From assembly GCA_010405405.1 (NCBI GenBank), contig MU004238.1, positions 1,626,374 to 1,690,373 on the forward strand: DNA of 64,000 nucleotides, given 5' to 3'. This DNA is from Microthyrium microscopicum. Its lineage: Eukaryota > Ascomycota > Dothideomycetes > Microthyriales > Microthyriaceae. Below are positions 1-64,000 of this stretch, piece by piece; the first letter of the stretch is position 1; each line of letters begins with the position of its first letter. The translations under genes and the position numbers were made by a program. Below the pieces are notes generated by a model. That model saw only the letters and a list, made by a program, of their open reading frames with translations, made no database searches and was not told where the DNA came from.

Positions 1-441
1 GGCTTCCAGGAGCAACTGATCCAACATGACACGTTGGCACAACGCCCAGCCGCGGGGGGAGAAAGGCATGGTCTGACCTTGAACCTTGGTAAAGATTGCC
101 TCGCCATTATTGCGGTACATTGCATATCGCAGGTTATTTCCAACATTGCGAAATAACTCCAGGATGAAAGCTCGTTGAGTGTCGTATTCGTACTGCGCAT
201 CCCAACTCTGCCATTGCTTAGATGCTCGTCTTCCCAAGCCAGCAGACTGGATCTCTAGCAATGGCTCTAATATGCCTGCTTGCAAATCATCTCTCCACAT
301 AAGCAGTTCTCCAGTGCTGTATTTGCTGGGTTTGTTGAGGTCAAACTGCTCTCCGAGCCACAAAGATGTTGTGGTAGCTAGATAGTTCAGGTATGGAACA
401 ACACTCCTCGTAACTAGTGAGCTGTGGGGTCGCCAGCTTGC
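1..441 (-). CDS. Partial gene at left window edge, function unknown
   Basis: The minus strand is open for 147 codons from 441 to the window edge, with no stop. Just upstream (442-455) is a good 3' splice site: CTAAC branch point followed by TTCCAG. This is therefore an internal or terminal exon whose 3' end lies outside the window. The conceptual product is soluble-looking and rich in Trp, Leu and charged residues (for example GELLMWRDDLQAGILEPLLE and FSPRGWALCQRV). I do not recognise the family. An upstream exon may begin at the ATG at 750 (MSSPSYTPSLRAQMLVRCIE) and end at a GTAGGA donor near 668, but that junction is speculative. Confidence 0.5.
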
Positions 442-1976
442 CTGGAATTCGTTAGTTTAAGATTGAGATCGGAACCACATAACACGACTGAAATGAGGGT
501 CTAGTCTTTTCGAAGGAAAACCGTAAACCCCTATCGTATTCGAAGGGTACCATGCACTCGATCAGAACCTCATTCTTTGGTAGCTATCGAGTGCGATCGG
601 AGATCTTAGTTTTTTGATTATGTCGGATGTGACGATGGACTGTGATTTTGTATGAGGGAATCCTACCATGGTAGTGGTGTCAATGATATGTTCTATGCAT
701 CTCACGAGCATCTGAGCTCTCAGAGACGGTGTATATGATGGTGAAGACATTATAGACGGCGAAAACCGCGACAAGTATGTCGTCTGAACTGGTGCACGTC
801 TTTCGGATAAGACAAATTGTGGTCAGCAGATGTTCTCGTCAAATCGATGTTTTAGTAGGTTGCTGCATGAAAACTGCCAGGTGCAATGCACGACTTTTAA
901 GTACCAAGGTCTTGCAAACTAGCTGAGCTGAGATACCAGTAAACTCATAAATAGGCCTGTGATAGGACATGGCCGAACCGAAACTTGTAGTTTCATGTCA
1001 ATAAACTCTCGATAAAGTTGGTAGCCTTGCAGTCACTATCACTACTACTAGCCTAGTCTTGGTACATACCACAATGTTTGAACCTCGCAACACTAACGAT
1101 CATTTCAACTTTAGGAATGAAAGCTTCCTACCGTATGGACTAAAAAATCATGGGCTTGATGTCATCAAAGATGATGATGTTAGCCAGAAGATCCCAGCGT
1201 CAGCACTATTCTTTATGATGGAGTGCTGTAATATGTATCTGGAGAGCGTTTGTGACCATCTGATGAAAACCCATTTTCTTTGGTCACTTTCAGAGGATCA
1301 GGGTTCCATGAATCTAGTCTTCTTCATTTTCACAATAGCACTAAATCTTTGAGGTCCCAGCTCTTGAACGGGTACTGAAGGAAGGAGTAATCGAAGCCAT
1401 GTGTATAGACTGCTCTTTAATTCGGTCTGCTGTGCCTTTGAGGTCTAAAGTAGAATCTAAGAAATTGGCGAATCAATGTCACGCACATATAGGAGATGTT
1501 GAGCCAGGCCGCGAAGATGTAGAACAGCTTTTGCTTCTCGCTCTTCAATACATCTGACAAGAGGAGGAAGCGGAGGTAGGCGTTCAAGGCGTTGAGCTCC
1601 AAGGGCAGATCTCGCCAACCTCAACCACCAAATCGTAAATTGAGCATGCTACAAGCACTTATTCGATCAGCGAGTTAACAAGGTCGAACCAAAAACGTGG
1701 ATGCTGGAGGCTCTGCGATTGAGGACCGAGAGAACGGAAGCAGATTACCTTTCGATCCGTCCGTGCCGTCGCAATGCTTCTCGTCGTACTAATACCTTAC
1801 CTCGGCAACATATAACCACCACCAGTAATTCTCCAACACCACATAGATGAAATTCTAACTACCTATGTGTCCCCTTTCGATGGGACCATACAATATCAAC
1901 AACCTGTCCACCCGTCTCTGAATTCTACTCCGCCAAATCCACTCCCATAAACGACTAGAATCACAATATCGTCACA
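442..1976. other. Intergenic, no supported gene
   Basis: About 1.5 kb. The segment 669-750 on the minus strand might be an N-terminal exon of the edge gene. The rest has only short open frames without family resemblance. The last 200 bp before 1977 are pyrimidine-rich and likely hold the promoter and 5' UTR of the PEX11-like gene. Confidence 0.4.
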
Positions 1977-2840
1977 ATGGCTCTCCCCCTCACCACCCGC
2001 GCCGATATACTCGCATCCCGTCTCTCAATCTTATTCTCCACTCCCTCCGGCACCGACGCCGTTCTTCGCACCATAACCTACACCCTGCAATTCGTCTCCG
2101 GCGCACTCTCCACCCTCCTCACCAAACATCTCGTCACCGTCTCCAAAGCCCTCTCCGCACGCTCTCCCCTCCTGCCTGGCGAAACGCTTCTAGTCGCTCT
2201 CGCCTACCCAACTCCCGCGCTCGCCCGTATCACACCACGCGTACGCGCACTATCCGCGCTCATCTCAGACTTCCGCACCTTCACACGCCTATGGGGACTC
2301 CTAGGCATGTACGCCTGGGGCAAAGGCATCGCCGCCAACCCCCCCAAAGACCTCACCCTAAAACTCGCCGCCTGGGCCCAATGGAGCGCCTACACAGCCT
2401 ATCAATTCCTCGAAAACCGCGCCTATCTAGGCAGCAAGGGCATCATTTCACGCGCCGGCCCACAAATCATGAGCGACTTCTTGCTAAGCACGCGCTGCTG
2501 GATGGTTGGTGTAGGCATGGAGTTTGTGCGCCTAGGACGAGTGTGGCAATTGCGACAGCGCACGACGCGTGCACGACAAGTGCAGGGTACGGAGTCGGTG
2601 GAGCTAAGGAAGGAGGAGATGGAGGAGGAGAAGGCTTGGGCGACGAAGAATACGGCGGAGATTACGAAGTGGCGCTTGGAGTTGTTGGCGAATGTTGCGA
2701 ATGCGCCGTTGACGGTGCATTGGAGTACGCCGGGTGGGGTGTTGGATGATACGACGGTGGGGTTCTTGGGTATGGTGACTGGGTTGCTGGTACTTTTGCC
2801 GAAATGGCAGCAGACGGCGGCGGTGGTGAAGAAGGCATGA
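1977..2840 (+). CDS. PEX11-family peroxisomal membrane protein (PEX11C-like)
   Basis: A single-exon protein of 287 aa. ATG context CACAATGGC fits fungal initiation. The N-terminal half reads like the PEX11 family: a conserved amphipathic stretch, then FRTFTRLWGLLGMYAWG and WSAYTAYQFLENRAYL, which correspond to the 'R..RL.GL' and 'Y...E..A.L' blocks of fungal PEX11C proteins. A charged linker at about residues 195-225 precedes a C-terminal hydrophobic segment (TTVGFLGMVTGLLVLL). PEX11 proteins elongate and divide peroxisomes at their membrane. It stands alone and is C-rich in its first half (strong codon bias), suggesting good expression. Family call is fairly sure; paralogue assignment is less so. 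Confidence 0.8.
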   Translation: MALPLTTRADILASRLSILFSTPSGTDAVLRTITYTLQFVSGALSTLLTKHLVTVSKALSARSPLLPGETLLVALAYPTPALARITPRVRALSALISDFRTFTRLWGLLGMYAWGKGIAANPPKDLTLKLAAWAQWSAYTAYQFLENRAYLGSKGIISRAGPQIMSDFLLSTRCWMVGVGMEFVRLGRVWQLRQRTTRARQVQGTESVELRKEEMEEEKAWATKNTAEITKWRLELLANVANAPLTVHWSTPGGVLDDTTVGFLGMVTGLLVLLPKWQQTAAVVKKA

Positions 2841-3636
2841 TATCAATGATCGAGACGAGTCATGTAACTAGTACTCTAGAGTAGAGATGCATATATTGCA
2901 TGGCATATAAACTCCTAGATGGAGCTTTGTTTATGGGATTTGGAAAAGTAAACGGATCATGATATATACCGTACTTATATATCTCAAGTCAATCAAATAA
3001 AATATAGAACTCACCGCATATTTTCAATTGGACATTCTAGAAGTGGCACTATATTTTTGATTTGATAGCAGGTGTTTACTGTCTATCTCAACTTATTCGA
3101 CAGACTTGATATATCATGATGTGCCTCTTGGAATTTGAAAAGGTGAATTTTTATATTCTATAAAACATAATAGACGTAGCTCTATTGACATTAGGACCCG
3201 TCGTGAATTATTTTACAATTGTTACGCTGGAAGATTTTGTCAGTTTCTACTTCTGAGATTGAGTGGAAGCTTTCTATCTGAAAGTCATGATTTGGTTTGT
3301 AGCTATACCAGAGTTGTGCTCGATTATTCACGCAATCTCTTGTCTGCTATCAAAGTCTTTATTTGTTTGGTTATCATTATGTACATAAAATGCCGTATAT
3401 GACATGCGTTTTCATTATCGCTTCATAAGCCCCTTTTGAATAGCCAAGTCTGGGGCGCTGTGTATTTGACTTGCCGTGTCATGAGAAAAAATGTAATCAG
3501 TGCTGTGATATCCTTGAATGCTCCCATAACTCCATGCAACAATCTTGGGCAATCCGACTAATTCTCCAGACCATACTATCTGCAACTTCCAGTGTATCCG
3601 CCAGGTCCAGACCTAAACAGGAAATGCGTGAAACGC
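2841..3636. other. Intergenic, AT-rich 3' flanks
   Basis: Convergent 3' flanks of the PEX11-like gene and the GPI-type wall protein. The stretch is AT-rich with no supported gene. Confidence 0.4.
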
Positions 3637-4506
3637 TCAAATGAGGAAAAGACCAAATGTAATTGCCAAAACGAGAACACCTTGCAAAGTAACAGCCGCC
3701 GATTTCGTAGCCGAGCCTTGCAGTTTTGGACCTGTAGTTGCGGCGGAACCAGGTGGGATTGATGTCTTAGATACAATCGCGTACGAGGTATATGTTGACC
3801 GCGAACCATCCGGCGCAGTCGAAGTGAAGATGGCCAAACTAGTCACCACTCCACCGCCCGGAGTGAAAGTCGTGACATATGTGCTCCCTTGCTCATTTGT
3901 AGTGGTGATCGCTACGCCGCCGTCGGAAGCCTGGGTGGGAGCCGGTACGGAGGTAACCTGTCCATTGGACGTTAGCACGACTGCAGGAACGGAAACGGCC
4001 GTGATCACTGTCTGGCCGGCTGAGTCTGTGGTATGCGTTGTAACCACTACGGAAGCCGTGGCAGAGGACTCGGCGGTTAATGTCGTCACCACTGAGGAGC
4101 CTTGGGCGTTGGTGGTGGTTTGGGTGACGGGCACAATTACCGTTGGAGTTGTGGTTGTTACTGTCAGGTTGCCATTTTGACGGCGGATGAGGTCGTAGCG
4201 AGCGGCGGCGAGAAGTTTGGTGGCCATTGTAGGATCCGTCCTGTGCACAGCTTCTATTGCGTTTGTGTCTTTCTCAAATATACCGTCTTTGAAGGTTGCG
4301 GGTAGGTGTTTGTGTAGGATGGAGTGGATTTGTTCGCTGGGAACGTGGTTAAGGATTTCGCTGAAATCGCCTTCGAGTTGGACGTCGTCGGGTAGGACAG
4401 GTAATGAGGGAAGATTCAACGAGTGTGGATCTTGAGGTTGTTGCTGGAAAAAGTCGAGGTGTGCAAAGCGTAGGGAAGCGAGCAACAAGCTCTTTATGCA
4501 GGGCAT
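3637..4506 (-). CDS. Ser/Thr-rich GPI-anchored cell-wall type protein
   Basis: 289 aa starting at the ATG at 4506 (MPCIKSLLLASLRFAHLDFF), the first Met, which gives a plausible but weak signal peptide. Residues about 25-120 form a helical N-terminal region (NHVPSEQIHSILHKHLPATF; ATKLLAAARYDLIRRQNG). Residues about 125-265 are almost entirely Thr, Ser and Val with repeating TTT/VVTTLTAESS-type patches, as in O-mannosylated wall proteins. The C-terminus is a small-residue patch followed by a hydrophobic tail (LQGVLVLAITFGLFLI), as expected for GPI attachment. No catalytic domain is recognisable; a structural or adhesive role at the cell surface is inferred. Confidence 0.7.
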   Translation of the reverse strand: MPCIKSLLLASLRFAHLDFFQQQPQDPHSLNLPSLPVLPDDVQLEGDFSEILNHVPSEQIHSILHKHLPATFKDGIFEKDTNAIEAVHRTDPTMATKLLAAARYDLIRRQNGNLTVTTTTPTVIVPVTQTTTNAQGSSVVTTLTAESSATASVVVTTHTTDSAGQTVITAVSVPAVVLTSNGQVTSVPAPTQASDGGVAITTTNEQGSTYVTTFTPGGGVVTSLAIFTSTAPDGSRSTYTSYAIVSKTSIPPGSAATTGPKLQGSATKSAAVTLQGVLVLAITFGLFLI

Positions 4507-7500
4507 GTTGTTGATGGAGACACTACTGACTGACAAGGGACCAAGCGAACCTGGGTGGCTTGACTTGCCCCTCTAGGCTCCTGGTTGTTGGATGCAACTC
4601 GTGGCCAAATCAAGGATTGGGGTGGATTTTGGCAGACGAGGCTGAGAAGTCGGCAGGATGAGTAGAAACAGGTAAGGTCTGGTCCCAGAGTTTTGATACG
4701 GGTGGCTGACGGCCTAGTGTCGTAATGGGAATGATGTCGTCAAAGAGTATGCTTTTCTTGGGCCTAGTAGTAAGTGCTCGGAATTGTTGATGACCAAAGT
4801 TTACAAAAGTTGCAACTTTGAGGATACGAGCAGTGTTCTCCTGGGATAAAAAAAGAACAAGGTCGAATCAGTTGATGGTCAGATATGCAGCGCTAGGGTT
4901 GGCCGGAACGTAATGGTAGCGCAGTACGAGGTGATCAATAAAAGCCGGGTGCTTTACGGATTGCGAGCTGTATGCCTGAGATTTTTAAATCATGGGATGT
5001 GAGAATCAATGGCGTAGAAAAGAGAGATTGTGTGAGTGTGGTGTGAGTTCCAGATTCAGGAATAATAAATAGTGGGCGTGACGGGATCAAATGGAGTCGA
5101 GGAAAGTGGAACTACGGAGGGAAAGGTAAAAGGTAGAGTAAAGGTAAAAGGCAGAAGTGTATGATGATTGATAACACGCAGCACATTAGTCTAACGAGGT
5201 CCAGGTCTCCAAGACACAATCGGATGCAGGAGAGAAGCACAAAAGGCAGTCGGTTGCACCAGCTGTGTCTATCCGAGAGACAATCGTTGTGGTGGCGGTC
5301 TGGAGTTACAGATGACAGACAGTTTGAGCCAGTCAAGTGCTACTCTGGTCATGTATGATGCCAATGCTATCCATTGTTTTGTAAGTTCGCTGGCTATCAA
5401 AGTCGCCAAATATGCCGCCTATCAAGTCCAAATCCTTACAGATATCGAACCTTCCAAAGAGGAATCTGTATTCACGACCTATTATCACATATATGATATC
5501 AGGCTAACACCAACCTTTTATGTCTTTTCTTCATCATGAACATTTCAGTCTAGAGTTCCTCGTCAATCTCACTTTGAAACTGCATGTGCCCATCTTCTAA
5601 ATCATGTCGACTTGCATGTTCCACTACTTAGGTCAACACAGCAGCAGACTGTCAACGAGTTGATGATACACGTTAAACCAGGATCCCTTGCTTCAGTTGC
5701 ATCCTTGTGCACATCTCGAAAAGTCCGAGTCCTGAACCTTTAACTTTTAACCTTGATATCCACCTCGGCAATAGCTCACCAACATTTTACTTCAGCATCC
5801 AAATGTCCATTTGTAGCTAGACATTCTTAGCGCCTGATCCCCTTGATATTCGTTTGCTTGAACATTGTATTTCTCCATCGCATAATGTGGTGCGGACTGT
5901 GGAGCCTGATGGAGTTTGCAACAAGGTGATCGACAACAGGCATGGTCTCCAGATTTCTCCCTTGTCTGTACATTGTGCCAACTTCATCCTTCAATTGCCC
6001 AGTATTGCCAGTCTATCCCAGCCGTGCATCTATCTCGCCCTTGAAAAGAACAGGTCTGGTCCAACCCACATGCTCACAAACTCACAGCTACTGGTACCAT
6101 ACTCGCACAGATAAGAAACCCCAACGAAAATATTGTATGCACATTGCACACTAGATCCGTGATATTGATTAGTGAAGTATAACACTAAGATCTTCGTGTA
6201 GTAGCGTCATGCACCTCTACAACCCCCCAGCCACCCTATCATCAACAAAATATTTGCAGAATAATACGACGCCCCGCCACTTTTTTCCAATAGTATAGAA
6301 CTGAACTCGAATATCTCGTGATACTGTATGAATAGTTCGTGAGAGGTCATCGAGTTTAGCTTCAATGCATAATTGCACAACACGGGTCGGATATCCGCAG
6401 AAACCGTTGCTGTTCACTGCGAGGTTCCGTGTGTTTGGTCACCGCGAGCCTCGAGCAAGTATCACAGAACCCTTCATAAAATCAAGCGATTACTCTTTCT
6501 TAGTAATGAAACCTTTGTTCGCTTCAAATAGCTCCTGCAAGGCCAACATCGCAATATCTCTCAGCCCAGGTAGCGTGGGGCCTCGCCTTACTTCCACTGT
6601 CCAGCTGCTGCCTCCAGCACGCCAGAATTCATAGCACCGCACTCTCGTAATACTTTACGCATTCACTTGACAACCTTCTACAGAAATATATGCCCAAGAA
6701 ATCTAACAAAAGCATCCGCTTCAATCCAATAAAGCCCTCTCCTTACGCCCAACTATCGAAACTTCACCTTCCCTCCCTTCCAATCCCATCTTCCCTAACT
6801 CATGCCCATCAAATCCATCGCCCATCTATTCATAGACCCAAAGTCCACTTTTCACCATGCAGGACGCACAACCTGCATCACAAGTTCCCTTCTCGCCCAC
6901 TATTCGTCCCGCTTCCGCATCCTCGAGGACCGTAGCACGCGTGTGTCTCAAGCTTTACCACCAGCTCATGAGCGGCGTGTTTCATAGCAATAATAACAAG
7001 CGCTCCTTGCAGTCTAGGAGGCAAAAAGATACAGTAGTCCATGAAGTTTATACGACCTAGATGACTAGTAGTGTGGATGTCCATCGCGTGGCAAAGCTGT
7101 TTATTTATGTAGATGGAAAGTCCACCATCCGAGCCAGGTTCGGGGACTTTTGTACATTGAATTATTGCTATCAAGTTGCATATATGCAACATCTGATAGG
7201 AACTAATGATAATGCACACAACCACTTTCAAAAGAATACGTCGTCAAAAAGTGTGGCATCCATTACAACACCAATCGATGACGAGGAGCAGGGGAGAAAA
7301 GGTCTAGGCATATGAGAAAAAATAGTATCAAACATATATTCCCACAATGTCCACCTCAAATGAAAAAAAAGAGCCTCCTATAACACTTTTATCATTCTAT
7401 TATTATTATGAGAAAAGAAAACAGCACAAAACGTGCCATATGTTGGCAATACCCATATTTGGAGAGAAACACAAACAAACGAAATAAAAATTATACCTTG

Positions 7501-7818
7501 ATATCTTTCCTCTCTCCGCAAGCATTAAATATGTTTTCGTCCTCGTCAAGAAAACGCATCCTTCCAAAACACCAAACAAGGGGGATAACGCTGTGTATAC
7601 AAGAAAACAGGAGAGGAATCCAGAACCATTGGCTGGCCAACAACAACCTATACAAAACCAAAATTCAAGCTACGTCTAGAACAGTCTTTGGATTATATGA
7701 ACACACAACAGCACCGTTCTCTGACAATGTAACATTACAGAGGAATACAGAAGATTCATGGAGAGAAAGACTCCATGATTGGGAAAGGACAATTGGCCAT
7801 TACAAAAACTCATCAAGT
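4507..7818. other. Long intergenic stretch, no supported gene
   Basis: About 3.3 kb. Only short overlapping open frames on both strands, none with a recognisable domain or a convincing chain of exons. It carries the promoter of the minus-strand wall-protein gene (about 4507-5100) and the 3' flank of the RhoGAP gene (about 7300-7818, A-rich). Confidence 0.4.
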
Positions 7819-10635
7819 TTAAACATTCAACATGGACGAAACCCTTTGTGCGGCTGGTGAGGACTCGGTTGGTGCCGTCGTGGCGTTGGTAGATGTCACT
7901 CGCTCGGGAATGACCGGTTGTACAATCGGGGGTACCTGGGTAGTTGACTGGGAAGTAGTTGGAGGAGCATTAGTTCCTTCCGATGTGGCTGGAACATCCG
8001 TCGGCTCCTTTTTCACTTCTTCTTGCGAAGGTTGTTCCTTGACGGCCTCTAATTTTGGAGCAGCCTCCTCTTTTCCTGGCCCGGGCTTATCATCCACAGG
8101 TGAGTGAGAGTAGGGGGTGCTAAGGGTGGGAGCCTCAACAGCACCAACCATAGGCTGCGCAGCGGTGTTCGCAAACCCAATCGAAGTCGGGGGTTGATAA
8201 TTGACTGTAGGTTGAGAGCCAGCGCCTGGAGCAAAGATGGGTGGTGTAGAGACAACACTGTTCATGCTCACTCCCGGTTGTTGAGAAGCTGTGATTGCTG
8301 GGCTTCTTGTCGGACTCTTCATGCGTTTTTGTTCATCTTTCTTTTCTTGATGCGTTTGGATCTTACCCTTGGCCCAGCTGATCGGGTTAAAGTTCTTCTT
8401 AGAATCGCGCTCCGAATCGCTGGTTACAGGCTCGCCATACTCGTTCATCTGGCCTCGATCCATGTTGACACTTCTTCGATTGTCGACGCTTCTCCGTGAC
8501 TCGCCGCCGCTTAGCACAGAACTTCTACTTCTGGCTGCTTGGCTGTTTCCACCTAAAGACGATTGCCCACTCTGATCGGTCTTCCGAAACCAATGCCGTC
8601 TCTTTCCTTCCGGATCTTGGTCTAGGGTCGATACAGACTGATTTGGGTGGGTTTGTTCGGCATCGGATTGAGACATGTATGAAGTAGTCGGTGACATTTT
8701 TGGCTTGTAATTCTCGCCAATTGGAGGTGGAGATCTGAGTGGCATATCATCGAGTGGTAAAGGGCGATTCTCCTTCTGTGGGGACATGAGAGGAGTTGAA
8801 GTTAATGAGTTTATAGACTGCATGGATTCTGGTGGATATGGATCATTGAGTGAGTGTGTTGAGCTATGAGCGCTTGGTAGCGGGCTTCGTTTCTTCTGTA
8901 GCTTGTTTGGTTTGCGGCCATCATCGCCTGGTCCTGGTTTACTGAAAATTTGAGTAAATGTTCGAGGTGTACCCGCTGGTTGTGGAGTAACTGGCTCTGA
9001 AGGAGGCCCTGTGGCACTGATATTTGTTGGAGGATTATTTGTGCCGTTATAAGTCGCCGCTGTTGGTGTTTTGACATCGTCTCCCAACCCTTCCGGTAAT
9101 GGTCGTGTTCTGCTAAAAGACATCATTTCATCGGAAGTTGGAGACATGACTTCATGCATTATAGGTTGACTGTGCAATTTCTTCTCTCCAATTATCGGCC
9201 CTTTCGGTTTCGGGGTCGTCTCGCCTTCGGCTGCATGCTCAATGATCACAGGTCCCGCAGGTGCATCAGAGTCGTTTGGATTAAAACGTCCGTGAGCTAA
9301 GTTTGGGGAGCGAGTAGGTGGAAGCGTATTGCTTCTGTGCACGCCTCCTGAACCAGTTTGTGCTAGTGGACTTGCCAGCGGCGTTTGATACTCCGACCCA
9401 GAGGGGCTCGGTACTGCGCGGTCGGAGTTCCTCGATCGTCGGGATGACGCTGAAACGCTTCTCCTTACGCCGCTGTACCTACTCGAATTAGAACCTGATC
9501 TTGCAAGTGTCTTGTTATTGCGTGGTGTTGAGGAGCGATTTTGGGGAGTGGGAGGTCCGCTTTCTACTTCTTGAACAGTCTTTTCATCCGCTGCAGTTCC
9601 TTGCATGCCTATCAGGAAATGATCTTGATTTTCAATCAAAAATATGAGAACGTCTTGGCTGAGGCGATATTCTGGAGGAGCCATATCATGCGCAGGATGA
9701 GAAAGAATGCCAGGTTGGAAAATGGCGGCAAGATTGGGCGTTGTCATTTTATTAAGGTCGGATTTCGATGCGAATACTGCAAGAAGGTCGAGAATGTAGA
9801 GGAGGAGTTGTCTGTTTAGGGGAGGTAATTCGGTAATGAGTCTCTGGAAGGTCTTGATCGCTGTTGCGACTTCGAAATCACCTTGCGACGGACTTTGACC
9901 TTCCATGGGACCCACAGCTTGTGATTGATGGTTTCGTATAGGCTCTCTGAATTTGTCGTAGAACTCAAGAGGAATGATAGGTTCCGGTAGCTGATTAAAG
10001 TATCGTCGCAATATGTTTGCCGCATCATGAACTGTGTAACCTGTCCAGTCAAGACCTTTGCCGTATCGATCGGGAGAATTGAAAGCGTTTCGGAGCTCTT
10101 TTATGCGCTTTTCTGATCCGCTAAGGCGGAATATTCCCTCGACGTCGGTTGCTTCTTTGAATTAGGCTAGACAATGGAGCAGATTCAAAGATACATACCT
10201 TTCTCCTTCAAAAACACTCCACATTTTGCGACTACGATCGGTACGTATCCGTAGATATAGCTCTGGCCGTTTGCGTCGGATAGGGAGATGGCGACATTTG
10301 CATATCGTACGCTGGTTGAGAGAGGGACCCCAAAAATGCCTTGTTGTTCTGGGAGATTGTCTGAAATCTGTCAGCGCGTGTGTTCATGCCAAAGGTTGAG
10401 CCTACAAACCTTTTTCTTCATCTTTCTTAGGGCCTCCTTTCTTGAAATTCTTCCACCACGATGAAAGATCTTTGCGCACCGCGTTATCGCCGCCAGACGG
10501 CGCAGGTGGGTCGCCGACAGGCATATCGACAGCGTCCGCTAAAGCGATTGAGGTATGAGATGAAGGTTGCACCAAGGTTGTTAAGGGGAATGTAGTCAAA
10601 CGATGCGCTGTGTATGAAGTATGGTCAGCAATCAA
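7819..10635 (-). CDS. RhoGAP protein, Sac7-like
   Basis: GTPase-activating protein for Rho-type GTPases (cell-wall integrity and polarity). Exons read 10635-10410, 10360-10199 and about 10151-7819. The RhoGAP domain opens with IFGVPLSTSVRYANVAISL and contains the arginine-finger block VEGIFRLSGSEKRIKELR, then YTVHDAANILRRYFNQLPEP and NLAAIFQPGIL. This matches the fungal Sac7/Bag7 group. A Ser/Pro-rich tail of about 600 residues follows and looks disordered and phosphorylatable. The second intron ends in a tandem AAGAAG acceptor, so the start of exon 3 may shift by one codon (10154 or 10151). The 5' end is unresolved: the frame is open upstream to about 10710 without an ATG, so a further 5' exon is likely. 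Confidence 0.8.
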
Positions 10636-10639
10636 GCTT

Positions 10640-12698
10640 GGATGCGACGAACGCGACAGATGTGGGGCCAGGCTAGAGGTAAGATAGGAGCGCAGATCTA
10701 TTTCTAGAGCTTAGGGTGAGGCTCACTCTACCACAACACCAGGTACAAGTCGCTGCGGTGACTGTTGTTTAGGAAATGACGTAGCTGGGGCTTCGAGAGA
10801 GGTGAGACGAGAGCTGATGGGGCCAAGAGGGGTTGCAGCATGGGGCGCAGCCGTCGCCAGGCAGGCAGTAAGGTGAACGGCACTGGCAGGTTTGCCCGAT
10901 GGTGGAGATGTTTGAGAATAAGGGATAAGGGACGAGATGAAGTTGGGGTTGATGGTGGGTGGGGAATGAAAGAGAGAATAATAGTAGGAGAGTGCAGGAG
11001 TAGTGGAGTAAGAGTTTAGGAAAGATGATGGGGGAGAGCGTACAGTGAAGGAGCCGCTTGTTTGAGGACCTGGGGGAACCTGGGGATGGAGTTGGGCCGT
11101 GGATAGGATAGGGCAGTTACTACCCACTACTTCAAACTAACCTAGAGCAGGAGCGACCTAGCCTGTGTGTAGTGTGTACAGGTAGCAGCTTTGAACAGCA
11201 GGAGCGATTGGTATATATTGAGAAGGAGCACCCGCGCAAGATGCTTACCACGGTAGGAGCGATGGACTGCCTTGACCGCCTGGTACCTCAGTTGCTGTGG
11301 ACAGCGGAAAAGTAATTTGATACCGGAACAAATCCAACAGGTTGCGTAGGCAAAATAAGAATTAGCGACTGTAGGTGGTCCTAGAAGTTGACAAGCTCGA
11401 GGTTGTACAGCGCGAAGATGGGTGAGCAGGTGGATGAGATGGGATCCTGGCGCGTACTTTGCGGGCAGTGGGACAGCTTGTGAGCTCTTTGGTTGTGGTT
11501 GGATGAGAAACAATGGTCTGAACCAGATCAATCGCTGAATACCACTTGACACTTGACTCGCTTGACACGGGGAAATACCGAAGCAGGATCTTTGGAGAGA
11601 GGGAAAAAAAGCTGGGAGTGAAATGGATGATGAGTGAAGGTGTTACAGGCGCGTCAGAAGGATGGCAGACAAGCGACGAGAGACGGCTCACAAGCTCTCT
11701 CTGTAAATTGATGTTGCCAAGATGGATTAACGAAGCAAAATTGAACAACAGCGCCTCATGACTGGCCGTTGAAAAATAATCATGCCCCAGCTCCAAAGTT
11801 TGGTTCTGCCTCAGACGTTTTCAAACTCCTTCTGCCAACCTGCTGTGACGTCCATTTGGCCATTCATCATCGAGAGCCCATGCAATATGTATGTCTGTCT
11901 TTGTTCCTTGTATTTTACAGTCTCTGATGCAGATGGACCTGCAGACAGGGTCTTTATTGGCCGTTTTCTACCTATTCTTTCATGTACATGCATCTCCACT
12001 ATTAACGCTATCAAGTATAAACTCGTATTCTTCCCAAGCAGCTTTTCTGTCCTGCAACAGCCTTATCGCAAAAAAAACATGTCGCTGGCACGCTGCTGTT
12101 GTCGGTCCTGCTTCACGCACGTTGACACATGGGGGCGGAAAGCAATTTAATTTCCTTCCCGTTGGGAGGCCAGTAGTTGGGTTTAATCTAAAAATAGAAC
12201 CCAACATTCCGGACTTCATTCTACCCAACAAGTTACAAACAAAGCTTTATCAAGTCCTGACAGACCAACTCTATGTTCCTGGCCGTACGACATGAGTACA
12301 AGGCAAGCCACACGAGAGACTGGTGAACTTGGGTCTCTCAGTAAATTCCGAGAGTCGGCAGCTTTCCTGGTAATAAAATGCGACATCACCACTCAATTGC
12401 CAAAGTTGGTAGATCATAAGAGGTAGTGTTCATGACTTGTCATGAGCTGTTTCGACGAGAGACGTCAGGCTAGAGTAATCTGCAATCAACTTTCATCGTC
12501 ATTGAATGCAAAAACAAGGCAGGGAATCATGATTGTCATATTTCATTACAGGGCTAACAAGGGCATGGCAAAATAAAAACGAAAATGAAGAGAAGTAAAT
12601 ATCTTATGTTCATTCAAAAAGTTTATCACTACCTACATAAAGTCCTAGGTAACGCAAACGTGTTCAATGGCCTATCTATCGACCGCTCGTCTACTCAC
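10640..12698. other. RhoGAP 5' region and intergenic DNA
   Basis: About 2 kb. Minus-strand open frames at 10723-11127 and 11362-11796 are low-complexity (Ser/Pro/Thr) and start on non-ATG codons, so I treat them as 5' UTR or promoter sequence. One of them could still hold a first exon of the RhoGAP gene. Nothing else is recognisable. Confidence 0.35.
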
Positions 12699-13877
12699 CT
12701 AATACTCGTCGATCCCAAGGATCAGGCGTTGCAACTCCAGAGCTTCATCAGAATAGCCATAACATCTAGGCATAATATCCCGCCACTCACCTCTGATCCA
12801 TTCTAGAGCTGCTGTCGCAGAAATGACAACTGTCGGGTCAAGCTCCATGGTGTCAGATCTTTTGGACCTGCTTGATGATGTGTCTGAGAAATTGGTGTCA
12901 AGTTCCATGGCGGTAGAGCTATTGGACCTGCAGATAGACATATTCACCGAAAATACTGCATCGAGGCCGTCTCTCCAGTAGCTGTCAGGCTCACCTGTAA
13001 GGAGATTATGAAGTCTTTTCAAAGCATCGACGCCAGTATATCCGCATTCTCCGCTAGATCGCCTTCGGCGAAGGAGCAGCCGCTTTCCCTCTGCATCGCT
13101 ACCAATTTCAGCATGGATCAACTGGCGAAGAAGGTTGCCAAGCTGAATAGCATCGATATCAGGTTCCGCCATATGTTCCTGGCGCTGGGGAATCTTGTAC
13201 TTGGCTTGAACAATGCTTGGACGATTCTCTGCCCAGCGGTACTGGGCTAAGCCCCAGTCAGCTAGAACAATCAACGGGAATCGCGAAGAGTCAGTCATCT
13301 TGAAGAAGACGTTTTGCACGTGAACATCGCAATGATCAATACTTCGCCAATCAGCCTCTGTGCCAGGTCCATCATGGATTGCCTGGAGAGCCACAGTCAG
13401 TTGATATGCGATGTTCCAGAGTTGCAACTCTCGATCCATCAAACTGCCTTTGTCGGGTGCTTCCCACTGCCACTGGAATAGATCGCCATCGTATTTGTCC
13501 ATGACAGGACCCGTATTGATGCTACTGGTGAATCTGGTACTGAGAGCAGGACCATTCGGCCAACGAGCCCATCCATAGAAAGTGCTAAAGTGCTTGTAGG
13601 CCGGATGGCCCTGGAACGACTCCCTTAGCATCGCCATAACATGGATTTCGCCTTCTTGCGCGTGAGGCAAGTTGCCAAATTTGGCTACGAAACCCTTGTT
13701 GTAGCAATCAAGAACTTCATAGACACGTCCAAATGAGCCTTCTCCAAGCGGTTCTGGTGACAAGAATCTATATGGAAACTCCTCCGCTCTGTAGGCGAGT
13801 TTAGTGTCTTCACTGGGAAGAATGAGTGTTGGAGCTGTGGCAGAATACCACTGGATGCTACGCGAATCGAAGTCCAT
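12699..13877 (-). CDS. Protein kinase-like protein, fungus-specific type
   Basis: A single-exon protein of 392 aa from the ATG at 13877. A kinase fold is indicated by a glycine loop LGEGSFGRVYEV (residues 44-55), a lysine in VAKF (K66), a catalytic-loop variant IDHCDVHVQNVFF (the HRD arginine is Cys183; D184 and the Asn are kept) and DWG (207-209) in place of DFG. The C-terminal 100 residues hold two copies of a motif around 'MELDTNFSD' and 'MELDPTVV' in an Ser-rich stretch. It resembles the expanded, poorly characterised fungal kinase-like families. Catalytic Lys, Asp and DxG Asp are present, so activity is possible. Substrate unknown. Confidence 0.7.
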   Translation of the reverse strand: MDFDSRSIQWYSATAPTLILPSEDTKLAYRAEEFPYRFLSPEPLGEGSFGRVYEVLDCYNKGFVAKFGNLPHAQEGEIHVMAMLRESFQGHPAYKHFSTFYGWARWPNGPALSTRFTSSINTGPVMDKYDGDLFQWQWEAPDKGSLMDRELQLWNIAYQLTVALQAIHDGPGTEADWRSIDHCDVHVQNVFFKMTDSSRFPLIVLADWGLAQYRWAENRPSIVQAKYKIPQRQEHMAEPDIDAIQLGNLLRQLIHAEIGSDAEGKRLLLRRRRSSGECGYTGVDALKRLHNLLTGEPDSYWRDGLDAVFSVNMSICRSNSSTAMELDTNFSDTSSSRSKRSDTMELDPTVVISATAALEWIRGEWRDIMPRCYGYSDEALELQRLILGIDEY

Positions 13878-15824
13878 CTATCAATATATCCTGTTTGGAT
13901 ATCGATTGAGTGTTTTTTTTTGTTTGATGTGTGATGTGGTTTTGATCCAATGCTTTATGGTGGTCCATGATGTTAATCTCAAATAGCTTGGGTCATAAGT
14001 GAACTGCTGTAAGAGGTTGCTAATTGCACTAAGCCATTGCTTTGCACCTGGTTAAAGGCTTTGTTGTCTGTCTGGAGAGATGGAACAAGGTCATAGTCTT
14101 ATCTTCATTGACACCAAGTAGGACAATGTTTTGTTTAGTGGTTCCAGGGACAAAGAACTGAAGCTCCGAGGTATCAGCCGTTAAGATATACTACCAGAAG
14201 ACTGGTGTTGAATTTCCCGTCGCCAGGCATCGTGTTTTGCTGCTGCAAGTCCAATATCACACAATTCACTCAAAACTTTGCACTGCCCAGCCTGCACCTG
14301 AGTTCTCCAAGTCGTCGTACCATATCAGTCTGCTAGTTACCAATATACATTGGAAAGCTTCAAGAGAAGTGACTTGCATAATTTACGGATCGTTCGCTGG
14401 TACTTGGTCCCTGGCGCATATATAGATACCTACACGGTGGGAAGATTTCGAGCTCTATTCTGGAAAGATTCAAAACCTCCTCCTTCTTGCCTCAGACAGT
14501 ACCAGTGCTACTCAAAATTTTTGGCACAACTGACCATGTGACTGCCGTAGAGAGTTAAAGCGAATGTCTAAAACCCTCTTTTCAACTTGACTTTGACTGA
14601 TCGTATGATATAATGCTTCACGAATTGTGTGATGTTTCAGCTGGCTGCTATCCTTGTCAGAGCGAAAACAGACGGCAGGTAGAGGGCCATATGCTGCTGA
14701 GATCATTTAGAGAATCAGAGAGAAAGTCTAATCTTTTGCTATACTACCTAGGGACGCTTACATTCTCGGTCAGTACATTGGTAATTTCGAATCCTGCTTC
14801 AGTCTTCTTGCTCTAGAACGAAATAATATGCATCGCGTTCCCTAAACTCTTTTTTTTTGACAAATACTGTTGACGATATCTCCCTCTCTTACTGACATAA
14901 GAGGCAGACTCCAGAGCTTTGGAATGATAAAATGTCAAACAATAAACATGCATCTTTTTTCCTTCCCATGCTTTTATATGAACAGTTCAGATATCTCGAA
15001 GTTATTTACAGTAACCAAAAAAGTTATGATGAGCCCTTATCCAGATATAGATCCTTGGAAGATACCTTCTTAGTTCATGCTATATGTTCGCTGGGATTTC
15101 CGGATTTTATAAAGAAGGAGTAGATCATATCAGTGCAGTGAATACCCTCTCCTGATGCAATCGTCCGTATATCCCTCCGCCAGGTTTGGTCCCGTTACCA
15201 CCGACCTGGCTCCGTGTTGGTTACGATTTGAACGCTGGGCCGTGTCGTAGTCCAGAGTGACGACTCTATGGATATTTAATCTAATAAACCCGAGGCAGGA
15301 CAGGCACAACGACAGGCATACAACAAGCTTGGATTCGGCTGACCGGCACCCTTACCAACTAGAAATTATAGTTTGAAAAAATGCTCATGGTTTCATCGTA
15401 GATAGGTCAGTGGTAGGCCACGTCTAGCCAGTCTAGCCATCGATCTGTAAGCATATATACACTATAATGGTGCCAGCAAACCATACTAGTAGTATTATTC
15501 TGACGAAAACCACAGTTTCACGCGCTTCGCGGCACCAGGGTAGACGAGCCGAGCGCGAAGGAATAGTTGTCTTGTTAACCTATAGCGCAGAGCTTTAGTC
15601 GCTTAGCTGGTGTTGTGCATTCAATTGATCAACTACGGAATAATTCAGGGTCGTCCTGAGTATCTGTTCAATTAGTATTCAAAGTATAGAATATACACGG
15701 GAAATTTTGAGGCCGTAGTCATGTTTGCACTTATCTTGCTGATGATTCCACTTCGTACTATGATGAATTTCCGATTTCTCGGTTACTTTCCAAGGTTTGT
15801 TGTCAAATCAAAAATACCCTCAAC
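13878..15824. other. Intergenic, no supported gene
   Basis: About 1.9 kb with only short open frames on both strands. It contains the promoters of the kinase-like gene (left) and the GH43 gene (right). Confidence 0.4.
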
Positions 15825-17014
15825 ATGTTCTGGCTCCTTCCGTTCCTAGGATGTGGTTTCGTTTCATTGGTAGGCAGTCAGGAACTTCCTAGATATAACA
15901 GTACTCTTGGTTCGACGGCATTGGCTGCGGCCACTTTTACGAACCCGCTGAGACAGACAAATGGTGCTGATCCGTTCATCATAACGCACCAGGGATACTA
16001 CTATTTCATGACCACGACGTACACGGATATCAAACTGACGAGATCGCGCACAATCGAAGGCTTGAAAACGGGAGAAACCAGGACCGTGTACAAGGACGCT
16101 ACGAAAGATCGATGCTGTAATGTTTGGTCACCTCGTGCGTTTCTCGCTCTTTGCTGTACCTTCGATTTTTACTGACAGTTTCGTTCAGAACTTGCAGCAA
16201 TAGACGGGACGTGGTACATCTACTTCACATCAGGACAAGCAGACAACTCGCAGCAAAGAGCCCGAGTTCTCAAAGGCGGCAACCATCCAGTATGTTCCTG
16301 CACAACTACCAGCTCCGTCACGATCAGCTAACAACGCCCAGTGGAGCACATATACATACGCCAATCGCATCACAGATGAATGGGCAACGGATGGTACTGT
16401 CACGGACATCAACCGACAGCACTACTACATTTTCTCCTGCTCGCGTAAGCCCTTGCTTGGCAAGGCTCAACAAGCATTATGCATAGCTCCCTTCCAGACT
16501 CCCACTAAGCTCGGCGCAATCAGCGTCATCTCACAACCCACAGCAGCTTGGGAGAGCGCAGATGGACTGATGCCCGTCAATGCTGGGCCGTCTGTGATCT
16601 ATTATGGCGGTAGATATATTATGGCGCATTCAGGCACGTATTGTACCTCGCCATCGACGGCTATTGGATTGATGACGCTGGAGAATGGCATGGATCCTAC
16701 GCGAGCGGCGTCTTGGTATGTATAGTGCAGTTGAATAGTCGGAAGCTTCGTGGCTAATAGGTTGTAGGACGAAATCGGGACCAGTGCTTGGAAGCGCGTA
16801 TGATAACTATGGGCCGGGGCATATGACCTTCTTCAGGAGTCTTGATGACAAGGAGGTCTGGTCTGTCTATCATGCGACGAGTAATCCGAGGGGTGCTTGC
16901 GATAAGTCTCGATACACGATGGCTTACATCGTGGAGTGGGATGATAAAGGCAACCCGTTGTTCAGAGGTCCGCCACCGCTGAATGCTCGAAACAAAGTGC
17001 CCAGTGGCGAGTAG
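15825..17014 (+). CDS. Secreted GH43-family protein, catalytic acid motif altered
   Basis: Four exons: 15825-16134, 16189-16289, 16342-16715 and 16768-17014, 343 aa. N-terminal signal peptide MFWLLPFLGCGFVSLVGS. GH43 five-bladed propeller features: NGADPFIITHQGYYYFMTT (base Asp in ADPF), WSPQLAAIDGTWYIYFTSG, and YGPGHMTFFRS (usual GPGHNSF). GH43 enzymes mostly cleave arabinofuranosides or xylosides from plant polysaccharides. The block that normally reads VNEGP, with the general-acid Glu, reads VNAGPSVIYYGG here. Joined exons keep frame and family alignment at every junction. It may therefore be inactive or have a changed role. Confidence 0.82.
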
Positions 17015-17282
17015 CAATTGAGGCCGCAGCGAGGAACCAAAGATCGTGCGAGGGCCGAGGCTATGGAGGCGAAGAGAGTGGTGTCGAGGGATTTCTAGGA
17101 GCCGTGATAGATTGAGAGGAAGGCTGAAGCAAAGGAGGCAAACTTCAGCTTTATATTTGTGTCGATGCGACAACAATGTTTTTCGACGCATACAGAGGGG
17201 AATGAGGCCTCCGTAACCGCGTGAATGCGAGGATGTAATGATGCTGGAAGTATGGCATTGATGTGATTTTCGCCAGGTAATA

Positions 17283-18227
17283 TCATGTAGCAATTAATCG
17301 TCCTGCTTTTCCTCGTTCTACGAGCTTGTGTATGAAGTTTGCAAGAGCCTCGCCAAAGAAGTCATATCCTCGTCTTGTCATGTGTAGACCGTCTTTACTC
17401 CAGAGATTGTACTCTTCAGCCTTAGGATCTCGAGTCCACGGCATCAGAGCAGCAAGGTCCATGAAGAATACACCCAACATCAGGTGCAGGCTCGTAGTTG
17501 GCAACATAATCAGCAATTAGCATATTGAGTTGTGACCGCGAAGTACGCGCCTTTACAGCCAATTGCGAGGTGTGCGAATCCATTCGACGTTCTGGTACAA
17601 GAAGACAGAGCACCGATGCACCTGTCGATAAGACGTACTCATATGGCACTCTAAGTCCAGCAAATACTTCGGCAGCAGCATCGGGGTCGTTGACCTAGAA
17701 TTTGTCAGTATAAGTTTACGATCGGAGTTGACATGCCTGAAAAGACCATTGGGCCTCTTCGTGGTGAAACCACAAAACTTATCGCATTTTTTCTGAAGCG
17801 ATTAGAAGAACCTTCTGTAGGAGCTATCAAATGCGAAGGGAGATAACGGGGTTTCGGTGTGTTGGATGTCATCAAGATATGTAATTGATACGGGAAAAAT
17901 CTTACCTTAAGCCTTGGTCGTTGGTGCCACCTAAAAGAATGGGTAGGTCGTACTTTGGGTTCGAAGTATCGGTTCGCTTAGGCAAAGCGGTCTGGAGGCG
18001 CTGCAAGAATTGACCATATAGTGATTCGAGGACGCGATTACCACAGAAGCCGTTAACATCGACCGTGATGGTATAGTCAGGCACGAGAGTAGCGAGGCGA
18101 GACTTGAGCGCCGGGCCGTACGATGCATGTGCGTGCCACAGTCTATGTATCCTTGAACGAGAGAATCGCCGAAGGCTAGGATTTTGATCTGATTTGGATT
18201 TGAGAGTTTCAGCTTCTGGGTTTCCAT
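17283..18227 (-). pseudogene. SGNH/GDSL hydrolase, apparently frameshifted
   Basis: From the ATG at 18227 the frame gives ILAFGDSLVQGY (block I nucleophile motif), then must shift near 18145 to continue as HASYGPALKSRLATLVPDYT and VDVNGFCGNRVLESL, ending ILLGGTNDQ at a GTAAGA donor (about 17909). After an intron it resumes as VFAGLRVPYEYVLSTGASVLC. A second shift near 17475, in a run of three G, is needed to reach LMPWTRDPKAEEYN and the block V DGLHMTRRGYDFFGEAL with the catalytic Asp/His. All SGNH blocks survive and codon use looks normal, so this is either a very young pseudogene or assembly error. No signal peptide; likely an intracellular esterase. Confidence 0.6.
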
Positions 18228-18765
18228 TTCTACAACGCGAATGATGTTTCTAGCGAGCTGTTGCTATGGCGAGAGTGGTGGTCTTTATGTCCAATTCTTC
18301 GGTTCCATGCTCTTACATACTGATTCTTAAAGAACAGCCATCGATATGATAATCTATCAGGAGCTTAAACAGGCAGACACCTTAGCTTTGTCAACGTTGA
18401 AGAGGCCGACTGGTTGAAGCCGCGCTTGAACTCGCGCCGGCAGATCGGCCTGCGCTTCCAAGCAAAATTTCCGGTCCACAAATCCATTGCTTAATGATTT
18501 AACTGGTTGGGACGAGCGTTAGGAACATCAACCAGACCTCTCGAGATCCGACTCGAGATCTAATGGTTAACCGGTGGACCGGTGGTGTTGACTTGATGCC
18601 AAGACGTCCATCATCCAGATTCGCGCTAACCACATTGAGAAGTCATAGCTCAACTTTTCTGGTTTTCCATCTCTTGAGCTCGTCGACAGTTGAAATCGTG
18701 AGAAAGATTCATTTACACCATCATCGCATTTACTCGCACTCAATCTTCCAGTTCCTACCGCCAGA
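18228..18765. promoter_or_regulatory. Divergent intergenic region, SGNH gene / TIM9
   Basis: 538 bp between two oppositely oriented starts. No other feature recognised. It includes short inverted elements near 18540-18590 (tcgagatccgactcgagatc; accggtggaccggtgg). Confidence 0.3.
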
Positions 18766-19137
18766 ATGAACGCTCCCAAGTACCGCCCCTAAGCCAAGAC
18801 CCCTTGAATCCACGCTGATTGTACATAGCCTCACCCAAGCAGAGCAGCAGGAATACCAGCAGCGCATGGAGCGCAAGAGTATTCAAATGGCCATCTTGGT
18901 ACGTTGACATTCGCAATCATTACTATGCCCAGCTAACGATGTCAGCAATTCTCTCGCCTCACCCAACAATGCTTCGAGCCATGCGTTGAAGACTTTACAT
19001 CCAAAACTCTGGGATCGAGGGAGGAAGCTTGCCTTACCAAGTGCTTCGAGAAGTTCCACAACGGGCAGACGAGAATTGCCCAGCGGTTCCAGGAGAACAT
19101 GGCCGTTATCACGAACAACGGACAAGGCGGATTCTAA
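18766..19137 (+). CDS. TIM9: Mitochondrial intermembrane chaperone Tim9
   Basis: Three exons: 18766-18779 (14 nt), 18829-18898 and 18946-19137, 91 aa. Protein begins MNAPNLTQAEQQEYQQRMER. It has the twin CX3C motifs CFEPC and CLTKC separated by EDFTSKTLGSREEA, and a C-terminal helix FHNGQTRIAQRFQENMA, matching the Tim9 branch of small TIM chaperones. Tim9-Tim10 hexamers escort hydrophobic precursors across the intermembrane space to TIM22. The second intron has a clear GCTAAC branch point. The tiny first exon is inferred from a GTACCG donor and ATAG acceptor that restore frame; length is normal for the family. Confidence 0.82.
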
Positions 19138-19400
19138 AGGATAATGTGCAAGGCGGAGAAAAGCTTGGTCTCAACCAAGCACTGAAATTATTGCATTGGA
19201 ACGGAGTTGGTTCTTCTCGACTCTCTTGTATAGACCGCCGGAGTCTGTAGGATACCATTGATCATAATCCACGAAACATATATCCGACGTGTTCAATGTC
19301 ATCTGAACCGTTGACCTATTTTCTCAAAAACCCATTCCTGCAAAGATAATGATACCCATGAAAGCGCCCTACACCTTCTAACTCCAGCCATCAATCAAAC

Positions 19401-20206
19401 TCAATCACGCATCGCCTCGCCTTCACTTTCCACAACCGTAGTCTTCCCCTCCGCCGCAATCCAGTACGCAACAACGCGTATCCGAAACTCCGCCATCGCT
19501 ACACCAAACATCTTCAACAAACTCGTTTGATGGCTATCCAGCACCTGTCCCTCTTTACACACCACATACTCATTATCAAGCACCACCTTGCCCTTGTCCA
19601 TCTTTGTCGGCATACCCCACTTTCTTAACGTCGTCTCTACACTGTGGGGTACAGGCACATCTTGGTCAGACGGCACTTCTCCGCCCCGTGAGTAGACGAT
19701 GCCGGCGGGCACAGTAAAGGTGTGTGTGGCAGCGACGCCAGCGCGCGCAAAGTCGGTCTGAGCGTATGTGGAGAAGTAAGCGAGCACATCGGCGGGCGGG
19801 CGTGCAGTGAAGAGGAGGCCTATGTCGCCGCGCATGTGCGGTGTAAGGGTGGCGAGGCCGGGGAGGTATTCGGTTTCGGGGTCTGAGCCTAGGGATTTGG
19901 CCATGACTTTTGTTTTGCCGAAGAATATTCTAAGACTGTGAGCGGTGGGCGATCATGGACATGGCAAGAGACATGGAGAGATATAAAAGTATCGACGGTA
20001 CGGGGAAGAGCTTACCGGCTATCTGAGAACTCGGTTCTTACTTCTTTCAAGTAGTTGTTTCGCATATTTTCGACTTGAAATACGAAGACGAATGGGTACT
20101 CGTCTGCTGCCTCACGAACACCATTGTAGAGTTTTTCTGAAAGTTCTTTGCCTTTTTTCTCGACTTTGGAGAGATGTACAACCTTTGCGCGCCTTGATTT
20201 GGGCAT
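19401..20206 (-). CDS. MRT4: Ribosome assembly factor Mrt4
   Basis: Two exons, 20206-20016 and 19929-19401 (86-bp intron, GTAAGC donor), 239 aa. Start MPKSRRAKVVHLSKVEKKG with YPFVFVFQVENMRNN, then FFGKTKVMAKSLG and HMRGDIGLLFTARPP, then VPAGIVYSRGGEVP. This is the L10/P0-like fold of Mrt4, which occupies the P0 site on pre-60S particles in the nucleolus until replaced by P0. It lacks the P0 stalk-binding tail, as expected. Length matches yeast Mrt4 (236 aa). It is divergent from MDM10, with 300 bp between the two ATGs. Confidence 0.92.
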
Positions 20207-20506
20207 TGTTGCTGCAGTTGGAATTTGCGATTACTGGTATATTTTGTAGGCGGGGAATGGATCTCAAAAAAAAGTTGACGGAGAAAGTGGTGGGAGAATT
20301 AAGGCAGGAGATTTGCAGGGTTCAAGGGTCCATCCAACTTCATCTCTCTTTTCTTTCAAGCTCCCCTGCTCGACTCTCTCGTCTCAACATCAGAACATTA
20401 CAAAATTATACTCCATTCCAATGTGCAAACACTTCCACTCCTTTCGTGATTGCAGGCAATACAACGACACTTTTAGTAGAGCGCAGAAATAGGACACTCA
20501 TTCAGC
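20207..20506. promoter_or_regulatory. Bidirectional promoter MRT4 / MDM10
   Basis: 300 bp separate the ATGs of MRT4 (minus) and MDM10 (plus). The MDM10-proximal half is CT-rich (about 20335-20400), a common fungal core-promoter feature. No specific factor site is assigned. Confidence 0.5.
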
Positions 20507-21880
20507 ATGTTGGATTTCATGGACTACATACAGCAAGCATTCTACCACTCTTCAAGATGGAATATAGACAACTCCTACTCTGGCCTTAATGCCACAGCCC
20601 AGTGTAAGTGCCCTTGATCCCGGGTATTAACGAAAGCTCTAACGATCATGCCAGCTATTCTCGAGTTTCCCATCCCCAAAGGCCTCCGTCTAAACGTCTC
20701 TTCCCTAGGCACACCCCATTTTAGTTCCTCCTACACCATTTCCCTCGCGGGAACCTCCGCCGGACCCGTCACAGGTCAACTCTCCTACCTTTACTCCTCT
20801 CTGCCTCTCACTGTGCCCTCGCGCAGCTCTACCATCCCCCTCTCCGCCATTGTTCGTGGCTATAGACATTTACGCCCACTACGCGCGCCTGACAACCCAC
20901 GCGACTGGGAAGTCTGGCATCGTGGCCGGCGCGTCGATGAGCGCGACACACTTCTCTACGGCCGGATATTCCTTCCCACAAGCCGCCTGGAAGCGTTATG
21001 GCTACGGCGCACAACGCCAACGCAGATGCTGCAGGTTCGCGGTGTGAGTGATGCGAGTTTGCCGAATGGCGGTAGTTTGCTTGGGGTGGTACATAATGAC
21101 CATGGGAAATATAGCACGGAGTATCTGTTCAGTAGCGACTCGGCCCTATTGGGCGCGCGCACGCTGTACAACGTTGGCCATGACCCGCGTCAAAAGCAAG
21201 ATGATAGCTCTGAGGAGCTGATGCCGACACGCGCCGGGACAACAGCAGCATCGACGGCACCGCCAAGTTTGTTTTCGATGGGCGTGGAGGTGTATTATGG
21301 GCTGCTGAACAAGTCGGGAGGCATGTCGACAGGACTGAGGTTCACGACGCTGCCTGCATATCTCGCATTCCCGTATACGATGACATTGACGCTGAACCCA
21401 CTGATGGGAAATTTAAGTAGCACGTATGCGGTCAAGGCTGGGAAGTATCTGGCGCTGAGCTCGAGGTTCGATTTCAATTTCTATAGCTATGAGAGTGGCG
21501 TGTTAGTTGGGTGCGAGCTTTGGCGGTTAAGGAAGCGTGCACCGCTGGAGCGCATAAATGATGCTGTCAAGACGTCAGAGACACCACCTAGTGCGACGAT
21601 GGAGGATTTTGTGAATCCCGCTATGGATAAGGCTGCGGAGGAAGAGCAGGCTGGTGGCGGGTTGTTGAGATCATTGGGACATGGGTTCCCCTCACAAGCT
21701 CCGGCAGATGAAGATGTTGTGGGTGTGCTAAAAGCGCGCGTGGATCAAGATTGGAAGATTGGGCTGTTATGGGAGGGTCGATTTAAAGAGCTACTTTGCA
21801 GTGTTGGCGCCAGCCTGGATCTGAAGAGGCGAGAGAAGATATTTGCGGGCGTGGGTTTGGAAGTTCAATACTCGAACTGA
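20507..21880 (+). CDS. MDM10: Mitochondrial outer-membrane protein Mdm10
   Basis: Two exons, 20507-20603 and 20655-21880, 440 aa. N-terminus [20 protein letters not shown] is joined across a 51-bp intron to [21 protein letters not shown]. Family blocks [58 protein letters not shown] and [21 protein letters not shown] are present. Mdm10 is a porin-like 19-strand beta-barrel that serves both in the ERMES ER-mitochondria tether and in the SAM assembly complex. Low-complexity insert at about residues 320-375 (acidic and Ala/Gly-rich), typical of fungal variants. No signal peptide, consistent with outer-membrane beta-barrel import. Confidence 0.93.
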
Positions 21881-22067
21881 CTGGCGAACAACGGGAAAGC
21901 AACACTGACAAAAAACTCGAACTTTTAATTCTGGAGCCTCGAACGAAGCACATGATACAGCTTTCTGCACAGGAAAACAGATAGGCACTGGATGAAACAG
22001 CATGATGAATAACTCATTCCTTTCCTACGACAATCTAGTCCACGCCGTCATCAACACAAGATACCCC

Positions 22068-22826
22068 TCAATTCAACGCCTTTTTATCGAGAATTCGACC
22101 TTCTGCCGAAACAAATGACGCATTGAACTGCACCGGAATAGCAATCGTGATGCGATCGCGCCACTTTGCATCGCGATTCAGCAACTCCATAACCATATCA
22201 CGACAATGGCCAGCATGCAGCGCGCTCTGGAATCGTGCATCAATCACCGTACCCAACTCCCACATGCGCACATACTTTTCCCACGAGAAGATGCAGTGCG
22301 CGATATGCCAGCCATAAGTCGTCGCAAACATGTCATTGTGCTCCGCCAGTAGCTCCACCTGGTCAATGGTCATTGGCTTGGAACCATTGGCGTTGGCGTA
22401 CATTTGCCAGCTCTTGTCGGGCAGGGGTCCAGCTTCGTTGAATTGCTTGGTCAGTTCGTCGTCGCGGCAGTAAGGCGGTAGCCAAGAGGCCGATAGCCCG
22501 TCGTATTTGCAGCCGAGGGAAAGTGCTTCGGCTATGCTCTTGCCGCAGTAACACACGCTGAGACCTGGGTCGAGCATGCGTGGGTGGCAGTCGGCTGGAG
22601 AGAAGAGGCGGTATACTTGGAAGACGAGAGACCAGAAACCCCAGAGGGCGAGGACGATGCAGGTAATGCGGCCGACGGTGATGAGAATGCCCCTTCGCTT
22701 GATGGCGGGTGTTGGGTATGGGCTCTCTTTGAGAAGCTCTTCGTTCTCTTCGTTATCCATGCTGAATGCTTCTTCTTCGAGGGAGGAGTATTTGGTTTTG
22801 CGAGGAATCCCGAATAGCTTGACCAT
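22068..22826 (-). CDS. Single-pass membrane protein with two HxxHC motifs (UstYa/DUF3328-like pattern)
   Basis: A single-exon protein of 252 aa from the ATG at 22826. A short acidic cytosolic N-terminus is followed by one transmembrane helix at about residues 47-72 (GILITVGRITCIVLALWGFW). The C-terminal domain has paired cysteines (VCYCGKS, LGCKYDG, PPYCRDDE) and two copies of HxxHC: HIAHC at 174-178 and HAGHC at 204-208. UstYa/DUF3328 oxidases, which cyclise Kex2-released fungal RiPP cores, have the same layout of an N-terminal TM helix plus two HxxHC motifs. The flanking sequence diverges from typical UstYa, and this could be a separate, unnamed ascomycete family. It is divergent from the repeat-peptide precursor, 981 bp between starts, which is why a link is proposed. 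Confidence 0.6.
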   Translation of the reverse strand: MVKLFGIPRKTKYSSLEEEAFSMDNEENEELLKESPYPTPAIKRRGILITVGRITCIVLALWGFWSLVFQVYRLFSPADCHPRMLDPGLSVCYCGKSIAEALSLGCKYDGLSASWLPPYCRDDELTKQFNEAGPLPDKSWQMYANANGSKPMTIDQVELLAEHNDMFATTYGWHIAHCIFSWEKYVRMWELGTVIDARFQSALHAGHCRDMVMELLNRDAKWRDRITIAIPVQFNASFVSAEGRILDKKALN

Positions 22827-23807
22827 GGTTTTGATGGGTTTCGTTGCTGCGCACTTTAATATTAGCTGCGCTGTTCGCTAAGATTGTACTATATATTATA
22901 GACTGAGGTTTGTCACATACCAAAATGTTATGCAATGCCGCTCTTCAAGATGTTGATACTTTGAGGTTTAACTGTGTGGAGTTAGGCTTTTGGAGGGACC
23001 AAGTTGACATCAGGATGAAGTCAAATGTAATGTCATCAATCCTTTTGAAAGTTCTAGCTTCACTTTAACTTCTTAGATTTATAGCTAAGAAGGGAATAGC
23101 GCAATGGAAGCCTGGTGACTTTCACCCTTACTTCACTTTTTGAGAGCCTGAAGTCAAATATACGCATTGGTGTTTCCGCTTTTGGCTTGGAGTGCCTCGA
23201 GAGCTTTCTCGAAGCAGGTCGCCAACACTCGACCACACCTGCAATTTCTCAGCACGCAGCTAGATGATGCTCGAAGGTGCTCTCAGGTATCATGCGGTTA
23301 TGCTAGCGGCAAAATAGTGAATTCTGAAACTATCCGCGACCTGAAATCTCTCAGTGATCAAGCACGCCATGATCTCAACACCACGCTATACCACGATAGA
23401 TCTGAAAAATAACGCAATACTGCCACATGGCGCCGCGTGGTCACCACGTCCTTTCCTACCGCAGAGCCTCGCTAACCTCAAGCAACGTTGACGCAATATC
23501 AATTGGCTATCATTGCTCTCGCAACCTCAACAACAGCTCGTGCAGTTGCTCACGAGCCCATACCGCCATCACATATCAACCACCTTCAGCATGACGCTAA
23601 CAATCGCATCATCACAATTTCGTCACTGATCGAGGGCCTGTGCTCTGGTTCAGTTGGTATAAAGCCAAATGGATTCTCTGCCATAATTCTTCTTCTTCAC
23701 CATCCTTTAAATATACTCTTCCGAACACCAACAACCATTCCACATTTTCGACCATCAAACTCTCTTACTCACTTACCTCCTTCGATCTTCTTTGATCATC
23801 TCTCATC
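22827..23807. promoter_or_regulatory. Shared divergent promoter region, HxxHC protein / repeat-peptide precursor
   Basis: 981 bp between the two starts. Near the precursor there is a TATA-like element (tttaaatatac, about 23706-23716) followed by a CT-rich tract up to the ATG at 23808. No gene is supported inside. Confidence 0.45.
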
Positions 23808-24600
23808 ATGCATGCTCTAACCCTCTTCACCGGCTTGGCTCTTGCCTCGGCCGCCATGTCCGCGTAAGTCTTCCAACTTCTTCACATCACCGATACCTTG
23901 CTAATACATCTCATCTCCAGACCCTTCGTAACTTGGTCTTCCGTCAAAAACTCTGATGTCGACAAGCGTTCACCCTTCTTAACGTGGGGCGCTGTCAAAA
24001 CATCTGAGGTCGACAAGCGCGATCCATTTGTGACGTGGTCATCCATCAAGGCCGATTCTGACGCTCTTGCCAAAAAATTCGTCACGTGGTCCAGCCTCGA
24101 TCAAGATCTTGACAAGGTAAGTTCTTCTGTCCAATCTTCGATGATCTTGTTCGATGATCTTGTACTAACTTACTTGTCTCCAGCGCTTCGTAACTTGGTC
24201 TCAACTCAACTCGGAGGCCGAGTCTCTCCAAAAACGATTTGTCACGTGGTCTAGCCTCGACAAGTCCGCCGCCGCTCTGGACAAGGACACCGAGGAGCTT
24301 GCCCGTCGATTTGTCACGTGGTCCTCTCTCAAGACTGACGACGTCGAGAAGCGCGAAATCAACTACAATGACTGGAAGGCCAAGCTCTTTGGTGTTGAGA
24401 AGCGCGGCCTGGATTACTCCCCTAACGAGTGGTTGACCGCCGTCAAGCAGGAGCCAAAGCGCTTCATAACCTGGTCTTCCGTTAAGCCAACTGAGGCTGA
24501 GAAGCGCGGCGTGGATTACTCCCCTAACGAGTGGCTGACCGCCGTCAAGCAGGAGCCAAAGCGCTTCGTAACCTGGTCGTCTCTTAGCAAGGACGAATAA
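23808..24600 (+). CDS. Secreted Kex2-type repeat-peptide precursor (nine F-x-T-W cores)
   Basis: Three exons: 23808-23863, 23921-24116 and 24184-24600, 222 aa. Signal peptide MHALTLFTGLALASAAMSA (1-19) is followed directly by repeats ending in dibasic sites. Cores: PFVTWSSV, SPFLTWGAV, DPFVTWSSI, FVTWSSL, FVTWSQL, FVTWSSL, FVTWSSL, FITWSSV, FVTWSSL. They are separated by acidic spacers ending KR (nine), KK (one) or RR (one). A second peptide type occurs twice, GLDYSPNEWLTAVKQEP and GVDYSPNEWLTAVKQEP (159-175 and 193-209), and once as a cousin, EINYNDWKAKLFGVE. Core codons vary synonymously (Thr ACT/ACG/ACC; Ser TCN and AGC) while F-x-T-W is fixed, which suggests selection on the peptide. It is not an alpha-pheromone precursor of the known W-C-x-x-P type. 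Processing to secreted or cyclised short peptides is inferred from architecture. Confidence 0.88.
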
Positions 24601-24604
24601 GTCA

Positions 24605-24658
24605 GTAAGTTTCTCCCCAGCCTTCATTTCTTCTTGGAACGTCACTAACATTTCACAG
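24605..24658 (+). other. Probable 3' UTR intron of the repeat-peptide gene
   Basis: A 54-bp segment starting five bases after the TAA has a consensus GTAAGT donor, a CACTAACA branch point and a TTTCACAG acceptor. It matches the two coding introns of the same gene in style. Confidence 0.6.
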
Positions 24659-26096
24659 TTCTCTTCTGCGATGACTGCTCTTCTGTAGAGCCCGGGTTGT
24701 TTGGGGGGATCGCTGGATAGGATCAGTTTTGACAGTGTGTAGTATTGCATTAGAATTGGTACAAGGCATGTTGCGATAAATCGTCGCAACTTGAATTCCT
24801 AGGTACACTTAGTAGATCACAATAGATCTACATTTGAACGAATTTTGCTCCGTCTTTCATATGTGACGTTGACGTTTACGTTTATATGTGATGAATGATA
24901 ACTTAGATCTCTGCTCTCCATTGACAAGGCTGAAGACAAGGCTGAAACATAATGGCCAGGGCAGGCACTTCAGCAAAATCAAAAGTACAAAATCAACCAT
25001 TCTCCGGAAGCATTTATTGCACCACAACGAAGACATTTTTAGGAATTTTTTAACGAGTTATGGCATTATGAATTCTGCTTAATTTTAGAAGTAATCGATT
25101 ATCAATCAACTATGGCTGTTAATGTTGCTCTCTAAAGTGAAGAGAAAGAGAATCGGCATATTTTTCACGTTTTTTGAACACATGAAGTTAGGAAGGTGGT
25201 CGCTAATGTAGGGCGCCTCTGCCTTACTGTCCCCAGTAATTTAGCAGGCCTCCTGGTCAACCCTGCCTCTTTATCTCAAAAAGCAAAAAATATCAGAAAT
25301 CATCCATGATCATCAACTCCTACTCATCGTCAAATCATGGAAATAAAAATACTTTAGACATGCAAAAATCCATAAAAATCCATAAAAATCTAAAGTCCTA
25401 TTTGGCTTCTTCTGAATGCTAACATATGGCTGATTGCGGTGTGAATAAGTGATTTTGGATTTTTGGATTTTTGGTGAAGCGGCCGCCATGAGACGTCTGT
25501 ACGAAGTAGACTCAGATATTCTCATCGAACTAACGGCAAGGCACTTGCGTAAGTCTACCCAACAGCAAGCAAGAAGGCGCGGCGAAATAAAAATGCTGTT
25601 GTATATTGATTGCTCAAGTATTTCCTTGAGATGCTGGCTCATTTTTGTAGTCCCACTAACGATCTCGACAATTCCATGAAAGATTGGGCGTGTAGATGAC
25701 CTTCGACTCCAATCTCTGATCCCAATTCCATGAAACGCGAGATCCAAATTGTAAATATCTCTTAACATTTCCCCGAGAGCAAGCCGGCTGGCTGCAAGCA
25801 CAGCGCAGAAACAGTGCATTGAAGCACCCAGTGTAAATTCCCAGTGCACATTGGTCAAGGCATTTGTCCGTGATATCGGAGAGGCGTCTCGCAGTCAAAA
25901 TGAACCAAACTGCGGCCTATGTCCAAAAGTCTCAGATCCAAAATCTCAGGCTTGAGCAGAACCGCCATTTCCACCAAATGCCTCATGTAGTATGATCACT
26001 GAGCGAAAACGCTGAGTGAACCATCCAGAATCTTCAACTGTCTCCCTCCCATTTCCAATTCCCTTATCATCCAGCGCACCACCAAAAGATATCAGC
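24659..26096. other. Intergenic, AT-rich, no supported gene
   Basis: About 1.4 kb downstream of the repeat-peptide gene. It contains short A-rich direct repeats (ataaaaatcc) at about 25366-25392 and a complementary ggatttttggattttt stretch at about 25451-25481, which could fold as an imperfect hairpin. A 181-codon minus-strand open frame (25313-25858) starts on TTG, has no family match and is not called. Confidence 0.35.
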
Positions 26097-26321
26097 TCAA
26101 ACATATGTCCTCAACTCCCTAATCAGCCGAGATACTCTCCCCATTCGTCCCACCCGACTCCGTCCGTCCAGCCGGTCAAAGCTCTCAACCAACATATAGC
26201 CCGGAGCATCCGAGGACATTCGGCGGGGTTTCTTGAGTCTGTTGCGCGGGGTTCTTGCTTCCAGAGCCTGGGGTTGGCGGTCGAGGGAGAGGAGGTTCGT
26301 TAGCGGGACGGCGCAGGACAT
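26097..26321 (-). CDS. Possible small protein, unknown
   Basis: 74 aa from the ATG at 26321, which has a good fungal context (GCAACAATGTC). The product is basic and Arg/Leu-rich (MSCAVPLTNLLSLDRQPQAL; later ESFDRLDGRSRVGRMGRV). Base composition is clearly more GC-rich than flanks, which favours coding. No signal peptide, TM helix or known family. It could be one exon of a larger gene. Confidence 0.3.
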   Translation of the reverse strand: MSCAVPLTNLLSLDRQPQALEARTPRNRLKKPRRMSSDAPGYMLVESFDRLDGRSRVGRMGRVSRLIRELRTYV

Positions 26322-27232
26322 TGTTGCTTGTTTGGTGAGGATGTACAAGGCTGAGGAAGGGGGAATGTACAAAGATGACTGGGGGAGGTTGAAAGACGGG
26401 GAAGAGAGCACAAGACCAGCTTGAGGATAAGCTCAACCCCGCAGATCGAGGAACAGGGGGTGGTGGCGATTGTGGACTTTGGATTTGTTGAGGTGTTGTA
26501 AGTTTTCTTTTCGGTTGGAAGTGGTGGAGTGTATGTGGTTGTACTTGGAGAAAAGGGAGGCAGGATATATTACCTATTATATGGAAGATGAAGTTGGTAG
26601 TTACTAGTAAGGCAGATCAAGGCAGTTGTTTGAGAGGCCTGTTGGGGAGTTGCCGGCTGCATGAGACCTGCATATTCAGTGTGATTCCATGAGGCTGGTA
26701 TTTTTGGTAAGAGCCTTTTCTTTTTAGAGAACAGTTGATCTACAGCTAAAAAACATGGATTTTACCTTGATTTGCTAAGCAATGATTTAAGGTGTTCGTT
26801 CAACTCAGCTGCTTCTTCACGATTTGTGTTGCTAAAAATAGATCATCATGATCTTGCGAGTTGCTGGGTCAGAGGTTCGGAAACTATCTCCATGACAGAT
26901 AATTTACTTGTCAAGTACGACCACAGTACAAAGAAGCTAGTTTAACGTGTCAATCGAGAGGATTCAAACACATAACTCCATGATCGTTTGAGGTCAATAC
27001 CAGTGTCAAATATGAAATATTGATGTTGTCGTTGTCAATTGTGTTTATGGAGCACAGAAGCACCCTTTTGAACACAGTAGTCCCTATGAGCCATAATTAA
27101 CACAATAGGCTGTGAGTAAATTGTATTTAAACTTGCTGGAACTGTAAACTCGACACAGCATTGCTAAACTTGTAAACTTCCCAGTTCATAGCTCTCCAAG
27201 TATCGTTCGTTGGCCTAATCCAGATTGCATCA
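26322..27232. other. Intergenic, no supported gene
   Basis: 910 bp, AT-rich toward the right. It holds only short open frames and presumably the promoter of the gene at 27233. Confidence 0.4.
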
Positions 27233-28195
27233 ATGACTTCCAACAATAATGATCCTTCGACTGACGAGGAAACCTATGAGGCTCAACCAGGGCGAAGGCG
27301 ACCTGGTGAAACCCTTCAAGAAGCTGAAGTGCGATTAAAGGAGCATGTTCGCCGCACTGCTGCTTCTGAGAGAGCAAAAGAAGCGCAGGACCCTGCTCGA
27401 CTTGCTCGTAGTGAATCCATAGCTAAACGGCGGGCTGAACGTCTTCAGCGTGAGGCTGATCGAGCTTCTCAACCTGTCGAACTCAGTCCGGTAGCTCGAG
27501 ATCGTGGAGATGTTCCATCCTCTACTGTTCCTGATTTTCTCGTGGATGGAAGTCCAGAAAGTCAAGAAAGAGAAGAAAGCTCAGGTCAAGGATCAGATCA
27601 AGTTGAGCCAACCCCTGCACCCACGCGTGCCACGATACGCGCTACTGAAGCCAGGGTCCAAGCTCCACCATCGCCATCGACTTTGACTTCTCGTTACTGG
27701 CCAGCTCAACACAAGCACCCTCTCACCAATTATCTCGGACTCAACAGACGACCCTCACCACCAAGAGATTCAGACCCGAACCCACCAGATCACCCATTGG
27801 CATTCCTGTTCGACCGAGATTTTGAAGACCCAGATCAGAACGCGCGCACAAACCAAGCACCAGGTATCACGCCTCAAATTACAAATCCTCCAACTCGATT
27901 ACCACCATCTTCACAACCATTGACTTCGACTTCCGGTCCCCAAGACACCATCACCAATTCTCCCATTGGAAGGCCTTCACCAACAACCAATTCGAATCCG
28001 CCAAGTCCAGACCACCCACTCGCACTCCCATCCAAGCAAAACCCCAACGAGCCTACAAACCAAACCCCCGATAATAACCTTACAAACCAAACACCAGATC
28101 CGACACCCACAAACCAAGCATCACCTGAAAGTACCGCGCCCCACAAAACAACCCCACTAACTCCCCCTCCACCAACACGCAGACGCAAAAACTAA
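27233..28195 (+). CDS. Disordered Pro/Thr/Asn-rich hypothetical protein
   Basis: A single-exon frame of 320 aa from ATG at 27233. Residues about 20-85 are a charged, Arg/Glu/Ala-rich helix (PGETLQEAEVRLKEHVRRTA; SIAKRRAERLQREADRAS), probably coiled coil. The remainder is low complexity, with repeated PPDHPLAF/L units (PNPPDHPLAFLFDRDF and NPPSPDHPLALPSKQN) and NQTPD repeats, ending in basic RRRKN, a possible nuclear signal. No known domain. The stop is only 18 bp before the ATG of the Med9-like gene, so the two might share a transcript, or this 3' part could be mis-modelled. Confidence 0.5.
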   Translation: MTSNNNDPSTDEETYEAQPGRRRPGETLQEAEVRLKEHVRRTAASERAKEAQDPARLARSESIAKRRAERLQREADRASQPVELSPVARDRGDVPSSTVPDFLVDGSPESQEREESSGQGSDQVEPTPAPTRATIRATEARVQAPPSPSTLTSRYWPAQHKHPLTNYLGLNRRPSPPRDSDPNPPDHPLAFLFDRDFEDPDQNARTNQAPGITPQITNPPTRLPPSSQPLTSTSGPQDTITNSPIGRPSPTTNSNPPSPDHPLALPSKQNPNEPTNQTPDNNLTNQTPDPTPTNQASPESTAPHKTTPLTPPPPTRRRKN

Positions 28196-28213
28196 ATCCA
28201 TCAATCTCCAGAA

Positions 28214-28699
28214 ATGCCCGCCGACACAAACCCAAATCCAACAAATGCCCTACCCTCCCCCTCAACACCTTTGACAGCACGAACGCCTCTCCCACCACCT
28301 GCCCCAACAGTGACCCTCGACGACATCAATCCGTACCTTCTCGATGTCGTCCCACAAGTCGAGCGCCTCATCAACCGCGTCCTGCTACCTGCGCCTCCTC
28401 CCGGCTCAACTCCTACACCCATCACCAACAACACCGTCGTGCCCACAACTGGCCATCTGGACACTGCGAACCTCGAAGCAGCTGCGAACCCGTTACGGGT
28501 AAACATACAGAAGAGCCAAGAAATGCTTAAGCAATTGCCGGACATGGATCGCAGTGTGGAAGATCAGCAGGCGGAGATCAAGTGGTTGGAGGAGCGAATA
28601 GGGAAGATGGTGGGGATGTTGGGCGGATTGCGGGATAGTGCAGATGCGGGTGCGAGAGAGCATCGTGAGAGGGATGGGCAGGGCAATGGGCAGGTATGA
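28214..28699 (+). CDS. Mediator subunit 9-like protein
   Basis: A 161-aa single-exon frame. A Pro-rich N-terminus leads to LDDINPYLLDVVPQVERLIN, then a linker and a C-terminal coiled coil NPLRVNIQKSQEMLKQLPDM continuing RSVEDQQAEIKWLEERIGKM. The pattern 'I.K.....LPD.DRS.E.Q...I..LE..I' is that of fungal Med9 (Cse2), a middle-module Mediator subunit. Family resemblance is over the coiled coil only, so a different small coiled-coil protein is possible. Confidence 0.55.
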   Translation: MPADTNPNPTNALPSPSTPLTARTPLPPPAPTVTLDDINPYLLDVVPQVERLINRVLLPAPPPGSTPTPITNNTVVPTTGHLDTANLEAAANPLRVNIQKSQEMLKQLPDMDRSVEDQQAEIKWLEERIGKMVGMLGGLRDSADAGAREHRERDGQGNGQV

Positions 28700-28930
28700 T
28701 GCTTGGTGGGGAATGAAGAAGGTTGATAGCCAAAAGCTACGTCCACTTATGTTTTATGACAATGATGATATGATATACCCAGCATAGTAAGAATGAAGAC
28801 GCAAGTATAAACAGCCTAGATTCCTTTTTCCCTACGAGTTATACAACTCTCCATTACACTCCAGACACTGACATTTAATACCGGCCGTTAAATCATTATT
28901 CCAGCCACCCATTATCCCAGTGCTCGCGTT

Positions 28931-30289
28931 TCAAAGCGTGACTCCATCCAACTGCCTCGTTCCCTCAACGCCTTCCATCCTCTGGTCCCCATCCAATTGC
29001 CCCGTTCCCTCAACACCCTCCATCTGCTCCGGCCCTGGTCTCGCTTCAGCAGGAATTGGCGGTGCCCCCTTCCCGGGTTCCCTACTCTTTGCGCCATCCA
29101 TCAACTTGCCCGCGGCTCCCTGGCCCGCTCTCAACTGGTTAATTGCACGAATCGTATCGATTGCCGCGTGCAACTTGACCCTTGCATTAAAGTTCTTGCG
29201 CACCGTCGGCAACAGATCCTTCTTCTCCGTGGTCTCCATCGAAGCCGCATCTGCGCCTGCGCTTGTAGCATCTTGCTTGATCCATGGATGGCTGAGCGCT
29301 TCGTGGGCCGTCATGCGACGCGAAGGCTCGACGGTGAGACAGCGGTCGATAAAGGTTCGTGCTGTGTCAGAGACGCCGCGCCAGTACTCGGCGGGCTTGT
29401 AGTCGTAGTCGGCTTCGAGAATGGCTTGCATTTCTTCGAGGTTGGAGTCGCGATCAAAGGGGGTATAGCCGCAGAGGAGGAAGTATGTTATTACACCAAT
29501 GGCCCAGATATCGCTGTGAGAACGTTAGAGTCAGGGGCAATGGTGGTATATAAGGGTACATACACCGGTTTTCCATGGCCGCTCTTTTTGAATATTTCGG
29601 GGGCCATGTACCCAGGTGTACCGCAGGTTGTTGTTAGAACGTGGAATTGTTCTTCGTCCATTATACGAGAAAGACCAAAGTCAGCGATCAACAGGTCGGC
29701 ATTGTCTTCAGGGGTGCGGAAGAGGAGGTTTTCGGGTTTGAGGTCGCGATGTACTATGCCGTGGTCGTGAAGGTATGCGACAGCGGAGAGTACGGCGCGT
29801 ACGAGATCTGCAGCGTCGCTTTCGAAATATGATCCTTTTCGGCAGATTCGATCAAAGAGTTCGCCGCCAAGTGCTAGATCCGTGACAAGATATACTTTTC
29901 AAATGTCAGCGCCGCAGCATTTTATGATATATATTCCGTCCTACAATTATTCATGGTCTCAAAGTAATCCACGAGAGTCAATATATTTCTGTGACCCATA
30001 GACACCTTTTTCAAAACAGCAATTTCGTTGCGAACCTGGCGCATAATCATGTTAGCTTACGCTGATTCTGTATGACATTGGGTGGGCCGATAAGTGATCA
30101 TACCATATGCTCTCGTCCTTGCATCAACCTCTTGTTGATAACTTTGGCGGCATAATATCGTCCAGATTCGATATGTACACATTCTTTAACGACAGAGTAT
30201 GATCCAGCGCCTAGAGTTTTTCCCGTCTTGTATCGACACGGCTGGACTTGGGCGGCGGTCTTTGAGGCAGGTGGTTGTGGTGAGGCCAT
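28931..30289 (-). CDS. Calcium/calmodulin-dependent protein kinase (CaMKI type)
   Basis: Four exons: 30289-30104, 30035-29945, 29894-29564 and 29513-28931, 396 aa. Kinase motifs are complete: GAGSYSVVKE glycine loop, AAKVINK lysine, HRDLKPENLLF catalytic loop, DFGLSRIM, and CGTPGYMAPEI in the activation segment (Thr for an upstream kinase). After the lobe ending HPWIKQD come RKNFNARVKLHAAIDTIRAI, the usual autoinhibitory/calmodulin-binding region of fungal CaMK, then a Gly/Glu-rich tail with the unit MEGVEGT repeated. It phosphorylates Ser/Thr targets in response to Ca2+. All four junctions keep frame and family alignment. Confidence 0.9.
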
Positions 30290-31219
30290 GGCGAGGAGAG
30301 AATCCTCAAGGCTGGTAGGGTAAATATGCTAGGAGACGAAGACTCGTGAGAATAGGATACTGAGAGGAGTAACCACAGATTTGGGGGCGCAAAGAAGTTA
30401 GGTTGTGGTGTTGGTTGAGGGATATGCAATCAACGCTTTGGTGGTTTGCAGGGAGCTTTTTGGTGGGGCAGGAGGAGCCAGCAAGCGGGAGTGGGGCGAG
30501 ACAAAAAGCAATCCCTGGTCAACTTCGAAAAGGGGTAAAAATCAGGGACTCAGGATGCTCCAACTTCATCCCTTCTTCTTTACCTTGAAATGTAAACAAG
30601 CTCACCTCTCCACCTAATGTACCTATTTTCTCGTTCTGCATCGGGCCGGTTTCCCGACCTGTCACTTTGACATGTAAACTGACTCAAGTAGCCTTTATAT
30701 TGAATTGACCATGGCAGGTAGCGCGACAAAAAGGCCCGATAGCTTTGCATATCAACGGCCCAACTCAACACCACAGTAATCTCAACATGCGGATTACACA
30801 ATAGGATCCAGTACCAAACACGTTCAATGAAGAGTACACCAGATTGATTCTCGGACCTGGACTATTCAAATCATGGTACAGATCACGTTATACATCAGTT
30901 TATTCGTCATGCAGATACAAGCCAGCAGAACAAAAGCCTTGCCGACCCCAGATTTTTAGCTCACAGCCTTGTCATGCTGGCGTTCAGCCTCATGTGTTTC
31001 GAAAAATGCTAGCCAAATCAATACTGTGGAAATGATCGAGACTTGGAACCATTTATGAAAAGTCTAGAATCTAAGTACAACTCCCATCGAAATCAAGGTA
31101 CTCCCAAAATTTACTTCTTCAGAAAACAAAACACTCGTTCCACTTCTTACACCTAGGATGCTTATTTCCATTCCACTCTTTACCTAAGTTATCATTACCT
31201 TCACTACTACAAGTCTACA
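30290..31219. promoter_or_regulatory. Divergent intergenic region, CaMK / cutinase
   Basis: 930 bp between two oppositely oriented starts, holding both promoters. No gene is supported inside. Confidence 0.4.
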
Positions 31220-31988
31220 ATGAGATCGTCTCATCTTCTCGCTCTCGCTGGCTGTGCCGCAGCAGTACCACTGACCTTGCCAAATGCATTTCCTGTCTTG
31301 TCGTTCCCTATCCTACGAACTAGATCCAGCAAAGCATCAGCTCCAGCCGCCCATACAACCTGCACACCCCAACCAAGCACTGGCGGCAACACCGAAAATG
31401 GCGTCGTCAACAAAAACTGCTGCACCGACGTGACCGTCATATTCGCTCGCGGAACCGTGGAGCCTGGCAACGTAGGCTACTTCACTGGCCCGCCTTTCAT
31501 TGCTGCCCTGCGCAAGCAAATCGGTGCAAGCCGTGTTACTGTGCAAGGAGTCGAGTATCCTGCTACTACCACTGTAAGTTCACCTTCCTTGATTATACTT
31601 CCTAAAAGTCGACTGACAGGCGCAGACACTGGCAACAGGCGGCGGCGTCGGCCCAGCGAATATGGCAGCGGACGTGAAGCAAGCGTTGTTACAATGCCCC
31701 AATACAAAGATCGTGCTTTCTGGATATAGTCAGGGCGGAGAGGTGGTTCATAATGCGTTTAAGCAGGGTATTACAGCATCGCAGATTGCTGCAGCGGTTA
31801 TGTTTGGCGATCCGTATAATGGGCAATCGGTGGGCGGGTTGGCACCTGCTGTTGTTAAGGAGTATTGTGCGGCAGGGGATGTTATTTGTAATGGATCGGG
31901 ATCTTTTGTTATTACTGAGGCTCATTTGAGTTACGCAAATGACGCGAGTGATGCGGCGGCGTTCATTGTCAAGACTTTGGGATTGTAA
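31220..31988 (+). CDS. Secreted cutinase
   Basis: Two exons, 31220-31573 and 31626-31988, 238 aa. Signal peptide MRSSHLLALAGCAAAVPL. Cutinase features: CCTDVTVIFARGTVEPGNVG (oxyanion-hole region), nucleophile elbow VLSGYSQGGEVV, MFGDPYNGQ, the cysteine-bounded catalytic-Asp loop YCAAGDVICN and the catalytic His in EAHLSYANDA. Cutinases are alpha/beta-hydrolases that cleave cutin and related esters outside the cell. The intron has two nearby AG acceptors (gacAG and gcgcAG); the second keeps frame (TTLATGGGVGPAN). Length is normal. Confidence 0.93.
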
Positions 31989-32182
31989 GCATCCTTGAAG
32001 ACGGAGGTCTCTGCACGGTACCCGGTGGATATGCGGTAGAAGTGGAATTATTTGTACTATCACCCTTTTTATATTGTGGGTGTGTTCATTGCAGCTCGGC
32101 TGCCATGCAGCACAGGAGCACTGTACAATAGTTTGAGCTCTACATTAGCCGATGGTAGTAGCAATTTTCTGATCATGCTCCC

Positions 32183-33830
32183 TTACAACTGCGACCAAAG
32201 CTTTGGCTTGCGGGTTTGTGGTCTTGCCGCTTTCTTCTCAGGCATTCGATCTTTTGACTCCTCCAGTTTTGGTTTACTCGCCTCTCCTAGATTTTGGCTG
32301 TTTGTGTCTGCGCCATTCTCGCTTTCCCTCTGTTCCGTCTCTTCCGTTTCGGCCTTATCTTCTCCGTTCATTTGTTCCTCTTCGTTGAATCTTTCTTTGG
32401 CTCCTTCTTCGGCGTCCATTTGTTCCTCTTCTTTGACTCCTTCTTTTGCTCCGTCTGCTGCTTTTGCTTCGTTAACCTGTTCATTACCCACTTCTTCCCT
32501 TGCTGACCTGATCTCATCCGTTTTGCCCGCAAGCCTCATATCGCCGTTAAGCCAGTGCCATGCAACCGTACGTGTCTCAGGAGACCGGCTGTGCAACTTT
32601 TTGGCACGCATGAACCGGTAGAAGGTTCCATGTCCAGAGGTTTTGAGCCATTCCCTTTGCTCTGGGGTCAACATGGGAAATCCATCTGGACCATATAGTG
32701 GTTGGGCGATATTTGCTGGCTGAGGGACATCTGCTGGTTGAGGGACATCTGCTGTTTGGGGGACATCTGCTGGTTGAGCGACATTTGCTGGTTGAGCGAC
32801 GTCTGCTGGTTGAGCGACATCTGCTGGCTGAGCGACATCTGCTGGCTCAACGGCCTCTTGTGCTTCAACGACCTCTTGTGGTTCATCTACCTCTTGCGAC
32901 TCAGCAACCTCTGCCGCGACTTCATCATCGATTTGCCGAGTCTCAATTCTATCGCGCAGATCCAAGGTATTAGTATCTTGATTCATGTCGTCTTGCGGTA
33001 CATGAACTGAAATTGCACTGTTCTGAGCAGCACATTTTAGACCTGCGCCATCATCAGCAGCTGAAATTATCTCAAGCGAGACAATTATACGCTCACCTCG
33101 CGACCAGCATGCACTTTCAGCAGAACTTATCGTATGTGGTCTTCGCAAACACGACTTTGTCCACTTGGGACCATGTGGATATTCCAAGAGCTTCAAGATG
33201 CGCGAAATGGGTTGGTCCTTGGAAGATACTTCACCTGAAACACTCTTATCAGAGGCGCCTCCATCAGAAGCAGTTCCATCTGAGGCATCGTCGTCCGAGC
33301 CATGTTCATATAGAGCAGTCTCATCTTCACCATCTTCACCTATCGCATCTTCCACCAAATCAGCTTCCTCCATCGCAGCAACATACTCCCTCGTAACCGG
33401 ATCTCTAAGGCCAAGTCCCAAGCTACCTTCCACGCACACCGGCGCGAAGTCTGGAGCCTTCGAAGCAATGATATTGAAACGTAGTGAAGGAACATGGAGA
33501 ACGTTGTGTAGAACCAAAGAGTGAGATGCATTCGGCAGCCATCGGTATGGAGTCCTTTGGACTGGTATCTCCACAGTGCCAACCGCTATAACTTTGTGTT
33601 TATTAAGGTTGAAGCACTGTCTTCTAGATCCAATCAAGGTATAGGACCCTGGAGTAAACCAGTCTCTGTCATTGGTTGCACTGGACCTGTTAGTTTGGGT
33701 ATTGGGGTGGAGGTGCTGGAACTAACTGGAAGTAGTCTTTGGACGAGACGACCCAATCTGGATTCAGCGGGACTGGGAAGTCCGTCCAGTCCATTCGTTT
33801 TGGATGTCTTGTGGAGATATTATCCGACAT
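32183..33830 (-). CDS. Domesticated retro-Pol beta-barrel-like protein with minisatellite
   Basis: Two exons, 33830-33745 and 33686-32183, 529 aa. The first exon MSDNISTRHPKRMDWTDFPV ends DWVVS and is spliced to SSATNDRDWFTPGSYTLIGS, then VIAVGTVEIPVQRTP and SLVLHNVLHVPSLRFNII. This is the 'WVVsSsA..H...DR.WF... GiGtVelpV...LhnVLHvPs' pattern of the copia/TNT1 Pol beta-barrel domain found in many single fungal genes lacking integrase or RT. Downstream are acidic linkers, about eight to nine 6-residue units of the type QPADVA (about 32698-32850), and a short block EQREWLKTSGHGTFYRFMRAKKL. The tail is highly charged. No polymerase or integrase is present, so it looks host-owned. The donor GTCCAA is non-consensus but restores frame and alignment. 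Confidence 0.65.
32698..32850. repeat. 18-bp minisatellite inside a coding region
   Basis: Degenerate tandem 18-bp units (core 'gcgacatctgctggttga' on the plus strand) encode the QPADVA/QPADVP hexapeptide on the minus strand. Array length is a multiple of three, so copy change keeps frame. Confidence 0.75.
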
Positions 33831-34158
33831 GATGTATCTCTAAGTATCACAGGATTGATTGGAGAGGTTTGAAGCAGTCGCGAAAATCGGCCCTGTGGTA
33901 TTCGGTAACCATATGGGGTAATTGTTCGTCCTTATACAAATCTGCTCAAGCTATGGTGGTGTTTGAGAGTTTTTAGCATATGTTTGTTTTGATATTCGAA
34001 GTCACAATCCCTACACGGACATTACTTAGCAAACTCTTCGGCAAATCATACTCAAGAAAGCGAATTGAGCATCACAGCGCAGTTGACACTGAATATAAAA
34101 AGTCTCATAACAAGCATTGGATTGCATTCATGATGGTATCAAACATTATAACAAACGC
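33831..34158. other. Intergenic, no supported gene
   Basis: 328 bp covering the Pol-BBD-like gene promoter and the UTP4 3' flank. No other feature is visible. Confidence 0.4.
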
Positions 34159-36765
34159 TCATTTGTATGTCGTCTCGAATCGATCGGGCAAGTCAAGATC
34201 CCAGATCGGCCGCTCAATAATCACGACTTCCGGGAAGTGTACATCCTTCTCTGAAGAACCAGAACGCGGCAACGTGAGCGGAACAATCCCAGCAATGTCA
34301 CGATACTGTCGAGACATATACCACTTGGGTGCATTCCTCGTCTCGTTTTTGTTCGTAGGCTTTGCCTGGGTAATCTCTTGATGGTTTTGTTGGAAGCCGT
34401 CGAGCATATCCACATCTTCGTCTTCCGGCTCTTCTTCACCATTCTCAGATTTTGGTTTCTCTTCTACTTGTTGTAGGACCAGACCGTGGATATCATCGTC
34501 GTACTTTGTTGAGCCAGCGCCTGTATTTTCAAAAAACTTTCGTTTAAGACTCTTCGTCGTTGGGACCAGCTCGTTTCCAGATTTGCCATCCGAATCGTCC
34601 TTGATTGTTATGTCGTGGTCAACGGAAGTGTTGAGTCCAAATAGCCACGAGGCTCCATAAAGCCACATCCACCCGTTTGGTCCCCAGAACACACCCTTTG
34701 TGCGCTCTTTAGTGATCTTGAATGTCTCAGGCATCACCCCGTGTGGATTTCTTTTAGACCACAGAGTAAGGCCTCCGGTTTTCATATTGAATTCTTGTAT
34801 TTTGTGTCTGGCGGTGATGACAAAGAGATTGTATTTGCTGTCGTCTTGCACATCTGTTTTTGCTGAGGCCCAACGAAATGTCAATGCGATGGGAAAGTCG
34901 CCTTGTAGCGGAGGGCAACGACTCGGATTGGGAATCCAGCCGAACTTGGAAGACTCTTCAGAATCGCTGTCCGAGTCCGAGTCGTTCTGTTCTTCGCTTT
35001 TTGTGGGTTCTTGGACAGGTTGATCGGGTGTTTCGGTCTCCTCTTGGAAAACCCAGCTATCTATATGCCCTCGTAAATCGCTAACAACAAGCATCTTGGA
35101 AGTGTAGGAGAAGGTCATTTGTGTGATGGTTTTCTGGTAGCCGGATAATTGATCGGCATGCTCAGGTCTTTTCGTCCGATGAAGGTTGATGTGTTTTCTG
35201 CTGCTGTTTTCTGCTAGCATGTCGAGAATTTTGATGCTATTGTCGTGTTGGACTAGAGCAAGCCATCTCTGGTCATGGGAGTATTTTGCTAGCTTCGCTC
35301 CAGATTTTGAGATTGGAGGAAGAGTGATGATGTTGAAGATCGTTTTGCCATTCTGCGTGACTTCCTCCAATTTGAAGATTTTGACTTCTGCAGAAGTTGC
35401 AACGACTAACGACTTGCCTTGAGACAGCACCGCACATGTGATGTTTTCTTCCCCTTTGATGACTATCTTAGCCACATGATGGTGTCGTTTTACAGTGTTT
35501 GGACCTTTTCTCTTCTTCTCGATTTGCCAGATGTTGATTTCTCGTTCCCACCAAGATACAACAAGGCGCTGACCGGATGCTGAATCAAATGGGACTTGAT
35601 GAGGAAGTCCAGACATTGTGTACTGATATTGTTTGCCATGTTCGCGCATGGGAGCTATAACTAAATTTGTGTCGAGTCCTAGAACGAGTCAGTAATTTTC
35701 AATCAATAATGAGCTTGAAGGCTTGCCTCCAGATGCAATGACATTAAGGCTCTTGCTTTCGAAGGAGCTCATCGCCTTCACATCATGCTGATGATACGTC
35801 GTGTGATCAGTTTTGATCCACTTCGCGGTTGTTCCGGACCCTTTTACATATTTGGCAGTTCGACGATCCATTCCGGCACTGAAGATGGCACCAGTATCCT
35901 GACTTACAGCTAAGGTCAAAATATCTGCATCATGACTCGCTATCTTTTGGAGTTGTGAATAATGAGTTCGATCAAAGATCCGAACACCGCCAGTGGAATC
36001 GCCTGTCACTATTTCTCCTTTTGGAAGTGTTTTGATGGCCCATACCAGAATGTTCTTGGGGCCTCCTACTGGTCCAGCTCCTAGAGAGACGCTGCGGATA
36101 AAAGTTCCAGCGCTAATGTCGTAGATTCGAAAGGAGCTGTCGGCGTATCCTGCAGCCAGTTTGTTTCTAGTTACGAATGCCAGGCTGAGAACTCGAGCTT
36201 GTTTCTTGGTTGGCCGAGAAAGAACTCGCACAAACTGTAAATCGTTGTCGTTGGTTGACAGCACAGATATGCTACCATCCGCAAAACCAGCCACAAGTTT
36301 TTGTGGCCAATTCGAGTTCTCGTCATTGCGCGTGACTTTATAGGCCTGATTGTAAGGGGGTTGAGCAGCTAAGCACCATATCTCGCTGTTGTTGGCAATC
36401 CAGGATCGAAGAGGAAGGCCAGTCGAAAGATTCCACTCAGTCACAGCATTGGAGTTGCCAATGCTGAAAAGTCGCATTGGACCATCTATGCGGCGGCCTT
36501 GTTCGTCTTTTTCAGCCAGATCTTCGACCCATGCAAGACCCTCTACAGTTCGTCCCTTTCCACCTTTAAAGATGGCTTCTTGAACCCAATCTCCACCCAG
36601 AGGATTCCAAATCTCGATGTCTCCATTCGCGCGACCAAGTGCAAGACGCACTGTATGTATTTTATTCGGACTGCTGACGAAGCCCTTGTTTGTGGACTGG
36701 GAGAATGCGAGGCAGGTAATGGCGGAGGTGGGATACTTGACGAAGCGGCAGCGGTATACGTCCAT
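34159..36765 (-). CDS. UTP4: U3 snoRNP protein Utp4 (cirhin)
   Basis: Two exons, 36765-35727 and 35678-34159, 852 aa. Start MDVYRCRFVKYPTSAITCLA matches the Utp4 N-terminus. Many WD40 blades follow (ALGRANGDIEIWNP, VAGFADGSISVLS, AAGYADSSFRIYDI, VTGDSTGGVRIFDR, and after the intron WLALVQHDNSIKILDM and LVVSDLRGHIDSW). An acidic Ser/Asp/Glu insert lies near residue 620. Utp4 belongs to the t-UTP subcomplex that starts SSU processome assembly on pre-18S rRNA in the nucleolus. The only intron has a GC donor (GCAAGC...TTCTAG, 48 bp, ACTGAC branch) and gives IASGGLDTNLVIAP. It is divergent from NOP7. Confidence 0.92.
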
Positions 36766-37090
36766 GGTTGCGGGGCTAAACCAAAGAAAGCTGAGTAATC
36801 ATTGTTTTGGTGTGTGATCGCATGGGGAAATTTATTTGGCAAGCCTTGAAGGGGGAAGAAAAAGAGTCGCGATTTGTATTTGGTACTGGACTGGTTGAGA
36901 GAAAGGTGGGAACTGAAAGTTAGAAAAAAAATCCCAGCTTCGGCGCCAAGATTTCGAAAAAGGCCCAAGCTTCTTTAATCGATAAAGACTTTTTTCCTCC
37001 GCCCGCCTAAAACTCCGCATTTTTTTGTTGCAAGCACTTGGTCGTTCTCCATACAACTACTTGTCGAGAAATTAAGAATCGACATTCACC
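36766..37090. promoter_or_regulatory. Bidirectional promoter UTP4 / NOP7
   Basis: 325 bp between the two ATGs, both for ribosome-biogenesis factors. It contains A/T tracts (taaaaaaaaatc-like near 36925) and a near-palindromic ctttaatcgataaag at about 36972-36986. A shared regulatory site is plausible but none is proven. Confidence 0.5.
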
Positions 37091-39270
37091 ATGGCCATCA
37101 CTACAAAAGGATCGCGGAAGCGCAAAGGTGAAATCGTGTCCTAATTCGTCCTGTTACGAACACTAACAAGTCCCAGCCAAAACTGGCGCTGCCAAAAACT
37201 ACATGACAAGAACACAGGCTGTTCGCAAACTACAGATTTCTCTTCCCGACTTCCGAAGACTGTGTATCTTCAAAGGTATATCATAGTCTGCTCGTACTGC
37301 TCAGAGAGTTTAAGTTGACATGTGCAGGCATCTACCCTCGAGAACCACGTAACAAGAAGAAGGTCAACAAGAGCGCAACTCCGGCTACAACTTTCTACTA
37401 CACCAAAGACATCCAATACCTCTTCCATGAACCTCTCCTCACCAAATTTAGACAACACAAGTCCATAGCCAAGAAGATTGGTCGAGCCCTTGGCCGCAAT
37501 GAGGTTGGCGACGCCGTTCGATTCGAGAAGAATGCGCCGCGCATGACCTTGGATCACTTGATCAAGGAGCGATATCCAACCTTTGTTGATGCACTTCGCG
37601 ACCTCGATGATGCACTGTCTATGATTTTTCTTTTCGCGAGCCTTCCTTCCACATCTCACGTTCCAGCCAAGACTATTGCGCTATGTCAACGATTATGTCT
37701 CGAGTTCCAACACTACCTCATCGTATCGCGATCGCTTCGCAAGTCGTTTCTGTCAATTAAGGGGATATACTATCAGGCTACGATACAGGGCCAGGACATC
37801 ATGTGGCTAGTTCCCTATAAGTTTGTGCAGAAAATGGCTGGAGACATTGATTTTCGAATCATGGCTACCTTCATCGAGTTCTACACTACACTGATTGGAT
37901 TCATAAATTTCCGCTTGTATACACAAGTTGGCCTGGTCTATCCACCAAGATTCGATGCGTCGAGTGACGAGAAAGGCGGTGAACTGGGGGCTTTCACACT
38001 ACAAGGACGTGGCATATCTGCACCATCGAATGGAAACACAAACGCAATCACGAATGGTGACGCGGAAATGAATGTGGCATCAGCTGCAGCGCAAGCCGAG
38101 GCAGACAAGGTTGCTCTCTTAACTGAAAAAGATATGGGACAAGAGGCCAGCGAGGATGTTGCAGAAGAGCAAGACGAAACGGCCGAGACAGCTCTGGATG
38201 TCCTCGACACATTCCAACCGGCTACTGAGCAAGATGCCGACGTACTACTTCAACCGACCTTTTCCAGCATCGAGTCTGGCAACATATTCTCCGACTTTAC
38301 TTTCTTCCTTTCCCGTGAAACCCCCAAAACCTCCCTCGAATTCCTTCTCAAAGCCTTCGGGTGTAACCGAGTCGGCTGGGACATTGTCCTCGGTGATGGC
38401 GCATTCACCAACGACGAGAAAGATCCTCGTATCACCCATCAGATCGTCGATAGACCAAGTGTAATTCCTGTTCAGAATGGCGATGCAGAAAATGAGGTGG
38501 ATGACGAGGAAGCAGAGCACAAACCTGTGGGTCCACTTCGGCTACCGGGCAGAATTTATGTTCAGCCTCAATGGGTTTGGGACTGCCTCAATCAGGGAAG
38601 ACTGTTGCGTCCAGATTTGTACGCTCCAGGTGCCTCGTTACCGCCGCATTTGAGTCCATGGGTCAAGCCCAAGGCTGGCACATATGACCCGACCAAGGCG
38701 TTGGAAGAGCAGGAGAAGGATGGTGAGGCTGAGATGTTTGAAGAGGATGTTCTAGAAGAGGAACAGCTAGCCATTGAAGCCAAGGACGCTTCAGATAACG
38801 GCATGGACGTAGACTCTGACGAAGATTCTGAAGATGACGAAGAAGAAGCAGAGGACGTCAGCGATGACGATGAAGTTGCTGCTGGAGAGGGCATGCAAGT
38901 CGACGGCAGCGAGGACGAAGAAGAGGAGCAAGCTGTCCCTGCAGCAGAGGACGAGTGGGACGGCGTTTCTGGCGACGAAGGCTCTGAACTCTCCGTCGAT
39001 GATGCTGAGAAACAATATCAGCGCGAACTGGAGGCCGAAGCAGCAGGACTACCAGTACCCGCACCAGTCAAGACATCCTCGGCGAAGAAGAACAAGCTTC
39101 GCAAGGACAAGGCAGAGAAGGAAGAGATTGATCGCCAACGTATGATGATGTCGAACAAGAAGCGCAAGCTATTCGACAGCATGCACAAGAAGAACAAGCG
39201 TGATGATGCCGAGGCTGAGAAACTTCGGTTAAAGAGACGGAAGTTGGAGAGACAGCAAAAGGCAACGTAG
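37091..39270 (+). CDS. NOP7: Pescadillo homologue Nop7
   Basis: Three exons: 37091-37127, 37177-37275 and 37328-39270, 692 aa. [20 protein letters not shown] leads into [20 protein letters not shown], then the Pescadillo N-terminal domain ([49 protein letters not shown]). A BRCT domain follows ([20 protein letters not shown] ... [17 protein letters not shown]). Long acidic tracts and a C-terminal Lys/Arg-rich coiled coil complete it. Nop7 works with Erb1 and Ytm1 (PeBoW complex) in 27S pre-rRNA processing for the 60S subunit. Both introns have consensus GT and AG ends. Length is slightly above yeast Nop7 because of the acidic inserts. Confidence 0.95.
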
Positions 39271-39463
39271 AACGACATGCACGATACACTTAGTCAATAA
39301 GTTGGACTTTTCGATTGCAGTTTTTTTGAGAAGTGAACTAAAGCTATATGACTAAGTATACATACAAGTATCGATTCCGAAAGCTAATTTTCCATAACGT
39401 TCATTCATCCTCCCCCATATGGAACTCTGGGTAAAGGGGTAAGCTGCCTGGGTTGCCGGGTAG

Positions 39464-40156
39464 TTAGTAGTGCTTGGGTAGCATTGGAGCCGAGCATAAA
39501 GGCGGAGTTGGCACAGCTATGGATGAGGAATTTGGCTTGGTAGCAATCGGATCCGCAATGACCGATGACACCGAACTGTAAGTGGTAGTTGAAACCACAG
39601 GCGGCCCATTAGAAGTCGAAGGCGAAGCCTGGCTTGGGTATGGTGAAGGTGGTGGTGGATATGAGGATGGTGATGGCGGTGGAACATAGCTGCTTGGTGT
39701 ACTGTACGGCGGCTTCGAAGTCGCTGTTGGATTGACCGTGTTCGTGGTGTTGGACGCTGGTGGCGGCGGCTTACCATATCCTGGAGGAGGTGGAGGAGAG
39801 TAGCTGGGTGGTGGTGGAGGAGGGTAGCCGTAGCCTGGGGGTGCAGGGACGAGTGTGAGCGTCGGCTTGGCGGAGGTTGAAAGCAACGCGCTGCCGTTGG
39901 TTATGGCGGCTGAAGTGACTGCTCCTACGGAGGTGGTGAGGATGATGGTTATGTCCACATCGGTTGTGGTGGTAAAAGAGTCCTCTGTGGATGAAGGGAA
40001 AGGGTTGACAAAGGATGTCCCGGACACAATGTCGGTGTTGCTGACAACAGAGGATGAAGAGTTGTCCCGTTTTTCAAACTTGAGATAACCTGCATTTGGC
40101 AAGGCATCGATGGCAGAGAGCGCCGAAAGAAAGAAAACGAGGTGTTTCAACATCAT
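39464..40156 (-). CDS. Secreted proline-rich protein with Kex2-type propeptide
   Basis: 230 aa from the first ATG at 40156 (MMLKHLVFFLSALSAIDA, signal peptide). A short propeptide LPNAGYLKFEKR ends in a KR site before DNSSSSVV. The mature part has a Thr/Val-rich segment (about 45-105), then Pro/Tyr/Gly-rich repeats (PPGYGYPPPPPPSYSPPP, GYGKPPPP, SSYPPPPSPYPS) and a Ser-rich tail ending LCSAPMLPKHY. This resembles structural wall or matrix proteins. No enzymatic domain and no clear GPI tail. Confidence 0.65.
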   Translation of the reverse strand: MMLKHLVFFLSALSAIDALPNAGYLKFEKRDNSSSSVVSNTDIVSGTSFVNPFPSSTEDSFTTTTDVDITIILTTSVGAVTSAAITNGSALLSTSAKPTLTLVPAPPGYGYPPPPPPSYSPPPPPGYGKPPPPASNTTNTVNPTATSKPPYSTPSSYVPPPSPSSYPPPPSPYPSQASPSTSNGPPVVSTTTYSSVSSVIADPIATKPNSSSIAVPTPPLCSAPMLPKHY

Positions 40157-43069
40157 GTATGAGGCTGAGGACAAGGCTGGGTTTTTTGATCAACTACTAG
40201 TAGAGCGAGAGAAAATTGACACAAATTCGGTCTCAAGAGCCTGGATTGAATTGAAAAATGGCGATAAATCTAGAAGGCATGACGACTTTATAGAAATATA
40301 CTGCCATAAATCATTCAAGTATCAGACTCGTTGGGTTACTCAATTATCACCAAAGTATAGACTGAACCCCTTCTTGCGGGCCAGACTTGAACAAGTTCAG
40401 CATTGTCTGCAGATCTGACTCGCACCGTCAAGCAACACAATGATCTAAAATTCAATAGAAGAGCAAAGCTCGAGCAAGTGTCTATTGACTTGCCGTCGTC
40501 AAGGATGCACAAAAACAGGCGGTGAAGAAGAGATATGCTTGTTTGGTTTGCCGTTTGGTACGGGTTCTGGTACCAGATAACTTCGGTGTTCTGGATTCAT
40601 CGACATGGCCAACGTATGCTCTTGAATCGGGGAGCCCGAGTGGTGGCCAACGACATTTATCCTAGGCGACATCAAGATGATGGCTCTGGACTTTGAACCT
40701 GCAAGCCGCGACGGAATTACTAGTTCTTTACCATCTTCCATCTCCCACGAGAAGAACAGAGAATCATGCTTTCCAAGATTAACTCCTAGCTTAAGCCTAG
40801 TGCCATGTTTGTAATGAATCTTGCAACGATGGACAAGGAAGAGATTCGTAGAGACTCGAGATAATGGGGCACGGCATATTCTACAGCAGCTTCGAAGCTA
40901 AGGAGAACAGAAACATCGTGACAGACATAGGGCTAGAACTGGTTAACACAGAGCTCCTAGAAGCTGGAGATGGCAAGCTGGAGGAGGACGATCCATATTA
41001 TGGGGTCAAATTTCTTTGGCTCGCAGCAAAGAAAAAGGCGTTTGAGGACTGATATTGACTTTAGACGAGTGTTGCTGGACCATTTATAAATTAAGCGCCC
41101 CATGTTTGAATTGCTAGAAAACTTCTTCTTATGATGTACTGCAGTCGCATGGGACTCTACCACATGAATATCAAGCGATTAGATCACGAATACATAAATT
41201 TGCATGCTCGGATGCAAAATGAAGCAGAAGCAACCATCTCCGATGAGGCTTAAACAACTTCATAACGATCCATCGACCGAAAAGAAGGTACTGGGAGAGG
41301 ACGAAGTGGACAATGAAGCTTACGACAACTTAAAATAATGATTCCGATTCATTGTTCAGCAAAAGAGTTGCAGTGATGATATTTACGCCGCCGGAGACAA
41401 TTTACACCAGAATCCGACGTTGCCTTCCAAATTTTTGAGCAATTTCCATATTCAACTGAAGGAGTCGTTCCGAGGTCCGTAAGGCCTGAAAAGCATAACT
41501 CTCAAATCTATTGCATTAGTTCCGAAGAAGTGAACTGGTGAGACTAGGATGGTTTGGTACGCTGGCAGTACAAAACATAGGTGAAAATTGAAATGGTTTA
41601 GCACGCAAAGACCTGTCTGCTTCGGCTAATTACTATGAATTGAGTACAGCTTGCAACTTGTCCCTCGGAACGCACTTGACATACTCTCTTCGGACGGTTC
41701 CGTACGGGACCTTGCAGAATCCGAATTTCACGTTGACACAACCGAGATCTTATCTTCTCCATCCCAGCTTACTTCATCATGTAACCGAGAGTAAGGCTAT
41801 CGTGTTGGTGAATGGACAAGCGATTACTTCCAGTACGTTGACTCGAAATTCTTCTCGTAGCCTTGTTGCTATTCTAGTGGTGTTATACGGGTGAAGTGCT
41901 CTAGCCATATAGTTGGTGTTACAAATTTACCCAAGTACACGAGTCGTACAACATCGACAGATCTGTAAAACATCAAGAATAGGTAAAGAGGGCGAAGCTC
42001 GAGAGATATCCTGGTAAAGGAAAGATCCCCGGGACGGATATTTCGTCTACTGACAATCTGCTGATGCAGAGAAGTACTCCATGGATTTTATATTAACAAA
42101 ACGAGGGCTACAAGAAAACTCCAGCAAGGTCAATTGATTTCCGGATGGATGTAGGAATCAAGGAACGAAATTCATCTTACTGGTGGTCACACGCTTGACG
42201 TTGTTGTGATTATCATCAACCAGCGTGTCACAGTCTCGGCTCATTCGGTAGAACCAAATCTGTTGAAGCTGAGTGTCTAGGTGTACATACCCACATAACA
42301 CCTTATACATGTCGAGAACAGCCAATAGTATCGAATGAGAAGGTTGTACCGGACCAATATGGGATCAGACTAGCCCTTGTCCAATACTCCCCACAAGTCT
42401 CTATTATCACAGCCTGCTAACATCAATCTTTCCAGGGCTAACCAATTGGAGACTCCATCTTTAATGAAAACACGTACGATTCGTCTCATGCACGGCCAAA
42501 TTCGGCCACCACGGACCAGAATGCGAGGCACGATAGCTGCTTCCATTACTTACCAGCTCTGTTCTAGAAGGTGTCTAAGACTATTTCTTGCTACAAGGTT
42601 TCAATCCGAGAAAGCGACCGCAACCGCGACCAGCTCTTCCCTGTCATTCAGGGTCCTCTATCTCAGTTCTGCTAAAGCCCGGGGAGTTGTGTCGGAGGCT
42701 GATAATATCCCGAAAGTGCTGTCTGTTAACCACGCGCATTGTCGAAAACAATGCAATGCTTTCGCTCCACGCGTGTAAAGTGACATGATTTACGAGATAG
42801 CCCCAGAACTAGACCGATAACTAGAACGTGACATTCCTTATATCTAATATATATTGGAAATCTGTTAATGTATCTAGTTTCAGTGGGGAAAGCCTTCCGA
42901 TCATTTTAGATTGTTTACATCCTAAAGTGTGGATTTACGATAATAAAATCTAGTAGTTAAGATGTAGACTACTTGACCTTTTTTTTTATGCATTGAACGG
43001 CCTGGTGTCTTTTAGTCTATTACTACTTTCTTTGCTCGATCAGTCACTCTTTTTTGCTGGTTCGTCGTC
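40157..43069. other. Gene-poor stretch with one unexplained open frame
   Basis: About 2.9 kb. Apart from the minus-strand open frame at 40499-40897 (listed separately) there are only short unsupported frames. The right end (42780-43069) is AT-rich promoter DNA of the cutinase-like gene. Confidence 0.4.
40499..40897 (-). pseudogene. Unassigned open frame, possible terminal exon or gene relic
   Basis: The minus strand is open for 132 codons ending in TGA at 40499, from just after a stop at 40900. It encodes protein-like sequence (KIHYKHGTRLKLGVNLGKHD; LFFSWEMEDGKELVIPSRLA; EHRSYLVPEPVPNGKPNKHI). The first ATG is internal (40741), so the reading could start from an upstream exon not identified, or be a relic. 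Family unknown. Confidence 0.3.
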
Positions 43070-44120
43070 ATGTCAATTCTCTCTGTTCTAGTGAGCGGGC
43101 TCGCTCTTGCTAGCAGTGTTGCAGCTGCTCCTCAACTCGCGTTTGGATCGGCCTCCGGTGTAGTAGCAGGAAAATGCACAGAGCAAAGCTGTTTGGCTGC
43201 GGATGTAAGCGGATCAACTGGCAATCTACCGACAGCTAAGCCGGTGGGTGGCTCGTAAGTTAGACTTGACATGAAATGTTGTCTCAAAGAGAGCATATGC
43301 TGACCACGAAAACCAGAGCATCCGGATGGGTCTGCGTTTCGAAATACAATCCCGCTGCAAAGGAGTCTGTTGAAAAGAATACCCCTAAGAGTAAAGGATT
43401 TGGTGGTCTCTTCGGCAAGGGCGCCTACGTTGAGTTTGAAGAGAGACCAAGTACTCTCAACGATGCAGCTGCTCTCGAGGGCCGCGTTATCCAGAAGCGT
43501 CAACTGCTAGGTGGTCTTTTCGGCGACGGAGCACAGAAATATACTGCTAGATGTACACCCAACATCCTTCTTTTCGCCAAAGGAACTCTTGAGACTGGAG
43601 AGCTCGGTATCACAGTCGGCCCAGCATTGAAGGCTGCTTTGGCCTTGTCTGGAGGAAGCTCATGGACTATGCAAGGTGTGAGCTACACAGCTACTATGGA
43701 CAACGACTACTGCGTTGGCCTTCCCGGTGGAATGATTGCAAAAGGGTTGCTTGAGTCTGCGGCTGAGAAATGCCCCGAGGCCAAGATCTTTACCTCCGGC
43801 TACTCCCAAGGTGCTATGGTCGCTCGTATTGCTGTGGCTTATGCCAACGAAACCGCAAGGAAACAAGTCAAGGTATGCATATGGTAACATGACGTGGAGA
43901 AGAAAGGCTAATTTCTGATAAGGGAATCCTCGTCTATGGAGATCCATTCAACGGCGCCAAAGTCAAGGGTTGGGATGGACCTATCAAGACATTCTGTCGT
44001 GAATCCGACGCTGTCTGCACTGGTGCATTCAAGATCGGTACTGCTCACTTGTCTTATTCTCTAAGCAGCGATGTCACCAATGGGTTGGCATGGCTCATTA
44101 AGACCGCGAAGGCCTCTTGA
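43070..44120 (+). CDS. Cutinase-like hydrolase with Kex2-type prosegment
   Basis: Three exons: 43070-43254, 43317-43872 and 43923-44120, 312 aa. Signal peptide MSILSVLVSGLALASSVAAA. Then a prosegment of about 100 residues with two Cys and GFGGLFGKGAYVEF, ending RVIQKR at 118-123, then QLLGGLFGDGAQKY. The catalytic domain begins CTPNILLFAKGTLETGELG and contains the elbow TSGYSQGAMVAR (Ser225), LVYGDPFNGAK, the catalytic-Asp loop FCRESDAVCTG and His in GTAHLSYSLS. All cutinase-fold residues are present. The prosegment is unusual for cutinases (about 210-240 aa) and suggests secretion as a zymogen trimmed by Kex2, which is inference. Confidence 0.85.
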
Positions 44121-44422
44121 ATAATTGAGACACTAGAGAGGGCTGTATCGTAAATGACGAAAAGTAGAACTAGCATTAATACCAAGCGAGCACTTTTAGA
44201 ATCTACATCTCAGGAAATCACACCCTTTTATCAAGGTTCAGATGATGTCGTTGTAGGTACTAGATCCTAAGAATATTTTGCTACCTGGAATACTCTACCA
44301 TTTGGCATATACTACCAAAATGGTAAAGAAAGAAAGAACGCCATGGCCATCGAGGCAGACTGATTGCCAAACGCCGCGCTACAATTGGACCGGGATATAG
44401 AGCAAGAAAGAAAATGAACGCG
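44121..44422. other. Convergent intergenic region
   Basis: 302 bp between the stops of the cutinase-like and rhodopsin-domain genes. It contains a short palindromic accattttggt-like element near 44318. No gene. Confidence 0.3.
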
Positions 44423-45983
44423 TCAGCTTTTGGATTTTGATATTGATTCAACTTTTCCTGTTGATGCTTTACCAGACGAGGTGCTCTGACCTTCGTGACT
44501 GGATTTCCACAGATCTCGATTGAGCATGATGTTGATGCTCATTTGCTCATGCCCGCTCTTACTTTGAGAGTCAGAGATAATGATAATTGATCTGTTGGAG
44601 GCGCTTCGCTGTTGAGTATCCGACTGTCCAGCACTTGGATATGTTGGATTGGACGCTCCTTGTTCCGCTTCGATTGTTGGATCCTGTGAAGTTCCTGTGC
44701 GATGAGACGAAAACAAAGTCCGGATTTCTGGTAATGATCCACAAATTATGCCGAGGTTGAAATCCAGACACGAGAGGATGTAGAGGATGGCGATATTGTC
44801 TGACCTGTCGTTAGCGTTACAAGCCATTGCAAACTGCAAAGTATCTGCTCGTACAGAAGAGATCATTTGACGCAAAGTAGACCTGTGATAGGTAGTAAAT
44901 TCGACCGATCCCTGCTATGCAAGTACTACACAGACTGTGGTCAGTCTTCGTTCTGTTACATTTCGAGGTGGTTGCGTACAAACAGCCAATGCTAAATACA
45001 AATATCAAGCCGACTCGTTGTCGCAGTGGTAACCGAATAGTCCACAGTCGTGGAGCTGGCCACAAGAACACTGCGAGATCCTGTATGGTGTTAGCTCGAC
45101 TTCTGCTGGAATTGTGGGTCTCGCCGCACTACGTGACAATCTGATGAAATGATTATATATCATTTCACAGGATTATCCATCTTTGCATCTAGGGTGACTT
45201 GACGTGGGACACTTGCAGTGATCGTGTTAATTACTGCTGTTACAACGAACGCCCGCTTTGTATTGTAACACTTGTTATGAGTAATCGTCAAGTCCCAATA
45301 CGCTTCAATGGGTCTATTACGCGGTTAAAATTGCATGTTTTTCGCCTTGTGGGCGCTGTACTTACAAGCAAGGTAGCATCATTGCGATAGTACTACCAAT
45401 TAAAGAGAGGACTAAGAACGTAATTGTCCCAAAGCAGAAATATCTATCAACCTCGCTTGGGAAGATGCGCAGGTATGTTAGACAAATAGATATCTTGGAA
45501 AGAGACACAGTAGGCGTGAACAAAACTGCAAACACATAGGCAGACTGACCGTTCATTGTCAGTTTCGCAGCTTAGATATAGTCTGAAGGTAAATATCATG
45601 GAAGGACTTACCTTTGCAGCCAAATTAATCTCTGGATCGCTAAGATCCCATCCATGTTTTCCAGTACCATATCTCGTAGATACGAGATTTAACACTGTTT
45701 CAGCTGTTGCGAAAAGCTAAAAGTACGAAAGTCAGAGTCATCTCAGGATATCGGCAGAAGACTTTCTTACTGATGCCACTCCCATCATCCAATCATCCGA
45801 TCCAAGTGCTCGTTTCACGAAGGCTCTAGCGTAGAATCTCAATGATACAATCGAGATCATCAAGACTAGCACTGGAGTTTCAACGGCAAGCAGAAGCGTA
45901 ATTCTAGTATCGTGCAAAGACCGATCTTCTGGTAAGGTCGCAAATCCAGGAACCACCTTTGGTGGTGGGTCGGTTGTCAGCAT
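44423..45983 (-). CDS. Fungal rhodopsin-domain integral membrane protein (PTH11-type family)
   Basis: Seven exons: 45983-45771, 45716-45612, 45544-45366, 45313-45217, 45080-44980, 44934-44855 and 44799-44423, 383 aa. The product has the seven-TM layout of the fungal rhodopsin-domain family: TLLLAVETPVLVLMISIVSL, ALGSDDWMM, VSLSKISICLTYLRIFPS, PIEAYWDL...CYN, VINTITDLAVFLWPAPRLW, RQRVGLIFVFSIGCFL, IAGIGRIYYLSQV and DFNLGIICGSLPEIR. The soluble tail is Ser-rich. Many family members are plasma-membrane GPCR-like proteins of unknown ligand. The fourth intron uses a GC donor (GCAAGT...ATACAG, 136 bp) and every joint keeps frame. The last two introns are less certain than the rest. Confidence 0.75.
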
Positions 45984-46975
45984 TCTTGATATCGATATGC
46001 GAGTCTGAGCCGCCTAGTACGCCCCTCTCAACCAGATGACTGAAGACAGTGCACATTGAGGCAGTAGTGTAGTCCCCCGATTTGCGAAGGGTGCGTATAT
46101 CCAGCAGGAATTGTCGAGATAAGTTACCTTTTCAGCTATTGAAGAGGTGAGAAGTGAAAAGGGGGCCTTTTAACGTCAACCATACTGTCATTCCCTAAAT
46201 TGGAATAGTTGTGAAAGTCAGGAACTATGGGTTAGTAGTCTGGAACAACAAGGTCTTTTGACCTTTAGGGAACTCTCCGCCAAACCTAGGCGTAATATCA
46301 ATCCTAACCGGATGGGAATCGCAAGAATTGAGCGAATGCCAGGATATCGGATGCGGGGTCATCAATAGGCATCACGAAAGTGCCCTATAAACCAAAGACG
46401 GCCCAGATATTCGATAGAATAGCCTAGGTAAATCGTAGAGATCCATGAAATAGAGTTCGTTTTGAGCTGTTGTTACTGGTCGAGTAGGCGTATATCTTGG
46501 CAGCAAGTCTTAACGGAGCTAACCAGGAGATGATCAGATCAATCAACAAGCGCTTGAGCTAGGCGAGAGAAAACAGGATTACATCGCGTAAAATAGCCTG
46601 TGTCTTCAGATAGTGGTTCATGAAGAACTATTCGTGGTCGGGAGGATTACACGACTAGAAACGTGTCTGAGCCTTGCAGATGGTCTGGCCCTAGATGCAA
46701 AATGGGATGTTGATTGGTTCGCATGGCTGAAAACACTTTATCTGAAGCTGGCAGGATTGACAACTGGCGAGCAGTTCGTCGGTTGACGGGACGATGATCC
46801 GGCGCAGAAGCATATGACGGCGTTTTATATCCTATATCATTGGCTATAAAGACCTATAAGTAGAAGGACTGTCAATCTTTGTATCTGGCTCTAATTAAGA
46901 GTCTCAGGCTGTTTGACTCGAGTGAGCTTGCCTCCAATCAGATACTAGGATGTGTACGCTCCCTTAAAACACTTA
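45984..46975. other. Transposon flank with one coding-like open stretch
   Basis: About 1 kb. The plus strand at 46592-46786 is open for 64 codons and reads like protein (for example ETCLSLADGLALDAKWDVDW, then FAWLKTLYLKLAGLTTGEQF) but lacks an ATG. It may be a relic of an older gene or element. The rest holds the promoter of the rhodopsin-domain gene. Confidence 0.3.
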
Positions 46976-47049
46976 CCCATCGGTTAAGAATACGATCGCC
47001 GTAGGCGATCAGGGACACCTCAACGAGGAGGATACCTCAACGAGGACTC
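46976..47049. repeat. Left terminal inverted repeat of the Fot1/pogo element
   Basis: 74 bp, begins CCCATCGGTTAAGAATACGA. It includes the palindrome GATCGCC-gta-GGCGATC and two copies of CCTCAACGAGG, itself an inverted CCTC/GAGG. It differs from the right repeat at four positions, all transitions. Confidence 0.92.
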
Positions 47050-50000
47050 TATTTACTATAGATTACTAAATAATTAATCCTATACGCAAATTATGATATT
47101 ATTTAATGTAATTAATATAGGATGTGCCTATAGTACTATTCTATAACTAGTATCAATTTTAGTAATTAATATTAACTTTTAGGGTGTGATCCTATGTAGT
47201 AATTAAGTTGCATAGAATATACAAAAATTGCAAAATCTCTTAATTTTAATAATAACTAGAACTATCTAAAGTAAATAATATCTAAATTTTATAGTAAATA
47301 TAGTAAACGACGCGTACGCTCTTATATTATATGTTAGGAAGCGTTAAAGTCCTAAATAGTTAGTAGTACTTTAAGATTAATATCTTCATCGTTAGAACTA
47401 GCTAAAGACTAATATTCTTTATTAGTAATTATATCCAAATTATTTAGCGCTTTATTACTATGGCGTACTTTAACAAGATCTATAGGAAGCTAAGGAAGAG
47501 TAAGAAGCTATAAATTAGGACACTATTTAATTAATATATCTCTCTCGTAATTGTACTTAGGGCGATTAATTCCTATACCTAAAAGGTTACTAAAATACTA
47601 CTACTAAGGGTAGGTTTAAGGGCAATACTACTATAGTAGAGCAAGATCTTTAAACTATAGTAGTAGTAAGTAATTTTAATAGGGATCTGCCTATTCGTAC
47701 CTTTATATCTTTATTATCTCTTCGTCCTTAGTAGCGCGCATATTTAGAGGCTTAATTTCTTCCTTTTTAACTCTTATTTTACGCTTCTTCTTTAATAGCT
47801 AAGATCTCTTAGCTACTACCACCTAAGATACTTAAACGAGAGTAATTTTAGGCTTAGAATCCTTAAGATCTACGAGTTATAAAGCTTTTAAAGCTTTCTT
47901 AATAGTAGCATTCTTTCGTCTTATAATAATACCCTAAAGATTAGTCTAATTCTAGTTAGTAGCCTTCTTAAACGACTCAACGGTAAAGTAATGGAAGAGA
48001 GAGGGATAGACGTAATCATAGAGAGCGAGTTAATAAAGAAGCTATGGATCTATAATATAAGGTCGAATTCTATGCTAGGTATTTAGTAATTCTGACGAGC
48101 TTATAATATTACGATCTTAAAGGTCTGTAGCGTAGATAAATCTACCTTTTTAAGTCTATTTCCTAGATCTAGATTTTATCTATTTATTGTGAAGTTAAGC
48201 TAGATATAAGTTAAAGTAATAATTAATTAATTACGTATAGAGAGAGGCTATTGCTTTAGTAGCTATTAGGAACGTCTTCCTATTTATTCTTCTCTATCGC
48301 TATAGATCTATAGGAACTAGAGATGCTAAAGAACGATCCTATAATTGTACCTATGTTAATATCTCTTTAAAGATCGTTAAATACGCTAGAGGAAGCTAAA
48401 TCTTAGGTAATTCTATAGCTTTAAGTATTATAGCACGTCTTCTAAACTTCTAAGTCTTCCTATTCTAATTAGGGTATGTTTTTAGGCCTGCTAAAGGATC
48501 TACTATAGGTATGCAATTAAGTATTAGATAAAGATTAAAGGGTACTATTCCTATACGTCTCTAGGTACTCTTAATGTTATTTTTAGTAAAGGTTTAAGAT
48601 CTAATATGCTTAATTACGATAAAGAAGTATTATTTATTAAAATTAATAATTCCTTAATAGGCGTAGGTATTAATTACCTCTAAATATTAGTGTTTTTATA
48701 GTTAAAAGATACCAACATCTAATAGTTATAGGAAGTGCGTTAAATATAGAGGTAGAAGTAATAATTTAATCTTATTTAGCTTATAGAATAGTATAAACTA
48801 GTAGGTAAGATAGCTTTCGTATTCGTTAATTATTAGAAGCTGCTAGTAAGCCTTTTTTCGTGCTTAATCCTTTAGCTAGTGTTGCTTTAAGAGTCATTAA
48901 AAATGCTATATCTAGATAAATCCTAGGTAGTTATTTGAATAACTACTATCTAACACTACTATAGCGAAGTTAGTACTCTAGATTTAGTAGTTTTAAAGCT
49001 ATTAACTTATTAATCACGATATCTCCTAATATAAGTCTATTAAACCAAGATTTTAAGATAATACAGCCTTTAGTAATAAGAAGAGGCGTAATAGTTCTTC
49101 TACTAGTAGAATAGGCTTTTACGGATATTAAATTCTCTTAATTATTGAGCGATTTAATATAATTATAATAGCTACTAAAGAACTCGCGATTATTAGGCAT
49201 AACTACTATCTAGCCTCTTCCTATACTAATTTAAACGTTTATTTTATCTATATTCTACTAATCTTTGGTTAGAATGTTGTATTTATTAATTATCTCTTTA
49301 TAATCTTAATAGAACTTAGTAATGGCATCTTTATTCATTGCCTACTTGCGAGTAGCTTTAATAGTAGGTTAAAATCGTAGAGCAAAAGATAAGCGCTTTA
49401 TCTAACGGCGAGCTTATTTTAAGCTAACTTAAGGTCAATTTTAGAAGGGAATTTTATCAATATTGAGAATGTCTCGTTATAGGATCTTATTTGCAGTATT
49501 CTATATAAGCTTAACCTAAATAAGGACCCTAATCTTTGCTATAAGGTCAAGATATTGCTTTAGGGTGCTTTCTTACGCTTTAGAGAGCTTTTATTAGTTT
49601 AATTTACGTAAAGAATAAGATCTAGCACGACTAGTATATCGCTAGTAGAGTCATTTAGGTAGAATTAGAGAGAATTTGGCGGCTAGGGTATTCTATGTAG
49701 TTTTAGGCTAATTATCTTTAAATTTTATAGCTTTTTTAATAGTCGTTTCTTTATCTATATAAAACGCGCGATTTTGCTTCTTTTGCTAGGTTTTTAAAGG
49801 TATATTAGTAGTAGTAGAAATAATTGTTAAAGTAGTAAATTATTAAAAGAGCTAGAATTATTATGTTATAGGTAGTAGAACTAGGACTACTTCATTATAT
49901 AAAGTTAGATTTACTAAGAGGGCCTAAGCGTTAGATTCCTATTTATTATAACTACTTTGCTAAAAGTATATATTATTTTCTAAAAATTTAGTAGTGTGTT

Positions 50001-50278
50001 TAGACGGGTATAAATAAAGTTTAGTAAAAATATGAAAATTATTTAATAGTTAGTTACTAAGTAGTTATAAAGAACGTATAGAAATCTAGAAATACCGACC
50101 TAATCCTAAGTTAAACTAATGATACTCAACTATTCATACTTTAGCTAGATTTTAAGATATAATTCTTAAAATAATATAGGATTTATAGCTCAAGCTATGG
50201 AATATAATCCCTCTTTTAAAATTTAAAAATATCACGTTTTAGCTACATGGTAGCTATATAAAGCAAAGGGTACAGAAA

Positions 50279-50352
50279 GAGTCCTCGTTGAGGTGTCCTC
50301 CTCGTTGAGGTGTCCCCAATCGCCTACGGCGATCGTGTTCTTAACCGATGGG
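50279..50352. repeat. Right terminal inverted repeat of the Fot1/pogo element
   Basis: 74 bp, reverse complement of the left repeat with four transition differences. It ends CCGATGGG followed by the TA target duplication. Confidence 0.92.
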
Positions 50353-50852
50353 TAATCCATGTGTATTTACTCAATGAGGTACAAAATCGGGAAGACTGAC
50401 CTATCGGGTAAGGCAACAGGCAGTATCCATTACCAGTCAACTGGTAGCGTATAGTGCGTCTTCATTACGTTGCAATTCTGTCAAGTGGACATTAATAGTA
50501 TTGCATTCATACTCTATGCTCATCGGTTATCTACCATCGGTTTGAGGTGGATCTATCCATCTGATTGAGAACAGCTTACAGTATGTTCCGTGTGTTTCCC
50601 TCAGTAAAAAGCATACTAGATGCATAGAGTTTCGAAATCAAAGCGATAGTCGACTGGGAAAAATCATATCTATTCATGGGGGTATTTTGAGAGATCGACA
50701 ACTAAGGATAGGCAAACGTCCTATGAACCATTCAAAAATATCGGCAAGGGCCGAAGTATGCTCGGAAACGCCACGCTTGTTTATGCGGAAGGATCAAATC
50801 GATGTCGGATAGTTCCTTGAGCTAAGGAACTGCTGGGGTTGGAGTTTCGAAT
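50353..50852. other. EXO1 3' flank
   Basis: 500 bp between the transposon and the EXO1 stop. No feature other than 3' flanking sequence is seen. Confidence 0.4.
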
Positions 50853-53013
50853 TTATGTTGCAGTAAATGCAAACCGTCGGAGATCAAGAGCAGGTTTTCG
50901 AGTTTTGCCATCAAATTCTTCATCTTCGCTTTCAGAAACGATCAAGTCTTCACTGCCTTGTAAGCCTAAGGCGTGAGATATCGGAGGGTGTTCAATTGGG
51001 TCGCTTGCAGGCACAACGATGACTTGGCTAGCTTCCGCCCAAGTCATGTCAGAAATATCCAGTTCGTCATCTGGCTGGAGTGGTAATGAGTCGTGCTGAT
51101 TACCGCAAATTCCTGGATTGTTCAGCTGTGATGTGTTGGTGTACTTCTCCAGAGATTTCTTGCGCATGACCTTTACATCAGACAGGAGGTATTTGTCAAA
51201 ACAACCTGCTGGAGATTTATCCTTAGACAATCCAAGGTCCACTAACGTGTCATCGATATCCTCAAAGTCATTTCGAAGTGTTTCTGTTGGTGAAGCCTCT
51301 ACAAGAGTAATTTGTGATTCATCCCCCACGACCAGTTCATTGGGTTCGCAAGTCGCTTTTGATTTCACAGGCACTTCGACATTTGGAAGATGGTTGAGCG
51401 GTAGAGACAACATTGCCTCGTCCACAGAATCATCTGAGAAAACAGTGAAATCAGTAGAACGCCGCTTTCTCTTCTTTTTCTCGGACTTGGCGAAAAATCT
51501 GCTTGATCCAGTCATCACTTCGGCGATAGTGGAAGAATGTGGGATAATCGTCGTTTCGACACCGTTGGAGAGCTTTTGTCGTTTCGATGGATTGGTCGCA
51601 GGTGTCGTTGAGACTGATACCTCATTGCGGCGTACATGAGTGATACTGTTTGAAACAGGGATTTCAGACTGTAATAGTATAGGCGCTGTCTGTGGTTGCC
51701 ACGAACTATTGGACGCTCGACGAGCTTGCTCTTCTTGTCGTGGTGTCAATATGAAGCTATTCGGATCCAGCTCTGCCAAGGGTTGTCGAGACTTGAAGAA
51801 TGCATCCAAGGTCATATTTTTCTTGGTGTCTAGGTTCTCCACTTGGTTTTCTTTTCGAGTAAAGCCATACTTCGGCGTAGTGATTATTTCCGATTGCAGA
51901 ATGAGCGGCTTCTTAGTATGCGGATTGAGATCACCACCGGCAACACCTGCAGCGATGGCAGGCTCTACAAATCGACCAAGAAATTCCATACTCGCGATAT
52001 CCACATGTTGTCCTGGTGATGACAGATTGACCATCGCTTTCTGAGAAGGACAGAACACCCATTGATATAAGAAAGTGTTTTCAGCTTGGACAAAGTCGAT
52101 TAAATATTCCTGCGGAACCTTGAGCTTGCCCTCGAGTCGAACAGCTTGCAAGACTCGTTCGATAGTTTTGTGCTTTCGAAGTAGGCGATGGGCAGTTTTG
52201 AGACCCAGCTGGTCGATGTTGTCCAGATAGTCGCATCCGCTTAGAATGGCCATGCGTCGGAAGTCTTGATCAGTCCAGCCAACAAGACTGACTTCTCGGC
52301 AGGCGGTAAAATCATCTCTGCGAATCATAACGCACTCTCCATATTGGTCTAGCTTAGTTAGTAAGCATCTTGCTCCAAATACAAGGAGATCCGAATCTTC
52401 CGAAATGATGCCTTGGATATGACCATGGCGCTCCAAATATGCAAGTTGAGAGTCTGCTTCGTAAGGTGCCACAACATATTTTATGTTGGCTCTTTTAAGT
52501 TCTCGAATGAGTAGTCCTGCCATCTCCGGGGTAACATCAACAGCTTTTTGCAGTTCCTGTTGGGCTTGTGCTGTCTTCCCAAGCCGTAAGAGCTCCAGGC
52601 CAAGCTTCTTGCTCTCTTCTCTCCGTTTGAGTCGATCCTTCTCAGTGCAAGCTTTGCTTGGGAGATAGTCCCCATCAAAGACAATATATGGTATGATGCC
52701 GAAATGTAGCAGCATCCGAACTCGGTTCATCGCAAACTCAACATATCTTTCCAGCAGTTAGTTTGGAAATATTTATGAGTAGGACGATGGCATACTTGGT
52801 AGTGTGCTGGCCGAGAGCCAACTGCACAGCGCAGGCCGTCGTGCCTCGATGGAGCCAGCCATAAGCATCAATGCCAATAGTCTGCCCTGCAAACTTCCGT
52901 AAATGGGTAGGCTTCTGTATAGATTTTAAAAGCGGCAAGAGACCTGATCGAGATATTAGCCTGAAGTCCAACAATGGCTCCTCTGCTCGCAGGAGCGTAC
53001 CTGAAATCCCCAT
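50853..53013 (-). CDS. EXO1: Exonuclease 1
   Basis: Three exons: 53013-53001 (13 nt), 52943-52796 and 52746-50853, 684 aa. MGISGLLPLLKSIQKPTHLR, then GQTIGIDAYGWLHRG (metal-binding Asp), YIVFDGDYLPSK (second metal Asp), the XPG-I block YVVAPYEADSQLAYLERHG, EDSDLLVFGARCLLTK and GCDYLDNIDQLGLK (helix-hairpin). Exo1 is a 5'-3' exonuclease and flap endonuclease in mismatch repair, recombination end-resection and telomere processing. The C-terminal half is disordered, as in the family, with KKKRKRRSTDF resembling a nuclear signal. The second intron has an AACTAAC branch. The stop lies 500 bp from the transposon end. Confidence 0.94.
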
Positions 53014-53748
53014 GTTGTAGAGTAGCCCAAACGGTTGGGAGGAAATTGTCTTAGCTCTCGGGAGCAAATTTGTATACGGTGCGCATTGTTTAAGTTTATT
53101 GTCTCCCAAAGGTGGACGTGTTCCCGCGCTGTCGAAGGTGGTGCAGTTCAAGACGAACGACGCGAACGCGCCGAAGAAGTCGCGAGCATCGACCAAGCCG
53201 CGCTAAGACAGTGACAACTCGGCCCGAGACGGCGCTTGGTGCGATCCGAAGTTACAGCCAATAGGAAGACTGACCAAAATCAATATGGTACCGTACTTGC
53301 ACTGTGAGTAATAACGGTCCGTCCCATTATTCAGGTCCATGTATAGTATTTTGGACGCAGAAAAGCAAAACGGAACATCAAGGCTGCTGCTGCTTCGAAC
53401 AGCTACACATCAACTATGCAGGAGAAATCCCGAAGGAACATCAGATTACAAGAAGTAGTTATGAAACATCGAACACACTGAGGGTTAGAGAGCATGCTTT
53501 TATTTAAGGTACTACGGTGGCGTAGACACCTGAACTCATCAATGACTCAATCATTAAGTTTGCAGAGTAGTATGGTGTACTTTACTACAAGAGTGTTGTT
53601 ACATGATGCAATGCTAAATAATTCAAAAAGCATCCTGGGAATCTCGAGTGGCGAAGATGAGCAAACGCTGCTTACGCCAAGTAATCGTAGCCATAATATA
53701 CAATATGACGGGTTGTTTTGTACAATATACGTGCAGAGGTAGAAGGAC
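53014..53748. other. Intergenic, EXO1 promoter and carrier 3' flank
   Basis: 735 bp. The frame upstream of EXO1 is open but lacks an ATG before 53013, so it is treated as 5' UTR. No other gene. Confidence 0.4.
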
Positions 53749-55188
53749 TTATGCTGGAGTTCGTGTGCCTCGTCGCTCATTGATGCCACCTGCCATTTTC
53801 TTGCCTATCTCATAGCTGCTGATCATAATCGCACATGCAGGAGCTACCTTGAGACACCGCGCGCTCCAACCTGTGAAGAGACCAGCGGTTCCTTGAGTCT
53901 TGAAAATATGCCAGAGAAAGCGTGGCATCGCTAAATCTTCAGGTATTGGAGTTGATGTTGCGTTTTTAATGGCGTTGCCACCATGGCGAATGATTTGCTG
54001 TCGTGTCTTTCCAACATCAAAAGGTGTAGTGACAAACGCTGCAAAAGCTCCAGAAGCTGCTCCGGCGATAAAACTGTCAATGAGTGTAGTTTTGTGATCT
54101 TCTTGACTGAGAGACCCTCTTCGACGCTTCTGTGGCTCTGCTGAGTTAGTTGCTGTCACTACTTCTCGCGCTCCATAGTCACGATAGTCCCTCAATGCCT
54201 CTCGACCATACTCATATCCCCACCAATACAACGCACTGAACGGGACATCGCGCCATAATGTCAGGACAAGGCCACTCCATAGACTTCGATACCCACTTGC
54301 AGCAACCATTTCACGAAGGCCCCGCATTGTCTCCACAAATGGCGACCGCTGGCCTGGTGTGTTACGAGCACCTTGCATCCGCGTGCGGAACATCTCTATG
54401 GGGCTCACGGCAATGGCGGCTAGTATACGTGCAGAAGAGCCAGCCAGTAGTGGTATGTACCACTCGGTGACGTTGAAGCGTCGAAAGGGACTCTGACGGT
54501 TATAGCGAAGCCAGTCGTAACCAGCAAAGTAGATAACGTTTGCTGGTATCGCCATGAGAAGGGTCGGGCTTAGACCACGCCATAGTGTTCTTGGTCCTTC
54601 ATTTTGTGCAATCTTCCGCAAGCCGTCGAATGTGGAAGTGAACGTTTTGGATTGAGCTTCCTCTGCTGCACAAGCTGCAGCGGATCTTACGGCAGAATTT
54701 GATATAGCGGTTGGAACCGTGGTACTGGTAACGGACGGAGTGGCGACGCAGTACTGTGTGTTGTTTGATACCCAGAACACTTCACGACAACACGTCGATA
54801 TGCCTAAATTTGGAGGAAGATTGGAGAATGATGATACGCTGTGGGCAGAGGGAGGACCGGTGCGTGGGAGGTTAGATATTCCTTGTGCCGGCTGCGATTG
54901 CAAACGAACTCGTACAACGTCTAGGGGATTGACTACGACATGATCAGTAGGTGGCGTCAAAGTATGAGATCTAGTATAGGTACCTAGTAACGAAGTTATC
55001 AAGCTACCTGAGGTTGCTGATAGCATTTTCTGGTAAAATGAAACTGGAACATCGCCTTCATCTGGATCTGGCTCCCCTAACGCGACTCCAACATTTCTGA
55101 ACCGATCATGGCGCTGGCCGCCAAGCTGTGTATGAGAAGTTGAGTCATTGTTGAACCGCGTAGCAGTTGAGTCGTTGCGTATATCCAT
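53749..55188 (-). CDS. Mitochondrial carrier, Mtm1/SLC25A39-40 type
   Basis: Two exons, 55188-54984 and 54932-53749, 462 aa. Three carrier repeats with signatures VNPLDVVRVRLQSQ, VSPIEMFRTRMQGAR and TTPFDVGKTRQQII, and matrix-side blocks LWRGLSPTLLMAIPANVIYF, SLWSGLVLTLWRDVPFSALY and LFTGWSARCLKVAPACAIMI. The long insert with cysteines between the first two helices is typical of Mtm1/SLC25A39, linked to mitochondrial glutathione import and manganese/iron handling. The 51-bp intron (54933-54983) is a multiple of three and has no in-frame stop, so it can be mistaken for coding; splicing restores ITSLLVNPLDVVRVR. Confidence 0.85.
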   Translation of the reverse strand: MDIRNDSTATRFNNDSTSHTQLGGQRHDRFRNVGVALGEPDPDEGDVPVSFYQKMLSATSGSLITSLLGTYTRSHTLTPPTDHVVVNPLDVVRVRLQSQPAQGISNLPRTGPPSAHSVSSFSNLPPNLGISTCCREVFWVSNNTQYCVATPSVTSTTVPTAISNSAVRSAAACAAEEAQSKTFTSTFDGLRKIAQNEGPRTLWRGLSPTLLMAIPANVIYFAGYDWLRYNRQSPFRRFNVTEWYIPLLAGSSARILAAIAVSPIEMFRTRMQGARNTPGQRSPFVETMRGLREMVAASGYRSLWSGLVLTLWRDVPFSALYWWGYEYGREALRDYRDYGAREVVTATNSAEPQKRRRGSLSQEDHKTTLIDSFIAGAASGAFAAFVTTPFDVGKTRQQIIRHGGNAIKNATSTPIPEDLAMPRFLWHIFKTQGTAGLFTGWSARCLKVAPACAIMISSYEIGKKMAGGINERRGTRTPA

Positions 55189-55642
55189 GTGTATTGGGGC
55201 AATTGGTTTCCGACTACCGGGTAAGATGGCTCATTGTAGTTGCTTGCGCGATTGTGAAGGAAATGGATATTGGAGGACTAATGGAGCATGATGATGCGCG
55301 TATCTGAGAGCTGTAAAAAAATATTTGGTTCGGAATGACGGATGTCACGACGTTAGTCGCAGCCGATCTTGGTCCCGCTAGCCGATCGTTCGGAGATAAA
55401 AGATATGTAGCTCGATATCTCCGTTCACTACTACATTGAATCATCAAGAACGTCGGTGACCGCTTTTGACCTAAAGACACTCATATCCTGAAGCACCTGT
55501 ATGATCTTTTTCTTTGCATATGATTTTTAGCACTAGACGGATACCTGAAATACCTTCACTTCTTTGTTTGTGTAATTATCGCCTTTGAATTAACCAAAAC
55601 TACACTACCTACCTAGATAGTAGATACCCACCAACGAAAGGC
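55189..55642. promoter_or_regulatory. Bidirectional promoter, carrier / F-box gene
   Basis: 454 bp between the two ATGs. No specific regulatory site is recognised. Confidence 0.35.
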
Positions 55643-57235
55643 ATGGCAAGTCAGACAGAGGCAGAGCTTGAGAGATTTAGAGAACAATGGCGCGCTGAAG
55701 TGAAAGCGCGAGCTGTTGGTGGGTCTCAACCTCGTCGAGCTGAGCACCAACGACTGTCAACTTCGGGGTCCAGTCGGGGACACGCTCGACAGATTTCGTC
55801 CTCCAAGATAGCCAAGAACCAAGCTATCCCGGATGATGAGTATGAGCCACGGTCATATCACGACGTGGAGAGTAAAGAGCTCGGAAGAAAAGTTGGCGAT
55901 TCTACATGGGGTGCTGCCAACTCCTCTGTAGAGGTTGAGCCAAAATCTGCTCTAGAGCACTATGAGAAAGCGGTAGAAAGAGAGGCCTTGGGAAACCTGG
56001 GAGACAGTCTGACTCATTATCGCAAAGCGTTCAAGGTATATCAACCGTATTCGCCTGTTATAAATACGCATAACTGATTGTAACAGCTTGATCCTCAAGT
56101 GCAAGAGCAGTATAAGAAGAAGTATTTTCCAGCAACAAAACCAACCAACATCAACCCCTCAAATGCTCCAGTAACTGTTCCGAATACCGCCCACCACTCG
56201 TCCGCGGAGCCAACCCAATCAGTTTCTGAACTCATTGCGGGCTTCTCCCATCTCTCCATCCTAGGGGAAGTACCGCCGACTGAGTTATCCCCTGCTCCAC
56301 CCTGTCCAATCTCCACCATTCCAGACGAAGTACTAGTAGAAATTATGCACCAAGTAGCTTCGGTTGACGTTACTCTATTCTCTCGCTTATCGCAGGTTTG
56401 CAAGCAGTTGGCTTTTCTTGTGTCATCCGAAGATAGCGTGTGGCGAAGAGTTGCACTGGAATCGAAATATGGCTTTGCCGCGATGCTATACGATTTTGCC
56501 TGTACCATTGAGTGGACAGAACTGCCGGATGATACGGACCATTACCTATACGAGCTAGACAACTCTTCGCTTCTGGCAATAACCAAGAAGCTATCAGTTC
56601 TTCCACTCAGTCCCATATACCCTACATATCGTCAAATGTTTCGATCTCGACCTCGGATACGGTTCAACGGATGCTATATTAGCACTGTCAATTACACAAG
56701 ACCTGGTGGGCAAGGAGCTAACAGTGTGACATGGACTCATAGTGTACTGATTGTAACCTACTATCGCTATTTGAGGTTCTTCCCTGACGGCACAGTCATC
56801 AGCCTCCTAACTACTGCGGAGCCCCCGGATGTGGTACCGTATTTGCAAAAGGAATACATGGGCTACAAAGGCCAACCAGGCAGCAACCTTCCCCAAGCGG
56901 TGATGAAGGATTCCCTCAAAGGGCGCTGGCGTCTCAGTGGCGATCCTTACGGGACTAAGGCTGTCCGTCGGCGTCAACCCGGTCAACAAGAGCAAGGCGA
57001 GGAAGAGGAAGATGATGAACTGGAAGGCGACGTCCATATTGAAACCGAAGGGGCAGTGGCAAGATATAGATATATCATGCAGTTGAGACTCTCTTCCGCT
57101 GGCAAAGGCGCAAGAAATAACAAATTAAACTGGATTGGATACTGGAATTACAACAAGCTCACAGATGATATGGGAGAGTTTGGTATGAAGAACTATCGGG
57201 CATTCTTCTGGAGTCGCGTCAAGAGTTGGAAATAG
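55643..57235 (+). CDS. F-box protein, Hrt3/Pof7/FBXO9 type
   Basis: Two exons, 55643-56035 and 56087-57235, 513 aa. An N-terminal Arg/Glu-rich region is followed by a TPR-like segment SALEHYEKAVEREALGNLGD and SLTHYRKAFKLDPQVQEQYK, the F-box ISTIPDEVLVEIMHQVASVD through CKQLAFLVSSEDSVWRRV, and the FBXO9 beta-rich C-terminal domain (MFRSRPRIRFNGCYISTVNY, RYLRFFPDGTVISLLTTAEP, GDVHIETEGAVARYRYIMQL, NYRAFFWSRVKSW). Such proteins are substrate adaptors of SCF ubiquitin ligases. Domain order and length fit the family. Confidence 0.9.
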
Positions 57236-57657
57236 ATACCTTTATACAGATAGATCCAAAAATACTACCCTAGCTGGACGCAAGTTGTGGCCGTAGGTTT
57301 TGAGCATGTTCAAGAAATTAGTAACAAACTCTGAACTATGTCGACATAAAACTGTGCCCATGCGCCCAAACGCGCACCTCGATGAAAAGCAAATAAGATT
57401 TATTCAGTACTACCGCTGATGACTACAAGAAACCTCATTTCAGATTTCATGTAGATACTAAAGGCATGTATTTGTCAGGATAAGCCCTGTCTCAGTCAAG
57501 TGCGCTGCTTACAGAGCATCATAATATCAACCCCTCAGGTGGATCTTGAAGGTTTGAAGAGTTCTTCAAACCACGAAAAACTCCACTACATCAGGTTCCA
57601 TGGTTTAGATGGGCAAAAATTGAATTCCTGATCTATAGGCATCAAGTCTGTGCGAAG
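57236..57657. other. Intergenic, no supported gene
   Basis: 422 bp: F-box gene 3' flank and promoter of the gene at 57658. Confidence 0.4.
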
Positions 57658-58508
57658 ATGGGAGCTGTCTCGGAGATCTTAAGATTTGTTCTTCCAAGAA
57701 CAACCTCCTCCAATGCTGCCTTCAGTGAAGTTCGGCGTCTCGTAGCAGCCAATGGACTTGGTACTTCTCAGTATTTCGGGTACATTATGGAGGATGAGGG
57801 GTTTCCTCGACCAAAAGCTGAAAATTTCATGTGCTGGTATATCGGTATGCTTGACATAATGCTTATTGGTTGTATACTTAACCTAAAGTCATGGTTAGAA
57901 TGGCCTAACAATTCCTCATTTCGAAACAATGAGGAATTTAGATCAAAGCTCGTAAAGCTCTCTGTCAAAGAGCCCCGATTGCTTCGGTTTCAATTTCAGG
58001 AGACCAAATCAAATGAGCTTACAAGAGCGTTGGAGTCCAGCGCCTGTCAGTTTGTGAGCGCTTCTTCCAATCTTTCCAATTGAATGGTCCACTGATGACG
58101 AGTTACTCTCAGGCAGTCATCAACCTAGCCCAGAATGCGCCACGAGGTCGTCGTGACTTCGAGAAATCTATGGAGAAGACATTCACGGATTGCTACTTCG
58201 CTGAAGGGTTCGAAGGTGGAGGATGGGGTTATGCTCAAAACACTAATGATGCAGATGGAGAAGAAATGAATACCAGCGATAGCACACTACCAGATGACAA
58301 ACGTATGCTGGCGTACTATATGATCGGATGGAAAAGCCTTGCTGTAACTACATTCCATGTTCCAACAGCTTTTCTAGAGCTAATAATATCTCAGGATCAC
58401 CATGCGTATGCCAAAACGGAGCTTTATGACGAAGAGATTGATAAGTTGATGCCATATTTTGGGCCTGGGACCGGAGCCTTCTATGTCAAATTTGAAAAAC
58501 ACGAATGA
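57658..58508 (+). CDS. Conserved hypothetical fungal protein (possible two-domain ferredoxin-like fold)
   Basis: Three exons: 57658-57844, 57899-58053 and 58113-58508, 245 aa. The N-terminal part (MGAVSEILRFVLPRTTSSNA; SQYFGYIMEDEGFPRPKAEN; CWYIEWPNNSSFR) and later TFTDCYFAEGFEGGGWGYAQ and FGPGTGAFYVKFEKH fit a family of fungal proteins of unknown function I recognise by pattern only; alpha/beta antibiotic-monooxygenase-like fold is a guess. The first intron (54 bp) is in frame and free of stops. No signal peptide or TM helix. It is convergent with the NRPS gene, 192 bp apart. Confidence 0.6.
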
Positions 58509-58700
58509 CGCAACAGGAAAATCATCATCTGGTACTAGTAGAGAAGCAATTGAAGGAATAGCTTGATATTTCGGGCGAAACAAGATCCCAATTTTGCAAA
58601 GAAGCCGTGATACATGAAAGGGACGCTGTATGCCATGAATTGACTCGATTGGAACCCAAACAGGAAGACAAACATTGCAACCCCAAGATGGATGCTCCTA

Positions 58701-61700
58701 CTACAGCCGGAAAGATGTTTCTGGTGCATACACCAGCATTTCGACAACATTGACAAGCTCATTCAACTTGCTATCCACGAACTCACTGCATGCTTGTTCG
58801 CCTTGAATCCCCAAAACCACTTTCCCTGCTTCGACATAAGAGACGATTTTCCAAGGATTCGGCTTTTCGGAATGTGGAATTTGATAATCTACCTGCGCAG
58901 TAGTATCTCCTAAAGCCATGGTGTCGAAATAGTCGACCTCTTGGTGATGAACGATTGATGAGAAATCGGTGTCTTGCGACCATTCAGGACATAGGTTTCT
59001 GATACTCTTCAAGCCAATGATTTCGTGCTGTAAATCATCCACCCTGCTTTGCTGTACAGCTAAAAGTAGTGAAGAATGGGATTTGAGGTTCTTCAACTCA
59101 ACCCGGACTGGTACAATACCATAGCAAGGACCAGCGACCTGCTCAATTTCGGGAAGAGGCACGCTTCTTCCGTTGACAACAGCACCGAACACTACGTCGT
59201 GGAGACCCTGCGAGCGTGCGAGTACGATGGCCCAGGCGACAGTGAGAATGGTAGCTAAAGTGAAGTTTCCAGGGTTTGAGGGAACAGAGCAGGCTTTTGT
59301 AAGGAAAACAGTCCCAGCCGCGGCACTGGATCCACCAAGCTTGTCAAGCACTGTCATTTGTGAACCATTAAGTTTTTGTTTCCAATAGGATTGAGCAGCT
59401 TGCTTTGATTCGCCGTTGATATAGTGCATATATCTGGAAAATGGGATGGATTGAGGTAAGATTGCTCCGCCATATGTCGTATTAATATGACGAACCAATT
59501 CTGACAGCGAAACTCCATCGTACTGGGCGTGAGATATCCTGAACACCAGTGCCTGTTTGGATGGGCCGCGGATGAAGAAGAACCTGAGAAAGCTAGAGCC
59601 CAAGGCAAATTCAGACTCGATATCGGCCTTGCAGAGCTTATTGCAGTAATTGGCGACATCTTCTTTCGTTTCATGCTTTTCTCTGGGAGCTTCTAGATTT
59701 TGCAGCACAACTTGAAGGTACGAACCTTCATTTTTCACAAAGACTGTCCGCAAAATCTCATAATGATCGACAAGGTCATCGCATGCCTTTGCTAGTCGGG
59801 CCAGATCGATAGAGTGGTCGAAGTAAAATATGTTGTACTGGACTGAACTACGCGGTCGACGAATTGTCGCATTGATATCCATGTCTTGAGTGTCGGATAC
59901 CGGCAGAGCATCAGCAATATCCCAATTGTGGTTCTCCAGTAATGAAAGGATTTTGGTTTCGGCAAACTTTGTTGAATTGGAGAGCTTAAGCAAAGAGAAT
60001 GGTATTATTTTCGCCTTCGGTAATTCCTCTTCCGAAGATAAGCTGGTAAGACCCAAGGCCATTTCTCTGAAATGCATTCGACGGAAAATATCGGCGACAC
60101 TCAAACTATAGCCAGAAGCCCGTACAATAGAAACAAGCTTCATCGCTATTATGGAGTCTCCACCTATTTGGAAAAAGCTATCATTGGGCTTGAAGTCCTT
60201 AGATTCTAGACGAAGAACTTTCTGCCACGCTCGACGAAGAACTGCCTCTTTTTCCGACTCCGGAGCTTGTGAAGTCGATTTTTCATTCATGTGCATCCTT
60301 TGATCATCATCAGGCTCTTGAGCCACTGCCTTCTCTATTGACCGACCCTGGTTAATGATAATAATAGAGCCATCATTGTCGTATCTCGCCAACGCTCCTG
60401 TTTTGGAGAGACGACCAGATCGCCCAGATATTGCGCCATGTCCTTTGATGAGCCATGACGGGTCTTGAATGGTATTTGTGGACTTAATAGGGCCTTCCAG
60501 ATGTAGTTCACCAACGAAACCAATTGGGGCAAGCTTTTCATTGTCAGAAAGATGCGTGATCCACGGCACAACAACTTTCGAAAGTCGGGATTCCTCCTTG
60601 GAATTCAAAGTTGAAACGACTATGTCGTTCGTCGCTTCATCCAGTCTAGCAGGAGGTATGGCATTCCAGCTCCAGATTTGAGAAAGATCTGCATGAGACA
60701 TCAAACTGACATCATGAATCAGACTATCGTGTGACCCCAAGAGTTGTTGTGTGGCAATCTCAAACTTATCCAAGATACGCTCCATTGATTTAACAGAAAT
60801 GAGGCCAGAGTCGAAGCTGGCATGTACTACAATGTCCGTTGAGCGCAAAGCACAGGCTATCATCAACGGATAAGAATTGAACTCTATGGCCTCTTCGGCA
60901 GGATCACCTCCTTTCGCAAGGAATATATTCGAACTTGGAATAATTTCATCGTCAGATGCAGGCTCGAAAGGCTGGATAACGAATCCTGTTTTGATCTCAC
61001 AGGCAAGCTGCAAATCCGAACTCAAGCGGCGAATATATTGTAACCCAGTATGCTCATGTGGTATTCTTGTAATAGCCTCAGTATGAATGTTATGTAGATA
61101 ATGGCTGCACGAAATTGCAGGATCAACAGATATCTTGACTGGCACTGTCGTAATCATTGGGCCTTCGATCTCACCAGGTTCAGGAATTGATATTGAGCGG
61201 CCCGTCAGTGTTTCGCCAATGATGACGGAATCAGCACCTGTCAATTGCGAGGAAATCAATGCCCACGCCCCGCGTAAAATAGTGGCAGTGGAGATGGTTG
61301 ACTCGCTGGAGGGCTGCAAGATAAAGGTCTTTTTCAGTCGGACGTCGGGACGTGGTATGTAGTTCCTGGACGGAAGTGCAGGAAACTGACGCCCACTTGC
61401 TCCCGTTAGTTCTGCTAGCCAATAATTCTTGGATTGGACAGCACTGGGTTTTGAGATGTGTTGAATAAAACTCTTGAAAGATGGTCGCATGGGAAGCGTC
61501 AGACCTTGGTATACGGACTTGAGTCTATCAATAATAAGAGGTGTAGACCAACCATCGTAAATGGAGTGGTGGATAGTCCATACAATGGTGTACTCTTGGT
61601 GTGAGTTTGAAATCGCAGCGAAAGAGCAAAGCCTATCACCCAACGCGCGTTTTGTCTTGTGGTCTTCCTCAAGGTAATTTTGTAGGTCAGTGCCTCTGTG

Positions 61701-64000
61701 CCAGATGATTGTTCCCTCTGTAACAATTTGCATCAGTCCATGGCTTTCAAATTGGGCCACTCTAGTCCTCAGGGCGGAAACATCGCGAAAGACAGCGTCC
61801 CATGCTTGTATGAACTTTTCTACAGTTGATGGAGAGGGTAATTTGAAGATTCGTTGAGCTATGAAAGACTCTTCTGATCGAACAGAGAAGGCGATGAGTT
61901 GCTCTTGAAGTGGCGAGCAAGGGTAAATATCTTCGACCTCTGACACGTCAATGTCACAAAGTTTCGCCGCCTCTGTACGAGCCTCACCGACGTCCCAGGT
62001 ACTTGGTATCAGACTGAATGCAGGAATATTGGTCGAGTTGATATCATCAACAGACTGCATCTTGTGTGACATGTCAGTCAGAACTGGACTGGCAAGTATT
62101 TCAGCAACACTCAGTAGATATCCCTTAGATCGGGCAGCAGATACAAGCTTCATTGCCGAAATAGAATCACCTCCCATGCTAAAGAAATTGGAATCGACAT
62201 TCAGCGTCGTGGGAGAGACACCCAGAACCGTGCTCCAGAGCACTCGCATCAACTCCTCCTCTGGAATACCAGTTTCCGATTTTCCATTGGCCAAGGTACC
62301 ATTGGCTGTTTCTCTTGGTGCGATCAAACTTCGAAGTGTCTTCCGGTCGATTTTACGAGAGACCATTAAGGGCAACAAGTTCACGAGAATATACTCCGAG
62401 GGGACCATATATCGAGGTAAAGTATGAGAGAGATGACTTTGCAAGCCTTCAGCCCTAGTTGCAAACCCAGAAGGCCGTGAAATGATTTTGAGCGGTTCCG
62501 AAGTTCGTGCTTCGCTTAGAGCAACAAAAGCGACTAAAGCTGGCTGAGAATTGTCGTTCTTTTTCACAACTTCGGCAACGATATCGAAGCCAGGACCCAG
62601 ATATTGACGGATATGATGTTCAACTTCTCCTAACTCAACTCTCTGACCTCTGATCTTGACCTGGGTATCCTTTCGACCCACAAAAATAAGTGCCCCAGAG
62701 CCATCAGGATCATATCTGACCAAGTCGCCTGTTCTATAAAGGGGGCCCGGGCGAGGATCAGCAGATTGGTCACTGTTGTGAAGCCATATTGGAGGTGGAA
62801 TGAAAGAGGCTGCAGTCTTCTCGGGATCATTGAGATAGCCTTGTCCGACTACGGGTCCTTCAACCAACAGCTCGCCTACTGCGCCAATTGGGACAAGCAA
62901 TTCCGCATCATCAGGGTCTGCAAGCCACAGACATGCTCCAGTTGGCTGGCCAATATTGACATAGTCCTTTCCTGTGTCTGCAGAACTATTGATGGTGCAT
63001 CCCACCGTACATTCTGAGGGACCATAGCCAATCACGATTCTGGTGGACTTTCCCCAAAGAGAGACATCGCGAGGAGATACAGCTTCGCCACCCAGTCCGA
63101 GGCTATGTAACTGACTGATGACATCGTCGTCTAGAATCCGAGCAATCGAAGGTGTAAGGTTAGCCATGGTGATGGACATGTTGCGAATCAAGCCATTAAG
63201 ATTGTTGAGTCGGTCTTCGTCAGATGGTATACACAAGCAGCCGCCTTGCATGAGAGTGCACAGCATGCTGTCAATGCTCACGTCGAAAGCATAAGAGGCA
63301 AAGTCCAATACTCGAGTGTCGGATTTGTAGCCTACAGTTTGACATCGCGGGATAGCTCCACTAGTATAAGTTTCATGAGAGATAACGACTCCTTTGGGCT
63401 TCCCTGTGCTTCCAGAAGTGAAAATTATATATAAAATCGAGGAAGGTGAAACATTTGGTAAAGTAGTGATGCTTTCTCCAGCTGTGACTATTTGCTCAGT
63501 GCTGAAGAAAGTTTCAGAGAGAGCAAAGACATGCGCATCTGGGAGAATATCTTTTCCGAGTTGAGATAAAGACTTGGATGTGATCATAGTAGTGGCCGAA
63601 ACTTGTTCTGCAATAGTGGCAAGTCGAGCTTTGGGCTGACTCGGATCCATGAGAACAAAGGTGAATCCAGCTTTCATAACAGCAAGAACTGCAATTACCG
63701 TCCAGCGAGATTTGGAAAAGCATATCGGAATGGCTGCTCCTTGTTTGATCCTTAATTTCAAGATCATATACGCCAGTTGTGTAGAGTATGTTTGGACTTG
63801 TGTATATGTGAATTTGCCATCCCAAGCATCAATAGCGAGGGCATTGGGTGAGACATTTGCTTGGGAAGAAATCAGTTCGTGGCTACATTGAGATATATTT
63901 GCAGGGAGGCGATGATTCCAAGTCCACAACTGGCTCAGCTCCCAGTCTTGAACTTTGGTCGCCTCCTTGATGCTAATATTTTGATTTGCAATCAGCAGGT
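58701..64000 (-). CDS. Siderophore NRPS, SidD/NPS6-like (5' end beyond window)
   Basis: The minus-strand frame is open from the window edge to TAG at 58701 (over 1760 codons). Domain order: adenylation (FTSGSTGKPKGVVISH near 63400, GYGPSECTVG, LYRTGDLVRYD, GRKDTQVKIRGQRVELGEVE, SRKIDRKTL near 62350); carrier FFSMGGDSISAMKL (about 62170); condensation with HHSIYDGWS (about 61560); a degenerate adenylation remnant (GFVGELHLEGPIKS ... ALARYDNDGSIIII, about 60350-60530); carrier FFQIGGDSIIAMKL (about 60160); and condensation with SHAQYDGVS (about 59525). A-T-C-(A*)-T-C without thioesterase is the SidD/NPS6 layout for fusarinine-type extracellular siderophores, ester-linked N5-acyl-hydroxyornithines used for iron uptake. 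No internal introns are evident. The true start is outside the window. Confidence 0.88.
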   Translation of the reverse strand, partial: LLIANQNISIKEATKVQDWELSQLWTWNHRLPANISQCSHELISSQANVSPNALAIDAWDGKFTYTQVQTYSTQLAYMILKLRIKQGAAIPICFSKSRWTVIAVLAVMKAGFTFVLMDPSQPKARLATIAEQVSATTMITSKSLSQLGKDILPDAHVFALSETFFSTEQIVTAGESITTLPNVSPSSILYIIFTSGSTGKPKGVVISHETYTSGAIPRCQTVGYKSDTRVLDFASYAFDVSIDSMLCTLMQGGCLCIPSDEDRLNNLNGLIRNMSITMANLTPSIARILDDDVISQLHSLGLGGEAVSPRDVSLWGKSTRIVIGYGPSECTVGCTINSSADTGKDYVNIGQPTGACLWLADPDDAELLVPIGAVGELLVEGPVVGQGYLNDPEKTAASFIPPPIWLHNSDQSADPRPGPLYRTGDLVRYDPDGSGALIFVGRKDTQVKIRGQRVELGEVEHHIRQYLGPGFDIVAEVVKKNDNSQPALVAFVALSEARTSEPLKIISRPSGFATRAEGLQSHLSHTLPRYMVPSEYILVNLLPLMVSRKIDRKTLRSLIAPRETANGTLANGKSETGIPEEELMRVLWSTVLGVSPTTLNVDSNFFSMGGDSISAMKLVSAARSKGYLLSVAEILASPVLTDMSHKMQSVDDINSTNIPAFSLIPSTWDVGEARTEAAKLCDIDVSEVEDIYPCSPLQEQLIAFSVRSEESFIAQRIFKLPSPSTVEKFIQAWDAVFRDVSALRTRVAQFESHGLMQIVTEGTIIWHRGTDLQNYLEEDHKTKRALGDRLCSFAAISNSHQEYTIVWTIHHSIYDGWSTPLIIDRLKSVYQGLTLPMRPSFKSFIQHISKPSAVQSKNYWLAELTGASGRQFPALPSRNYIPRPDVRLKKTFILQPSSESTISTATILRGAWALISSQLTGADSVIIGETLTGRSISIPEPGEIEGPMITTVPVKISVDPAISCSHYLHNIHTEAITRIPHEHTGLQYIRRLSSDLQLACEIKTGFVIQPFEPASDDEIIPSSNIFLAKGGDPAEEAIEFNSYPLMIACALRSTDIVVHASFDSGLISVKSMERILDKFEIATQQLLGSHDSLIHDVSLMSHADLSQIWSWNAIPPARLDEATNDIVVSTLNSKEESRLSKVVVPWITHLSDNEKLAPIGFVGELHLEGPIKSTNTIQDPSWLIKGHGAISGRSGRLSKTGALARYDNDGSIIIINQGRSIEKAVAQEPDDDQRMHMNEKSTSQAPESEKEAVLRRAWQKVLRLESKDFKPNDSFFQIGGDSIIAMKLVSIVRASGYSLSVADIFRRMHFREMALGLTSLSSEEELPKAKIIPFSLLKLSNSTKFAETKILSLLENHNWDIADALPVSDTQDMDINATIRRPRSSVQYNIFYFDHSIDLARLAKACDDLVDHYEILRTVFVKNEGSYLQVVLQNLEAPREKHETKEDVANYCNKLCKADIESEFALGSSFLRFFFIRGPSKQALVFRISHAQYDGVSLSELVRHINTTYGGAILPQSIPFSRYMHYINGESKQAAQSYWKQKLNGSQMTVLDKLGGSSAAAGTVFLTKACSVPSNPGNFTLATILTVAWAIVLARSQGLHDVVFGAVVNGRSVPLPEIEQVAGPCYGIVPVRVELKNLKSHSSLLLAVQQSRVDDLQHEIIGLKSIRNLCPEWSQDTDFSSIVHHQEVDYFDTMALGDTTAQVDYQIPHSEKPNPWKIVSYVEAGKVVLGIQGEQACSEFVDSKLNELVNVVEMLVYAPETSFRL

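Follow-up and report, generated by a model that had tools for sequence, protein, structure and literature searches.

The window (the whole 64-kb stretch of DNA that was analysed) encodes a Kex2-processed repeat protein (KEP) precursor with nine Tyr-free F[VLI]TW cores, which lies head-to-head with a gene for a UstYa-like protein. On balance, the precursor is probably a RiPP precursor of dikaritin-like kind and the neighbour its divergent, UstYa-like partner, a pair for which we infer the modification, product and function proposed below. KEP precursors are common in fungi, and few of them have known products. An earlier note on this DNA had described the precursor on its own and was incomplete in that it missed the adjacent UstYa-like gene (22068-22826), three further peptide units and two related precursors elsewhere in the genome. 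The precursor gene comprises the following features:

23808-24600, plus strand: KEP precursor gene, three exons and 222 aa by spliced translation
23808-23863, 23921-24116 and 24184-24600, plus strand: precursor exons, by spliced translation
23808-23863, plus strand: exon 1, signal-like MHALTLFTGLALASAAMSA (by eye), with core 1 directly after
23864-23920, plus strand: intron 1, GTAAGT...AG
24117-24183, plus strand: intron 2, GTAAGT...AG, with a branch-like CTAAC inside
23925-24098, plus strand: cores 1-4 (FxTWSSx, exact residues in the series below), starting at 23925, 23976, 24027 and 24078, by motif count
24187-24330, plus strand: cores 5-7, starting at 24187, 24238 and 24310, by motif count
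24355-24399, plus strand: unit EINYNDWKAKLFGVE, with NYNDWKAKLF at 24361-24390, by dibasic split
24406-24456, plus strand: unit GLDYSPNEWLTAVKQEP, first DYSPNEW copy, by dibasic split
24463-24483, plus strand: core 8 (FITWSSV), by motif count
24508-24558, plus strand: unit GVDYSPNEWLTAVKQEP, second DYSPNEW copy, by sequence comparison with the first
24565-24585, plus strand: core 9 (FVTWSSL), last unit, by motif count

Removal of the two introns yields a single 222-aa frame from the ATG at 23808 to a stop ending at 24600, and the splice junctions that had been proposed (23863/23921 and 24116/24184) are both exact in the predicted gene model, with GTAAGT donors. Frame-keeping alternative donors are present at 24129, which would give 226 aa (four additional residues), and at 23858, which would give 220 or 224 aa. 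The two-intron repeat precursor is confirmed at the gene-model level. Its N-terminus (MHALTLFTGLALASAAMSA) looks like a typical signal peptide as judged by eye, and the proposed organization as a Kex2-type multi-peptide precursor without a pro-region is supported.

Eleven dibasic sites (nine KR, one KK and one RR) divide the precursor into 12 units, nine of which carry an F[VLI]TW core (seven FVTW, one FLTW and one FITW); both the core count and the site count of the earlier note were reproduced. The cores read, in order, FVTWSSV, FLTWGAV, FVTWSSI, FVTWSSL, FVTWSQL, FVTWSSL, FVTWSSL, FITWSSV and FVTWSSL. The proposed F-x-T-W-S/G consensus holds for the residue following Trp, with the corrected detail that SS follows in all but two of the nine cores, the exceptions being core 5 (SQ) and core 2 (GA). 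The nine-repeat layout is likewise correct for the FxTW units and had overlooked three further units of the 12, namely EINYNDWKAKLFGVE, with the core NYNDWKAKLF, and two copies of G[LV]DYSPNEWLTAVKQEP, with the core DYSPNEWLTAV. KEPs are recognized by at least three similar units between dibasic sites, and the window precursor contains nine FxTW units so arranged. Unit length varies from 14 to 24 residues including the dibasic pair, with FxTW constant. Phe directly follows the cut site in six of the nine FxTW units, and an XP dipeptide precedes it in the other three (AP, SP and DP in cores 1-3, with AP directly after the signal-like part). The 222-aa precursor contains neither Cys nor a PYG motif.

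A six-frame translation of the whole 64-kb window contains nine F[VLI]TW words, all of which are precursor cores (five and four in two plus-strand frames, none in the other four frames). A chance origin of the repeats was rejected, as 20,000 shuffles of the mature part gave at most three F.TW words (mean 0.04). A genome-wide DNA pattern for FVTWS had 14 matches, seven inside the precursor gene and seven single ones elsewhere, and its reversed control also had 14. The precursor scored 19.6 bits with Pfam VIN3_C, whose cut-off is 27, and 17.5 with NCBIfam GspM, whose cut-off is 60; both matches were taken as noise.

The FxTW core is under selection at the peptide level. Across the 36 pairwise comparisons among the nine cores, which are not independent and are used here descriptively, the four FxTW codons have a pS of 0.77 and a pN of 0.05 (pN/pS about 0.06). 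For the four codons that follow the seven-residue core, pS is 0.78 and pN 0.55. Ser in the cores is encoded by both TCN and AGC, as had been pointed out among the synonymous codon differences. Since synonymous sites are saturated, the repeats are old or little homogenized, with the core held at the amino-acid level, in agreement with the earlier proposal of old repeats maintained by selection on the peptide. The two DYSPNEW copies differ at two of 57 bases, which indicates a young duplication.

The same 36.9 Mb genome contains two further precursors related to that of the window. A genome search with the window precursor, in which only the best candidates were scored, gave five matches, three of them its own exons and two elsewhere (E = 5.4e-4 and 0.0015). 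Both of the latter are KEPs near matches to the Pfam UstYa model PF11807 (1.3 kb and 0.8-2 kb away), and in reverse searches each matched only itself and the window precursor, with E = 8.7e-5 and 0.0029. The match on contig C12 spans a frame of 300 aa, or about 313 aa after splicing, and contains TVNYNDWKAKLFTDEKR and units of the EPRDWSKWSFEIPA type; it begins about 1.3 kb from PF11807 exons. It shares with the window precursor the unit NYNDWKAKLF, identical over 10 residues (24361-24390 and L039:4972) with four differences in 30 bases, all synonymous, and the link between these two precursors is firm at the level of sequence. The C12 precursor (L039:4478-5469, C12:497477-498468) lies near UstYa exons and carries multiple cores in about six unit types, which include NDYNEFVIPIAKSGLAKR, resembling the phomopsin YVIPID motif, and ADDYYWNIKVNEPEAEKR.

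The second match, on contig C15 (L040:4053-4446), contains five GVVTWADVSKR units in a 115-aa model with a standard intron. It is flanked on both sides by PF11807 matches, the left one weak alone (E = 0.007) and over the cut-off together with its frame neighbours. Judged by its core, its link to the window precursor is weak: VVTWADV scored 9.9 bits with the core matrix, a value equalled or exceeded by 14 unrelated words among 286,014 six-frame positions (window plus nine loci, 143,007 bases). The C15 link gains weight because genes of a divergent UstYa-like subfamily, described below, lie near both precursors. Among four PF11807 loci inspected, a KEP was found in three (L039, L040 and L043), and L044 contained only an unclear repeat frame. 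The precursor at L043:6000-6953 (about C9:1835000-1835950) is a RDPHHAAAKGAKKGKGAKHAARSVEVEA repeat protein near PF11807 genes and resembles published di-histidine (HH) KEP types. Pattern searches for precursor relatives returned nine stretches in bacterial and archaeal contigs and three in viral contigs, none of which was confirmed, an absence that was expected.

Upstream of the precursor, on the opposite strand, the window encodes the putative partner protein:

22068-22826, minus strand: UstYa-like protein gene, 252 aa, single exon, by sequence, profile comparison and structure model
22620-22691, minus strand: residues about 46-69, hydrophobic and probably a membrane helix, by sequence and model
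22293-22307, minus strand: first HxxHC (HIAHC), residues 174-178, by sequence
22203-22217, minus strand: second HxxHC (HAGHC), residues 204-208, starting 30 residues after the first, by sequence
22827-23807, no strand: region between both start codons, possible two-way promoter, from gene order

The two start codons are 981 bases apart. Proteins of the UstYa/DUF3328 family are marked by a double HxxHC and were described in 2025, from work on CctR, as binuclear copper enzymes (PMC12435403). PF11807 matches neither the window protein nor its genome position; the 23 PF11807 matches listed genome-wide do not include the gene, and the nearest of them on the same contig is about 180 kb away. Two genome searches, one starting from the window protein and the other from a C15 member, recovered the same five genes, located on C9 (the window copy), at C15 (two copies), at C1:2940095 and at C12:32614; a sixth match of the window-protein search (E = 0.61) was dropped from the subfamily. 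Both HxxHC motifs are conserved in all five genes, along with 19 invariant columns in total. Two of the five members match PF11807, with a best E of 0.011 that misses the curated cut-off, and the window copy does not match. Aligned with hhalign, a profile of the five subfamily genes matched a profile built from five canonical UstYa fragments at 80.8% (score 41.0 over 49 columns, both motifs covered); when the columns of the canonical profile were shuffled 100 times, no score exceeded 19.2. AlphaFold placed each HxxHC in its own helix in both the window protein (171-191 and 202-216, mean pLDDT 60.9) and a canonical UstYa fragment (17-42 and 72-92, mean pLDDT 61.7), both low-confidence models. 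The hydrophobic stretch was modelled as a helix (residues 40-75, block pLDDT 68-89 over residues 41-70). Searches of solved structures by fold (Foldseek) returned nine matches for the UstYa-like model with a best E of 4.2 and no relative; by sequence, the divergent subfamily had no match and a canonical UstYa fragment had one at E = 0.43. Together, the motifs and the profile comparison suggest that the neighbour is UstYa-like and probably a peptide-modifying copper enzyme missed by the standard family model.

Three of the five subfamily genes are close to one of the two xVTW precursors (window and C15): the window copy within 1 kb, and the C15 members (L040:854-1564 and L040:7961-8614) within 2.5 and 3.5 kb. 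The other two, which resemble each other (L058:3829-4518 and L059:4037-4852), have no recognized KEP nearby, a crude screen having identified no KEP-like frame up to about 4 kb away. The chance of finding a member of a five-gene family as direct neighbour of a given precursor is about 1 in 1,100 if about 11,000 genes are assumed; the neighbour was looked for after the fact.

The window precursor resembles KEPs as described in two surveys (PMC6339444, PMC7329392) in its signal-like N-terminus, its short peptides split by KR, RR or KK and its several cores per precursor. Like the precursors of the dikaritins (ustiloxin, phomopsin and asperipin-2a), it adjoins the gene of a double-HxxHC membrane protein, and its kin precursors lie near PF11807 genes. 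It differs from them in that its main core contains Phe and Trp and no Tyr, the partner is not recognized by PF11807, no other tailoring enzyme is present among the scanned frames, and the HxxHC starts are 30 residues apart, compared with 43 in one canonical C15 copy. CctR, a DUF3328 enzyme, is reported to bind copper and to have one N-terminal membrane helix and HxxHC(x)nHxxHC on two helices (PMC12435403). The window protein is alike in its motifs and, by a low-confidence model, in its predicted helices; a difference is that CctR acts on a non-ribosomal peptide. The C15 system is alike in its xVTW core, Kex2 sites and two UstYa-like genes of the same subfamily within 3.5 kb; it differs by Val instead of Phe in first position, AD instead of SS, a single core class and the additional presence of PF11807 genes.

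In the proposed dikaritin-like pathway, the precursor would enter the secretory pathway and be cut by a Kex2-type protease at its 11 dibasic sites; a frame of 891 aa in the genome has the single P_proprotein match that passes the cut-off. A Ste13-type dipeptidase may then trim AP, SP and DP from the first three units, so that the FxTW products would start at Phe. The UstYa-like membrane protein would expose its putative copper site, the double HxxHC, to the Golgi/ER lumen and could oxidatively modify the F-x-T-W and perhaps the Y-x-x-W cores by cross-linking, desaturating or hydroxylating Trp, Thr or the aliphatic residue. As to the biological role, we lean towards a bioactive secreted metabolite rather than a signal.

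Several observations bear on this dikaritin-like reading from both sides. Tyr is the residue cyclized in ustiloxins, asperipin-2a and phomopsins (PMC7329392), and its lack in the FxTW cores counts against the reading, but the same survey names KEP types in which HH or W takes the place of Y and DUF3328 genes are nearby. In that survey, DUF3328 genes also peak at the position directly next to KEP genes (PMC7329392). The C15 core VVTWADV is also Tyr-free and lies amid UstYa genes. The dikaritin-like reading is weakened because the neighbour lacks a PF11807 match, its model is of low confidence and no solved structure matches it. Furthermore, PF11807 genes lie between the C15 precursor and its subfamily genes, which are not immediate neighbours of it, and this also counts against the reading, as do the two subfamily genes with no KEP-like frame nearby and the lack of a further tailoring enzyme in the scanned frames.

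The main rival, to which we assign a minor share of the probability, is an unmodified KEP that releases linear secreted peptides (effector, antimicrobial or self-signal) next to an unrelated UstYa-like gene. It draws on the Tyr-free cores, on the lack of a further tailoring enzyme in Pfam scans of 14 window frames, and on a survey figure of about 78% of 7878 KEPs without a DUF3328 gene within 15 genes (PMC7329392). Against it stand the head-to-head position of a UstYa-like gene from a subfamily of five with three members within 3.5 kb of two xVTW precursors, and the NYNDWKAKLF unit common to the C12 precursor near a canonical UstYa gene.

A less probable reading is that of an alpha-type mating pheromone precursor sensed by the organism's own Ste2 receptor. 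Precursors of filamentous ascomycete alpha-pheromones are likewise secreted Kex2 repeat proteins, the window products would bear Trp and have pheromone-like length, and the XP dipeptides before Phe in cores 1-3 are, after a cut site, described as an alpha-pheromone mark and not predicted for ustiloxin-type precursors (PMC6339444). The genome also contains a STE2 match (E = 9e-67) without internal stops in the matched part. Among the matches read to exact patterns of two published forms, no clear conventional pheromone gene was found, which is weak evidence given the exactness of the patterns: PYGxPxG had no match genome-wide, WCxxxGQxC had six, all read in frame and none a repeat precursor, and CxxxG[QE]xCW had 14 single matches, two of them among these six. 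However, the window core conforms to neither published form, the one with two Cys or PYG[LM]P[IV]G (PMC6339444), and with neither Cys nor PYG in the precursor, membership by core was rejected. Six of the nine cores lack the XP dipeptide, the second core class is common to a UstYa-linked precursor, and the window gene has a UstYa-like neighbour; DUF3328 was nearby in only three of 216 putative fungal pheromones and in none of 227 yeast factors (PMC7329392).

Repetitive secreted proteins are common in fungi, and this speaks for a structural (surface or adhesion) protein whose dibasic sites are unused. We regard this as improbable: all eight of cores 2-9 begin either immediately downstream of a dibasic pair or two residues further on, and varied unit length with a fixed FxTW fits the release of short cores. 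Decay or lack of transcription of the gene, or an artefact of its model, is the least likely explanation, given a frame that stays open across the three exons, GTAAGT donors, the low pN/pS in FxTW and a NYNDWKAKLF unit that differs from its C12 copy by synonymous changes only.

Elsewhere in the window, positions 47000-50000 are AT-rich (GC about 0.29) and carry the mark of repeat-induced point mutation (RIP), with TpA/ApT of 1.5-1.6 and (CpA+TpG)/(ApC+GpT) of 0.34-0.46, compared with 0.71 and 1.26 over positions 1-46000. Repeated PADVAQ units and a weak Pol_BBD (retroelement) match below the cut-off are present on the minus strand at 32183-33721, and cutinase-domain frames (PF01083) were identified at 31617-31988 (E = 3.2e-30) and 43270-43887 (E = 2.6e-19). 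Together with this RIP mark, matches to MDM10, STE2 and UstYa suggest a filamentous ascomycete.

The cores FVTWS/FITWSS, VTWADV, NYNDWK and DYSPNEW are absent from the main texts of the 5.39 million papers searched, although the supplementary tables of the two large KEP surveys may list them. Within the same scope, the earlier statement that the core matches no familiar fungal RiPP or alpha-pheromone stands for FVTWS and FITWSS. Of the proposed 'candidate new peptide family', the new core type is upheld and the separate family is not: the two same-genome precursors tie the window precursor to UstYa (dikaritin-type) loci, and it is therefore better placed within the KEP/dikaritin-like kind. The window encodes a KEP whose FxTW core is Tyr-free, beside a candidate UstYa-like partner missed by the family model, and the pair may make an unknown modified-peptide product. 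More tentatively, and with the balance tilting against it, the divergent subfamily could constitute a second, PF11807-invisible UstYa-like clade (HxxHC starts 30-31 apart) dedicated to Tyr-free [FV]-x-T-W cores, which would define an unknown Trp/Thr-modified class of fungal RiPPs, with the window precursor giving rise to two product families (FxTW and YxxW). A conserved Tyr-free core beside a PF11807-invisible oxidase-like gene represents a concrete candidate enzyme-substrate pair, and suggests that genome-mining rules built on PF11807 and Tyr cores miss clusters. If such a clade exists, part of the roughly 78% of KEPs listed without a modifying enzyme would be modified after all.
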